The notes below the pieces were generated by a model that was given only the letters and a program-made list of their open reading frames with translations, was not told the origin of the DNA and ran no database searches. DNA of 64,000 nt, taken from positions 620,001-684,000 of the forward strand of contig JAJEKV010000215.1 in the NCBI GenBank assembly GCA_021234155.1, given 5' to 3'. Position 1 is the first letter of the stretch. Every line of letters begins with the position of its first letter. This DNA comes from Isoetes taiwanensis. Taxonomy: Eukaryota; Streptophyta; Lycopodiopsida; Isoetales; Isoetaceae. Below, one piece after another: positions 1 to 64,000 of this stretch. The translations under genes and the position numbers were made by a program.

Positions 1-487
1 TAGTCATGGATATTGGCTATATTTGATAGAATATCATGTTCTGGTAACTCTTCCTGCCGTCATGATAGCCTGCGTTGACTATATCATACTGCTAAAGGAA
101 GATAAATTGCGTCCCAGGAAAAGAACGTGCTAAAGCTGTGCACACAAGTTGGTATTCCAATTACTCCTGTACTTGAGCAGGCTCAACTAATCTGTGCGAC
201 ATGCGAGGCTTTAAACCAGATTGGAGGGTATCTCAGTATCTTGAATTATATAGGATGGCCTCTCAATGACCACAACGAAAATATATCATCTGTTGATGCT
301 TCTTCTTCTTGGCCACATGCTAAATTGTTTGTATTTATCACAGATTGAAGGTGGTGGCCATATTTACATTGGATCCTACGAGGAGCCCGAGTTCGAGATA
401 AAAAGCGCATAAAGCAATACCAGTCCTTTGCAGTCTTAGATCATAAGAACCCTGCAGAGGGTCTACAGAACTGCCTCTCTACCTAAA
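1..487. other. Unassigned left edge
   Basis: No gene is supported here. A 73-codon open frame at 127-348 shows no family motif. The stretch may be the 5' part of the LINE that follows, but nothing recognisable links them. Confidence 0.4.
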
Positions 488-3400
488 GTGGAATGGCTTG
501 AACTGCCCTATTTCTTGATGGAAGCTAACACAACTAAAGAACTTGATATTCCATTCAGAAAAGGCATTGTCATGCTCGAGAAGGGAGAAGTGATCATGCA
601 AAGTTGGAAGGCAAATTTTAGATGTGATGAGCCCGTTTTGATTCTTTTTCCAGTTTGGACTTCTTTGAGGGGATTATGCTCTGAATACTGGAAAGACGCC
701 TCCCTCAAGCTAATTTGCAGTAGGAGACAACTCCTAAAGTGTGCATAATGATTGGCCTGCTAAAAAACATCCCAGAGGATGTTGCATTTAAAGTTTTTTT
801 TATATGGGAAATCGTGTTGGTTCCCCTTTAAGTTTGAAGGATTACTCGAGATCAGTGATGGGTGTTTGAAGAGGTTGCATGACCCAGATTGTGTAAACGT
901 GCAAGCTGATAAGAGTATACCTATGGAGGTAGAGCCTCTCCATGATGGCTTCAGAACAATGAGACATGGTAAAGGGACCAGAGGAGGAAGGTCTACATAC
1001 ATTTGGGGAGGAAGAGGCAAAGGTGGAAGCTTGTCCACAGAGAAGGAAAGCTCACGAGGTCCTGGTGAGCCTCGAGCTCAAAAGATCCAGTTTGAGGTAA
1101 CAGGTAACGGCGAAGGCATTTGCATCTCTACAGATGTATTTGAGGTAGAATAACTACTAAGAGTGGCCCCAATAAGACCATGGGCCCCATCCTAACAATT
1201 GCTAGGGAAGTTATTGAAGTTCTTGATGGGAATGGGTCTGCGCTACCTCAGAACCAGTCAGAAGATGACCTCCAATTGCCAATGGTTGGGCAAGGTACTA
1301 CTGTTCAACAATTTATTGAGGTACTAGAAAGGATTCAAGTTATTAGTAACGGTCTCAATAACCGTCTTGATAATGGATAGAGTGGCTCATCAGGTGAGCT
1401 GACAGTATAACTATGCCATCAGAAGGGCCCAGTAGCCACGCTGGAATATGATCCATTGGATAATATTCCAGCGATCAAGTTACTAGTGCTTGGTCTCAAT
1501 AACCGTCTTGATAATGGATAGAGTGGCTCATCAGGTGAGCTGACAGTATAACTATGCCATCAGAAGGGCCCAGTAGCCACGCTGGAATATGACCCATTGG
1601 ATAATATGATCCCTTGGGTAGCAAATAGCAACTATGATACATCAGGTGAAGCAGAGAAGATGGATATTGCAGATCCAAACTTGACTGAGAAGGAGAAGGC
1701 AGGGACTCAAGCTTAGGATAATAGGGTCCATGGAGGAAGATGCAATCAAGGAAATACATAATGAGGCTCCTTCGCACGACAAATCTCCATCTTCCAAAGC
1801 AAATACCGGGTGCTAGTTGCTCCAGGGATAAGGGCAACAAAAAGAAAAAGAAGCTCTGAAGGCTCGTTGGAAAGGTTGCATAAGTGCTCCTAACCAGGTA
1901 AAGCTATCTCCCTCTCCATTTCAAATGAAGGTGATATCTTGGAATTTGTGGGGAGTCAATGGATCCTTGAAAAGATCCAGAGTTCTTATTGCTTTGAGGT
2001 CAACGTCCGCTGATATCGTGCTCCTACAATAGCATCGACTTGATGACTTTAGCGCTAGATCCTTAGGGGACTAGATTAGGATTGGTGCAAAAGGAGAACC
2101 GCACTCCTATAGAAGAAGACAAAAGATTTAGTAGTTGAACAAATATATTACAGCCAGGACAGAAGGTGACAGGTGGTGATATTCACAACGGAAGAAGTAA
2201 GTTGAGGGTTGATCAATCTTTATGCATCAACCTCTCCTCATGAAAGGGAAAACATGTGAAAGAGTATTCAAGGTTGGGTAACCACACAAAATACAATGAA
2301 TCGGGTTTTAGGAGGTGACTTTATTAACATGACTGCTACATGGGATCAGAAGGTAAGCGTCCAAAGGAACTTGTCCCCATAGGAGAAGAGAGCATCGGAT
2401 CATTGGGCTTTTGTTGGTTTCCCCTATTGATCATCTATATTCCTGGACGAACAAGTGCAGAAAGGTTCTAAGAGAGTGTAATGTCTCTTCAACAGGTACT
2501 ATGTTGCGAAACCTGGAGGTTCTTTTCTTGATCAATGCTTTGTGGAGGCTGATGTAGGATTCATACAATCTGACCACACAACTCAATACATGTTCATGGG
2601 ATCCAATCAGATAAACAAGATTCGAAGCACTCCATTCAAATTTAACATCTTCTACCTTAGCAAGCCATAATTTTGCAATCCATTTAAAGCTTTCTTGAGC
2701 TCCCTTCCTGCACAAGATGATCTTCCAAGCATGTCAAGGTCGCATAACAAGCTCAAAACATTGCGAGCATGGATCAAGAATTGAGGAAAGAAGCGTGCTG
2801 CTAACTTTAGAGATCGCAAATTAGATTTTTGCAACCGCCTCAAAATGGTAAGGCAAAAACTTCTGTCAAAGCCCAATGCAGAATATTTGCACAACTTGGA
2901 GGAAAATTTGAAGATGAAACTAAAAGATATTGAGGAGGATGAGGCAAGGGGTGTAGTAGTTTGAGGCCCATGCCCACTAGTGTACTTAGCTAGACAAGAA
3001 AACTCTAAAGCATTTTTTAGATTGGCAGGCTCTAGACTTGCAGGGAATGGAATCATGGCAGTTGTAGACACCAACCAAAATAAAATTGGAGATTCAGATA
3101 CAACAAAAAAGTTCTTCTACAAGGAACATGAGAAATTGTTCTCCGAAAAAACAGAATCCAATGGATATGATATGGATTTAAATGAATGTCTAGACAATTT
3201 GCAACAAGAAATCTCTGTTGATGAGAATCAATCTATGCTCAGGGACATAATGCTCAAAGAGGTGCATAAGATATTGAGATCCATGCCTCGTGGAAAATTC
3301 CCTGGCCCAGACCTCTGGAATTCTTTATAGAATTCTGGAATGAGCTTAAAGGTGCATGCTGCCAGATCTCCGAGGAGCATGGGTTACCAAGACACTGCAT

Positions 3401-3690
3401 CCCCAACGGATGTGGTCTCAGACTTGGTTGGCTGGGCAAGCCATTACCTTGTCTATGCGGCAATCTCTCAGCTGGCTTCATAGCTCTTGTGCCCAAGGTT
3501 GAACATCCTCAAGCATTCTCAAAGTGGCACCCAAACCCAATTGCCCTTACAGGTGCAACATACAAAATTCTTGCTAAGTTGCTTGCTACAAAGCTCAAAC
3601 CCATCTTGTGCAGGGTTATAGGATAGGAACAGACTACCTTTCTTCCTAAGAGATGCATTTTTGACAATTATGTCATGGCTTCAAACATAA
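488..3690 (+). mobile_element. LINE-A, decayed non-LTR retrotransposon
   Basis: Pieces appear in the order of a plant L1-type LINE. An ORF1-like part (488-1153) has a DUF4283-style stretch with the core FPVWTSLRGLCSEYW and a Gly/Arg-rich tail. An endonuclease start follows at 1927 (MKVISWNLWGVNGS, then a stop), with GGDF near 2310 and SDHTT near 2570. The EN-RT linker is open at 2980-3330. The first reverse transcriptase block at 3460-3690 contains IALVPK and PIALTGATYKILAKLL. Similarity ends before the catalytic YADD box, so the 3' half is missing. Stops and frameshifts occur throughout, so it cannot encode an active enzyme. Family order is established knowledge; exact ends are estimates. 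Confidence 0.75.
1332..1607. repeat. Tandem duplication, 141-bp unit, inside LINE-A
   Basis: A 116-bp block at 1351-1466 recurs at 1492-1607 with one visible mismatch. The bases before each block also match loosely, giving a unit of about 141 bp. It lies between the ORF1-like and endonuclease parts and looks like a local duplication after insertion. Confidence 0.85.
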
Positions 3691-4465
3691 CCTCTCCCAA
3701 TTTTATACTTTACTTGATCATTACAAAACACCTCTATTGATCATTACAAAACACCTATCATACAATCTCATGAAAATATTATTTTTCATTGACCAAGTGT
3801 TTACATAACATAAGTTGTGGAATGATGCAGCAGCCCAAATGTCTTCTTTTATGTTCTCAACCGCAATGCACAAAATCATTCATGTTTCTCCATATACAAT
3901 TCATACATTTGATTCTATATGCCAAAGTAGAAAGCTTATCTTAAATTCCTCTCTATACATTTAAATTTAGGTACAACTACGCTTCCAAAGAAGTTTGAAA
4001 TCTCCATATCATACAATTTGAATCCCGCCAACTAAGCACCCTTGTCGTTTAAGTACAAGGAATCAAGAGAAAATTAGTATTTTTTTTCATTATGTATACG
4101 TACATGAAAGCCCTAAAATGAACCCCTCCAGGTTCTTGCACGATTTGGATGGTGCTTATAGGTGATCCCCCCCTCCCCCCTTCCCCAAGTAAATATTGGC
4201 CAGTGTCGTGTTTGAACTGCGTTAAAACTAAAAGAATGCAAAGTCTGTGAAAAAATGTGGTGTATTTTTTGTGCTTTATTATCTGTTATGAATGTACCGT
4301 GGATATGCCATGGTTTAAACACGACACTCGACAATCTTTACAACCAGTGTTTGGGACAAACTTTTTTATTGCCCATCTAAAAATTTCATATGTTCCTTCA
4401 GATGGTCGGATATATTTCAAGTTTCTAATAAAAAATTTGTATTGCCCTTGTAGAAATATGTAGCA
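3691..4465. other. AT-rich spacer after LINE-A
   Basis: No coding signal. A 21-bp phrase (TTGATCATTACAAAACACCT core) is repeated back to back at about 3715-3758, and a C-rich tract lies at 4166-4186. Confidence 0.4.
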
Positions 4466-4990
4466 CAATAATAGGGGGTTCCAGGGGGATTTGATATGGA
4501 TGTATAAATCACTATCCTCGAGACCATAGACTATATCCCTAAAACAATTGAATACGTTATTATTAAAAAAAAAAAAAAAAGAGTCAATAGAAAAAATAAG
4601 CGTGTTAGTTTGCTGGTTGCATTAGTTAAAGTATATTCATTGGGACATTCAATTTTTTTAGTAGAGGTTCGAGTCCCCCTATATCAAAATCTAAAATCTT
4701 AGGCGAACCCGTATAGAGATGAGCCCTGTATTTCATATTCTTTAACCTTAGGCAAGGCTGTATTTCATATTTCAAAATTATAAGCGCCCCCAGTCATAAG
4801 TGACCATAATCTAAACAAGAGGCACCTAGAGGCCCCAACCTACAAGCTGGGCTGTAGGATGAACAGATTCGACGAATGAGGTAGTCCAAGGTGCACCTCA
4901 TTATGCATAAAATTCTACAAAAATTTTTCTTGCGATGCGCTAGCTCAACCAAAAAATTTTTAATTTTAAATTTGTCAACCACTTTGACCA
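4466..4990 (+). mobile_element. SINE-like element with tRNA-type promoter, copy 1
   Basis: This stretch is homologous along its length to 54534-55060. It has a B-box-like GGTTCGAGTCCCC at 4665-4677 and a degraded A-box-like region about 60 bp upstream, the layout of a tRNA-derived pol III promoter. A run of about 17 A at 4565-4581 precedes the promoter. The better preserved second copy supports the call. The promoter does not sit at the left edge of the shared sequence, which is unusual for a simple SINE, so this could be a composite repeat. Confidence 0.5.
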
Positions 4991-5587
4991 AAAATTTTCA
5001 ATTTCGAATTTGCTAAACACTGATTACAATACTTGATAAAGGACAGCTGGGAGTGAGAAATACTAAGGGGCAATTTACATGCACCAGCTTCAAAGTTGAA
5101 GAAAAGTGGTGAAGGTCACGATTAACGACCACCGTACATGAATGACTCTACCTCAATGGCACATGTAAATCCTCCCTAAAGGGTGCTTTACATGTGCTGT
5201 GAAGAGGCAAAGCATCAGATGAAAAAAATGCTGAGCCATTTTTTACGACCATCGTGACGTTCTGTTCAATTTTCAGCATTTTCCATGATGCTGAGCCTCT
5301 TGGACGGCTAACCAGCATTCTTTTGCAAGTAGGCCTAGTCGCCAAATTTAGATTCCCCCCTTCTCCAATGAGGTGGGCACTTTAGAAGCAAATTTTAGAT
5401 TCGTCTTTTTTATTCGACCAATGGGGACCCTCCGAACCTAGTCGCCATGTCATCGTTGCCCCAGCGTTTTGCCGCATATTCATACAGGGGCAAAGGCCGA
5501 TCAGACACACAGATTATTGCCCTTCAGTTCAGCACTCAGCAGAAGAAGCTCCCTTATTTTTCCTTGATTCATCTTGCTTCCTGAATC
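4991..5587 (+). promoter_or_regulatory. Upstream region of aspartate kinase
   Basis: The 600 bp before the aspartate kinase start. No convincing TATA box is visible; CATATTCATACAG near 5475 is the only AT-rich candidate close enough. The bases before the ATG (5510-5587) are pyrimidine- and A-rich and are probably the 5' leader. The transcription start is not identifiable from sequence alone. Confidence 0.35.
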
Positions 5588-8490
5588 ATGTCTGTTCCGG
5601 CAATGGCACCTGCCGTAGCTTCTAACCCACATTGCCAGTTCCCCCATTTGTCGACTTTTCGTAGCCATCCTGCCTTAGATTTCGTGGTTCCCATTAAAAA
5701 TAGCGACTTGGGTGTCAGAATATCTTTGAGCTCCAATGTTTTGATTAAGGATAGGCAAGGGCATGCCAGAACTCTGTGTGTGAGAAGTCTAAGCGATGTA
5801 GCAGAAATTACTGTGCTAGACAGAACAGATTTGGAAACACAACTTCGGGAAGTACCTAACCTTCAACAGGAGCTAACCTGTGTTATGAAGTTTGGTGGCT
5901 CGTCTCTGGCATCCGCTGACAGAATGAAAGAGGTGGCTAATTTGATTTCCAGCTTTCCAAATGAGAGGCCTGTGATTGTGTTATCGGCTATGGGAAAGAC
6001 GACTAACAATCTTCTCAAGGTAAATAAGGCATCTTAACCCATTATATGAAACCCCTATATGAAATGATGATATGGACCTACATTTTTGTTTCTTGAGTTT
6101 GCAAGCATTTGTACATCGCTTGTCAACGTGACATCTTTGCACTCGATTTAGCCTGAGATTATCTGTTTCTAGAGATGAATAACAAGACCATTCTATCTAT
6201 TTTATAGGCGGGGGCTACTGCAATTAACTGTGGAGTTGGGAATTCCTGTACAATTGGGGAACTTCATGTTGTGAAGGATCTACACTTACGGTAATTACTT
6301 TGCTGATGAGTTTTATCATCACGCTCATGTTGCCAGCATGTTGCCTTGTTGATATCGTTTGCTTAATCAATCTGCAGTACTGTAGACGAGCTTGGGATTA
6401 GTGTCAATGTAATTTCAGGTAAGTTCCATGGTTTAAAGTTTCTGAACATCCTAACTGCTTCAGTAAGTTTTTTGGTCCAACACAATCTGTATAGGTCTCA
6501 TTGAAGAGTTGGAAGGACTTCTTAAAGGCATTTCTTTGATGAAAGAGTTAACAAACCGCACAAAGGATTATCTTGTTTCTTTTGGTGAGCGAATGTCTTC
6601 AAGAATTTTTGCAGCATATTTGAACAAGCTTGGACTGAAGGCAAAGCAGGTCTTTAATCTAAATGCATAGAAATGTTATGATTATAAATGTCTTTGTGAC
6701 TCACTGGAAGGCTTTTTAGTATGATGCACCAGATATAGGATTTGTTACCACAGATGATTTTATGAATGCCGATATCCTCGAAGATGCTTACCCAGCCTTA
6801 GCAAAGGCATTACTTGATAACTGGAATAATGAACCTGCAATTCCTATAATCACTGGATTCCTTGGGAAGGTATTATTTATCGAGAGTGTCAGAAAAGTTA
6901 TATGTAACTGTAGGGTAGTTCAAATTCATCAGCTTTACTTGGTCCCATAGGGAAAGAACACAGGTGCAATAACCACCCTAGGCAGAGGTGGAAGTGATTT
7001 AACTGCAACTGCTTTAGGGAGAGCTCTTGGGCTAAGGGAAATCCAGGTAAGTTCCTAATGTGGCTGCTCAATGCTTTCATCCCAGCTGCTGGACTAAAGC
7101 TTTACCTTTTAGGTCTGGAAAGATGTAGATGGCGTGCTTACCTGTGATCCAAATATACATTCAAATGCATTGCCAGTGCCATTTCTAACTTTTGATGAAG
7201 CTGCAGAACTTGCATACTTCGGTGCTCAGGTACAAGCATATACTTTTTCTCTCTACATATTCAGTTTTTCTTTCTTCTTCTTCTTTTTAAGTTAATTAAA
7301 CTGGTCAATAGGTTTTGCACCCGCAATCAATGAGGCCAGCAAGAGAGGCAAATATCCCTGTCCGTGTCAAGAATTCTTACAAAACCCTTGCAGCTGGGAC
7401 ACTTATAACAAAAACAAGAGACTTGAGCAAGGTTTGTTTTCACAGAATGGTACCAATCCACATACTCGGATGCCTTATTTTGGGTAAAATCATGCAGTCA
7501 CTTCTTACAAGCATTGTACTCAAGTCCAACGTGACACTGTTGGATATTGTAAGCACCCGCATGTTGGGGCATTACGGATTTCTTGCAAAGGTATGGTCCG
7601 TTTGGCTTGCAGTTATCTTATTCATCTACTTAGGAAAGAAAAACAGAATGGCAATACAGAAAGACAATAAAGGCTTATGTTTATGGCCAGTAATGATTGC
7701 ACATGCTTAGTTAGCGTTGTGATGACAATGACAGCAAGAAGTGTAAAAGAAAATTATGTCAAATGCTAGATGGTAAACATGGGAGAATGCTATTAAATGC
7801 AGAAATACATGGTCTTCTGGCTAACTATTCTCAAATGCATGACAGTTGCACAAATTGTTCTTAAAAAATGTCTAAAATCTGCTTTATGTTTTCCAGGTTT
7901 TTCAAGTCTTTCAGGAGTTTGGTATATCTGTTGATGTTGTTGCAACAAGCGAAGTCAGCATCTCATTGACTCTCGATCCAATCAAAACTTGGGACAGAGA
8001 GTTTGTTCATCTTGTTAGCAATAATTTAAGTGTTCTCGTTTGGTGTTGTCTGGAACTTCTATAACATGTAAGTGTGGTTGCAGGAATTGGATAAAGTAGT
8101 AGAAAAGCTGAAGGAGTTTGCACTTGTTAGAGTACTAGAGGGGAGATCAATTATTTCTTTGATAGGGAATGTCCAAAGATCTTCCTTCATTCTGGAGAAG
8201 GTACATCCTTATTATTGTTTGTTACTTGTATGTTATTTGTATGATATAGCAAATTTTGCTTATGCAGGCATTTAAGGTTTTCAAGGCCTCAGGGGTTAAT
8301 GTGCAAATGATCTCACAAGGTGCTTCAAAGGTTAGTTACCCCCAGTATTTTTGGTATCTATATCATTTTAAGTAGTACATGAGCTCCCTTATTACAGGTC
8401 AATATATCTTGTGTTGTAAATGATGACGAGGCCAAGCAATGTGTCAGGAAGCTGCACGCTGAATTTTTTGAAAAGGAGACGAGTACTTAG
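5588..8490 (+). CDS. AK: Plastid monofunctional aspartate kinase (13 exons)
   Basis: Phosphorylates L-aspartate, the first step to lysine, threonine, methionine and isoleucine, in plastids. Exons: 5588-6019, 6208-6290, 6378-6418, 6495-6649, 6720-6869, 6951-7046, 7113-7229, 7312-7431, 7498-7590, 7897-8013, 8084-8200, 8268-8330 and 8398-8490. They sum to 1677 nt, 558 residues, close to the usual 540-570 for plants. Residues 1 to about 80 look like a Ser-rich transit peptide. The kinase signature KFGGSS is at 101-106, GRGGSD at 298-303 and VWKDVDG at 320-326. Tandem ACT domains follow from about 405 to 558, so lysine-type feedback control is expected from the family. No homoserine dehydrogenase domain follows, so it is monofunctional. 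The exon 10 donor (GTTAGC) is weak; its choice rests on phase and homology. Reading frame is intact. Confidence 0.93.
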
Positions 8491-8800
8491 TGGTAGAATC
8501 TTGCAGGGCACTAGTGACTACAGTGGTTATACTGATTATTTCCCCCAAAATGGGCAATCAAATCTTTATCCATTTTGTTATCTTTGGACGCTTAAGTGAG
8601 GCTGTATTATCCTCAATTTATTATATATGTGGAAGATATTATTCCACATAACCAGGGTAAAATGATGTTACGGCTCCATTATTTAAGTTGGTGGTTCACC
8701 ACTTACATTAAAAAAATGAATGGAATAAATTTTATTGGTCATTGCATTGTTTTAATTTCTAGTCCTTCAAGGGATCTTCAGCACCATCTGTTGGATGAAG
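8491..8800. other. 3' flank of aspartate kinase
   Basis: Probable 3' untranslated region and flank. AT-rich words around 8610-8640 could serve as poly(A) signals, but no canonical AATAAA can be assigned with confidence. The triplicated array begins at its right edge. Confidence 0.4.
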
Positions 8801-10986
8801 CCCCATCGTTTTTACAGCTACACGCTTCAGAAAACATACATCAAGGTTCGTTGAAATTTACAACTATACGAAACAAATTATTCAAGTTGTTCACAAGAGG
8901 CATATTAATAGTATATGAATGCTATGGCAGGCATATTTTGATAGCCATCCATGTTAAGCCTTGCAATGGTCAGATTTAAAATGTTCTTTGCGCATAATGC
9001 ATTTGTGCATTTGTTAATCAGGAAGACAACAAACCATGCACTGTGGAAGACAACAAACCATATAGTGTGAAGCCTTAGAAACTAGGGCTAGCTATCAAAT
9101 TTGGAAGGCAATATCTCATTTGCCATAGTAAGATGCTACATGGTCTTAGGCATAAAGACATTCTTGAAGAATGCTGTAGTTTTCAAAGGCAAAAAGATAT
9201 TCTTGAACAGTGGTGCAGCTATAAAAGGAGTTCCATTGCCAGTTTCTCAACACTCTAGATCACCCCAATAGACTGCTATGGCTAAGTATAGACTGAAATT
9301 TTATCTAAGAAAAGCTTATATTGCATTCCTTATTGTTCACAAGTATATTTTTGCTTAGAACGTCGCTCTTACTGCCTTCGTTCCATGCATTACTTCCATA
9401 AGGGTAGGTGTGACAGTAAGGCATGTCCAGGGGTTGCCCCCGATCTTCTGGAAGTGCCCATCAATATGTTATTAGCTCTTTCTTGGGATGAAATCAACTA
9501 GATGCCCCCCTTCCTCTAACTAGATTTCACCTACTGGAACTCACTCATTCCATGATCTGCCAACTACCTTGGGTTTTGCAGCATGTGGTTGAGGCTACTG
9601 TTAAGAGTTCTGATGACTTTAGGAAGTCTTTTTTGGACTCATTTTGTTTATATTGTGGCTATTAGTACCAAGTTATTTTTACTTATTTTTTGTAATCTTT
9701 AATTATAAGTCCCTTCCTTTAGAGAGAGAGGGAGGAAGGAAGAGGGGGAGGGATGGAATCAAATTTGATTATTATATCTGTGAGACCGCCAGGTCTATAA
9801 TACGTTCAACTTGTACATTTAACATTATAAAACAAATCATCAAATATACCCTTTAATAGTAATGCAATAGTCTCTCCTACCTCTAACTCATCTATGTTTG
9901 AGGTTCTTAAATCATCGTCCCTATGCTCTAAAATATCAATGATACATCTTCTAATATGCAATCCTGGAAAATCAAAGAAAGCCATCAATGTGTCAGCACA
10001 TGCATCATGCTTCTCTTAAATATCTCTGTAAGCAGGGCAATGCAGAAGTACATATTCCTTAGCTTCAAGTATCTCAGACTCACATAGTCTTACACAGTCT
10101 AAGCTCGTGAGAAATGCCATTCCACTTGCCTACAACACCAAGCCTTGTTTTACTTCCGCATTGCTCTCCACCAAAATCATTACAAGATTTTACATATGGA
10201 AAGGACAATTGGACCAATACCTTTTCATACGACTTTCCAACTGCTTGTTCACCATATCAAAAGCCTTATCATTTGCCAAAAGTTCATCCCTCTACCCAAA
10301 TTTAGACAAGATTTAGTTAAGGTTATATGATGTGTAGAGTGGTTCATACTATGTAAACAATGTACTTGATTAGGTTTATGACAAGGATGTGGGCGTCAAG
10401 ACAATTGTAACCCTTTTGAATCCAGAATGACTGCAAAACGTTTAGCATATAAACTACTAACCATGACCATTCGAAAATTAGCTGGATCCATTTCACCGCC
10501 TGCTTTGTGGAGTGGACCTACTCTATTTATTTGCCATGGTTGTAGGAAGCCCTCTCGTAGCAATGCATTAAACAATTTTGACAAGATAGCAGCAACTCCA
10601 TCACCCTCCCCACTTAAACATTTCAGCTATAAGTCCATCTGCATCAGCAGCTACATTATTAGACAACTTTTGTAAACTGCAATGTATATCATCATCTACG
10701 CACCAATGGACACTTTTAAATTAAAACCCCTTTAAAACCCCTTTTTGTTTGGATGCATATTCACAGGGGGAGTGATTCCGGGCATCAAGAGCTGTTGGAT
10801 GGGCATATTTTCCCTTTATTCCTCGATGTAGACCGTAGATAGCAATCCTCATTTGTGGGGTATGCTTTTACAAGTTCTGATATACCGTATATCAAGGTTT
10901 GCAACATACTATAAGGTTTGAGGCAATGTACTGAATGGTGTTAATTTTGTATATATATTATACAATTTTTGGAGCTCTCGCCCCCG
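8801..10986. repeat. Triplicated unit, copy 1 (about 2.19 kb)
   Basis: First of three head-to-tail copies, beginning at CCCCATCG just beyond the aspartate kinase 3' flank. It matches copies 2 and 3 almost base for base, with small indels. It lacks about 50 bp present in copies 2 and 3 near 10247, and the polypurine tract near 9720 differs between copies. It contains a minus-strand LINE remnant and the left part of a MITE. Confidence 0.9.
9795..10660 (-). mobile_element. LINE-B remnant in copy 1
   Basis: Read on the minus strand, 10584-10400 encodes a reverse transcriptase block (core LLREGFLQPWQINRVG, then a degraded RPI-type motif). About 10060-9806 encodes the LINE C-terminus: a CES..E.E.VLLHCPAYRDI zinc-knuckle-like motif, then a stop at 9806. 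The RT catalytic core between them is deleted. Frames are broken. Confidence 0.65.
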
Positions 10987-13252
10987 CCCCATCGCTTTTT
11001 CTGACTACACGTTTCAAAAAACATACATCAAGGTTCGTTGAAATTTACAACTATACGAAACAAAATATTCAAGTTGTTCACAAGAGGCATAGTAATAGTA
11101 TATGAATGCTATGGCAGGCATATTTTGATAGCCATCCATGTTAAGCCTTGCAATGGTCAGATTTAAAATGTTCTTTGTGCATAATGCATTTGTGCATTTG
11201 TTAATCAGGAAGACAACAAACCATGCAGTGTGGAAGACAACAAACCATATAGTGTGAAGCCTTAGAAACTAGGGCTAGCTATCAAATTTGGAAGGCAATA
11301 TCTCATTTGCCATAGTAAGATGCTACATGGTCTTATGCATAAAGACATTCTTGAAGAATGCTGTAGTTTTCAAAGGCAAAAAGACATTCTTGAACAGTGG
11401 TGCAGCTATAAAAGGAGTTCCATTGCCAGTTTCTCAACACTCTAGATCACCCCAATAGACTGCTATGGCTAAGTATAGACTAAAATTTTATCTAAGAAAA
11501 GCTTATATTGCATTCCTTATTGTTCACAAGTATATTTTTGCTTAGAACGTCGCTCTTACTGCCTTCGTTCCATGCATTACTTCCATAAGGGTAGGTGTGA
11601 CAGTAAGGCATGTCCAGGGGTTGCCCCCGATCTTCTGGAAGTGCCCATCAATATGTTATTAGCTCTTTCTTGGGATGAAATCAACTAGATGCCCCCCTTC
11701 CTCTAACTAGATTTCACCTACTGGAACTCACTCATTCCATGATCTGCCAACTACCTTGGATTTTGCAGCATGTGGTTGAGGCTACTGTTAAGAGTTCTGA
11801 TGACTTTAGGAAGTTTTTTTTGGACTCATTTTGTTTATATTGTGGCTATTAGTACCAAGTTATTTTTACTTATTTTTTGTAATCTTTAATTATAAGTCCC
11901 TTCCTTTAGAGAGAGAGGGAGGGAGGGAGAGGGGGAGGGATGGAATCAAATTTGATTATTATATCTGTGAGACCGCCAGGTCTATAATACGTTCAACTTG
12001 TACATTTAACATTATAAAACAAATCATCAAATATACCCTTTAATAGTAATGCATTAGTCTCTCCTACCTCTAACTCATCTATGTTTGAGGTTCTTAAATC
12101 ATCGTCCCTATGCTCTAAAATATCAATGATACATCTTCCAATATGCAATCCTGGAAAATCAAAGAAAGCCATCAATGTAAAAGACATGCATCATGCTTCT
12201 AAAAATATCTCGTGCTTGAGGGCAATGCAGAAGTACATATTCCCTTCAAGTATCTCAGACTCACATAGTCTTACACAGTCTAAGCTCGTGAGAAATGCCA
12301 TTCCACTTGCCTACTTCAACACCAAGCCTTGTTTTACTTCCGCATTGCTCTCCACCAAAATCATTACAAGATTTTACATATGGAAAGGACAATTGGACCA
12401 ATACCTTTTCATACGACTTTCCAACTGCTTGTCATTCAACAAGAATGCTTAAATCATCCATTCTTTCCCATATATTTTTTTTGTTCACCATATCAAAAGC
12501 CTTATCATTTGCCAAAAGTTCATCCCTCTACCCAAATTTAGACAAGATTTAGTTAAGGTTATATGATGTGTAGAGTAGTTCATACTATGTAAACAATGTA
12601 CTTGATTAGGTTTATGAGGATGTGGGCGTCAAGACAATTGTAACCCTTTTGAATCCAGAATGACTGCAAAAAGTTTAGCATATAAACTACTAACCATGAC
12701 CATTTGAAAATTAGCTGGATCCATTTCACCGCCTGCTTTGTGGAGTGGACCTATTCTATTTATTTGCCATGGTTGTAGGAAGCCCTCTCGTAGCAATGCA
12801 TTAAACAATTTTGACAAGATAGCAGCAACTCCATCACCCTCCCCACTTAAACATTTCAGCTATAAGTCCATCTGCATCAGCAGCTACATTATTAGACAAC
12901 TTTTGTAAACTGCAATGTATATCATCTAAAGTGAACAAAAGATACTCTCCATTATAACTTCCATCTACGCACCAATGGACACTTTTAAATTAAAACCCCC
13001 TTCTGTTTGGATGCATATTCACAGGGGGAGTGATTCCGGGCATCGAGAGCTGTTGGATGGGCATATTTTTCCTTTATTCCTCGATGTAGACCGTAGATAG
13101 CGATCCTCATTTGTGGGGTATGCTTTTACAAGTTCTGATATACCGTATATCAAGGTTTGCAACATACTATAAGGTTTGAGGCAATGTACTGAATGGTGTT
13201 AATTTTGTATATGTATTATACAATTTTTGGAGCTCTCGCTCCCCCCCCCCGG
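10987..13252. repeat. Triplicated unit, copy 2 (about 2.27 kb)
   Basis: Second head-to-tail copy. Its left end matches 8803 onward, and its right end reaches the C-rich tract at 13240-13250. It contains the about 50 bp that copy 1 lacks, and extra bases near 12920 shared with copy 3. Confidence 0.9.
11982..12890 (-). mobile_element. LINE-B remnant in copy 2
   Basis: Counterpart of the remnant in copy 1. The RT block is at 12817-12629 and the C-terminal motif at about 12300-11993, both minus strand. A KAFD-type RT box region is partly kept near 12500. It is broken and was amplified with the unit, not by separate insertion. Confidence 0.65.
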
Positions 13253-15648
13253 CCCATCGTTTTTACAGCTACATGTTTCAGAAAACATACATCAAGGTTC
13301 GTTGAAATTTACAACTATACGAAACAAAATATTCAAGTTGTTCACAAGAGGCATAGTAATAGTATATGAATGCTATGGCAGGCATATTTTGATAGCCATC
13401 CATGTTAAGCCTTGCAATGGTCAGATTTAAAATGTTCTTTGCGCATAATGCATTTGTGCATTTGTTAATCAGGGTGACAACAAACCATGCAGTGTGGAAG
13501 ACAACAAACCATATAGTGTGAAGCCTTAGAAACTAGGGCTATCTATCAAATTTGGAAGGCAATATCTCATTTGCCATAGGTCTTAGGCATAAAGACATTC
13601 TTGAAGAATTTTGTAGTTTTCAAAGGCAAAAAGACATTCTTGAACAGTGGTGCAGCTATAAAAGGAGTTCCATTGCCAGTTTCTCAACACTCTAGATCAC
13701 CCCAATAGACTGCTATGGCTAAGTATAGAGTGAAATTTTATCTAAGAAAAGCTTATATTGCATTCCTTATTGTTCACAAGCATATTTTTGCTTAGAACGT
13801 CGCTCTTACTGCCTTCGTTCCATGCATTACTTCCATAAGGGTAGGTGTGACAGTAAGGCATGTCCAGGGGTTGCCCCCGATCTTCTGGAAGTGCCCATCA
13901 ATATGTTATTAGCTCTTTCTTGGGATGAAATCAACTAGATGCCCCCCTTCCTCTAACTAGATTTCACTTACTGGAACTCACTCATTCCATGATCTGCCAA
14001 CTACCTTGGATTTTGCAGCATGTGGTTGAGGCTACCGTTGAGAGTTCTGATGACTTTAGGAAGTCCTTTTTGGACTCATTTTGTTTATATTGTGGCTATT
14101 AGTACCAAGTTATTTTTACTTATTTTTTGTAATCTTTAATTATAAGTCCCTTCCTTTAGAGAGAGAGGGAGGGAGGGAGGGAGGGAGAGGGGGAGGGATG
14201 GAATCAAATTTGATTATTATATCTGTGAGACCGCCAGGTCTATAATACGTTCAACTTGTACATTCAATGATACATCTTCAAATATGCGATCCTGGAAAAT
14301 CAAAGAAAGCCATCAATGTGTCAGCACATGCATCATGCTTCTCTTGAATATCTCTGTAAGCAGGGCAATGCAGAAGTACATATTTCTCAGCTTCAAGTAT
14401 CTCAGATTCACATAGTCTTACACACTCTAAGCTCGTGAGAAATGCCATTCCACTTGCCTACTTCAACACCAAGCCTTTTACTTCTGCATTGCTCTCCACC
14501 AAAATCATTACAAGATTTTACATATGGAAAGGACAATTGGACCAATACCTTTTCATACGACTTTCCAACTGCTTGTCGTTCAACAAGAATGCTTAAATCA
14601 TCCATTCTTTCCCATATATTTTTATTGTTCACCATATCAAAAGCCTTATCATTTGCCAAAAGTTCATCCCTCTACCCAAATTTAGACAAGATTTAGTTAA
14701 GGTTATATGATGTGTAGAGTGGTTCATACTATGTAAACAATGTACTTGATTAGGTTTATGACAAGGATGTGGGCGTCAAGACAATTGTAACCCTATGATG
14801 CTATACATATTTAACAATTCAAAGAAAAGTAGAACTACGATTTGCAATAGTTTTCTTTCATGTGTTAATGGGTCCATGAGATTACCTACTGACATTTTTT
14901 CCCTTTGAATATAGTGCAAATTCATAAATCTATAAAAGCAACATACGGGGGCTTCTTGACCAAATGATCAATAATGGACCTTTTGGGTTTGAACCCAACT
15001 TGTCCCATTGCTCCAACATTATTATCCTCAGCCCACATACTAATTTTTGAATCCAGAATGACTGCAAAAAGTTTAGCATATAAACTACTAACCATGACCA
15101 TTCGAAAATTAGCTAGATCCATTTCACCGCCTGCTTTGTGGAGTGGACCTACTCTATTTATTTGCCATGGTTGTAGGAAGCCCTCTCGTAGCACTGCATT
15201 AAACAATTTTGACAAGATAGCAGCAACTCCATCACCCTCCCCACTTAGACATTTTAGCTATAAGTCCATCTGCATCAGCAGCTACATTATTAGACAATTT
15301 TTGTAAACTGCAATGTAAATCATCTAAAGTGAACAAAAGATACTCTCCATTATAACTTCCATCTACGCACCAATGGACACTTTTAAATTAAAACCCCTTC
15401 TGTTTGGATGCATATTCACAGGGGGGTGATTCCGGCATTGAGAGCTGTTGGATGGGCATATTTGCCCTTTATTCCGCGATCTAGACCGTAGATAGCGATC
15501 CTCGTTTGTGGGGTATGCTTTTACAAGTTCTGATATACCGTATATCGAGGTTTGCAACATACTATAAGGTTTGAAGCAATGTACTGAATGGTGTTAATTT
15601 TGTATATGTATTATACAATTTTAGGAGCTCTCGCCCTACCCCTCCCCC
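13253..15648. repeat. Triplicated unit, copy 3 (about 2.40 kb)
   Basis: Third copy. It uniquely keeps about 240 bp at 14796-15043 that extends the LINE RT frame. It lacks sequence near 14265 that copies 1 and 2 have. Its right end is inside an intact MITE, so this copy probably holds the ancestral right boundary. Confidence 0.88.
14266..15290 (-). mobile_element. LINE-B remnant in copy 3 (longest)
   Basis: The minus-strand frame 15215-14922 runs from LLREGFLQPWQINRVG through VSSLYAKLFAVILD and GQVGFKPKRSIIDHL to YVAFIDL, the N-terminal half of a LINE reverse transcriptase. A second frame, 14659-14408, resumes at KAFDMVNNKNIWERM, about 200 bp later, and ends in VEVGKWNGISHELR, the pre-zinc-knuckle region. 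No YADD box remains. The C-terminal stop seen in copies 1 and 2 is deleted. Confidence 0.7.
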
Positions 15649-15705
15649 CGCTTGAATATATACCCAAACCAAAGGGGGTTTTTGGGGGGTTTTAATTTAA
15701 AAGTG
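15378..15705. mobile_element. MITE with perfect 20-bp terminal inverted repeats
   Basis: The element starts CACTTTTAAATTAAAACCCC (15378-15397) and ends in its exact reverse complement at 15686-15705. It is 328 bp and has no ORF. Flanks read ATGGA and TTGGA, a possible imperfect short target duplication. Copies 1 and 2 of the triplicated unit hold only its left part (from about 10705 and 12979). The superfamily cannot be assigned from the TIR alone. Confidence 0.8.
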
Positions 15706-18027
15706 TTGGATGTAATGGTTTGTGTTAGCTAAAAAAACAAGGTGCTGCGCATGGAGGATTGCCCTTCTGTGAGCTGAGGGTATGTTTGCTTGGTTTTTAT
15801 TTTGTTATCTTTATGTTCTATAGCATCAACAACAGTTCCAAGACCTAGATATGATACCTTTAGGAATCATAGCCATATATGAGCATTGATGCAGGGGTGC
15901 GGTGCAATTTCTATGTTTTAAGTTTGGACCAGTGGATGGCCAAGACCGAGAGTGCTAATCTGGAATTTCATTGATATGGTGTAAGAATGGTATCAATATG
16001 ATATAAGAATGCTCGAGTCATAACTTATTGCCTAGATGTGTTGTTGGATTTTCAACCAAACTTGGACCGTGACATCTGCTTTTCGAGAAGGGAAGTGAAA
16101 AAAGAAGCCATGACACTATAGACACCAAAGTCATAAATCCAACAACCTGTAATCTCGCCTTTAACCTTGACAAGACATGTAGGTCCTCTCATATGTACAT
16201 TGCTTAGAAAAAGGGCATATAAGGTTGTTGACATAAAGCTTAGATTACTAAAATTTGTTTTGATTCTTGCAACAATCATATTCCATATGAAAGAGCCATT
16301 TGATTCTTAGAAAAGAAAGAAAACTAGCAGTAAGGCAGGCTTGGGAATGGGTTGGGTTGGATGAAGAGTTGGCAAAGGGAGTGAATTATTTAAATGAAGA
16401 AAAAACAATATTACTACATTTGGCCCTTTACATTCTTTGTTTGTTACTGAACTAGAGTGGACATAAGAAAGAGTATTAAATTAGTGCTTATTAGGATAGA
16501 AGGAAGAAAGGCGTCTTTTGCGTGGAAGTATTTGTATTAAGTCAAGACATTATATATTTGTTCATGGTAGTAAAAAAGACAATACCTCGGGTTTAAGTCG
16601 AGGCGGCAAGTACTCAAGGTGATTGAAGGAGATTTTATATAGAAGCTATTTGATGTTTGTTGGGTTTTGAAGTACTATAATATGCATAGTAATGTGTGTA
16701 AAGAATTTGCATTATTGGTGTTGGGCAGCTTTACTCATATATTAGGTACCTGAAGACAAGGTATTAAGCAATTACTTGCTTGTACATTGAAGTTGGAATT
16801 ATATAGGTATAAAAAAGAGGCATAATATGTTAAATGATAGTGAGGATAAGATGTTAATCAATAGTTCCTTGGATACATATCAGTTTCTTGAGGTTGTTGA
16901 TGTTGTTGATACATATGTTAGATACTTGAAGACAAGGTATTATTCAGTTGTTTGTTCTATCTATCTATCTAACATAGAAATTGGAATTATATAGGCATAA
17001 CAAAGAATGTCAATTAATAGCCTTGTTTGTAAAAAAGTGGCCTATACATTATCTTCATTTATAGTTACGATTTATTTGTCTTTATGTTAGTAAATTATGC
17101 TACTATTGCATTCTATATAATCTAGATAACCATATATACTAAGAAAGGTCATCTTTTAAGTGGAGATGAAAACCATACTAGATGAATTAACATCATTGGG
17201 ACCACAAGCATGACATGATCATAAGGGGAATAAACAACTTAATTCCATGGTTGCGGTTGTGCTTTTGAGAGTAAGGATTTCTTTTTAAGACCGCCAATGT
17301 TGGTAACACTTCAAATTACTAGAGTATAGTTCGTTTACTGATAATATGTGTTCACTAAATTTTGATGGGTTTGCACGGCGAGGCTTTGCATTTAGCATAC
17401 CTACGCTTAAAACGCTTTGGAAATTATAGTTTGGTCTTTTGGTTGTCTTAAATTCCTAGTGAAAATGTACATTGGGTTGTATGGCCTTGATGAAGGAATT
17501 ATATAGATCATCATTATGGTTATTTTGTTTACGCATGCTTTGTTTTAATGGTTTTGTTTGACGTAGTTAATGCTTGACTTAAATTCTAGAATTTGGAGTT
17601 TGCAGACGATGAATGCATGAAAGTGAAGCCTAGTTACAATTATTGCGTTATATGAATGAAGAATCACGTGAAATAGATAGTGCAATTGTCTGACCCTAAG
17701 AAACACATAAAATAAGATATGAAGAAGCCAAATAGCGAAAAAAAGAAGGGGTGGGTGGAGTTTAAGATGTTGAAAGGTATAGAGGCACTTTGAACATATT
17801 ATGGTTTGGGATAGATCATCACGAGGCAAATATATTAAAAATTTAGTTTATCCAGGAGCATGATATCGTTAAAAATGGCTATAACAATTTGTTTACCAAT
17901 CCTTCAAGCTCAAAGAAGTTTTGATTTTTCAGGCGCAAAGGAGTTAAGACACAAACAAACCCATGTGTAGGGTTGAGTACTAAATGTAAAGTGAATATGA
18001 AAATGTAGCCTGTACAATCATGTTATA
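15706..18027. other. AT-rich spacer, no gene seen
   Basis: No supported coding region. A diverged direct repeat lies at about 16739-16815 and 16916-17000, sharing GAAGACAAGGTATTA and TTGGAATTATATAGG. The second copy holds a short TATC run. Small open frames at 16052-16279 and 17545-17829 have no recognisable features. Confidence 0.4.
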
Positions 18028-18077
18028 GTGTTTAATAAGTGCGCAAAACCAACACCTCTATCTCATCACTTTGATCC

Positions 18078-18218
18078 TTTCATATATAAATCATTCCAAA
18101 TCAACCATCCCAGTAAGATATCAAATTCAACACACAACAACAACCCCCTTTCATATATAAATCATTCCAAATCAACCAACCCCATAAGATATCAAGATCA
18201 ATATACAGCAACAACCAA
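18078..18218. repeat. 71-bp tandem duplication
   Basis: The 71 bp at 18078-18148 (beginning TTTCATATATAAATCATTCC) recur at 18149-18218 with a few mismatches. There is no coding context. Confidence 0.8.
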
Positions 18219-18673
18219 AGTGGATTCCAATGCAAGATGCCATTGCAAATGGTTGTGCAGACCATCCTTGGTTTAATTTTTGCAATTGTTATTATAGTGC
18301 CATGGTTGAAGGTCAGATATGATATTCTTGATTAAAGCAAAGTTTTGATGAATGCCTGGTGGCTTGCAAACAACCTTGCTCTGGGGATGAACCAGAGGCA
18401 TTTAGGCCTTTTGAGTTTTTTTGAAGGAAAAGTTTGAGGCCAAATGAAATGATTTCAATTTTGCCATGTGGAATTTGAAAGGAGGAACTGCTCGAGCATC
18501 ATTCTTGCAATGCTTTTGGTACATCCAGTTTAGCAAATCTTGTTCAAAACTATTATTTAACGCCTCTGCTATAAATGGAGAAGTTGTACATGACTGGTAA
18601 AGTAGGCATTGCTTTTGAAAGCGCATGTATTAATTAGGAAAAAATGGCTTATGTCATTATCTCCAAAAATGGC

Positions 18674-19719
18674 TTGTTTAAAGTCATGTAGATTTTCCTC
18701 AATGTCAACAAGGTCAAAGTCAGTATCTCTAGCACTCTCCAAAGCTCTTCGGTATGGGTTCATGAAAACTTTTGGAACTTCTCCATTATCATCTTTGTTT
18801 CCAACGAGGACTATGTCATCATTAATAGAAACTGTTTTTCATAATGTACAAGAAATAATAAAAGAAATAAACTATTTTTCGCTAAAGGGTACTTCGATAG
18901 ACTGTGCCCACTTGAACTTAGGAGGTATGTATAAGTGTTGTACGGTAACATAAAAATTGATGCTGCTGCCGAGCTCATTCGGTGAATAACACTCGTGTTG
19001 TGCAGAACTGCATAATAGGCTGCTTTAGAAGGAAGGGGCATCCTTGCAATGCAAGACAAGAGCAATTTCCTCACAAATGGAGACACGATGGCAGGCCCCT
19101 GCCGCATTGCTACGTCAAGAAATGGGTGAGAATTTTTAAGACTGGCAGAGGATCCAGAAAACAGTTCGCTTGACATCATGACAAGCAAAAGGCTGACAAG
19201 CTCAAGGTGAAGCATATAAGTATATGGATTTATATCAGAGTTTCCAATAAAACTTAGCAAAGCTTGGAGAACCAGACAAGGAACGTTCACCTCCCCACTT
19301 TGACGGCCAGTGACTGCTGCTTCATGCTCACTCACATGCAATGCAAGATTCTCCACTAGAGGTATGGTCTTTGATTGTTCAAAAAAATATTTCAATAAAA
19401 CTCGGGAGAACTGGGTAGCATTAAACACTTTCAATCCAGAGGTACGAACACCAGATGGGGCTGACGCCATCTCTTGCAGACTTCATACCAGGTGAATTAA
19501 CAGCTTTGGAAGGTGAGCAGTATCCTGATTGTTCTGAGCGAGTAGCTCAACAGCCTGTTTCTCACGCTCTGGAGACTACTGATTTGAAGGTTGTTGAGCG
19601 AGCAACTTCTGCCAGAAAATAGAGCTTAAATCATATGCACGACTACCAACAAGGGCCCCAAGCAAATGCTGACGATGCCCCTCGGGTTTTGCATCAGCTC
19701 GAGGGGTCGAAACCCCAAC
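18674..19719 (-). pseudogene. Dymeclin-like pseudogene, N-terminal part, no introns
   Basis: Dymeclin is a Golgi-associated peripheral membrane protein. Read on the minus strand from 19719, the sequence has the plant dymeclin N-terminus (STPR, then SSIFWQKLL, LLAQNN, HLPKLLIHL). It continues through LSFIGNSDINPYTYMLHLEL, PFVRKLLLSCIARMP and LFLVHYEK, then NPYRRALESARD and DFDLVDIE. This covers roughly the first 300 of about 700 residues. It is broken by TAG at 19576-19578, TGA at 19483-19485, a frameshift near 18830 and a displaced start codon. It ends abruptly near 18674 and no other dymeclin part is seen. The lack of introns suggests a retrocopy, though no poly(A) tail is found. Family assignment is from memory of conserved blocks. 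Confidence 0.75.
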
Positions 19720-21127
19720 ATTTATCACCTTAAAACGAGGTGAGCTCCACGAATCAGACTCTGATTCTCATTCTCATTCTCAGACAGGATAGAAACAGTG
19801 CCAACTTCTAGATAGCGAAGTTGAGCCAGATCAAACCAGATCTAGATCCAAATCAGCTTGGTAAAATAATGCATCAATAGAATACTTGAATCCAAATCTT
19901 GGGAGCCCGAATCGAATTAGAATAAGATGGAATGAAGGATGAAAGGGAGGGACGGAGGAGAGGGTAGAATCTCCATCCTCGCGTCGGCTCCCGCTTTTCG
20001 ACTCATTGTTTCTCTCATGCCGATGGCCTCCATGCATACTTCCGGTTAGCCGGTTTGCACAGCAACCGCCCGGCAACAGGGGCAACCGACAATTTACAGC
20101 TTACGGCAGGATTGGAGCAGTTTTTGGCATATTCTAGGCATTTGCTAGCATATACCATGAATATGCCAAAAACCCACATAAGCAAGAGATTGCCCCCCTA
20201 GGGGCAACCCAAAAATAGATGACGGCAGAGTAAATTGTGGGGCGTATCTACTGCGTCTTCTTCCTCCCACTATAAGCAGCAGAAGCTCGACTGTCTGCAG
20301 TAAATTCTTCAGGTCCACATCTGTAGCCTTCCCTAACGAAAGCGCAAAAAAAAAAAAAAAAAAAAAAAACCTCAATTACCAATGGTTTAAAAGTCCTTTT
20401 TTATGCAATATATTCTTCCTCTAGATAACATCCTTGTTGTAAGTTATGGAAGAGGCAATTTTGGTGACCTTAATCACTGGCCCTTGCAGGTTATCTTGAT
20501 CCAGCCACTGCCCACCGTCGGATCACATGATGTTTATAATGCAGAACTTCCCAAATATTCTGTTTTTAGAGAATATCCTAGTGATTACTGTGATAATCAG
20601 TGGAATATGCCATAATCGCCGATAATCTCGCCGAATATTCCACTCCGTTCATCTCTTCGCCTCTGTTTTGACACAGCCCGTTTTGGATCTTAGAGATATT
20701 TTAGCGACTGATGCAGAGATTGTTTCGAACTTCTAAAGGAATGATGCAAAGATGTTTCGGACCCGCATAGATAGATCTGTAGAGATGCTTCAAGACTTCT
20801 TTCTTTTCTCAGAGATGGATTTGTGACTGTTGCAGATGCTGAAGATGATTCTTAGATGCGAAGACTGCTGCAGATGCTTCTAGCACTGTTAAGTAGTAGA
20901 TGGAGTAGCAGAGCTCAAATGCTGAAAAGAAGGAGAAGTCGTGGAAGTCGATTTGCCATGTATTTTTGCCATGGGAGCAGAATAGCTGCATGCAAAGCCT
21001 ATTCAAACTACTGTAAGATTTAGAGATCCAAATTTGCGGCAAAGGTACAGGGCATGGGAGGCCTCGAGGGTTATTTCCCATAATCTGCTTGAGGGGAGGG
21101 TTAATCTCCTCTTAACATTATAGGCAA
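19720..21127. other. Spacer with poly(A) run
   Basis: No gene supported. A run of about 24 A lies at 20346-20369. Pyrimidine-rich and C-rich stretches at 19900-20220 may be the former 5' leader of the dymeclin locus. Confidence 0.35.
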
Positions 21128-21840
21128 TTGGGGCATGTAGTGCTAGATGGGGACTTCAATGCATGCACAAAGGCATAACAGTTGACAAAATTCAACCCTC
21201 TAGCTGAGCGCATATTGCAACTTCATATGGTTCAATATTTTTAGCCATGCATGTCGAAAGAGAGTGGCTAATCAATCATGCATTTTGGAAGGTAGTTGCT
21301 TCAGATGTGAAACATTTTTTACTTGCTTTATCTGCACTCACACAATGGCCATCTTCCTCCTCCAACACTTGTCGACAGGAGAATCACGGGGGCAGATCTA
21401 ATATTATAGATATGTGTTGTGGCCAAGCAAGGTCTACACCTTCTTACGTATTGCAAGTTGGAACAAGTAGCCAAGATGAAGGGGTGATTCAGGTCATCAA
21501 CCCATCTTCTTTGAGATAGACTGGCAATCTGTGCAGACCCAATGCCAATCTACTTTTCACGTATCTCAGCTTCGTTTGTTATGACAAAATAGAACCTTAT
21601 GCTCAACTGCTAACATGAAAGTGATTTTGTAGCTTCCAACCTGACAACTTGGTCCCCGTCCTTTTGCATGCTGCAAATTGTTCTTTTGGGAGAAGATGCC
21701 CAAGGAGGCCTTCACATTCAACCTTTTTCCTCGAAACAGAATGGTTTGATGATGAATGTAAGGACCTTGAATGTTGGCTCAAGCAGGTAATTTGAGTTGG
21801 ACAAAGAAATACTTGGGCTTAGAGCAGACTAGAAGAATTT
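21128..21840 (+). mobile_element. Possible LINE endonuclease/linker remnant
   Basis: Two LINE-like phrases occur in order on the plus strand: GHVVLDGDFNACTK near 21130-21175 (endonuclease GDFN motif) and EWFDDECKDLECWLKQ near 21740-21790 (the WFD.EC linker before RT). The sequence between is broken and unassigned. The call rests on these two motifs only. Confidence 0.4.
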
Positions 21841-22620
21841 TGATTCAAATTGTCATGAACCTATGCGAAACTAAGAGAATACTAAAAACTATACGAGAAA
21901 TATGAGAGAAATACACTGGAATACTTAATACAGCAGAGCAAAACAAAAGGCTTGAGCTAGAAGGCTCAAGACTGGCATTGAACTGGAATGGTTCGACAAG
22001 AATGAGGTGCCTCTATATAAATCTAAACTAGCAGTCGGAATCGTGCCACTTCATATGATAAGATCGTGCCAAATGTGCCATATGCATGAGCCTGAAGACA
22101 AGTTTTGAACTGCTTTCCCAAATCAAGAAAAAGACTGCCTCAGAAAGAAAGATGCCATTTGCAAACAAACAGAGATCTTATCATGTTTTCAGATGCTACT
22201 GCTACTCAAGGTTCTGGAGAATGCTAGGCCAAAAGTCAGATCCCAAAGGAATAGCACAAGTCATTCAAATTTGCACCTCTGACTGGGTCAAAAATAAGTC
22301 AATATCCCTGGCAGAGAGCTATTTTTTGCAGATCAAATGATATGAGTTCTTTTTGTATTTTGATGCTTGATTCTCTCTCTGATATGTCTGCACACAAGGA
22401 TCAAACTCACTTTTTGCACAAACAGTGCAAGATAACCTTGAAATTCAAGATTTGGCCAAAAACACTGTCACAGTCAGAAAACAGTAAGCAAAGTTTAGCA
22501 AATTGACTACTTGATGATCTTTTTTGGTTTTTGGATGTATTCCACAACTTCTTATGGTCTGCAAACAAGGAACAACTGTTTGATTGTTCAGAAATGCAAC
22601 TATAGACTTGAATATGCAAT
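21841..22620. other. Unassigned spacer
   Basis: No motif recognised. An 84-codon open frame at 22086-22340 has no detectable family features. Confidence 0.3.
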
Positions 22621-22983
22621 TTAGAATAGCACAGAACTACCTAAAGACTGATTTGTGTCCTGGCTGGACCCATTGTCTCGAAGAACATCCATAAAAGTGG
22701 TCAGGTATTAGGTTGCAACAGCTCCTTCCTCCCTCTACTCTTCCCAAACTCGAATTTGGGGTAGAGTTGGGCTGGGAGCTCAATTTGTCACCCAAAATTG
22801 GCAACCTGCCCTTGGCCAATCGAGTCAGGCCAAGTGGCACACTCTAATTAGCCTCATTACTTGGTCTACCTAGGTTAGTTTAATGACAATAGTCCCTTTT
22901 AGGTTAATCTCCAATGGTCCCAATACCTTGGTGACGTGTCAGATTAGGTATATGTATACCGTATACTTACATGCAACGTCACA
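22621..22983 (-). repeat. Truncated 3' LTR
   Basis: On the minus strand it begins TGTGACG at 22983 and matches the 5' LTR until 22621, where similarity stops. About 1.1 kb of the LTR is lost, so no target-site duplication can be read. Confidence 0.8.
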
Positions 22984-22996
22984 TTCTACCCCCCTT
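22984..22996 (-). promoter_or_regulatory. Polypurine tract
   Basis: Minus strand AAGGGGGGTAGAA lies directly before the TGTGACG start of the 3' LTR, where plus-strand DNA synthesis of an LTR retroelement is primed. Confidence 0.75.
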
Positions 22997-23596
22997 AGGA
23001 TAATGCTGTCCTCAGCATTAAGGATCGGAGAGAGAATGATTAATAAAAGAAAGGGAGAGTAGTTACTTTATTATAAAAGATAGGAGATTACAAGAAGATC
23101 ATGAATGATCAAAGTCTCGGACCTGAGTCTTTTCACACCATAACTTAGAATACTTATTATGCATAACAACAAGGTCCTTAGTGGACCGTAAGGAACAAGA
23201 TAAAACACAACATGACTCGTAAGGTGAGTCGTCAGAAAACTGCAGATGCCGCTGGATGCACTACACACCTGCAGGATTACAGTACATCAGTACTCAAGAT
23301 AATTATATAAAGTTGTGGTTGAAAGGACCACCCCCTTTATATACAAAAGAGAAAATGGAAATGAAGGAATCCTATAATGCCTAGGGCTTGCAAGTCATCG
23401 CGGCATAAGAAATGGCAATGTTCCTATTTTAGCCGTAGACGGTTGCGTCCTAATATGCCTAAATGCAATTCCCCCTGTCCTAGGATGCGTCTACCCCAAG
23501 CCTCTTGCATGATCCCTGTCAGATCTACTGCACAACTACATACCATTGGAGTCGGGGTCGATAGCATCATGGATGGTCCGACCCTGGCATTGTCGC
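22997..23596 (-). other. Element 3' untranslated region
   Basis: Between the end of the chromodomain and the polypurine tract. No coding signal is recognised. Confidence 0.4.
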
Positions 23597-24222
23597 ATGA
23601 AATCGGGGTAGGTCTTGTCAAGATCTTGTTTAAGCACCCAAGTGGCATCCTCATTAGGCAAGTGTTTCTACTTAACTAAATACTGCAATATCTGCGTTCT
23701 TCTCGTTTGTTTATATGCTCTATCGAGAAGAGCTTCTGGAACAATTTCCAACTGCTCGTCTGTCATCTCCAGGGATGTCAAGAATCTCATGAGGATCCGG
23801 GGTATGCTTCTTCAAAAGGCTTACATGAAAGACTTTATGTACTTTAAGATGAGCAGGTAAATTCAACTTATAGGCTTGAGAACCTATATGTTCAATGATG
23901 TGAAATGGTCCTGCCCATCGTGGCGCCAGTTTCTTGCAATTTCCAATCTTGAGCTTGGCCTGCTTCACTTTGATTTTCAACCATACGGAATCACCAACCT
24001 GGAACTCACGGAGGTACGATGTCTATCTGCTAAACTCTTTTAGCGACTTCGTGCTGCCAATAGATACTCGCGTACTTCCTCAACCAAAACTTGCATATCT
24101 GTAAGCAGCTGTTGTGAAACTGCCACCTTGGAAACTGGGTTATGCCACATATCCGGAGTAAGGCACTGATAACCATAGGTGATGATAAAGGGAGACATCC
24201 TTGAAAACTCCTGTTTAGTACT
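23597..24222 (-). pseudogene. Integrase C-terminus with GPY/F module and chromodomain
   Basis: Minus strand from 24222: an SPF..TYGYQCLTP phrase typical of gypsy integrase, a ....ADRHR region, then LAPRWAGPFHIIEHIG, LPAHLKVHKVFHVSLLKKH (GPY/F module). The chromodomain at 23735-23597 contains RTQILQYLVKKHLPNEDATW. In chromoviruses this domain is thought to guide integration to modified histone H3. Frameshifts and stops occur near 24035 and 23755. Upstream of 24222 the catalytic integrase core and RT are missing, with a sharp break into unrelated sequence. Family-level identification is firm; the protein is not functional. Confidence 0.82.
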
Positions 24223-24639
24223 ATTATAGGTATACTAGGGTTGGATTTATAATTAAAAGATTAAATAAGTCGTTCATCGCTCCATAAAGTTGCCACAGAT
24301 GATCGTCAATATCGTGGAAGGCGTCTACATTGGTGGACTCCCAATAGTCCCAACCCCTCTGCATCTTGCATTGTAAGTTACGGGCGGCTTTGTCCTGAAG
24401 GAGCATGACAATTTCCCACCCGTTGGCGGAGTGCTGTGGTAAGGTTGCCCCTGTAACAGGCGGTGGAGAAGATAATTAATAATTCGAGGCGCTACGTATG
24501 AATGATCAGTAAGGAAAAAGGACAATCAATACAATAGAACTATAGTTTGTATTGATAAATCGACACAAAATTGCCTATATGAGTAATACATATAAGAATA
24601 GCCAAAGGCCAAGCAATAAAAACCAAAAATTATGCTCAG
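24223..24639 (-). other. Unrecognised coding-like stretch between integrase and ORF-B
   Basis: Minus-strand frames at 24525-24325 and 24406-24224 look like one reading frame split by a shift (phrase RGWDYWESTNVDAFHDID). No family is recognised. It may be the end of ORF-B's transcript or a third ORF. Confidence 0.35.
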
Positions 24640-26039
24640 GAACTAGGTCCTGCATCCTGATCCATGTCTGTCGGAGGCTCTGGTGGTTGTCGTTGTCGGA
24701 GCAAGGCGACACCAGGGCTGATCGTGAGGGCGACTGCTGATGCAATTGCGGGAGGGAAGGCAATAACCAATGGTGCGGCTACAAGCATCTTCATGCTCAT
24801 TCAGGCGGCGATATCCTGGCCTAATGCAGCAAGTGCTAAATCCCGATTTATAAGCACCACATCATGAAGATTGGAGGGGAGCTTTCTATGTCCGGCCATA
24901 GCGGACAAGGCCTTTATTGCCCAAAAAGATGCCTCGGCCTCTGGAGCGACCGCTCTAGCAAAGAATAGCACATGACCTTGACGGAAAGCTGAGAGGAAGA
25001 ACCTTGTGAGATGGTTCTTCAGGGCTACCACCTCCGGATCTGTGGAGGTTGCCGCTTTTGCCTCAAGGTTGACGGTAATCTGCTCCTCGTCGGCTTCTTC
25101 CTTCTCCTCTTTGAGATGCTCCTTGTTATCGTAGAGGTCTTCCCCTTCTTCGTCCTCGTCCATAGGTACCACCACATCATTGATGTTAGGGACATGTGGC
25201 CCCATAGCGGCAAAAGCATCTTCATGTGGGGGACGAGGAGGATCTTGTAGCATGAGATGTTGCAACTCCAGCAAGGTTTCGACATGTTCTAAATCCTCTC
25301 AATGGAACCTAAGCAACTGCTGGATCTGTGGGGGGTACTCAGGAGGTGAAAAATCAATAAAATCCCCTTGACAGTGTTCGGTTAACTCGTACAAAATAAG
25401 GTCTTTTCTCATAGCCCGAGAATCGGCGATTACATTGTACGCCCACAAAATGTCATCAAGTAGCAGGTACTCTTGATTATTGAGAAGAATTATAGGGAGT
25501 CCATCTAGTCCGGCGAGCTTGCGGCCCTGAGTCCGGGGCATGGGCAGTTCGGTGGCGACTCTGACGAGTTGCTTCCAACGATTAAAATCTGTGTGGCTTA
25601 TCCGCTCATCCTCTTCGGGATCATCAGGAATAGGTACCTTCCCCTTTTCCAATGGAGTGGAGTCAGCCTCCACATATTGGTCCATGAGAATGGCCAAAGC
25701 AAAGCAGACCTCAAAGTAAGTCTGTTGGCGGCCAAGTTGGAGAATGGGGGCATGCTTGGCACGACGCTGAATGCCTCGAAGAGTATCCTCGGCATGGCGG
25801 TGCGGTCATCACCGAGCATCAGCATGAGTATGTCCCTGTGAAGATAAAGCTGTGGAGGATCGCCATAAGGTCGGCATTGGGGCACCATTTCTTGGGTGTA
25901 GAACTCCAAGAAATCGGCATAATCAGGATGAGCCTCCATATTTGTTATGATGTAGATAAGGGTGGAGAAGCTCAAATGGGACGTGAGAATCCCAGTGCTC
26001 TCCATCCTGGTACCACTGCTGGCGCTTGTCATAATCCAT
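24640..26039 (-). pseudogene. ORF-B: unknown protein with long acidic segment
   Basis: Starts at a minus-strand ATG at 26039 (MDYDKRQQWYQDGEHW) and runs to about 24640, roughly 460 codons. Frameshifts lie near 25960 and 25720, with stops at 25301-25299 and 24803-24801. The better preserved part, 25697-24801, is rich in charged and aromatic residues. At about 25160-25060 it has a strongly acidic run (MDEDEEGEDLYDNKEHLKEE and more Glu/Asp). No gag, protease or RT motif is visible, so it could be a diverged gag or a captured host gene. Acidic tracts are common in histone chaperones, and the neighbour is a histone-fold ORF; a functional link is inference only. Confidence 0.5.
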
Positions 26040-26322
26040 AGCAGTTTGTTGAAAGGAGGAGGAGCGAAAATAGAGGAGGCTAAACAACAATGAAATCCTA
26101 AAAAGTAGGGGCACTTTTAAAAGAGATGGGGCTTTTATTAGGGAATATTTCTTAAGGTCTGTACTTTATCATTAATATTAATATAGTTTTTCTTTTTTTA
26201 TTGAACTCGAGCTTTGTGTGTGTTGTTTGCATCAGGGAACAGACAGTAAAACACATAGCTAATGACAAGTAGCATTGTATTAATACAAAACTTAGATACA
26301 GTCATATTACAAAATGGAGGAT

Positions 26323-27449
26323 CTAGTTTCGATCCCCGCAGATCCTACGTGCTAAGGCCAAATCCTTTGGCATAATAGTCACGCGCTTAGCGTGTATTGC
26401 ACAAAGGTTGGCATCGCCAAAAAGGGCGATGAGGTAATCCTCGGCAGCTTCCTGCAGGGCAAGAATAGCATGGGTCTAGAACCTGAGATCTGTCTTAAAT
26501 TGCTGAGCAATCTCCCGGACGAGGCGCTGGAAAGGGAGCTTCCGCAAGAGGAGCTCCGACGTCTTCTGATACTTGCGGATTTCCCGCAAGGCCACTGTCC
26601 CTGGTCTGAACCGGTAGGGCTTCCTTTGACGAGGTGGGGGTACAAGGGGAAGAGTCTTGCCCCCGTGGCTGGATGTTGGGCCCGCTCGACTAAAGTCTCC
26701 CAACGAGTGTCCCCCCTGCTTTGCTACCCCACCGATCGCTTGGAGCTGAGTCTTATATTGGGGCCCCAAGCGTGTCGGGTTAGTGGTCTTCCGCTTCCGT
26801 TGTATGGTATGGTTAGCGAGCGCCTGCTCCTCAGCTAGCCGAGCTGCTTGTTGTTCGGCATGCTGCTTTCGTAACAGGCGTGCCGCAGTCCTTCTGCGGA
26901 TCTCGGTAATATACCTGTCAGGTCGGGCCGCCATATCAAGCTCGACAGACTGCAGATCCTCTTGAGATATAACTTTCCATATGAAGATCTGAGCGTCCTC
27001 ATCATAATAGTACGGGGGGTAGGATAAAATTGTTTCCCCGACTTATGGCTCTCCCTCTTCCTAGATAAACGTACTCCTGTCCTCGTATAGCCGGGTCTTC
27101 GCTTGCACGAGCATCCTCCTCCTGTGCCATTGCCATAATCCTTTCGGCGTCCCGACGAACATCCAACATCTTAGGGCATGTCCGAGGGGTAATAACGAAC
27201 AAGGGTCAGAACCTCCACCAAGGTGTAGGTCTCCCCTTCGGCATTCAGTTTCAGCAAAAATCTCTCTGTGAGATGGAAAATAGGGTATGGTATCCGGTCG
27301 CCTTCGATAAATCTCAACACTAGCTGCTCGAGGAGAAGCTCGACATTCCTAGGGCCGTCAGTTGTATCCCCAATATTGTAGCCAAGCTCGGCACAGAGTT
27401 GGAATACATTACAGGAGGAATAGCTTTTTGTGTCCTTAGTGCGGGCCAT
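26323..27449 (-). pseudogene. ORF-A: long protein ending in a complete histone H3 fold
   Basis: Minus-strand ATG at 27449 opens MARTKDTKSYSS, echoing the histone H3 start ARTKQT. About 270 codons of unrecognised sequence follow, including an Arg/Ala/Glu-rich helix-like part near 26900-26810. From about 26625 to the natural stop at 26325-26323 lies a full H3 fold: [66 protein letters not shown] and ARRICGDRN. Loop 1 has normal H3 length, unlike most CENH3. Thr-His-Ala-Ile-Leu at the 86-90 position resembles plant H3.3, while Phe at 41 resembles H3.1. Lesions: frameshifts near 27190 and 27045, TAA at 27045-27043, and TAG at 26478-26476 where H3 has Gln. Not functional here as read; other copies may be. 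Confidence 0.8.
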
Positions 27450-28056
27450 CTCTTGTCAAGGTGAGGGTTAGCTATGGCAGAAGTAAAGGGGGTGCACAGC
27501 TATGGAAGTACTGGCTATTCCGGTGGCAATGGCGGCGGTCGCTGTAGCGTGGATAACACGAAAGGGAAACAATAAAAAAACCTAACTAAAAATCGTCTGT
27601 GAGTTTCCTTAATGCCCTAAAAAAAAGTCAAACTTCGGTCAAACTGGCAGAGTCTGCATTTTGGACGCTTAGAATTCAAAAATAAACCCCTGTTTTGCAG
27701 AGTGCGCCGATTTAGGGTTTCCTCCCTCTTGGTGCCACTTTTGAGTTGGCTGAAAGGTGTCTAAGCTAATTTGGGGGTCCCCGATGAGATGAAACAAGAA
27801 TTTTTCCCAATCTGAGCTTCCTAGAGAAAGTTATGGCCTCTGGAAAAGAGGGACCATTTCCTACTAAAAGACAATACAGTTCTACTTTTATGCCTCCAAA
27901 TTTTTCCTCACAACTGCACGATTAGCACAAATTTGGACCTCAAAACATTTTAACTACAGGGTTCTAAAGAATTTCCCTAAGTTAGAGTCCCCAACTACTT
28001 AACGTTATATCGAATTAAAACATGGCCAGTGTAATGATATGGTCCACCAAAATCAT
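27450..28056 (-). other. Element leader between PBS and ORF-A
   Basis: About 600 bp after the primer-binding site with no recognisable ORF. This is where a 5' untranslated leader and packaging signal of a retroelement would lie. Confidence 0.4.
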
Positions 28057-28068
28057 GCTCTGATATCA
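28057..28068 (-). promoter_or_regulatory. Primer-binding site, initiator tRNA-Met type
   Basis: Minus strand TGATATCAGAGC starts one base inside the 5' LTR. It differs by one base from the usual plant gypsy/copia site TGGTATCAGAGC. Confidence 0.82.
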
Positions 28069-28069
28069 T

Positions 28070-29531
28070 TGTGACGCTCCCCGAATCTATACGATGCTCC
28101 CATAGTATAAATACGGGAAATCCCATCTTCCATGGTGATAATACCACCATGGAAAGGCCCTCCGTCTGACTCGGACCACTTGTGATGACAAGTGTCCAGG
28201 TGAAGGACACGGGGGTGTCATTTGTTCCACGCCTTCGATGGGAATCCTAGATAGCGGAAGCATATATACAAGGTTAGCACCTGGCAACATACATGCCACC
28301 ACGAAGGGTGGCCCATCATCATCCATAAGAATGCAATAGAACACCATCATAATAATGAAATGCATCATGAATAAAGGCTCTACCCCGGCTCAGACTCATG
28401 GGAATCAACTAACAATCAGGGCCTCCAGATACAACAGACGGAATCATAACAATGGCGTTGGCTGGCATAGAACAATGGCTAGGGTAGTCCACTCCATCCG
28501 CCCCTCCTGTGCACACTTTGCAGATAGGCTGGAACATGCTATGGCGTGATTGTAGCCTTCCGGAGACGCAATCCCATGGAATCACCCTATGGAACTACTC
28601 CAGGTTATATCTCCCCGGTCCGATGAGGCAGGTCGGAGAGGCATCCCCTCCCCGAGGATGATGGATCCCTAGGTGTGCTAGAGAATACGTGCTCCCTCAG
28701 TGACCCCCGCGTTCGTACCCGACTTACTCCCCTAAATCTAAAGGCCGGCTCACCTGTCCCTTCAAGTCCAGGGCGCCCAATACTTTTGGCACGACACCTG
28801 TGACCCAGGAAGTGTCAGACCCATACCTGGCCCTCTCTGTGACCGGCTATAAGCCTAGCACACTGTAGAAGTCCTATAGCCGCGCTAGGCAAGACCCCAC
28901 CTTCGATTCACCATCATACTCGTTATCTGGTGCTGAATCACATCATAGCATCCCCAGCCAGGTGGGCTCTTGTGCACAGGGCTGCATTTACTGGGATTTA
29001 AGAGGTTCTAGCTAGGAACATCACTAAATCTAGATAGCTTTCATGTCTCTACCCCCCTTAGACCCATACAACATAGGAGGAACAAAAAGAGAAAACATAA
29101 TCAGATATAACATCCATAATCATCATAAGTAGAGCATAACAGAGAATCTAATCATACTGCTCAAACAAGAGTTAGAATAACACAGAACTACCTAAAGACT
29201 GACCTGTGTCCTGGTTGGACCCATTGTCTCGAAGAACATCCATAAAACTGGTCAGGTATTAGGTTGCAACATCTCCTTCCTCCCTCTGCTCTTCCCAAAC
29301 TCGAATTTGAGGTAGAGTTAGGCTGGGAGCTCAATTTATCACCCAAAATTGGCAACCTGTCCTTGGCCAATCGAGTCAGGCCAAGTGGCACACTCTAATT
29401 AGTCTACTTGGCTAATTAATACTATTAGTTGGTCTACCTAGGTTAGTTTAATGACAATAGTCCCTTTTAGGTTAATTTCCAATGGTGACGTGTCAGGTTA
29501 GGTATACGTATACTGTATACTGAACGTCACA
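28070..29531 (-). repeat. 5' LTR, 1462 bp
   Basis: Bounded by TGTGACG and CGTCACA (inverted 7-bp ends, TG...CA). The part at 29172-29531 matches the truncated 3' LTR. Small open frames inside it (for example 28087-28368) are not taken as genes. A TATAAATA at about 28098 is on the strand opposite to the element's transcription, so its role is unclear. Confidence 0.82.
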
Positions 29532-32290
29532 GTTGTGATGTGGAATTTTGATCTACAGAGCAGGATGTGATGAGACTAATTCATAATAAACTTGAGTTGA
29601 ACAATTGTACCTTCGATTATCGACTTTCTCTTATTATTTTACCTTTCTTTGAAACTAGAATGCAAATTATACTCAAACATGTTACCAAGGGTCGGATTTT
29701 CATTCATCTCCAAGTCACACAATCATAAAACAAATTCCCAAGCTCTGAGGTCTTGGGTACAAGATCAATTCAATCTTCAAAATAGCAAATAAGATAGTAG
29801 CATCTGGTAATCCATGGATTCTGAAACTCGGAAGGCAGATTCAAGCTTAAGTCCTTCGATATCGGTCTCAGAATGAGTAGTGTTGATTGATTCTTTCGCC
29901 CAAAGCCCTCGAAATTTCTCTGAGAACATTTCCCCTTTTCAAAATGCTCTCTTCCAGCCCATTCTTGGCAAAAACGGTTCGGATCCTTGTCTTTTTGCTT
30001 AATTTACAGGTTCTTGGCTTAACATAGTGTGTCCGGGAGCATTTTGCTATGATTAGGCTGTTAGATCGTTCAGAAAATCCGGATCTTGGCATGACAGAGA
30101 ATTAGGGTTCTTGAGTTTTCAAAGCCAAATATCCCACAGGCAGGAAGACATGGATATATAAGGGATAGCCCACGTGGACTATTAATATTACATGCTATGC
30201 CCACGTGGGATTCGGTCCATTACTGCCCCACACGCTGGGGTGTGCCACGTGATTGGAGAGTTAGCTCGAGATTGGATGGGGAGTTTTTTTTTTTTTTTTT
30301 TTGGGGGGGGGGATAGGAAATTTTTTTTGACCTTTTGAAATTTGGCACGATTCCCAAGAACCTAAAAATGAAGGTCAATATGAGGTCTTTTTTGGAAATT
30401 CTTTTTTGCAGATGGAATCTTTATTGATGCTCTATGACATGGAAGAATCTTCTTTGCAAAAATAAATATTTCGCTTTTTAGCTCAAAAGGGGCAAAAAAT
30501 GATGAAGTGGCAAGTTGTCATGGTGAGTTGGCAAATGGAGGATGACATGGCAGAATGAGGTGGTGATGTCTCAAACAAGTTGGCAAAAGGTCTTTTTTCT
30601 AGTCAAAATTTTGATGAGGTGGAAATGAAGTGTGTGACACGTGCGTGATGATGTGGAAGCATTAGTGATGATGTGGCATGATGATATGTCCCCTTAAGAG
30701 TCCAAAAAACTCACTTAGGTCAAACTTTTGAGAGAATAAATTTTCATGAAGGGTAACATGTGTGTGATGACATGGCCATGGTGGTGATGTGGATGGTGAT
30801 TTGGCAATCTTGGATGATGACATGTGTCAATTTGGCATATGTAACTTATAAACTTGTAACTTAAACTTGTAACTTATGTGTAAATACTTGATTGTTTGAC
30901 TCCTTCATGCTTCCCTTGGGAATTTGTGCACTTTCTCCCTCTAGTTTGACTTTTAAAGAGAGAATATGACCTTAGAGCATAGGAGAGGCCAAATTGAGTG
31001 GAATTTTTTGCCTGTTCAAGATGGTGGTGGCATGATGAGTGTGTAGAGTGTGAATGGTGCATGAATGACATGTTTTGACTAGAAAAAAAAGGCTATTTGC
31101 CAAATTGTTATGGGATATGAAGGAGAGACATGGAATATGAGGCAAGTGTAATGTTTTGAATGGGAACAGGGTGATAAGCTCTAGATATGAACCATGTAAA
31201 ATAGTGTTCTTGTCAAGAACTCAAAGCAAACCACATACCAAGTCCACTTGAGGGGTCTTCCAATCTTCAAATTGCTTTGCTTGAATCTTCCTTTCTTGCA
31301 TGCTTGTGTGATTTTCAATGAATGTTCTCCCCTTGGCTCTTCAAGCTAGTGTCTTCTTGTGATCTTCGGAGATCAAAGTCATCAAATCTGCAGCTTCATA
31401 CCCGAATGCTCAAGTCTACATGTTATTGTGTGTTATGCTCTTCTATGCTGCCATAGCATGGCAGCAGCCCATGATATCTTTCGCTTGTCAATGCTTTCTT
31501 GCCGCCTTCAATGTCCTCCTGAGTGAAAGCGGGCAATATTTGATAAAAATCTTGCGACGAGAGAGATGTCAGTAAAATCATATAAAGATTTCGTTAGAGG
31601 ACTTTGAGAAAGAGAGGGGCCAGGTGATGCTTTACTGAAAGCACACCATATGGATTGGCAATGTTATAAATTTGCGAATGTATATTGTAATCATCTTCTA
31701 GACCTGATGGTTTGATAGATGAAAATAATAAACAATTCCAATCTATTCTCTCCTTCTGAACAAAGCAGCATATGGCATGACATAAAGATTGCTTCTTCTT
31801 CTTCTCAACCCCCAAAACCCTCTTTCAAATCTCTTTATTGGACATCATGCGATTGTGGCGATAATGCCATGAAAGCAATCACGCAAGTTGCAATGGCAAT
31901 GTTATCTAAAATCTGACATGCAGAGATAGTTCGACCAAGAATGTGCTAATGGGGTCACTACATGAGTAAATTCTAAAAATGGCATTCTACTTTTTTCATA
32001 ATCGGGAAATCCATATCGATTCTTACTCTGCATTGCATTCTCACACGTCTTAACCAATGACATAAGGACATTGATATTAATGAGCTTGGAACCCTAATAG
32101 TTTAACCAAAGTCGGATTGTTTGGCTACTTATTTATTGTTTGACACCTCATAAATTACCTATAGTCTACACCACAAAAATTTGATAACTAACTCCATACC
32201 AAAAGGCCATTTTGGTTGCTACTCGTTCATAGATATTCTTATTTAATTTCTTTTGCACTATCATAAACTAACCTCATTGGGAAGACATTC
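29532..32290. repeat. KAS I upstream repeat, copy A
   Basis: Matches the region upstream of KAS I (40009 onward) for most of its length, beginning GTTGTGATGTGGAATTTTG. It includes paired CACGTG boxes at 30171 and 30202, a T18-G11 homopolymer junction near 30283-30312, and a GATGATGTGG/GATGACATGG-rich core at 30500-30830. The LTR element abuts its left edge. No ORF with a known family. Confidence 0.85.
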
Positions 32291-34913
32291 TTCAAAATAA
32301 CAAATAAGATAGTAGCATCAGGTAATCCATGGATTCTAAAGCTGGAAGGTATATTCAAGCTTAAGTCCTTCAAAACCGGCCTCAGAATAAGTATTGTTGA
32401 TTGATTCTTTCGCCCAAAGCCCTCGAAATTTCTCTGAGAACATTTCCCCTTTTCAAAATGCTCTGTTCCGGCCCATGCTTGGCAAAGAATGGTCCGTATC
32501 ATTTCTTTTTGCTTAATTTACAGGTTCTTGGCTTAGCATAGGTGTATCCGGGAGCATTTTGCTATGATTAGGCTGTTAGATCGTTCAGAAAATCCAGATC
32601 TTGGCATGACAGAGAATTAGGGTTCTTGAGTTTTCGAAGCCAAATATCCCACAGGCATTTTTCTTGAAGGAAGACATGGATATAAGGGATTGCTCACGTG
32701 GTCTATTAATAATACGTGCTATGCCCGTGGGATTGGTCAGATTCTATGCCCCCCTGTTTGTTTTTTACGTGGTGGGGGGAGATTCGATGGGGGAGAGTCT
32801 AGGCCCTGGGTAGATAGGAAAACTTTTTTACCTTTTGAAATTTGGCACGATTACCAAGAACCAAAAATGAAGGTCAATATGAGGTCTTTTTGGAAATTCT
32901 TTTTTGCAAATGGAATCTTTTTTTATGCTCTATGACATGGAAGAATCTTCTTTGCAAAAATAAATATTTGGCTTTTTAGTTCAAAATGGGAAAAAATGAT
33001 GAAGTGGCAAGTTGTCATGGTGAGTTGGCAAATGGAGGATGACATGGCAAAATGACGTGGTGATGTGTCAAACAAGTTGGCAAAAAGATCTTTTTTCTAG
33101 TCAAAATTTTGATGAGGTAGAAATGAAATGTGTGACACGTGTGTGATGATGTGGAAGCATTATTGATGATGTGGCATGATGATATGTCCCATTAAGAGTC
33201 CAAATAACTCACTTAGGTCAAACTTTCGAGAGAATAAATTTTCATGAAGGGTAACATGTGTGTGTGATGACATGGCCATGGTGGTGATGTGGATGGTGAT
33301 TTGGCAATCTTGGGTGATGACATGGGCCAATTTGGCATTGGTGCACATAAACTTGTAACTTATGTGTAAATACTTGATTGTTTGACTCCTTCATGCTTCC
33401 CTTGGGAATTTGTGCACTTTCTCTCTCTAGTTTGACTTTTAGAGAGAGAATATGACCTTAGAACATAGGAGAGGCCAAATTGAATGGAATTTTTTGCTTA
33501 TTCAAGATGGTGGTGGCATGATAAGTGTGTAGAATGTGAATGGTGCATGAATGACATGTTTTGACTAAAAAAAAGGCTATTTGCTAAATTGTTATGGGAT
33601 ATGAAGGAGAGACATGGAATATGAGGCAAGTGTGATGTTTTGAATGGGAATAGGGTGATGGGCTCTAGATATGCACCATGTAAAATAGTGCTCTTGTCAA
33701 GCACTCAAAGCAAACCACATACCAAGTCCACTTGAGGGGTCTTCCAATCTTCAAATTGCTTTACTTCAATCTTCCTTTCTTGCATGCTTGTGTGATTTTC
33801 AATTAATGTCCTCCCCTTGGCTCTTCAAGCTAGTGTCTTCTTGTGATCTTCGGGGATCAAAGTCATCAAATCTGCAGCTTCATACTCAAATGCTCAAGTG
33901 TACATGTTATTGTGTGTAATGCTCTTCTATGCGCCATAGCATGGCAGCAGCCCGCGATATCTTTCGCTTGTCAATGCTTTCTTGTCGCCTTCAATGTCCT
34001 CCCGAGTGAAAGCAGGCAATATTTGATCAAAATCTTGTAGTCGAGAGAGATGTCAGTAAAATCATATAAAGATTTCGTTAGAGGACTTTGAGAAAGAGAA
34101 GGGCCAGGTGATGCTTTACCAAAAGCACACCATATGAATAGGCAGTGTTATAAATTTGCGAATGTATATAATCATCTTCTAGATCTGATGGTTTCATAGA
34201 TGAAAATAATAAACAATTCCAATCTATTCTCCCCTTCCGAACAAAGCAGCATATGGCACGACATATATTGCTTCTTCTTCTTCTCAAACAACCCTCTCCC
34301 CCCCTCCCCCCCTTCTAACCCTCTTCCAAATCTCTTTATTGGACATCATGCGATTGTGGCGATAATGCCATGAACGCGATTACGCAAGTTGCAATGGCAA
34401 TGTTATCCAAAATCTGACATGCAGAGATAGTTCGACCAAGAATGTGGGGTCACTACATGAGTAAAATTCTAAAAATGGCATTCTACTTTTTTCATATAGA
34501 TCAAAGTGGATCGGGAAATCCATGTCGATTCTTACTCTGCATTGCATTCTCACACGTCTTAACCAATGACATGTGGACATTGCTATTAATGAGCATGGAA
34601 CCCTAATAGTTTAAGCAAAGTCATTTTATGGATTGTTTGGCTACTTATTTATTGTTTGGCACCTCATAAATTACGTATAGTCCACACCACAAATATTGGA
34701 TAACTAACTCCATACCAAAAGGCCATTTTGGTTGCTACTACTTCATAGATATTCTGCACCACTCAAAGTGGATCTTAAAAAGCCAAGAGAAGAAGTTTGC
34801 AGCATGCCACCAGGGCCGAGTACAGTTGTTTAGACATGCAAAAGCAATTTGAAAAACCAAGGAATGCAACAATTGAAAAAAAAAACACACAGTGAATGCA
34901 AAGGGACATGTAG
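32291..34913. repeat. KAS I upstream repeat, copy B
   Basis: Starts at TTCAAAATAACAAATAAG directly after copy A's GGAAGACATTC. It follows the same order as copy D to the GTAGCATA phrase at 34911. Compared with copy D it has lost bases near 34750. At its right end it is fused to a KAS I exon fragment. Confidence 0.85.
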
Positions 34914-35490
34914 CATAAGGCGAGGCGAGGCAGATATCATGTTAGCTGTGGAACTGAAGCTGCTATAATTCCTGTTGGGTTAGGTGGGTTTATTGCCTGC
35001 AGAGCGCTCTCCCAAAGGACTGATGATCCACAAACTGCCTCTAGACCATGGGACAAAGACCGTGAGGGCTTTGTTATGGGCGAAGGTGCTGGCGTTCTGG
35101 TATGTTAGGAGCTGAGAGTTGCTATTCAAATATCCAGAAATCATGTAATATATTTTATCAGATGTTGGATAAGCATAATTCACATCTCATGTGTCCCTAA
35201 TGCACAAGCCATGTAGGCTAGGCAAGATATATACTCGAATTGGTTGTCACTGCATATGGCATTACCTAGGTCTAAGTATACGTGCATCAAATATTATAGT
35301 CTTACTACTGTTTGGTTCTCAATTTGCTACCCTGTTCTAACATTAAACTGAAAATTCTTATGTTGAAGGTTATGGAAAGCTTAGAACATGCAATGAAACG
35401 GGGAGCTACAATTGTAGCAGAGTACTTGGGCGGAGCTGTGACTTGTGATGCGTATCATATGATTGATCCACGTGCAGACAGGCTTGCTGA
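34914..35490 (+). pseudogene. KAS I fragment: end of exon 3, intron 3, start of exon 4
   Basis: Nearly identical to 44638-45213 of the functional KAS I gene, intron included, so it is a DNA-level copy. One G is missing near 34947 (TTAGCTGTGG against TTAGCTGGTGG), and a TATGAG to TTAGGAG change follows the donor. It lacks promoter, transit peptide, catalytic His and Lys exons. Homology stops at GCTTG near 35490, giving way to unrelated sequence with a short open frame ending at 35617. Confidence 0.9.
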
Positions 35491-36747
35491 GCGCGACTAC
35501 TGGGGACCCATAGCAACTAGGCTTATAGCCGACCACTTCGAGAGGGCTGGGTATGGGTTCGACAGTTCCTGGATCAATGGTGTCCCTGACTCTCAAGAAT
35601 TGCAGGTGTTGGCCTAGCTCTTATTTTAAGGAGTTCAGTTGGGGAAGGACATGTGTCGCCACAATCCTCTAGCCACCTACGGAGCAACCTTCACTCTGGA
35701 AAGGGGAGATGCAACCCTTCCTTCCTCATTGGGCCTGAGAAATGCAACCCATAATAGTCTCATTAGGTCATACCAAGAGATTGTGTATCCAGCAGGTTAC
35801 AGTCATGACATAACCTGATTTAGCCCATCTGAATAATATGCACAGGAGGGGGGATGGAGTGGTCAATCCTAGCCATTGTCTCTGCCAAAGTCATTGCCAT
35901 TACTCGGTCTGTTCTCTCTTGAGACCCCAACCATCAGTCTACATGAGTATGAGCCCCTGTAGGAGCTCTATTGGTGTACTCACGTATTGATGTCTATAAG
36001 CGATCTATGGATAGGTGGTACTACCCTTCGTGGTAGCTGATTGTATTGTTATAGTGATGATGTTTTGTATATGCCTCCACTGATATAGGAGCCCATAGGA
36101 GGAGGGCACGCAAGACACCTTCTGTCCCTTTCCCGCCCCCTAGTGTTACGAACCAAAGGTTAGCAAGTAATCTAAATATCAAGCATCTAGAAAAGTAACA
36201 CCAACACTTAAATGATTCCATCCAACTGGGCTCGCAAAAAACAAGAATCTCCAAGATAGTCAAAGGCATAAAGTGCAACACAAAGATTCTGACTAGGCTC
36301 AGTTGGAGGACCGACACAAAAAACTACTTATCGCACTCCATTGCAATTTTTTGACATCAGTTTCTATTGGATCATTTTTTATTTTTGATGCTTATCTCTA
36401 TCTGGATGTGGAATATACTGAGTGGTTGTGCACGAGGTATTATATTGAGCATTCTAATTTGTGCATTGTGCTAGTCCTGCCTGATTCTAATTGTCTCAGG
36501 GAGTCCATTTCTAGCGGGCTATTGAGATCTTTTTGCACGTATATCATGTTTTTCGGGAGTTCGTTTTGCCTCATAATCATCTATCATTTTACCTTTTTTA
36601 TACTTGGCTTGATTGTATATCATGTATTTGTGTTCCGCACTCCATCGAGTTTTTGTGACATGGGTTTTATAGTGGGATACATTCTCTATAGTTCTCATTT
36701 TCTTAAAAAATCATTTTCTTGACTATTTATAATTCATTGTAGCTTTC
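35491..36747. other. Unassigned stretch before recombinase remnant
   Basis: An open frame of about 40 codons (35491-35617, phrase RDYWGPIATRLIADHFE) looks coding-like but matches no family I recognise. A hydrophobic 139-codon frame at 36303-36722 is AT-rich and probably chance. It may include 5' parts of the recombinase element. Confidence 0.35.
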
Positions 36748-37230
36748 ATCCCACAGCCCCATTCCCATCTCTGGCTCGCACTGCCCTCATCGTGCTTTCC
36801 TTTGCAGCTTTTTTGCGCATCTCCGAGGCCCTCAACTCAACTGGCACGATCTCTCCTTTTCCTTGTCTCATGTTGATATTCCTATCCACCATTCCAAAGG
36901 AGACCAACTTGCCCGCGATCATACGATTACTTTAGCTTGTTTGCCATCGCTCGCATGTCCCGTGACTATTCTCCAGCGTCTGATTTCTACAGGTACTTAT
37001 CATCTCCTCGATCCTCCTTCAGGCGGCCCTCTTTTTCGTGCCTCTCCCTCCTCTCTGTGCCCCTTATCCTATCCAACTCGTTGTGGCAGAGCCTCGGCAG
37101 CTGCAGCTGGGGAGTTCCACATGATGCTGCTCGCGCCCACGGTCGTTGGCGCTCCTCTTCCTCCCACTCTCGCTACGTGCTTCATGACCCAACTCAACAC
37201 TTGGAGGTTTCTCGACGGCTAGACTTATAG
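36748..37230 (+). pseudogene. Tyrosine recombinase remnant (DIRS/Ngaro or Crypton type)
   Basis: Three frames together show a tyrosine recombinase. First comes RTALIVLSFAAFLRISEALN with the first catalytic Arg (about 36776-36837). Then HVDIPIHHSKGDQLARDHT, PVTILQRLISTGTYHLLDPP and GGPLFRA (about 36867-37045). The end is HGRWRSSSSHSRYVLHDP...EVSRRLDL and a stop (37138-37230), where HGRW supplies a catalytic His and RYV the nucleophilic Tyr. The HxxR box was not found. At least two frameshifts make it inactive. No reverse transcriptase was seen next to it, so DIRS-type and Crypton-type origins cannot be separated. Confidence 0.72.
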
Positions 37231-37251
37231 CTAAGGAAGTTCTCTGCTAGT

Positions 37252-38431
37252 CGGCCGGTTTTGTGTCTCTTGCAAGTCCCTTCCCAGAATCGCATCAATC
37301 CGAGCCCTCGGATCGCCATTCTGGGCAAGGACGAGCCATTATATAAGTGCACTCTACATTCGAGACTAGTTATTGACGTCTTCTCACAGCAGCACGTCTT
37401 TTCATTCCCATTGCTTCCCTCCCTTCCTGCCCTGATTTGTTGGGGGCGCTCGTCTCTTTGTTCACATGTGTTTTTGTTCATGCACTCTTTTATTGTTATC
37501 CACCCTCGGGTGTTGCTATAATAATATTTTCTTTTTCATCGGCATCATGCCACATTATTCTCCACCTGCGGGGGATGCTGCTTATTTCCACCTTGAGGGT
37601 GACGCACATTTCTTTTAGCATGGTCGTTCTTCCACCCGTTGGGTGACGCTTTTCTCCGCCCTAGGGTAATGCTATCTCCTTTTTTTGCTATGTATTGTTG
37701 TTTTTCGTATGTCCTCATCGCTCACATCGTTTTCGGGTGCTTGTTGTTGTGCAGCTTGCCGCGTCATTGCCATGCACGTTTTGGTTCTCTTTAACCATTC
37801 ACGGGTGTTTTCTTGGTGTTCTCTGTTTTGCTTGCAGGTATTACGCCGTCTCGTGGGGTTCATTCCATTTTGCGTTCGTCGTCGACCCACCTCCTTCAAT
37901 TCTCCAGGCAACACATTCAAGGCTGTTGGCGACCATTTCTCATTAGGCTTTTCCTCGAAAACCCGAAAGGGCGGGGTTTTTTATCCCGGGGTGTTTTTTT
38001 GCTGGTGGTGTACAAAAAAACGAAATTCAAGCACTAAATCAGCACCTTCATAGATAACATGTGTGATTGGGGCTTCACATTACTAATATGCTCATTATGT
38101 TATACATAACTAAAGAACATCCTAATATTTTTTGAAGGGCAATGAAGGGCAAGGGAAGGGCAATGAAGGGTAGCTTAAAGGGCAATCAGCACCCGTTAAG
38201 CACCCTATGTCCTGGACTGCTTTATTGTACACCACCAATAAAAAAAGACCCCCCGATGAACCCTTCTATACTGCCTGTGCACATTTCTTCTTTACGGGGT
38301 AGCTCGATATTGTTCCTATGGTTAGCTCCCCATCTCTATTATTCAAACATTGTATACTGCTGTTGTGATGAATGACAAGCCTATCTATCTATCGGCCGGT
38401 TTTGTATCCCTTGCGAGTCCCTTCCCAGAAT
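37252..38431. repeat. 1.1-kb segment flanked by 39-40-bp direct repeats
   Basis: TCGGCCGGTTTTGTGTCTC...CCCAGAAT at 37251-37290 recurs at 38391-38430 with about three changes. The segment between ends in a TATC run (38381-38391) and holds a GAAAACCCGAAAGGGCGGGG hairpin near 37960, both LINE 3'-end features in this window. Either the flanks are a long target-site duplication of a LINE insertion, or they are split repeats of the recombinase element. Confidence 0.6.
37500..37673. repeat. Cluster of five CCACC...GGGTG stem-loop motifs
   Basis: Related short self-complementary words of the pattern CCACCY...RGGGTGAYGCT occur at about 37500, 37561, 37588, 37631 and 37656, in a pyrimidine-rich context. 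Each can fold into a small hairpin. Confidence 0.55.
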
Positions 38432-38435
38432 ATTC

Positions 38436-39763
38436 GGTCCGGAAAATTTTTACCTTTTGAAATTTGGCACGATTCCCAAGAACCTAAAAATGAAGGTCAA
38501 TATGAGGTCTTTTTGGAAATTCTTTTTTGCAAATGGAATCTTTTTTGATGCTCTATGACATGGAAGAATATTCTTTGCAAAAATAAATATTTGGCTTTCT
38601 AGTTCAAAAGGGAAAAAATGATGAAGTGGCAAGTTGTCATGGTGAGTTGGCAAATGGAGGATGACATGGCAAAATGAGGTGGTGATGTGTCAAACAAGTT
38701 GGCAAAAACGTCTTTTTTCTAGTTAAAATTTTGATGAGGTAGAAATGAAATGTGTGACACGTGTGTGATGATGTGGAAGCATTATTGATGATGTGGCATG
38801 ACGATATGTCCCATTAAGAGTCCAAATAACTCACTTAGATCAAACTTTCGAGAGACTAAATTTTCATGAAGGGTAACATGTGTGTGTGATGACATGGCCA
38901 TGGTGGTGATGTGGATGGTGATTTGGCAATCTTGGGTGATGACATGGGCCAATTTGGCATTTGTGCACATAAACTTGTAACTTATGTTTAAATACTTGAT
39001 TGTTTGACTCCTTCATGCTTCTCTTGGGAATTTGTGCACTTTCTCTCTCTAGTTTGACTTTTAGAGAGAGAATATGACCTTAGAACATAGGAGAGGCCAA
39101 ATTGAGTGGAATTTTTTGCTTGTTCAAGATGGTGGTGGCATGATGAGTGTGTAGAATGTGAATGGTGCATGAATGACATGTTTTGAATAGAAAAAAGGCT
39201 ATTTGCTAAATTGTTATGGGATATGAAGGAGAGACATGGAATATGAGGCAAGTGTGATGTTTTGAATGGGAATAGGGTGATGGGCTCTAGATATGAACCT
39301 CACCTCCTTGGGATATACATAAACTAACCTCACCTCCTTAAGTTCTTTTGCCCTATCATAAACTAACCTCACCTCCTTGGGAGGACATTCTGCACCACTC
39401 AAAGTGGATCTTAAAAAGCCAAGAGAAGAAGTTTGCAGCATGCCACCAGGGCCGAGTACAGTTGTTTAGACATGCAAAAGCAATTTGAAAAACCAAGGAA
39501 TGCAACAATTGAAAAAAAAAAACACACAGTGAATGCAAAGGGACATGTAGCATAGTTTTTCCAGGCAAAATATTTTAACCACTAGACACTTTTGAGCAGC
39601 TTTGATTGGTAGGAACAACTAGATGGCACAGTTGGTTGATCTCATCATGTCATTAATGTGATGAGGATGAGATTTTATTTTATTTCCTCTTAATGGGTTG
39701 AGTTGGAAAGGAACATATGGCCACGTGGAGGTAAAACAGGAACTCAATATGAGCCAATGGAAC
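38436..39763. repeat. KAS I upstream repeat, copy C
   Basis: Begins inside the repeat at TTTACCTTTTGAAATTTGGC and runs to the promoter-proximal CCAATGGAACA at 39763. An internal deletion joins GGGCTCTAGATATGAAC to the CTCACCTCCTTGGG part near 39298. A short local duplication of CATAAACTAACCTCACCTCC lies at 39308-39375. Confidence 0.85.
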
Positions 39764-39945
39764 ATCATGCCAGCGACTTATTACTGCTAAGGTTTTTCCC
39801 TTGAAAACCCTTCGGGGCGGGGTTTTTTTAATCCTGTCAGTAATACGCTTGCTGCTCTCTTTTTGTTTGGGTCCCGTGGATGCTAAAAATCTATTCTATT
39901 CTATTCTATTCTATTCTATTCTATTCTATTCTATTCTCTACAAAT
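39764..39945 (+). mobile_element. 5'-truncated LINE 3' end with TATTC tail
   Basis: About 120 bp match the 3' end of LINE-M (reverse complement of 59041-59185), including the AAAACCCTTCGGGGCGGGG hairpin and GTTTGGGTCCCGTGGATGCT. A tail of about nine TATTC/CTATT units (39888-39937) follows. It is inserted exactly after the CCAATGGAACA phrase of copy C. Confidence 0.8.
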
Positions 39946-40008
39946 GCATTTGAACTAACACCTTATGAAAAGTGTCAGGATTTAACATGAATGCAACTTA
40001 GTCTAGTT

Positions 40009-43000
40009 GTGATGTGGAATTTTGATCTACAGAGCAAGATGTGATGAGACTAATTCATATAAATCTTAGTTGAACAATTTTACCTTCGATTATCGGCTTT
40101 CTCTTATTGTTTTACCTTTCTTTGAAAGTAGAGTGCAAATTATACTCAAACATGTCACCAAGGGTCGGATTTTCATTCATCTCCAAGTCACACAATCATA
40201 AAACAAATTTCCAAGCTATGAGGTCTTGGGGACAAGATCGAAACAATCTTCAAAATAACAAATAAGATAGTAGCATCAGGTAATCCATGGATTCTGAAGC
40301 TGGAAGGTATATTCAAGCTTAAGTCCTTCAAAACCGGCCTCAGAATAAGTATTGTTGATTGATTCTTTCGCCCAAAGCCCTCGAAATTTCTCTAAGAACA
40401 TTTCCCCTTTTCAAAATGCTCTATCTGTTCCGGCCCATGCTTGGCAAAGAACGGTCCGTATCATTTCTTTTTGCTTAATTTACAGGTTCTTGGCTTAGCA
40501 TAGCATTTTGCTATGATTAGGCTGTTAGATCGTTCAGAAAATCCAGATCTTGGCATGACAGAGAGTTAGGGTTCTTGAGTGTTCGAAGCCAAATATCCCA
40601 CAGGCATTTTTCTTGAAGGAAGACATGGATATAAGGGATTGCTCACGTGGTCTATTAATAATACGTGCTATGCCCACGTGGGATTCGGTTCAGATTCTTG
40701 CCCACAGCGCCCAGGTGTTTTTACGTGGTGGGGGAGATTGGATTTGGGGGGGGGGGGTAGATAGAAAAAAAAAATTTACCTTTTGAAATTTGGCACAATT
40801 ACCAAGAACCTAAACATGAAGGTCAATATGAGGTCTTTTTGGAAATTCTTTTTTGCAAATGGAATCTTTTTTTATGCTCTATGACATGGAAGAATCTTCT
40901 TTGCAAAAATAAATATTTGGCTTTTTAGTTCAAAATGGGAAAAAATGATGAAGTGGCAAGTTGTCATGGTGAGTTGGCAAATGGAGGATGACATGGCAAA
41001 ATGAGGTGGTGATGTGTCAAACAAGTTGGCAAAAAGGTCTTTTTTCTAGTCAAAATTTTGATGAGGTAGAAATGAAATGTGTGACACGTGTGTGATGATG
41101 TGGAAGCATTATTGATGATGTGGCATGATGATATGTCCCATTAAGAGTCCAAATAACTCACTTAGGTCAAACTTTCGAGAGAATAAATTTTCATGAAGGG
41201 TAACATGTGTGTGTGATGACATGGTGGTGATGTGGATGGTGATTTGGCAATCTTGGGTGATGACATGGGCCAATTTGGCATTGGTGCACATAAACTTGTA
41301 ACTTATGTGTAAATACTTGATTGTTTGACTCCTTCATGCTTCCCTTGGGAATTTGTGCACTTTCTCTCTCTAGTTTGACTTTTAGAGAGAGAATATGACC
41401 TTAGAACATAGGAGAGGCCAAATTGAATGGAATTTTTTGCTTGTTCAAGATGGTGGTGGCATGATAAGTGTGTAGAATGTGAATGGTGCATGAATGACAT
41501 GTTTTGACTAGAAAAAAGGCTATTTGCTAAATTGTTACGGGATATGAAGGAGAGACATGGAATATGAGGCAAGTGTGATGTTTTGAATGGGAATAGGGTG
41601 ATGGGCTCTAGATATGCACCATGTAAAATAGTGCTCTTGTCAAGAACTCAAAGCAAACCACATACCAAGTCCACTTGAGGGGTCTTCCAATCTTCAAATT
41701 GCTTTACTTCAATCTTCCTTTCTTGCATGCTTGTGTGATTTTCAATTAATGTCCTCCCCTTGGCTCTTCAAGCTAGTGTCTTCTTGTGATCTTGGGGATC
41801 AAAGTCATCAAATCTGTGACTTCATACTCAAATGCTCAAGTGTACATGTTATTGTGTGTAATGCTCTTCTATGCTGCCATAGCATGGCAGCAGCCCGCGA
41901 TATCTTTCGCTTGTCAATGCTTTCTTGTCGCCTTCAATGCCCTCCAGAGTGAAAGCAGGCAATATTTGATCAAAATCTTGCAGTCGAGAGAGATGTCAGT
42001 AAAATCATATAAAGATTTCGTTAGAGGACTTTGAGAAAGAGAAGGGCCAGGTGATGCTTTACCAAAAGCACACCATATGAATAGGCAATGTTATAAATTT
42101 GCGAATGTATATAATCATCTTCTAGATCTGATGGTTTCATAGATGAAAATAATAAACAATTCCAATCTATTCTCCCCTTCCGAACAAAGCAGCATATGGC
42201 ACGACATATATTGCTTCTTCTTCTTCTCAAACAACCCTCTCCCCCCCTCCCCCCCTTCTAACCCTCTTTCAAATCTCTTTATTGGACATCGTGCGATTGT
42301 GGCGATAATGCCATGAACGCGATTACGCAAGCTGCAATGGCAATGTTATCCAAAATCTGACATGCAGAGATAGTTCGACCAAGAATGTGCTAATGGGGTC
42401 ACTACATGAGTAAAATTCTAAAAATGGCATTCTACTTTTTTTCATATAGATCAAAGTGGATCGGGAAATCCATATCGATTCTTACTCTGCATTGCATTCT
42501 CACACGTCTTAACCAATGACATGTGGACATTGATATTAATGAGCTTGGAACCCTAATAGTTTAACCAAAGTCATTCTGTGGATTGTTTGGCTACTTATTT
42601 ATTGTTATAGTCCACACCACAAATATTGGATAACTAACTCCATACCAAAAGGCCATTTTGGTTGCTACTCGTTCATAGATATTCTTATTTAATTTCTTTT
42701 GCCCTATCATAAACTAACCTCACCTCCTTGGGAAGACATTCTGCACCACTCAAAGTGGATCTTAAAAAGCCAAGAGAAGAAGTTTGCAGCATGCCACCAG
42801 GGCCGAGTACAGTTGTTTAGACATGCAAAAGCAATTTGAAAAACCAAGGAATGCAACAATTGAAAAAAAAAAACACACACAGTGAACTGCAAAGGGACAT
42901 GTAGCATAGTTTTTCCAGGCAAAATATTTTAACCACTAGACATTTTTGAGCAGCTTTGATTGGTAGGAACAACTAGATGGCACAGTTGGTTGACCTCATC

Positions 43001-43104
43001 ATGTCATTAATGTGATGAGGATGAGATTTTATTTTATTTCCTCTTAATGGGTTGAGTTGGAAAGGAACATATGGCCACGTGGAGGTAAAACAGGAACTCA
43101 ATAT
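40009..43104 (+). repeat. KAS I upstream repeat, copy D (gene-linked)
   Basis: The most complete copy, ending at the KAS I promoter. It has G-boxes (CACGTG) near 40645 and 40676, a G-tract at 40747-40757 and the GATGATGTGG-rich core (about 40950-41280). It also has an A-rich phrase near 42862 and ends at CCAATGG. Open frames inside are small, conserved between copies only as DNA, and not supported as genes. Confidence 0.85.
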
Positions 43105-43190
43105 GAGCCAATGGAACAGCCCTTTTATATTCCCACATCCTCTCTCTTTGCATGCTCTCTTTTTTGTTGGGTCCTCTGCAGAATCCAGCT
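43105..43190 (+). promoter_or_regulatory. KAS I core promoter and leader
   Basis: A CCAAT box (GAGCCAATGG, 43105-43114) and a TATA-like CTTTTATATTCC (43122-43133) stand about 60-85 bp before the ATG at 43191, with a pyrimidine-rich leader between. Spacing fits a plant core promoter. The upstream flank up to CCAATGGAACA is duplicated in copy C. Confidence 0.6.
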
Positions 43191-45930
43191 ATGGCTTCCG
43201 TCCAATCCTCCTCCCTTTCCATGCTCCAATACGATGGCCTTCGTGCCTTGGATGCTTCCCCTTCTTCTTCTGGACTCCCTTCCTTCTGCCTCCCAGCTTC
43301 CCAGCCCACTTCCGGTACATTTCTTGCATTAATTACTTAGTTTCTATTGCTCTCCGTCTTTTCTCCCTTTCTTCTTATTGCATTGTACTTTGATTTTGTT
43401 AGATATGTTTGATCCATAGTTCATTTATTTGCAAACTGAAAATCTGTCAGTTGAGCTGCTTTTAAGACTAGATTAAATATGTTACTGTTGTTAGGCGTCC
43501 CCTGCATGCTTCTGCATTCTGGGTTTTGCTCAGTAGTCTATGCAAATGCAGTTAAATTGACAATGTTGGATGCTGGATGCGGGATCTGTGCATTGACCCT
43601 GAGTGTTCCTAATGCGGATTTACTTATGTAGTCTATGTTGATTCAATCAGGAAGGAGGTATGGAGTACGAGCTATGGCTTCCGCGACAGTCTCTGCCCCA
43701 AAAAGAGAAAAGGACCCGAAAAAGAGAGTCGTCATCACTGGCATGGGCCTCGTCTCTGTATTTGGAAATGATGTCGACACATACTACGACAATCTTCTCG
43801 AAGGAAAAAGTGGTGTTGGGCTTATTGACAGATTTGATGTCTCCAAGTTTCCAACTAGATTTGCTGGACAAATAAGAAATTTCTCTTCTGAAGGCTATAT
43901 TGATGGCAAAAATGATCGGAGACTTGATGATTGTCTACGATATTGCCTTGTCAGTGGCAAAAAAGCTTTAGAGGATGCCAATCTAGGGAAAGAAAATCTT
44001 GAGAAGGTACTCAATGGTTCATGTTTCTAGCATGTTGTTCGTTAGTGTACTACATTTATTGTCTGTTTATGATGTGCTGTTATGCCTGTTAATGATATGT
44101 TGTGGTACAGTCATGTTGCATACCATTCTGTTTTTTCTTGGCAAAATGAGTAATGTGAATATAAGACCAAGAACACATTTTGCTATGTTTTTGCTATGTA
44201 TTATGTTAAGTGCTGAGATTTCTTCTAGTGCTGGATACTAATGTCTTTTTTAGGATTAAGTTGGTCTTGTTTCTTATTATGCATAACATTCATCTTCATT
44301 TTCTGCATATGCTGATGTGAATCTCTTTAATGATTAAAATGACCTTGTTTGGTTATATGTAACATTCATCTTCATAGTACCTGTTTCTGCAGATTGACAA
44401 GCAAAAAGTGGGAGTCTTAGTTGGATCAGGAATGGGAGGGCTTAGTGTCTTTTCGGATGGAGTGCAGTCCCTTATTGAGAAGGGTTATAAGAGGATTACA
44501 CCATTTTTTATACCCTATTCTATTACAAACATGGGGTCTGCTTTGCTTGGAATAGACCTAGGGCTAATGGGTCCTAACTACTCAATATCCACTGCTTGTG
44601 CGACTTCTAATTATTGCTTCTACGCTGCTGCTAACCACATAAGGCGAGGCGAGGCAGATATCATGTTAGCTGGTGGAACTGAAGCTGCTATAATTCCTGT
44701 TGGGTTAGGTGGGTTTATTGCCTGCAGAGCGCTCTCCCAAAGGAATGATGATCCACAAACTGCCTCTAGACCATGGGACAAAGACCGTGAGGGCTTTGTT
44801 ATGGGCGAAGGTGCTGGCGTTCTGGTATGTTATGAGCTGAGAGTTGCTATTCAAATATCCAGAAATCATGTAATATATTTTATCAGATGTTGGATAAGCA
44901 TAATTCACATCTCATGTGTCCCTAATGCACAAGCCATGTAGGCTAGGCAGGATATATACTCGAATTGGTTGTCACTGCATATGGCATTACCTAGGTCTAA
45001 GTATACGTGCATCAAATATTATAGTCTTACTACTGTTTGGTTCTCAATTTGCTACCCTGTTCTAACATTAAACTGAAAATTCTTGTGTTGAAGGTTATGG
45101 AAAGCTTAGAACATGCAATGAAACGGGGAGCTACAATCGTAGCAGAGTACTTGGGCGGAGCTGTGACTTGTGATGCGTATCATATGACTGATCCACGTGC
45201 AGACGGGCTTGGTGTTTCTTCATGTATACTTAAGAGCCTTGAAGATGCTGGTGTTGCACCAGAGGAGGTAGGCTCTCATGAGCAGTAGCTTTAGGTTGTT
45301 TTATAGAAATTAACATCTTATAACTTAATTTCTCAGGTAAACTACATCAATGCGCATGCAACTTCTACTGTTGTAGGCGACCTTGCAGAGGTGAATGCAG
45401 TAAAAAAGGTCTTTAAGGACACACAAGAAGTGAAAATCAATTCCACAAAGGTGACTTAAAATTTAAACAAGAAATTTTTACTGTTCTTGCTTTTGCCTTT
45501 TGAACCTCACAGTTTGGTCTTGCTAGTGCAGTCTATGATAGGTCATTGTTTAGGAGCCGCTGGAGGGCTAGAGGCAATAGCTACAATCAAGGCTATCACA
45601 ACTGGATGGGTCCATCCTACTATTAACCAATTCGTAAGTAAAATGCTTGTGTCAATAATAATAGAATCGTCTGAATTTGCTCAGTAAAATGCTTGTGTCA
45701 ATAATAATAGAATCGTCTGAATTTGTTCAGAATCCTGAGCCTGCTGTTACATTTGACACTATTCCAAATGTGAAAAAACAACATGAAGTTCATGTTGGTA
45801 AGTTTTGTATTTTATGCGAAGATTGTAACCAGCTTATAACGTTGTTCTATTTGTTGACTCAGGCATATCAAATTCGTTTGGATTTGGGGGGCATAACTCG
45901 GTTGTAGTTTTCGCCCCTTTTAGTCCTTAG
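43191..45930 (+). CDS. KAS1: 3-oxoacyl-[acyl-carrier-protein] synthase I, plastid (8 exons)
   Basis: Condenses malonyl-ACP with acyl-ACP, extending C4 to C16 chains in plastid fatty acid synthesis. Exons: 43191-43314, 43651-44006, 44393-44824, 45094-45267, 45337-45450, 45532-45633, 45731-45797 and 45863-45930. Total 1437 nt, 478 residues, the size of plant KAS I. A Ser-rich transit peptide occupies about 1-50; the core starts [16 protein letters not shown]. Active-site Cys229 lies in STACATSNY, His369 in NAHATST, Lys400 in NSTK and His405 in [11 protein letters not shown]. The C-terminal glycine loop is [16 protein letters not shown] rather than KAS II is chosen from the N-terminal and exon 3 sequence. 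Frame intact. Intron 6 carries a tandem copy of its own 3' end. An upstream in-frame ATG at 43152 is less likely because it falls in the leader. Confidence 0.94.
45639..45730 (+). repeat. 46-bp tandem duplication of a splice acceptor
   Basis: The last 46 bp of KAS I intron 6 (45685-45730) duplicate 45639-45684. Both copies end in a TTTG(C/T)TCAG acceptor. Using the first would add a TAA immediately, so the second is the functional one. Confidence 0.85.
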
Positions 45931-46600
45931 GTGATGGGACTGAGATGTGCTACTTTTCTTAAACTACAAGTTCCTTATTCTTTGGTTATGTTAGCCAAAT
46001 TGTTTTTCCCTTGGGTTCAGATGCCTATGAACCTTTTACTGTGCTGCTTCACTGGTTTCCCGCACACGTGAGGCCTTATTAGAATGTGCAGTTTTGGATT
46101 GAGTGTTTGGCGCATTCCACATGTTGGTCCTCCTCTCAAAAGAAGAGATGCCTTCCTGAGCAGCTTTTATCAGTGAAAATAATTAGTAACCATTATGTGG
46201 CTTTACTACATAAAAGTCAAAATGTCACAATATTAAATTCATTGCTCTATAAATTTATGGTGGAAAAGCAGCAATAGTTTGTGCTGAATCAATGCCTTAT
46301 TAAGATGGCAAATGTTATTTGGCACAGGGAAATGTTGCCCAAGCAGCTGAGTCAAAGGCTATTAGATCATTGTTGCCTCAATATTGTTTTGCTATATATA
46401 CTATTTTTTCTCATCTTTGCACTGTGTAGATCTCTCCCTCCCTCTGTGTGTGTGTGTTGGGTCTCTACAAGACGTAATAAACACTTCACTTCTCTCTATC
46501 TCTCTCTCTTTGGCCACATGCACCATTGAATTTTCTCTCTTCGTATACGGTGACATAAATATATGTATAGGTTGCAGAAACATTTAGAGATAAAAATCTC
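45931..46600. other. 3' flank of KAS I
   Basis: Probable 3' untranslated region followed by AT-rich and CT-rich spacer, with a GT run at 46446-46457 and CT-rich runs at about 46430-46510. No gene seen. Confidence 0.4.
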
Positions 46601-47330
46601 TCGACCTTAACAACTTTGCTACCAATTTGTTAGCCACTATTTTCATTCCTGGATGTCGAAAAATTTTCGAGGTCGGAAACTCTTCCAAGCTATCGACGCA
46701 AGCTCCATTGGCACTATTGCAAGCTCCATTACTGCTAAATAATTCTTGTATGTATCAAGTTGCATTCTTTCTAAATTTCTTCGAGGTTTTAAATCTCCTT
46801 GATGTATTTCATTTCCTATTAGATTAAACAAATGGATCCATAAAACCGTACGTGAGATTTTCACCTCATACGGCTCCTCGTTCGATCTCCTGACCATGAA
46901 AGTTTTGATTTTCCATTAATTTTTCAAATATTTATTCATTACAGCACGATCTCTCTTTCAGATTTTGTTTGAATTCGATATTAAATTATTACCTTTTATT
47001 ATTTTAGAGAGTAATAGAATTACATATTAACTTATCATTCCACATTTAATATTTTGTTAGATTAGATGTAGCTCCACATTTAATATTTTGTTAGATTAGA
47101 TGTAGCTCCAGATATTATTTCTCCCAATAGCGAATTCCATGAGATTGACGGGTTAGTGTGAGCTTATCCATGCGGTTATGCACTACCCAAATAGGAATCA
47201 ATTTTCATGAAGGATTTGGTTCGGCTTTCGTGCTCCGGTTCGGTCGGCATGCGCTGCCCGGTTTCGATGACCCACGTTGAAGGGGGATATCTATATCGGA
47301 TCGGATACGTTCTGATCAAGGCCCGCGAAT
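46601..47330 (-). other. Organelle-derived fragment with group II intron domain V
   Basis: Minus strand 46876-46843 reads as a textbook 34-nt group II domain V: GAGCCGTA lower stem, GAGGT-GAAA-ATCTC hairpin and the bulged return TACGGTTT. At 47330-47120 the sequence (GTGCATAACCGCATGGATAAGC on one strand, TTCGATGACCCACGTTGAAG on the other) resembles plant plastid group II intron sequence as I remember it. The order on the minus strand fits one intron. Transfer of plastid, less likely mitochondrial, DNA is inferred. The intron is not identified, and the 46601-46800 part is unassigned. Confidence 0.55.
47041..47108. repeat. 34-bp tandem duplication
   Basis: CACATTTAATATTTTGTTAG plus 14 bp at 47041-47074 repeats exactly at 47075-47108. 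Confidence 0.9.
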
Positions 47331-47788
47331 AACGAACGGTAAAGGCAGCTCTCTCTCACGGCCCGGCCTTTCTTCTCTTCCGCGATGAATTGCTTGCAAA
47401 AGTCCTACATTTCTTTTCTCTCCCCCTCCGTGCCGTGGGCTGAGGAGGAAGTAAGGGCTCGGTGGGAAGAGGATCGTATCACGAGAGAGCATCGGCCTAG
47501 ATATATAAGGAGGCACCTCCTTCTTGTCGAACCGTTCCGGTTCAACGCCGGTCTTGATCCTTCTAGGCATCTGTCTCGTATTCCTGCTCGCCTTCGGGCC
47601 ATTGTACTCTTGATTCCTGTTCATATATCAGATTCTTTGCCGATCTTGACATATTTCTTGCGTATTTTCCACGTATTTTCCTTGTTTTCGCCTAGGTTCA
47701 TGACAGTTTGAACAGGAATCCCTTACCCGTTCTTGCCTGCTCTAATCCTAAGCACTTTTTTTGCTCATATTTGGTGATTTTATATCTA
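47331..47788 (+). other. Possible LTR/leader of a second gypsy element
   Basis: A TATA box (GATATATAAGGAGG) at about 47499-47512 is followed by a GC-rich leader-like stretch and then the gag remnant. This layout fits an LTR R-U5 region and leader, but neither LTR end nor a PBS was found. Confidence 0.35.
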
Positions 47789-48240
47789 TGGAGGAGGTTT
47801 CGACTTTATTACAGCAGGTCCAGCAGCTTGTTTAAGTATGCCAGCAGTTGCAGTTGGACAATAAAGAGCTTATGTTGCTTCACATGAATTTGCTTCTAGC
47901 TCAGGATTGAGGCTATCAGAGCCTAAGATCGATCACCGCGAGAGAAGTTTGGCGGCTTTTCGGTCCAAGCTCATGATTTTTTGAATCGGTCGGGCTTGTG
48001 ATTCAGCTCCATCCTCATAGATATCCCACGGCCCAAGAACAAGTTGGGCTAATTGGTTCTCTTCTCACAGGGCCAGCTCTAAGTTGATTTGCTCCTTTAT
48101 TGGAGAAAGGAGCCCCAGAGTTGCAAGATTTTGTTGCTTTTACTACAGAGCTCGAGGCATGCTTTGGAGACACCGATCATCAGCGCACAACAGTCACGAA
48201 ACTTTGCAATCTAAGGCATTCAGCACACTTTTGTGCTGCA
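47789..48240 (+). pseudogene. Ty3/gypsy gag remnant
   Basis: Starts ATGGAGGAGGTTTCG (MEEVSTLLQQVQQLV, then a stop), with a Gln-rich coiled-coil-like start. The gag core follows: LNRVGLVIQLHPHRYPT, GLIGSLLTGPALS, then a stop where Trp is usual. Next come FAPLLEKGAPELQDFVAF, ELEACFGD and RTTVTKLCNLR. Frames are interrupted at least four times. No pol follows; the next 500 bp are unassigned. Confidence 0.7.
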
Positions 48241-48760
48241 TCAAAAGCATGTAATCTTTTATAACTTCCAACATCTAATGTCAAAATCATGACTGTTTTT
48301 TAACATCTACTATCAGTAGATTTTTGTACTATTTTGAAACACTTACATCTATCAATGTATTGTTTTGTAATATGTACGGTCCATCATTGTATCATTGTAC
48401 CATTGTATGAATCTCTGATACATCTCGGCCATGCATGTTTATGCGTTCTTAATAATAGGACAATGTTGTGAGTTTGGAAAGTGTAAATTTTGCATTGCTA
48501 TGCAATGGCCACCAATAAACCACTTAATTGAGCACAGGTTGAGACTATAGCTTTTAAGCCAATGGGTATAAGCTTCGAATTCGAAGAAAAATGTGGCTTC
48601 AAAAGAAAGCAAGCCAAAGAAGCAGGAGCCTAACTCCTTGCGGTTACAGTTGAAGAATCCAGGTTCAGTCATTGTTGATGTAATCACTATAATTAACCAA
48701 GACCAAAAGCTTACTATGGTTATTGTCTCTTCAAGTTAGTGTGGAGCTGGAGAAGACCAC
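48241..48760. other. Unassigned spacer
   Basis: No gene supported. Local AT-rich microrepeats (ATCATTGTA) at 48370-48410. Confidence 0.35.
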
Positions 48761-49868
48761 TATAAACCTTTATGCAATGCAGAATAGCTGTTACAGAATA
48801 GATCTCTGCGATTGGGCACGCAAAGCACACCATTCAGAGCACTTTCGTGGAACCCGATATTCTTTGTATGGGGTAGAGGTGCGGGGCGGCCGGTTAGCAA
48901 GGGTACTTGGGATAAGCTAGAGAGGGTACATAAGGCTTTCCTGACATACAGCCTAAGCGTCAAGGACACGGTGCCTTATCCAATTTTGTTGTATGAGACT
49001 GGCTTTTGGCCCCTGCAGCATTCTGCTATGCGCAGGCACCTTGCGTATTTCCATAAGGTTGACAGAATGGATGCACAACGTCTTCCTCCCCGGGCTCTGT
49101 TATTGGCACAAGGGCCACAACATCTGAAGAGAGTGTGGCAGGAGCATTGTAGGGGATGGTTCACAAGATGGTCCATAGACTATCAACACATTATGGATAT
49201 GTCGGATATCGCGGGAGGTGGGTGCATTTGAATGGCGCTTTCTTTGCCTCTACGTGGGATCGCCCACTCTTGCAAAGCCCAAAACAGAGCACTACCACAC
49301 ATAGGTCAATCTGTCGCTTGAACACGGCCCCCAACAGTATTTGAAGGGACAAATCTCCACCAAGAAACGGAGAGCTATAGCTGCAATAAGGACAGGGTCC
49401 CACCATCTCAGAATTGAGACATGCCGCTGGGGTACGGATGGAGGGCAGGGAATCCCCCGGCATGAGAGATTATGCCAGTGTTGTCACATGCAGATAGCAG
49501 AAGATGAACACCATGCTCTACAGGAATGCCCAGCATATGCACACATCCGAGCAGCTCATGCCGATCTCAGATGCTCTGAGATAGCAATTCATCAACTGCT
49601 GGCTTTGCTAATGGTGGCACGTCTTGCATCCTACATTCTGCAAGTCTGCACCGTTAGGGAGTCCCTCACAACACAGGGAATTTGAGCGCCCAGATAGGGC
49701 CTCTCAACGCCTACTACAAGGGTTTTTCCTCCCACATGGAGGGTTTTTTCATCCCAGTGGTAGAGACACATTGTACAGGGTTTCTATGGTTTTCTTTTGT
49801 GTTTGGAAACTTTCCACTATATTGTAAAACCGTCTCATAGGCCAGTTGGCCTCCGTAGACGTTAAAAT
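48761..49868 (+). mobile_element. 5'-truncated LINE, same family as LINE-M
   Basis: Starts inside the RT C-terminal part (NLYAMQNSCYRIDLCDWA), continues RVHKAFLTYSLSVKDTVPYP and LLYETGFWPLQ, and ends with the zinc-knuckle-like RLCQCC..IAEDEHHALQECPAY at 49470-49540. The frame closes at 49685. The 3' UTR holds a GGGTTTTTCC/GGAGGGTTTTTT hairpin and CATAGGCCAGTTGGCCTCCGTAGACG, both shared with LINE-M, and runs into the TTCC microsatellite. Two frameshifts interrupt the coding part. Confidence 0.8.
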
Positions 49869-50220
49869 ATCCTTCCTTCCTTCCTTCCTTCCTTCCTTCC
49901 TTCCTTCCTTCCTTCCTTCCTTCCTTCCTTCCTTCCTTCCTTCCTTCCTTCCTTCCTTCCTTCCTTCCTTCCTTCCTTCCTTCCTTCCTTCCTTCCTTCC
50001 TTCCTTCCTTCCTTCCTTCCTTCCTTCCTTCCTTCCTTCCTTCCTTCCTTCCTTCCTTCCTTCCTTCCTTCCTTCCTTCCTTCCTTCCTTCCTTCCTTCC
50101 TTCCTTCCTTCCTTCCTTCCTTCCTTCCTTCCTTCCTTCCTTCCTTCCTTCCTTCCTTCCTTCCTTCCTTCCTTCCTTCCTTCCTTCCTTCCTTCCTTCC
50201 TTCCTTCGTTCGTTCGTTCG
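49869..50220. repeat. (TTCC)n microsatellite, about 340 bp
   Basis: About 84 uninterrupted TTCC units, then four TTCG units. The open frame across it (Ser-Phe-Leu-Pro repeats) is an artefact. It forms the 3' tail of the LINE just upstream. Confidence 0.97.
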
Positions 50221-51070
50221 TCTACAACCTCTTAAATAAGGCGGTGATTCTGCATAGCAATTTCTTGTTGAGCTTTAGGATATGAATTTGACATGGCTTG
50301 CTTGCCAATATGATTTGGGTGCAGGCAATTATATCAGTGCGTTGAGACAAGACAAAATCTAATCGCATCTGTCACCTCCAGCAAAGACAGTATCTGTTCT
50401 ATAATCCCTTGTAATAGACATGTCTTGATAGATCTCTTTGGGTCTTGAACAGAGCATTGCTTTGAACCTTACAAAATCTTTGAGTTATTTGAAATAAGGG
50501 CTTTCTTGTGTACTATTTTTATCATTGCTCAAATTTGTTGCAGTGATTGTTTCACAGCTTTGTTGCACAAATTATTTCAATGATTATTTGTTGCAATGAT
50601 TATTTCACAGACTATTTTAATGATTATTTGTTGTAATAATATTTGTTGCAATAATTAGTTAGATTATCTGTTGCAACAATTATTTCATAGATTTGTTGCA
50701 CAATTTGTTGCACAGATTATTCCTATGCTTTTGATATTGTTAGTGGCATAAATTTATGAACCCTCACCTACAGTATCCCACTCCATTTTCACAATTGTAT
50801 GTCAAGATTTCTATCTGCCAATATAATATTGATGATCAAGTGTGAATCCAAAACTCCACATCAAATTGCAGCAGATAGAACTTGTGAATATGTTCTTCAA
50901 TTGACTATGGAATACCTGTGAGCCACTATTCAAACAACTCATAGTTATAAATTGATACAAGGATATGATACAAATATAAATTGATACAAGGATCTGATAC
51001 AAGTAAAAATTGATACAAGAATCTGATACAAGTATACATTGATGCAAGGATTTGGAAGATATTGGAATGG
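50221..51070. repeat. Two AT-rich minisatellites
   Basis: At about 50530-50730 an imperfect unit of 20-28 bp built on TTGTTGCAATGATTATTTCA recurs about eight times. At 50948-51055 a 32-bp unit (AAATTGATACAAGGATCTGA start) recurs about four times. The rest is unassigned. Confidence 0.7.
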
Positions 51071-52260
51071 TGGTAACTTTACACACTGGTATAGTTAGTG
51101 CCTCACAGATTGACAGTCTGTGGCACTTATCTCATTCTTTGCACCTCAGTTTTTTCACTGAGCTTGCTTAAATATCTAGCTTAATGTGAAGCAACAGATG
51201 ATAATGGCATTCAGGCCAGAGATGTTGAGGAAATTGTGCATTTAGATTCTGACGAACCTGGCGAAGACATGAGCTTCCTACCCAACTAGGTTTCTTAAAC
51301 TGTAGATTTATTTCAAAGTAGCAGTAGCTCTATACGGCTTGTTAACTTTGAATTTTAATTAGATTTTTTAGCGTCTTGATTGAATACTGCTAAATGCGAA
51401 CTAAAGGTGGTAGGTGAAAGGCCAAATCGTATTTACTGTTGTTTAGAAAAGTAGAAAAGCTTGGAGCACTTTGTGTCATTGCCACGCATAAAATTAAAAG
51501 ATCCAACTATTGTGGTCCACCACACATTAATGCTCTAATGGGGCTATCACCCTTAGTAATCTATTTTGACTTTATTTGTATGATTTATATGTGACAACAA
51601 ATACATGGACCTTGTTTACTACCTTCTCAATCTATGTTTTGTAGGTTCTTTTCATCATTGTCTAAGCCCTTTTGCAGCCTCTTCCCATGTCTGGACATCA
51701 GAATATATGTCTGGCATAGATCTAATTATAATACCTAGCCAAAGCAAGATCTTCTCAACTCCACATTTCCATATGTTCTATAAGCACTAAACAAGCATGC
51801 CCAGCAATTGGAAAAACATGAAATATACCTTTGGGCATTGTGTTAAGAGAACATGATATACAATGGCATCTTGTGGTGAAGCCTGTTGTGTGTCCACATT
51901 GATTGGCGTACTTTGCTTTGTACCTAAAAGCTAGAGAATTATTCAAGTATATAGAGCATTCAATATCAAAGGTCTGATATAGAGAATTTGTTGTTCAATA
52001 CAAGCAATCAATATCAAAGGTCTGAATTTAAACAATGTGTCCAAAAAACAAATGACGTGTTCAAAAAATATAAGTGCCCTGTTATAGTTTGGTCTGTTAC
52101 TTTGGCACAGAATTTGTAAGGACACTTTAGAAACTTGGAATTCAGCTAATAAAGTATTAACATCAATGTCCTCTTGGAAAGTACCTGACAAATACATTAC
52201 AAACAATGAGTATATTGTTTCAGCACATGATTAATGAGCATATGGATCATGTATATACCA
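51071..52260. other. Unassigned spacer
   Basis: A short coding-like phrase (DVEEIVHLDSDEPGEDM, about 51217-51270) ends at a stop at 51288, with no family recognised. Nothing else supported. Confidence 0.35.
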
Positions 52261-52981
52261 TCAATGATTGGTTTTTGCTGCAGCCAATTTTGCAATCTCA
52301 AGAAGAGTTTCTTTAGTTATTTGGCATATACTTTGGGTCATAATAGCCATTGATTCAGCAATTTTAAGGTTGTTAGCAAACCTCATCAACTCAAATTGTT
52401 TAACTAACTGCATTTTCTTGCATGATTCCTCTTTCATAAAGTTTAGCTTCTTTGATTTGATATCTCTAAAGACAGTTGTCATACCTGAATACCATTAGCT
52501 ACCAAGGTCTGTTTTTGGAGGTTCACTAGTTGGAGGTTCACTAGTAATACTTGCTATATCTTCAAAAGCATCTTGAAATGAAGCATTATCTCCAAAAGCT
52601 TCATAACATGCATCAGTCATGAAGATTTCAAACATATTGCAAGTGCATTTCAGTAGATTAGAATGTCTCATCTCCAAAATTCCTATCATCATCATCTGCA
52701 TCTATGTCATGATCTCGGGTATAACCACGCTTAAGCTCTTCCATTCTTGCACAGAATAGCCAAATGGATGGCTCAACTCTTGTTCTCTCACATGTCTCTT
52801 TTTCATCTTTAAATTTCGTTTGTATCTTATCCCATTTGTTCTTCAACAGTCTCAATTCTTCCAAGCTAGGGACAATTGTCTGCAACTTGTTCATTACTTC
52901 TTTCCATTGTGAATTTGCAAGATTCAAATTACAATTGTTGTGCATCTTGAATTCATTGATCAAGTAGCATTGTCTGATCAC
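52261..52981 (-). pseudogene. Myb/SANT-like protein remnant (Harbinger-associated type)
   Basis: Minus strand from 52981: NEFKMHNNCNLNLANSQWKE, then LKNKWDKIQTKFKDEKE and PSIWLFCARMEELKRG. This is the second half of the plant Myb/SANT-like DNA-binding domain found in L10-interacting-MYB-like proteins and in the second ORF of PIF/Harbinger transposons. A frame shift near 52670 leads to an acidic, Ser/Pro region, and another piece (52482-52261) forms a basic helix-rich C-terminus ending KLAAAKTNH. It lacks the first SANT helix and is split over three frames. Whether introns or decay explain this is unresolved; no transposase was found nearby. Confidence 0.55.
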
Positions 52982-54533
52982 TCAATAGGGTGCTTTCTTT
53001 TCTTTGTCTTCTAAGATATGCTAACTACATTATCACTTGCAACAATTGAAGCCAATTTCAAGAAACAAAATTTCTGCGTCCAAAGCTTACACGCTTCAAA
53101 GTCTAAGAGATATCACAGAAGGAGAGGAAGGTCTAGGGGATATCAGAAAATATCTGGAGAGGGATCTCATCTGACTGTAGAACTGGTTATAGTCCCTTTC
53201 TTTGAATTGCATCTTTTTAGAGCCTAACTGAATGCACAAGTTATGGTCTCTTTTTTTGAATTGCTTCATTTTTTAGAGCCTGGTACTTTTCTCCAACCTC
53301 TCGCTTGATCATATCCATAAAAAAGGAGTTTTGGTAACTAAAGACTATTCTTATTATATCCATAAAAAAAGAGATTTGGTAACTAAGAAACTATTCTTAT
53401 TCTATCATGTGATAAGACTTGATTGGCATTTTTAGTTAGTTCAATTGGGCAGTTGATCGAGCATCTTATGATGATAACTTCTGCTCCTACTCGCTCCTAC
53501 TCTAATCACTCTTTTTTTCTTAAAAAAAAAAAAAAAGATAATGTCGCTGATTGACTCAACCATTAAATCCCAACAAAAAGCCAGGGTCGTACGTGTGGCA
53601 ACTGAGCGGAGAGAAATGGAGGAAAGGAGAGAGAGTCGGTGGACGATTCAAGCCCAAGCAAGCGACCCAAGCCCTGATCCAATATAAACTGCTTCAGGTC
53701 CGACGAAGGGGGATCAGATTTAGAGCCCGAACTGGGTCTGTCTAATGTTGCAGAAATTGGGTCTTCTTCTGCTGTCAATTTAAGCTTTAAAATTGAAGAA
53801 ATTGAAGGTAGTGCAATGCATAGATTGAGGCGCATTCTGAGCTCCGAAAGAAGGGCATCTTTCTCGAATCGCTGGGCCGATGCATAACAACAGAACGATC
53901 CATAAAATTATTAAAAAAATGCAAGAAATAGGGTCAGAAACATTGCATAATAGTGCAAATGGAGGATCCTACTCCTCTGTATATTAGCAACAATAAAACC
54001 AGTCTGCAATCCAGAGAAGCGGCGCACAGATCTGTTCATCAGAAGCCCTGTTCCCAGAACAAGGTTAAAACGGGAAAAAAAAGCTTTGTTTCCAGAACTG
54101 CTCCATAGCCATACGCTTCCGATCGCAGAGGTCGATCCCGCTCGCGAACCTGCAGGAAATACAAATTCATACCTACATTTCAGGGACCAGCACCACACGT
54201 CGGAGAAAATCTGCCAGGGAGGCCTTGAAGCAGGTCGATTTCAACCAAGCCTAGAGACTTTCAGATATGCCAAAAATGAACCGCATGCAAATCCGGCCAT
54301 CCTTGCACAACCATGGCAAAAAAGAACACCCTGTTCAACGGCCACGAACATTTTGACAAAAAAGCAAAAAAAAAGGACCAAGAAATAGTCATTGGGAAAC
54401 CTACTAACTTTGGTATTTTGGAAGTTTAGTATAATCTCGCCGATTGGCATTTTTAGTTAGTTCAATTGGGCAGTTGATCGAGCATCTTATGATGTTTGCT
54501 TTCTACTAACTTTGGTATTTTGTAAGTATAGTA
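52982..54533. repeat. Spacer rich in short direct duplications
   Basis: No gene supported. Duplicated phrases: TTTGAATTGC...TTTTTAGAGCCT at about 53200 and 53254; a 45-bp unit at about 53311 and 53357; an exact 53-bp unit at 53421-53473 and 54442-54494; a 42-bp unit at about 54400 and 54503. An A-run lies at 53521-53535. A 95-codon minus frame (54198-53911) has no recognisable features. Confidence 0.6.
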
Positions 54534-55060
54534 TAATCCCACCGTCTGAATGCAGTGCCTTATTTTGCAAGCTTTATCAATATGTAGCAAAATACCGGGG
54601 GGTTCAGGGGGGTTTGATATGGATGTAAAAAATAACAATTCCTGAAACCATAGACAATATATCCCTAAAACAATTGAATGAGTTGTTATAAAAAAAAACA
54701 AAGATTCAAGATAAAAAATAATTACATTAGCTCACTGGGTATATTGGTTAAAGTAGTCTTATTAGGACATTGAGTTATTTTGGTAGAGGTTCGAGCCCCC
54801 GTATTTCATGTTCTAAAATCTTAGGCAAAGCCGTATAGAGGTTCGATATTCCCTCAAAACCTTAAGTGAAATCGTATTTTGATATTTCAAAATCATAGGC
54901 GCCTCCAATCACCCTCAAAACCTTAAGGGAAATCGTATTTTGATATTTCAAAATCATAGGCGCCTCCAATCATAAATGACTATAAGGAAAACGAGAGGTG
55001 CTCACATGTCCGATACGATCTGGGTCGTAGGATCGATGAATCCGACGACTATGGTAGTCT
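54534..55060 (+). mobile_element. SINE-like element with tRNA-type promoter, copy 2
   Basis: Homologous to 4466-4990. The A box TAGCTCACTGG (54728-54738) and B box GGTTCGAGCCC (54788-54798) match pol III consensus closely, with 60 bp between box starts. A 61-bp block (54851-54911) is tandemly repeated at 54912-54972, absent from copy 1. No obvious tail. Confidence 0.6.
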
Positions 55061-55377
55061 TGCTGAATACGTCTAAGGAAAATGGATCTGCATTCTTGTC
55101 TTTTATGCAAATCAGAGACTACCGTGGGGCAATCATTTTGAGCAAGAATGAATAACATCATTTAGCCTTTATCATTGTTATTTAGCCTTTATCAAATCTA
55201 TTGTTATTATCTCATTAGCCTGTTGAATACGTCAAGGAATACAGATCTGCATTCTTGTCTTTTATCGAATCAGAGACTGCCATGTGGCGATCATTCTGAG
55301 CAAGAATGAATACACGCTTTCCGTTCTTGCTTCAACCTGTTGTATCCAGTTGCTGCACCATTGTTTTTTTTTTTTTC
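55061..55377. repeat. Direct duplication of about 90 bp
   Basis: The phrase from TGAATACGTC to GAGCAAGAATGAATA at 55064-55152 recurs at 55224-55312 with about ten changes, separated by about 70 bp of AT-rich sequence. A T-run precedes the hairpin at 55363-55376. Confidence 0.75.
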
Positions 55378-55490
55378 ATTGACGTAGTGGAAGATCAAGA
55401 AGTCGGATCATTCTTGGCCTGGCGGTAGCCAGCTCCCCTGTCAAGCCAAGAATGATCTCCTTGCTCTTCCACATTACATCAGCTCATTTA
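55378..55490. other. Long imperfect hairpin, possible small-RNA precursor
   Basis: The arm from 55387 (GTGGAAGATCAAGAAGTCG, then GATCATTCTTGGC) pairs with the arm at 55444-55471 (GCCAAGAATGATCTCC, then TTGCTCTTCCAC). The stem is about 28 bp with one 3-4-nt bulge, and pairing extends outward a further 8-10 bp. The loop contains a second small stem CTGGC-GGTA-GCCAG. Size and shape suit a plant miRNA precursor or a tiny inverted-repeat element; no known miRNA sequence is recognised. Confidence 0.5.
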
Positions 55491-55982
55491 GCTTTATTTC
55501 ATCTCAACGATCCCGTTTCAAAGACATGCATACCCACTTTCAAAATTTCTTTAGGAAAAGCAAAAGAATATAATGATATTTGCTTCCACCACACAAACAA
55601 AACTCGAAAAAAGCACACCTGTCAAACCTTACAGCATTCAATAGTTCTCTCAAAATGGCCCTACAACCATATAAAGATCAAACTTATTAAAGGTCAAGCA
55701 GTAAAAAAGTTGCAGATATGGAATATTACAAAATTTTGTCACAAGAACACCAGATTCAGCACTAATCTATTGTTTGCATTGTATAAAGCATTGACCTGAA
55801 AACACTGTGATACATACAACACATATTTACAGGACAAGACAAGCGACCATGAGTTCTATGTAATCACAAATAACAGAGGTTATATTTACAACGTAAGACC
55901 ATTAACCCTTTAGATATTAAAAATCCAGGTATTGTTTTCCAGTTTGGAAGCAGCAGACTCCCTCATGCCACAAAACGCTTTT
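55491..55982 (-). other. 3' flank of MBF1
   Basis: Probable 3' untranslated region and downstream flank of MBF1. A 115-codon plus-strand frame at 55452-55799 has no family features. Confidence 0.35.
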
Positions 55983-57114
55983 TCATTTTTTACCCCGAAG
56001 CTTAACCCCTAAGACTCTTTCCAGTTTACCAATAATCTGCTGGTTAGGAATAGCCTTTCCAGACTCATACTCCTGAATCACTTGAGGCTTCTCATTGATT
56101 TGCTGTTAATGAATAACATGTACTTCAGAGTTAGTAAAAATGACTTGAATCTTAACTTGCTTGCTTAAGAGATACCTGAGCTAGTTGAGCCTGAGTAAGT
56201 TTCTTATCCACGCGTGCTTGAATCAGATTTTTCTTCAACTCCGTAGGCACGCGCTCATCTAAACAACATGACCTTAAACATCAATAAAACGGTACACAAC
56301 CAATTCTGCATGATAACAAATTTTCTTAGTTATACGGGTATACATTTGTACATTTCCATTAACAACAGGTCATGTAATTCTTCAATATCCAGTCCAGTGC
56401 TATAGGATGTAATTTTGGCAGCAAACATTTGATAATTACAAATGAAGAGTAACTAGCATGTGCAATCGAAACGTAGACATTGGAACAAAAGTTCTTACTA
56501 AAGAACCTATGCAATAATGTTACACAAGAAAAGCACAACTTACGAGCAAGCACTTCAGTTTCATCATCAAGCTTTCGTGTATTCAATCCAGGGGTACTCG
56601 ACGCTGCCTTATTTGCTCCAGCATTGTCTGTTTTGCAACAAAGAAAAGTAGCAAAGGCCCGTTTGTGAACGAGAAAAATTTGTAACAAAAACAACTTATA
56701 GTAAGTCTAAGGTACAAACACTCAGATAAGGTAAGGAAACCGTAATACTCATAACTTATGTATAAACATGTAACAGGCTTCAAAGGCGACCAAGGAATGA
56801 TTAGAAGTAATTTCAACCCTATAAACAAACTTGATGCTAGGACGTTTGGCCGATATTTCTTTCACATGACTCTGACACAAAAGATTGTAGGAATGGCAAA
56901 TAAATACTTACAAATAGAAGAAGGGGCGGCGTCGAATCGAAAAAAAAAAGGGTAAGAGAGAAAAGAACTTACGTTTTTTTATGGTTTCAATGGGGCCGCC
57001 TGCTCTGCGGGCCTCGTTAACGGCCTTCTCATCCCGCTTAGCTCCGGAAGTAAGAGGCTTCTTCCTGATCACAACAGGCTCCCAATCCTGAGAAATTGGT
57101 CCGATACCCGCCAT
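55983..57114 (-). CDS. MBF1: Multiprotein-bridging factor 1 (4 exons)
   Basis: Transcriptional coactivator that bridges bZIP-type activators and TATA-binding protein; in plants linked to stress and ethylene responses. Minus-strand exons: 57114-56973, 56627-56544, 56258-56176 and 56102-55983, 429 nt, 142 residues, exactly the usual MBF1a/b length. The N-terminal domain opens [19 protein letters not shown]. Residues 76-142 form the Cro/C1-type helix-turn-helix, with [38 protein letters not shown] and the basic end LRGKK. Two donors are GTAAGT and one GTATCT; all acceptors are AG. Frame intact, no lesion seen. The heat-induced MBF1c type is longer and more divergent, so this is the a/b type. Confidence 0.96.
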
Positions 57115-57190
57115 TTGTGTAGCTCTTGTGCGTTTAGTGCAAATGCAATTATGGAATTAGGGCAGACTCCTTTTATAGCAGAATCACGAA
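57115..57190 (-). promoter_or_regulatory. MBF1 core promoter
   Basis: Minus strand CTATAAAAGGAG puts a consensus TATA box at 57177-57171, about 57 bp before the ATG, leaving a short leader of roughly 25-30 nt. Confidence 0.75.
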
Positions 57191-59018
57191 ACCATTATCT
57201 GTTCTAAAGTGGGTTTCCTTAAACTATTAACTTTGAGTTGGTTTTTCTTTTAGGATCACATTTTTTGTTTGGGCATCAAGAGCATGATCTTCTCGGCTGC
57301 ATGATCTTTAGACATTCAGAATTGTTAAGACAACCTGATCGTTTCACTTGTCACTAGAAATAAAACATTTTATAAAATAGAGCAAATTAAAAAGGACTTG
57401 TCCACTAGTGTCAGCAAGCAACATGCATGTGGGGTTTTTCTGACTCAATGCTTCAAACACTAACAAGATTTTTGTTTTAACCAAGTTGGATGGAATAGAA
57501 TACATAGTCTCAACCTATACCACATGATAGATTGATTTAGCTATTGGGAATAGGCCAGGAACAATGGGAACAAAGATGGCTCTATTGAATAACATGGTGG
57601 GCTATTTTAGCTTTATATTCTCTTAACATGATTTTTGAAATTTGTGAGAGTTACTGTGCTTAAGAACTGAATCTAGCTATAGCGTATTTTATAAGATGAA
57701 GATGTTATCTCCTACAATAGACTCAAGATTCTCTCTTAATTTTTTCAAATATGGACTTGTTTACATATTTACCTCTCTTAGAAAATGAGTGGCCTTGAAT
57801 GAGGACAAAGTAATATCTATCTATCTATTATTACTCTATTCATTTTGCAACTTAATTACTTGAATAGATTGGAAATGTTGCTACTAGAAAATGTTGGTTA
57901 AGCACCTGCATTGATACAGGATAAGGTACTTGGCATATAATATCTCTATGGGGTAGAGAGATAAGATTAATAGACTAATGATAATCTCACATCACTGTAT
58001 GTAGATGTCAAGACATGCACATTACTCTGTCAAAAGATGCAATGTGTGAGATTCACTGATTATCATTGCGCCGCGAACATTTCTCTTTAACAACTCACTT
58101 GCTGGTTTGAAATGTGTTTGTTTGAAACCTTTAGGATCGAATCCACTACTAACAACCATTTGATAATGCAATTCTTTGTTAGCAATGAATTTGTCTCAGT
58201 TCAAAACAATACAGGAAGATGACCTTATGCAAATTTACCTGTGACTCTACCTTATGTTTTAGTGCATGTCAGTTTTAGTGCATGACCAAAGAATTCCCAC
58301 TGTCGAGTTTGATTCTTCTTTGGAACTTAGACCCCCAGAAGAGCAATTCGTCTCAGCTCGAAGCAGCGCCCATTTTTTATTTGCAATTGTAGTATTAGAT
58401 GTCTAAGCTTACAAGATTTGGACTCCATTTTTGCTAGGTATTTTGGATCGGCCAAAAGACTGAAAATAGTCTTTGGGTGAGTGCGAGTCTCATAATGTAT
58501 TGCTTGTGTCTAAGAATGTGTCATCTTGAGTTGTCATATATCCTAAAGGAGATGCTGCCAATGTGGTATGACGTTAAAAACTATTAAATTAAATTAAATT
58601 CTTTACCTCTGGAATTATACATGACTCTGGCAATTCAATATGGTCTTTCTTTTTCTGAATAGGTCAATTGTAGGTTAAACTCATCATAATTAGTCTTATA
58701 AACTTAATCAATAATCTAAACTTGTCCAAAGTGTATCTATTAGAAACTTGTGGGAAATTAGAATATTGAAATTTCCCTCAAGGTTCGTATAGATTCCTTC
58801 AAGATTCTATAGAGATTCCCTTAGATTTCTCGAGATTCTCTAAGATACTTGTTAGATTTCTCCATATTTTCTCAATGAGATTCTCTCAAGATTCTTTAAG
58901 GTTATTTCTTGAATGTGATGGTGTGGCACTGTGGACAAACTCAAAAAATCTAATAGATATATTTCCTACATAACTTAAGCTAGGTGAAAACCTATAAAAA
59001 TCTAGATTCCATCTGGAA
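57191..59018. other. AT-rich spacer, no gene seen
   Basis: No supported gene. AAAGTAATATCTATCTATCT at 57809-57828 resembles a bare LINE tail. A stretch at about 58795-58905 repeats the word AGATTC or GAGATTC about eight times at 8-20-bp spacing. Confidence 0.4.
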
Positions 59019-61296
59019 TAAAGAATAGAATAGAATAAGAATAGATTTTTAGCGTCCACGGAGACCAATTGGCCTATGGGACCCAAACAAAAAAGAGAGC
59101 AACAAGCGTATTACTGACAGGATTAAAAAACCCCCACCCCGAAGGGTTTTTGAGGGAAAAACCTTAGCAGTAATAAGTATGCTGGCACGCTGTACAATTG
59201 TATAGGACAGTTCAATACCGAGGACACAAATGAGTCCGTGCATCCATAAGCTCCTGGAGGTAAGACCCCAACGAACCTACTGACGCCGTAGTCAATAACT
59301 AATGCAATGACTGGCCAGGCACTAGTAATTGAACACATCGCTCTCGGATATAGGCAAATGCTGGGCAGATCTGGAGGGAATGACATTCATCCTCAATGGC
59401 GCCCTGGTGGCAACACTGGCAAAGCCTTTGCTCTCGTGCTTCCCGAGCCCAACGCCCTGTTTCAATGCGGAGGCGATGTGCACCCGTGCGAATGGAAGCT
59501 ATAAGTCTGCGCTTCTTCATGGCAGCTGGGTGTACAAGTACTGGTGTGGGCCTCTTGTGAGCCTAGGATTGACTTGCTGCGGATAGTGTGCCAGCTTAAC
59601 GTGCGTCAGAGCATCTGCATCCCAGAGCTTGCGAAAGAAAGTAGCATCTAGGTACAGCTTAAGTGCCTTGCGATCTTTCTTTGTCCTGACTTGGACGCAT
59701 CTGTTTGCCTGCACACCCCAGCATGAGAACCACTGAGCTTGCTTGTCTTTCCAACAGGATTTCAGGCGTTGGGGACCCATCGCCATGGCCAAAGCAAGGT
59801 GGGGCAAGCGTGTATCAGCCATAGCGACTACCTTTTGGAAGTAAACGATATGGCGTTCCAATGCAGCCCGTTGAAGGGGTAGAAAGCCTGTCTCCTAGAG
59901 TAGGATCTGGTATGGAACTGTGGACTTCACCCCCAGAGCCCGTGCCAAGAAGGCCTTCTGCACCTGCTCGAGATCATTCCAGGTGTTGAGGGATATCGCC
60001 GGACCCCACACTTCTGCCCCATACAAAAGGACCGGCTCGAACAAGGCCCAAAACAAGTGTGACTGATGGCCCCAGGCACACAACTCTACCTTGTAGCTGT
60101 TGTTCTGCATGGCATATAGTGCTTTCCAACCCGCCATGACCCGCAACCTGATGGCAGCATCCCAATGGGTGGACTCGATCCCCAAGTACTTGTAGGTCGG
60201 AGCCACCTCTACCTCTTGTCCCTGGTAAGTGAATGAGGGAAGCCTTGGCTGACGGGATGATGCAACTAGCAGCACCCTAGTTTTGGCCAAGTTAACTCGC
60301 ATGCCAGTGAATTGGCAAAAAGTGTCAAGAGCATCCAGGTGACGTTGCATGTCCTCTGGAGTATAGGCCAGGAGGTTGACATCGTCAGCATATATGAGTT
60401 GTCGGATTGTGTGATGCATGAGATGTGCACCCGCACCTCCATGCTCAGAGAGCCAATCTTCCAGTTGATCAATGTATAGGCCAAAGAGCGTGGGGGAGAG
60501 GGGGCAACCCTGACGCACTCTAATGCTGACCGACACATTTGCGGCCGACGATGTGATACGGCCTGAGCATGCCTCGTATAGCCTATATACTGCATTCTGC
60601 AAGTCAATGGGGGTCCCCAGCTGCCGCAATCTGTCCCATAGCTTGTCACGGGGCACTATGTCAAAAGCTTTTGCAAAATCCACGAAACAACAATGACGAG
60701 TTTGCTGGCGATTCACGCTATCTTCAATCAATGTGCGCAGAGTGAAGATACGATCAATGGTGGAGTGGCTGGGCCGGAAACCTGCCTGTGTAAGAGCTCG
60801 CACATCCGTTTCTCCTGCCCATATTGTCACATTTGCTCAAGGATGCCGATACCAGCGGTTACGCAAAAGAGAGCAGACCATGTAAGTACGGTAGTTGGCC
60901 GGTCATTGAGGGTCCCTTGCTTTGTATATGGGCACAACTCTACTAGTGGTCCATTGCGGAGGGAATCCTTCTCGCAATGCTTTATTGAACAATGCCGTGA
61001 GGGCGAGGCACGATGGAGGCCCGACCCATTTGAAGTTACTGCCTGCATGCCATCTAAATCTGCTGCCTTCCCACTAGCTAGACGTTGTAGGCCCATGATG
61101 ACATCCCCCTCTGTGATAACCAGAGCCATGCCTATCTGTGGAGGGACTGGTATCCGGCCCCCGAGCGGGTCATAAAGCTGTTGCAAGTACTGTACCCATT
61201 GCTCCGAGGTGATGTTCCCTGTGGGCTGTGCAGGCTTGCTCAAGACCCTTCTCCAGAATGTCCTGGGGTGCCGATCCAGGAGACCAAACATCTGTT
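59019..61296 (-). mobile_element. LINE-M, best preserved LINE, 5' end cut
   Basis: Minus strand: 61291-60827 holds the pre-RT linker (FWRRVLSKP) and early RT blocks. The 311-codon frame 60830-59895 contains AGFRPSHSTIDRIFTLR, CFVDFAKAFDIVPRDKLWDR, RQGCPLSPTLFGLYIDQLED and the catalytic QLIYADDVNLLAY, then the thumb-like KYLGIE region. 59861-59299 carries the C-terminus with RLCQCCHQGAIEDECHSLQ. Lesions: a frameshift at about 60830, TAG near 59895 (Tyr expected), a shift near 59520, and a TAG near 59299 where the sister copy has Gln. The 3' UTR has the AAAACCC...GGGGTTTTTT hairpin and ends in a TATTC-rich tail (59019-59045). The 5' part is missing beyond the CACTA end. Confidence 0.88.
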
Positions 61297-61810
61297 CACT
61301 ACAAGAGGATAGGGTTTTTGCGTCAAACCCTGTGTCACTACCATTTAGGGTTTGTCAGATTTGTGTCAGAAGCTTGAAAGTGACACAAATTTATTTAATT
61401 GCGTCAAAACCTGCGTCAATACGGTTATGTCAACTACAATATCACTTTTGTGAAAGATTTGTGTTAGATGTTTGGCATTTTTAAGTTAGCATTTGTAATA
61501 TTGATTGCATCATGTATTATGTAAAATTTGTGACATAATTGAAAGTCAAATTTATCAGTAATTTTGCGTCAATTGAAACGTCGTTAGTTCTAAAGTTTTG
61601 GGTCAATTTTGCTACACATTTTTGTCACATTTTATAATAACTTTTGTCACCTTTAAAAAAAGGTTTGTATCCTCGTATAGTGTCAAATATATTGACAGTT
61701 TTACATCAATGCTTTGTCAATATTTCGGCACTTAATTCACGTGATTGCATCAAATAGCACTTAATTCACGTGATTGTGTCAAAAAATGATATTGACTTGA
61801 ATTCCACAAA
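61297..61810 (+). mobile_element. CACTA (En/Spm) transposon end with subterminal repeats
   Basis: CACTACAAGAGGATAGGG at 61297 is the standard CACTA terminus. Over the next 500 bp, GCGTCAA, GTGTCA and their inverses (TGACAC, TGACAG) recur many times, the subterminal transposase-binding pattern of this superfamily. AGCACTTAATTCACGTGATTG is duplicated near 61730 and 61758. The opposite end and any transposase were not found, so the element is truncated or extends past the window. Confidence 0.75.
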
Positions 61811-62169
61811 TGGCATCGTGTACAACTCGAAATAGGTATGTTCTCACTGTTTAACAATTTCTTCTGAGATTGCAATCCTGTTTAGGTTTATACAAAAACC
61901 TCCAAGGCCACTGGTACACATCCTAGATCTACCATGTTATGAAAGTGCGAAAGAACTCCAAATTAGAAGTTGTTGCTCTGGAGCTACAGGTGGATATTTG
62001 TTTGAATTGTTGGATATCAACATGTGTCTAGTATCCCACTGATGATGTTTTTTCTCGAACAAATTATATAGGCGCTCAAAGAATTTGTTTGTCAATTAGC
62101 AAGACCTGGAAGAATCTATGATATTTCTGCCAAGCATATTTGGAAAGATATATTGGCAGGTGTGCACAT
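61811..62169. other. Unassigned stretch
   Basis: Between the CACTA subterminal region and the next LINE fragment. No motif recognised; it may be CACTA interior or broken LINE sequence. Confidence 0.3.
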
Positions 62170-62640
62170 CTCAATTGATTGAAAGGCAATAAGCTCTTAA
62201 TGGCTGGTAGAATCACATTGGCAAGGTTAGTACTATGCTGTATGCATATTTACATGGCTTATGTGATCTTGGCTCAAGAGAGCAAGATGCAGGAAATCTC
62301 CTCCTCCGTAACTTCATTTGGGGAAGTAATGAGAACGGTGTGGTTGTTAAAGTCGCTTGGTGGTAGTGTGTGTGCACCCCAAAGGCGTAGGAGGACTCGG
62401 GGTTTTGGACCTTTCTCTTTATAGCAAGTTTCTTATCTCCAAGTTTATGTGGAAGGTTTTTAGGAATGAGCTCAGTTCTCTCGACATGGTACTGCTTTAT
62501 CTGTTTCTCTCTCACTTGGTTGTGTTCATAAGTCAGCAGTTCTTGTGCAACTCCCTTGGGTGCTATTCTCTGATATGAAGCCATATGTCAATGCCTTCCC
62601 ATTCCTAAAGGGCCTTTTGCGAGCCTAGGAGCAAGTTAAC
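62170..62640 (+). mobile_element. LINE fragment, RT C-terminal region
   Basis: Plus-strand phrases GRITLARLVLCCMHIYM, NFIWGSN and GGLGVLDLSLYSKFLISKFM, then WKVFRN, follow the order of the region after reverse transcriptase in plant L1-type LINEs. Frames shift three times. It differs from LINE-M and is closer in style to LINE-A. Confidence 0.65.
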
Positions 62641-64000
62641 CCTTTGTTTGAGATTGATATCTCAGATTACATCAGTTGACATCATCACCATGATGGATCC
62701 CGCTAGCTTCAAGTGCATTATCATCCCCATTGCCCGCATATGTTGATCCTCGGATTCAGCATAGGTGGACACAACAGGGGGTTTGCTCTGTAGAAGACTG
62801 GCATTTTGATGGCCAGTTGGTGTTGTGGCAAATAATCTATGACAGATTTTGACTTAAGGAACGTGATAGATCAATTTGGGTCTGAGTGGCTAATAATCTC
62901 CCACTCCACCACACCACCCCAAAAAAAAAAAAAAACACTAGACATAAGATCGGTATGGCATTCTAAGAGTAAAAGGACTGGATTTGCATGTATCTGGCTA
63001 CTTAAGGCTTTTGATAGCTATTTCGTGGAGGAGAGAAGACGTACAATAAAGGAAGAGCTCTGAATGACGGTCACCATACCTACCTAAGGGGCCGAAATTA
63101 CCATGGATCAATTTGCAGACCATTCATTTGTGATCTGAGCAGGGAGTTGTGATATCCCAAAACTACCGGATCTCTGTCACATTACTCTGTATCTGTATAA
63201 AATATGTATGTGCATTGAAAATAAAACTATGTACTTGTATAAGATTGTATACCTACATTGTACCTGGCGGCACTGCTTAAGCTCCGACAACAACTAAAGT
63301 TTCACGGAATCTAGGAGGAAAAAAGGCATCCCCGCAGTTTATGTTTACATGGTATTTTCAACTTTTGATACTCCTGTATTTCGTGTATGTATGTATATGA
63401 TAATATCCCATGTTAGCGAACCCTCAAATCCCTAAAATACACAAAATACATAAATTAGTATTGGAAATTCGTCGTAACAAATTTTCTTTGTTCCCGCGCT
63501 TCCGTTCTCGTCGGTTTTGAAGTTGTCTTCCTACTTTTCGCTTTTGGGTGACCACAAATGTTGAGACGGTGGTGCGGAGCTGAAGGTCCCGACCCTTCGA
63601 CAATGTGGGCTCGGAGGTCCGGCTGGGTTGGGGAAAGCTATGACATGACGAAATACACAATGGATGCATTACCTCTTAGGTAACTATGTTTTTTGTCCCT
63701 TACATCAAACATATCTTGTTATTTGCTTTGTCGCTTAAGATCAAATAGATCCCCGCTTCTTTTTGCTCACAAGAATCGGATATATTTTGTCTTCCCAAAA
63801 GATCCCTTGTTTTCTATAGGGTTATGGGGTGGTGCGGGCCTTGTGAAATGAGGAGCTTGCACCTTTTCATCGTCACCTTTTTTTCTAAACATAGCAGGTT
63901 AGCTCATAGTTTTTTGTTGCTTTTGCTTTTGCTTTTGCTACCTGCTTTGGTGGATTGCATGACCTAGACCGAGAGCTTTCAATACGATATCTCTTAGAAG
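62641..64000. other. Unassigned right edge
   Basis: No gene supported. An A-run lies at 62922-62935. Open frames at 62839-63063 and 63424-63669 have no family features. The last 600 bp are AT/CT-rich with a repeated TTGCTTT word near 63917-63937. Confidence 0.35.

Follow-up and report, generated by a model that had tools for sequence, protein, structure and literature searches.

Histones and captured domains in selfish elements

Histones carried by selfish elements are known from viruses, as the histone doublets of giant viruses and the H4 of bracoviruses; these likewise combine a selfish element with a histone, but they are large DNA viruses, not retroelements. In plants, retrotransposons are silenced through the modification of histone H3 on them. 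The Isoetes taiwanensis element described here shares with chromoviruses LTRs with TG..CA ends, an iMet-type primer-binding site, capsid, protease, reverse transcriptase (RT), RNase H, integrase, chromodomain, polypurine tract and 5 bp target site duplications (TSDs), but differs in having two extra ORFs ahead of gag, one of which has a histone H3 fold. Extra sense ORFs are found in other plant LTR elements, most frequently between pol and the 3' LTR, with upstream ones being mentioned (PMC7264820); the word 'histone' does not occur in the main text of that paper, nor in the main texts of the I. taiwanensis (PMC8566536) and I. sinensis (PMC10541799) genome papers. Orchid Ty3/gypsy elements carry a captured AlkB-type m6A demethylase (PMC9289625), which is also a host-like regulatory domain encoded by an additional ORF and kept across subfamilies. 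However, it is an enzyme, found in giant elements for which the Tat/Ogre group serves as comparison, whereas the domain reported here is a structural histone, and the chromodomain element encodes it ahead of gag. There was no histone-bearing LTR element among the matches listed in the open-access literature. Whilst plant LTR elements with extra ORFs or a captured RNA demethylase are known, we found no description of a histone H3 cargo, which appears to be new and is surprising.

A decayed element encoding an H3 fold

The window, the whole 64,000 nt stretch of DNA analysed, contains on its minus strand an element with the order LTR, primer site, ORF1, ORF2, integrase tail with chromodomain, polypurine tract and truncated LTR. 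The 5' LTR (28070..29531), which runs from TGTGACG to GCGTCACA, was delimited through blastn and tblastx similarity to the LTRs of two related loci, L028 and L029, with its ends read by eye. One base past the LTR is the primer-binding site TGATATCAGAGC (28057..28068, read from the sequence), identical to TGGTATCAGAGC at 11 of 12 bases. The ORF1 relic (26323..27449), open in other copies, consists of a novel N-domain, a basic linker and an H3 fold; it starts at 27449 (MARTKDTKS...) and ends in ...ARRICGDRN, with a stop at 26323-26325, the H3 alphaN and histone fold with this terminal stop occupying 26323..26616. The initial annotation, made from the window sequence alone, had proposed such a fold on this strand, and the core is indeed 79.4% identical to host canonical H3 over 97 residues; contrary to its reading of a complete fold, however, the frame is not open, there being an in-frame stop at 26476-26478. 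ORF1 as a whole changes frame twice, which splits it over three frames, and of its aligned stretches the first and the last contain stops.

The ORF2 relic (24640..26078), representing a conserved protein, was recognised by tblastx to ORF2 of L028 and L020, and between it and the integrase tail is a stretch that follows ORF2 in other copies too. The C-terminal tail of the integrase (23540..24236, tblastx to positions 803-1514 of L029) includes a chromodomain match at 23632-23760, with one stop inside and 86% identity to the chromodomain of L031; the placement of the fold between a primer site and an integrase/chromodomain tail, as originally suggested, is thus borne out. The polypurine tract AAGGGGGGTAGAA (22984..22996) has AAGGAGGGGAGAA at the equivalent place in L029, and the truncated 3' LTR remnant (22621..22983) is 86.5% identical to the 5' LTR over about 350 bp (22621-22967 against 29172-29521). 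In tblastx comparisons with other copies, the leader, ORF1, ORF2 and integrase tail keep their order and strand. Gag, protease, RT and RNase H are all missing from the window copy, which is a dead, decayed relic.

Other features of the window include an exon-like ORF of a dymeclin gene at 18814-19470 on the minus strand (PF09742, E 4.8e-26) and a beta-ketoacyl synthase exon at 44408-44941 on the plus strand (PF00109), part of which (44673-44972) is repeated at 99% identity about 9.7 kb upstream (34948-35247). Two sets of direct repeats of about 2.2-2.5 kb, many copies of which are 92-99% alike, are found at 30-43 kb and 8.8-15.7 kb, and an RT ORF (RVT_1) at 59895-60830 on the minus strand belongs to a second, seemingly non-LTR, element.

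A family of H3-encoding elements in the genome

The Pfam histone model, searched against the genome (1,658,258,908 bases in 1110 contigs), picked out 8705 candidates in a first look without scoring; scores were then computed for the best 150, all of which matched. Fifteen of these cover the model from position 2, and the seven that were read (L001-L007) are canonical H3. The other 135 have open frames of 108-494 residues, and their matches begin at model positions 4-25; 20 of these loci, picked for the length of their frames and for high H3 scores, were fetched, and every one has the fusion of N-domain and H3. A separate genome search with the N-domain found 2826 candidates, and each of the 150 that were scored matched at E < 1e-85.

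The recurrent order is LTR, iMet-type primer site, ORF1, ORF2 and gag-pol with chromodomain. ORF1 encodes an N-domain of ~210 residues (its start being lost in five copies), a variable Q/N-rich linker, a basic stretch and the H3 fold, with which the protein ends in 19 of 20 cases (L016 has 22 further residues). The initial annotation had called for copies without stops, and 15 of the 20 are open from the start methionine through the fold. Its proposal that H3 is a gene of the element, with many copies sharing LTR, primer site and ORF1, also holds: an LTR homologous to that of L028 lies 5' of ORF1 at all fetched loci except L018 (19/20), and TGGTATCAGAGC, which we take to be of the tRNA-iMet type, follows the LTR exactly at 15, with one mismatch in L025; among the 20 it was not found in L011, L018, L020 and L022. 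ORF2 is present, whole or in part, in 19 copies, being absent from L013, and Gag-Pol then follows in many.

ORF3 of L028 encodes a Ty3 capsid, protease, RT and RNase H, and the integrase is found in L029, the continuation of L028, giving the order Gag-PR-RT-RNaseH-IN, with which L031 agrees from RT onwards. The capsid is ordinary, and a zinc-knuckle match in gag-pol is below the cut-off. L031 spans RT to chromodomain (PF00385, 27.2 bits against a cut-off of 25.1) and is the stretch after L014, which may be a different copy. No Pfam chromodomain was reported in the broken frame of L029, but stretches of the L031 type were found in L013 (95%), L029 (partial) and the window (86%), such that L013 and the window each have chromodomain and H3 in one copy.

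A partner LTR was sought at six loci, those with a fetched downstream stretch, and found at three. Complete insertions with TG..CA LTR ends and a 5 bp TSD account for two of the six: L028/L029 (LTR K2P 0.0225, TSD GTGGC) and L013/L032 (LTR K2P 0.031, TSD CAATC). No partner LTR was within reach of the fetched downstream stretch of L011, L014 or L020. L009 with L030 forms an LTR-internal-LTR-internal-LTR array, as if recombined from two copies.

Sampling without reference to H3

A pattern of 35 bases spanning LTR end, primer site and leader, allowing up to two mismatches, was found at 884 sites in the genome (445 and 439), and its reversed control at none. Twenty junctions were taken at steps of five from 100 listed exact matches, with L028 swapped out, and 1.6 kb downstream of each was read. 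H3 was found downstream of 12, the N-domain without H3 downstream of three, and neither downstream of five. One of these five, L038, has gag directly after the junction and is placed next to L024, among the H3-bearing elements, in the gag tree (0.994); it has therefore lost ORF1. The remaining four have no match among the 20 loci fetched first. Hence not every copy needs ORF1. L038, which lacks both ORF1 and ORF2, and L013, which lacks ORF2, provide natural material for testing the role of the accessory genes.

This sample exposed a further subfamily, C, the proteins of which start MANTK... Its N-domain is about 33-36% identical to that of L028, and its H3, in the better-preserved copies, about 82-86%; L043 and L044 are at 56-60% because their first half is decayed. 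Pieces of the window N-domain are 37-45% identical to those of other copies. On the basis of these comparisons there are at least four subfamilies: A (L028-like), B (L020), C and that of the window.

Selection on the element genes

Values of dN/dS are pairwise medians (Nei-Gojobori), calculated after dropping frames with stops and pairs that were saturated or had dS <= 0.05. In the long-frame set, H3 has a dN/dS of 0.036 (20 copies, 168 of 190 pairs), alongside 0.036 for capsid (8 copies), 0.045 for protease (6), 0.038 for RT (5), 0.029 for RNase H (9) and 0.046 for integrase (5), with 0.09-0.10 for ORF2 (14-16 copies) and 0.12 for the N-domain (18 copies). The way in which these 20 copies were picked lowers dN/dS; in the sample drawn blind to H3, H3 is at 0.082 (36 of 55 pairs from 11 copies) and the N-domain at 0.12-0.16. 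The constraint on the element H3 is thus about equal to that on the replication enzymes in the long-frame set, and weaker yet still strong in the H3-blind set. Purifying selection on the fold is strong, whilst the N-domain and linker diverge faster. Since many copies have the domain and selection acts on it, the element is an LTR retrotransposon with a captured host domain.

Features of the element H3

The H3 of L028 has a complete alphaN and histone fold (PF00125, 144 bits; PDB H3 chains, E 7e-50). Across 21 copies, the 97-residue core is 79.4-87.6% identical to the host H3, a likeness to plant H3.1/H3.3, the window being at the lower bound; 58 of the 97 positions are the same as in host H3 in every copy. 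The invariant residues include R40, R52, R69, R72, R83 and R116, which we take to be DNA-facing, whereas changes at R42, R49 and R63 are confined to single copies. The element H3 retains in detail the residues through which H3 contacts H4, DNA and chaperones. T107A, a difference from plant H3.1/H3.3, is found in all 21 copies, E105 is replaced in all and G102 in 20, and S87, at what we assume to be the site discriminating H3.1 and H3.3 chaperones, is replaced by F in 19 and by H in two (L020 and the window). The replacements at S87, G102 and E105 could alter contacts with chaperones or H4.

A FastTree phylogeny of 83 H3 sequences (21 from elements, two from the host and 60 from database matches to ORF1) places the element sequences in one clade (support 0.954) with no other H3 inside it. 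This supports the capture inferred in the initial annotation, as a single and probably ancient event, and gives H3 one origin among the copies compared. Like the element protein, CENH3 has an H3 fold with a long, divergent N-terminus, but it carries an insertion in loop 1. The element loop 1 aligns to host H3 without gaps and so is of ordinary H3 length; hence the element H3 is not CENH3-like, and capture of a CENH3 was rejected.

The ORF1 N-terminus

Open copies differ from plant H3.1/H3.3 in having some 300 or more residues before the core. The canonical set of H3 tail motifs (ARTK, ARKS at K9 and ARKS at K27) is not present in these: ARKS occurs in none of the 20 ORF1s first read, compared with two sites in each of the seven host H3s read. 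RKS is found in other contexts in four of the 20, for instance PRKSGAQYK in L020, and one member of subfamily C, L057, has a single ARKS (VARKSGSQYK) ahead of the fold. Loss of the motif is not universal, therefore, which weakens the case for an H3 blind to silencing marks.

An HP(S/T)TGGK-like stretch and KPHR are kept in most of the 20 ORF1s, and ARTK-like starts remain. The view that the N-terminus is unlike an H3 tail stands as regards the long novel N-domain, but not as regards its beginning: the window MARTKDT matches the host MARTKQT at six of seven residues, and other copies at three to five. The probability of five of six matches after the methionine is about 2e-6 under random draws from the residues of the window N-domain. 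It is plausible that a whole H3 was captured, with its tail later being opened by a long insertion.

No relative of the N-domain was found among 1854 database candidates. With full ORF1 as the query, 4516 of 8000 scored proteins match, and the best local alignments of the 120 listed extend over 21-43% of ORF1; the seven of these inspected have two or more histone copies each and no N-domain. In the AlphaFold model of ORF1, residues 131-220 of the N-domain have fair pLDDT values of 71-89, and the H3 part, modelled from a shallow alignment without its H4 partner, low values of about 28-43. A Foldseek comparison of the model with solved folds gave no match at E <= 0.001 among 130 at E <= 10.

ORF2

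ORF2 has no significant Pfam or PDB match and no relative among the 8000 database candidates scored; searches of Pfam and PHROGs with ORF2 and the ORF1 N-domain gave nothing over the cut-off, the best E values (0.22-3.8) being at chance level. Its conserved C-terminus has an H3-like loop-2/helix-3 pattern (residues 341-410 in L022; 24801-25040 on the minus strand of the window, VVLINRDLALA). When compared with H3 by hhalign, only this stretch aligned, at a non-significant E of 0.027-0.45, and comparisons with H4 and H2A aligned other stretches (E 0.21 and 0.52). A histone fold in ORF2 thus lacks statistical support. The structure model of ORF2 (pLDDT 30) is unusable.

Possible origins and roles of the element H3

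The broken window copy, on its own, would permit an insertion nested by chance, or a chimeric gene of the host that hitchhikes with an LTR. Across the genome either is extremely improbable: the join of H3 to the LTR, which the initial annotation held to be decisive if confined to this locus, recurs in 19 of the 20 fetched copies and at 12 of the 20 sampled junctions, and selection on H3 equals that on pol. Nested insertion was rejected on this linkage and on the 884 junctions against none in the control, and a host chimeric gene on the TSDs GTGGC and CAATC.

For the function of the protein, the evidence seems to us about evenly balanced for and against an ancient H3 capture having given rise to a nucleosome-competent variant that is used against silencing. 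A host H3 would have been taken up once by an ancestral chromodomain Ty3/gypsy element to form the C-terminal end of ORF1, which lies between primer site and gag and is an accessory gene; at least four diverged subfamilies would have retained it since. The ORF1 protein would pair with host H4 via host H3 chaperones and enter nucleosomes, which would be most useful on the chromatin of the element itself; most copies would there lack the K9 and K27 contexts for the marks of transposon silencing, and the protruding N-domain would form a tail through which other proteins of the element could be recruited. Retention of the full fold and the DNA-facing arginines argues for assembly into real nucleosomes or tetramers, and the fact that most copies have lost the ARKS contexts suggests avoidance of silencing marks. 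Against this stand the ARKS of L057, the low model confidence of the H3 part, the replacements at S87, G102 and E105, and the copies that do without ORF1. DDM1 promotes the replacement of H3.3 by H3.1 in plants (PMC10529913), and therefore an H3 supplied by the element could interfere at that step.

Ranked by likelihood, anti-silencing incorporation would come before targeting, with packaging and decoy functions lower. Integration targeting is possible, if rather unlikely: ORF1 would enter nucleosomes through replication- or transcription-coupled deposition and its N-domain would dock Gag or the integrase complex, directing new insertions to particular chromatin, whether in addition to the reading of H3 marks by the chromodomain or in its place. 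The N-domain and H3 form a single protein, the same copies have a chromodomain (by Pfam, on L031), and chromodomains steer integration into heterochromatin (PMC9289625), but no interaction between the N-domain and integrase is known. We are doubtful of a fuller scheme in which the element makes its own nucleosome, the H3 variant on its chromatin blocking H3K9/K27 methylation and working with the chromodomain integrase, and ORF2 being a degenerate histone-fold partner in an element-specific histone dimer. Packaging, in which ORF1 forms a nucleoprotein that compacts the RNA or cDNA of the element inside the particle, would suit a basic, histone-bearing protein encoded ahead of gag; it is improbable, given that the ordinary capsid is kept, together with the below-cut-off zinc-knuckle match, and that the presumed H3 contact residues are preserved in detail beyond the need of a generic DNA binder. 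The changes at residue 87 could point to a soluble decoy that always stays outside nucleosomes and titrates away H3 chaperones or modifiers, yet such a protein need not keep the six arginines invariant in all 21 copies, and we regard this as quite improbable.

If anti-silencing incorporation is true, an H3 of the element's own, from which the K9 and K27 contexts open to modification are mostly missing, would counter silencing directly at the nucleosome level. The family allows a test of whether a mobile element is able to alter the histones that make up its own chromatin, and offers many natural H3 variants under selection other than that of the host.
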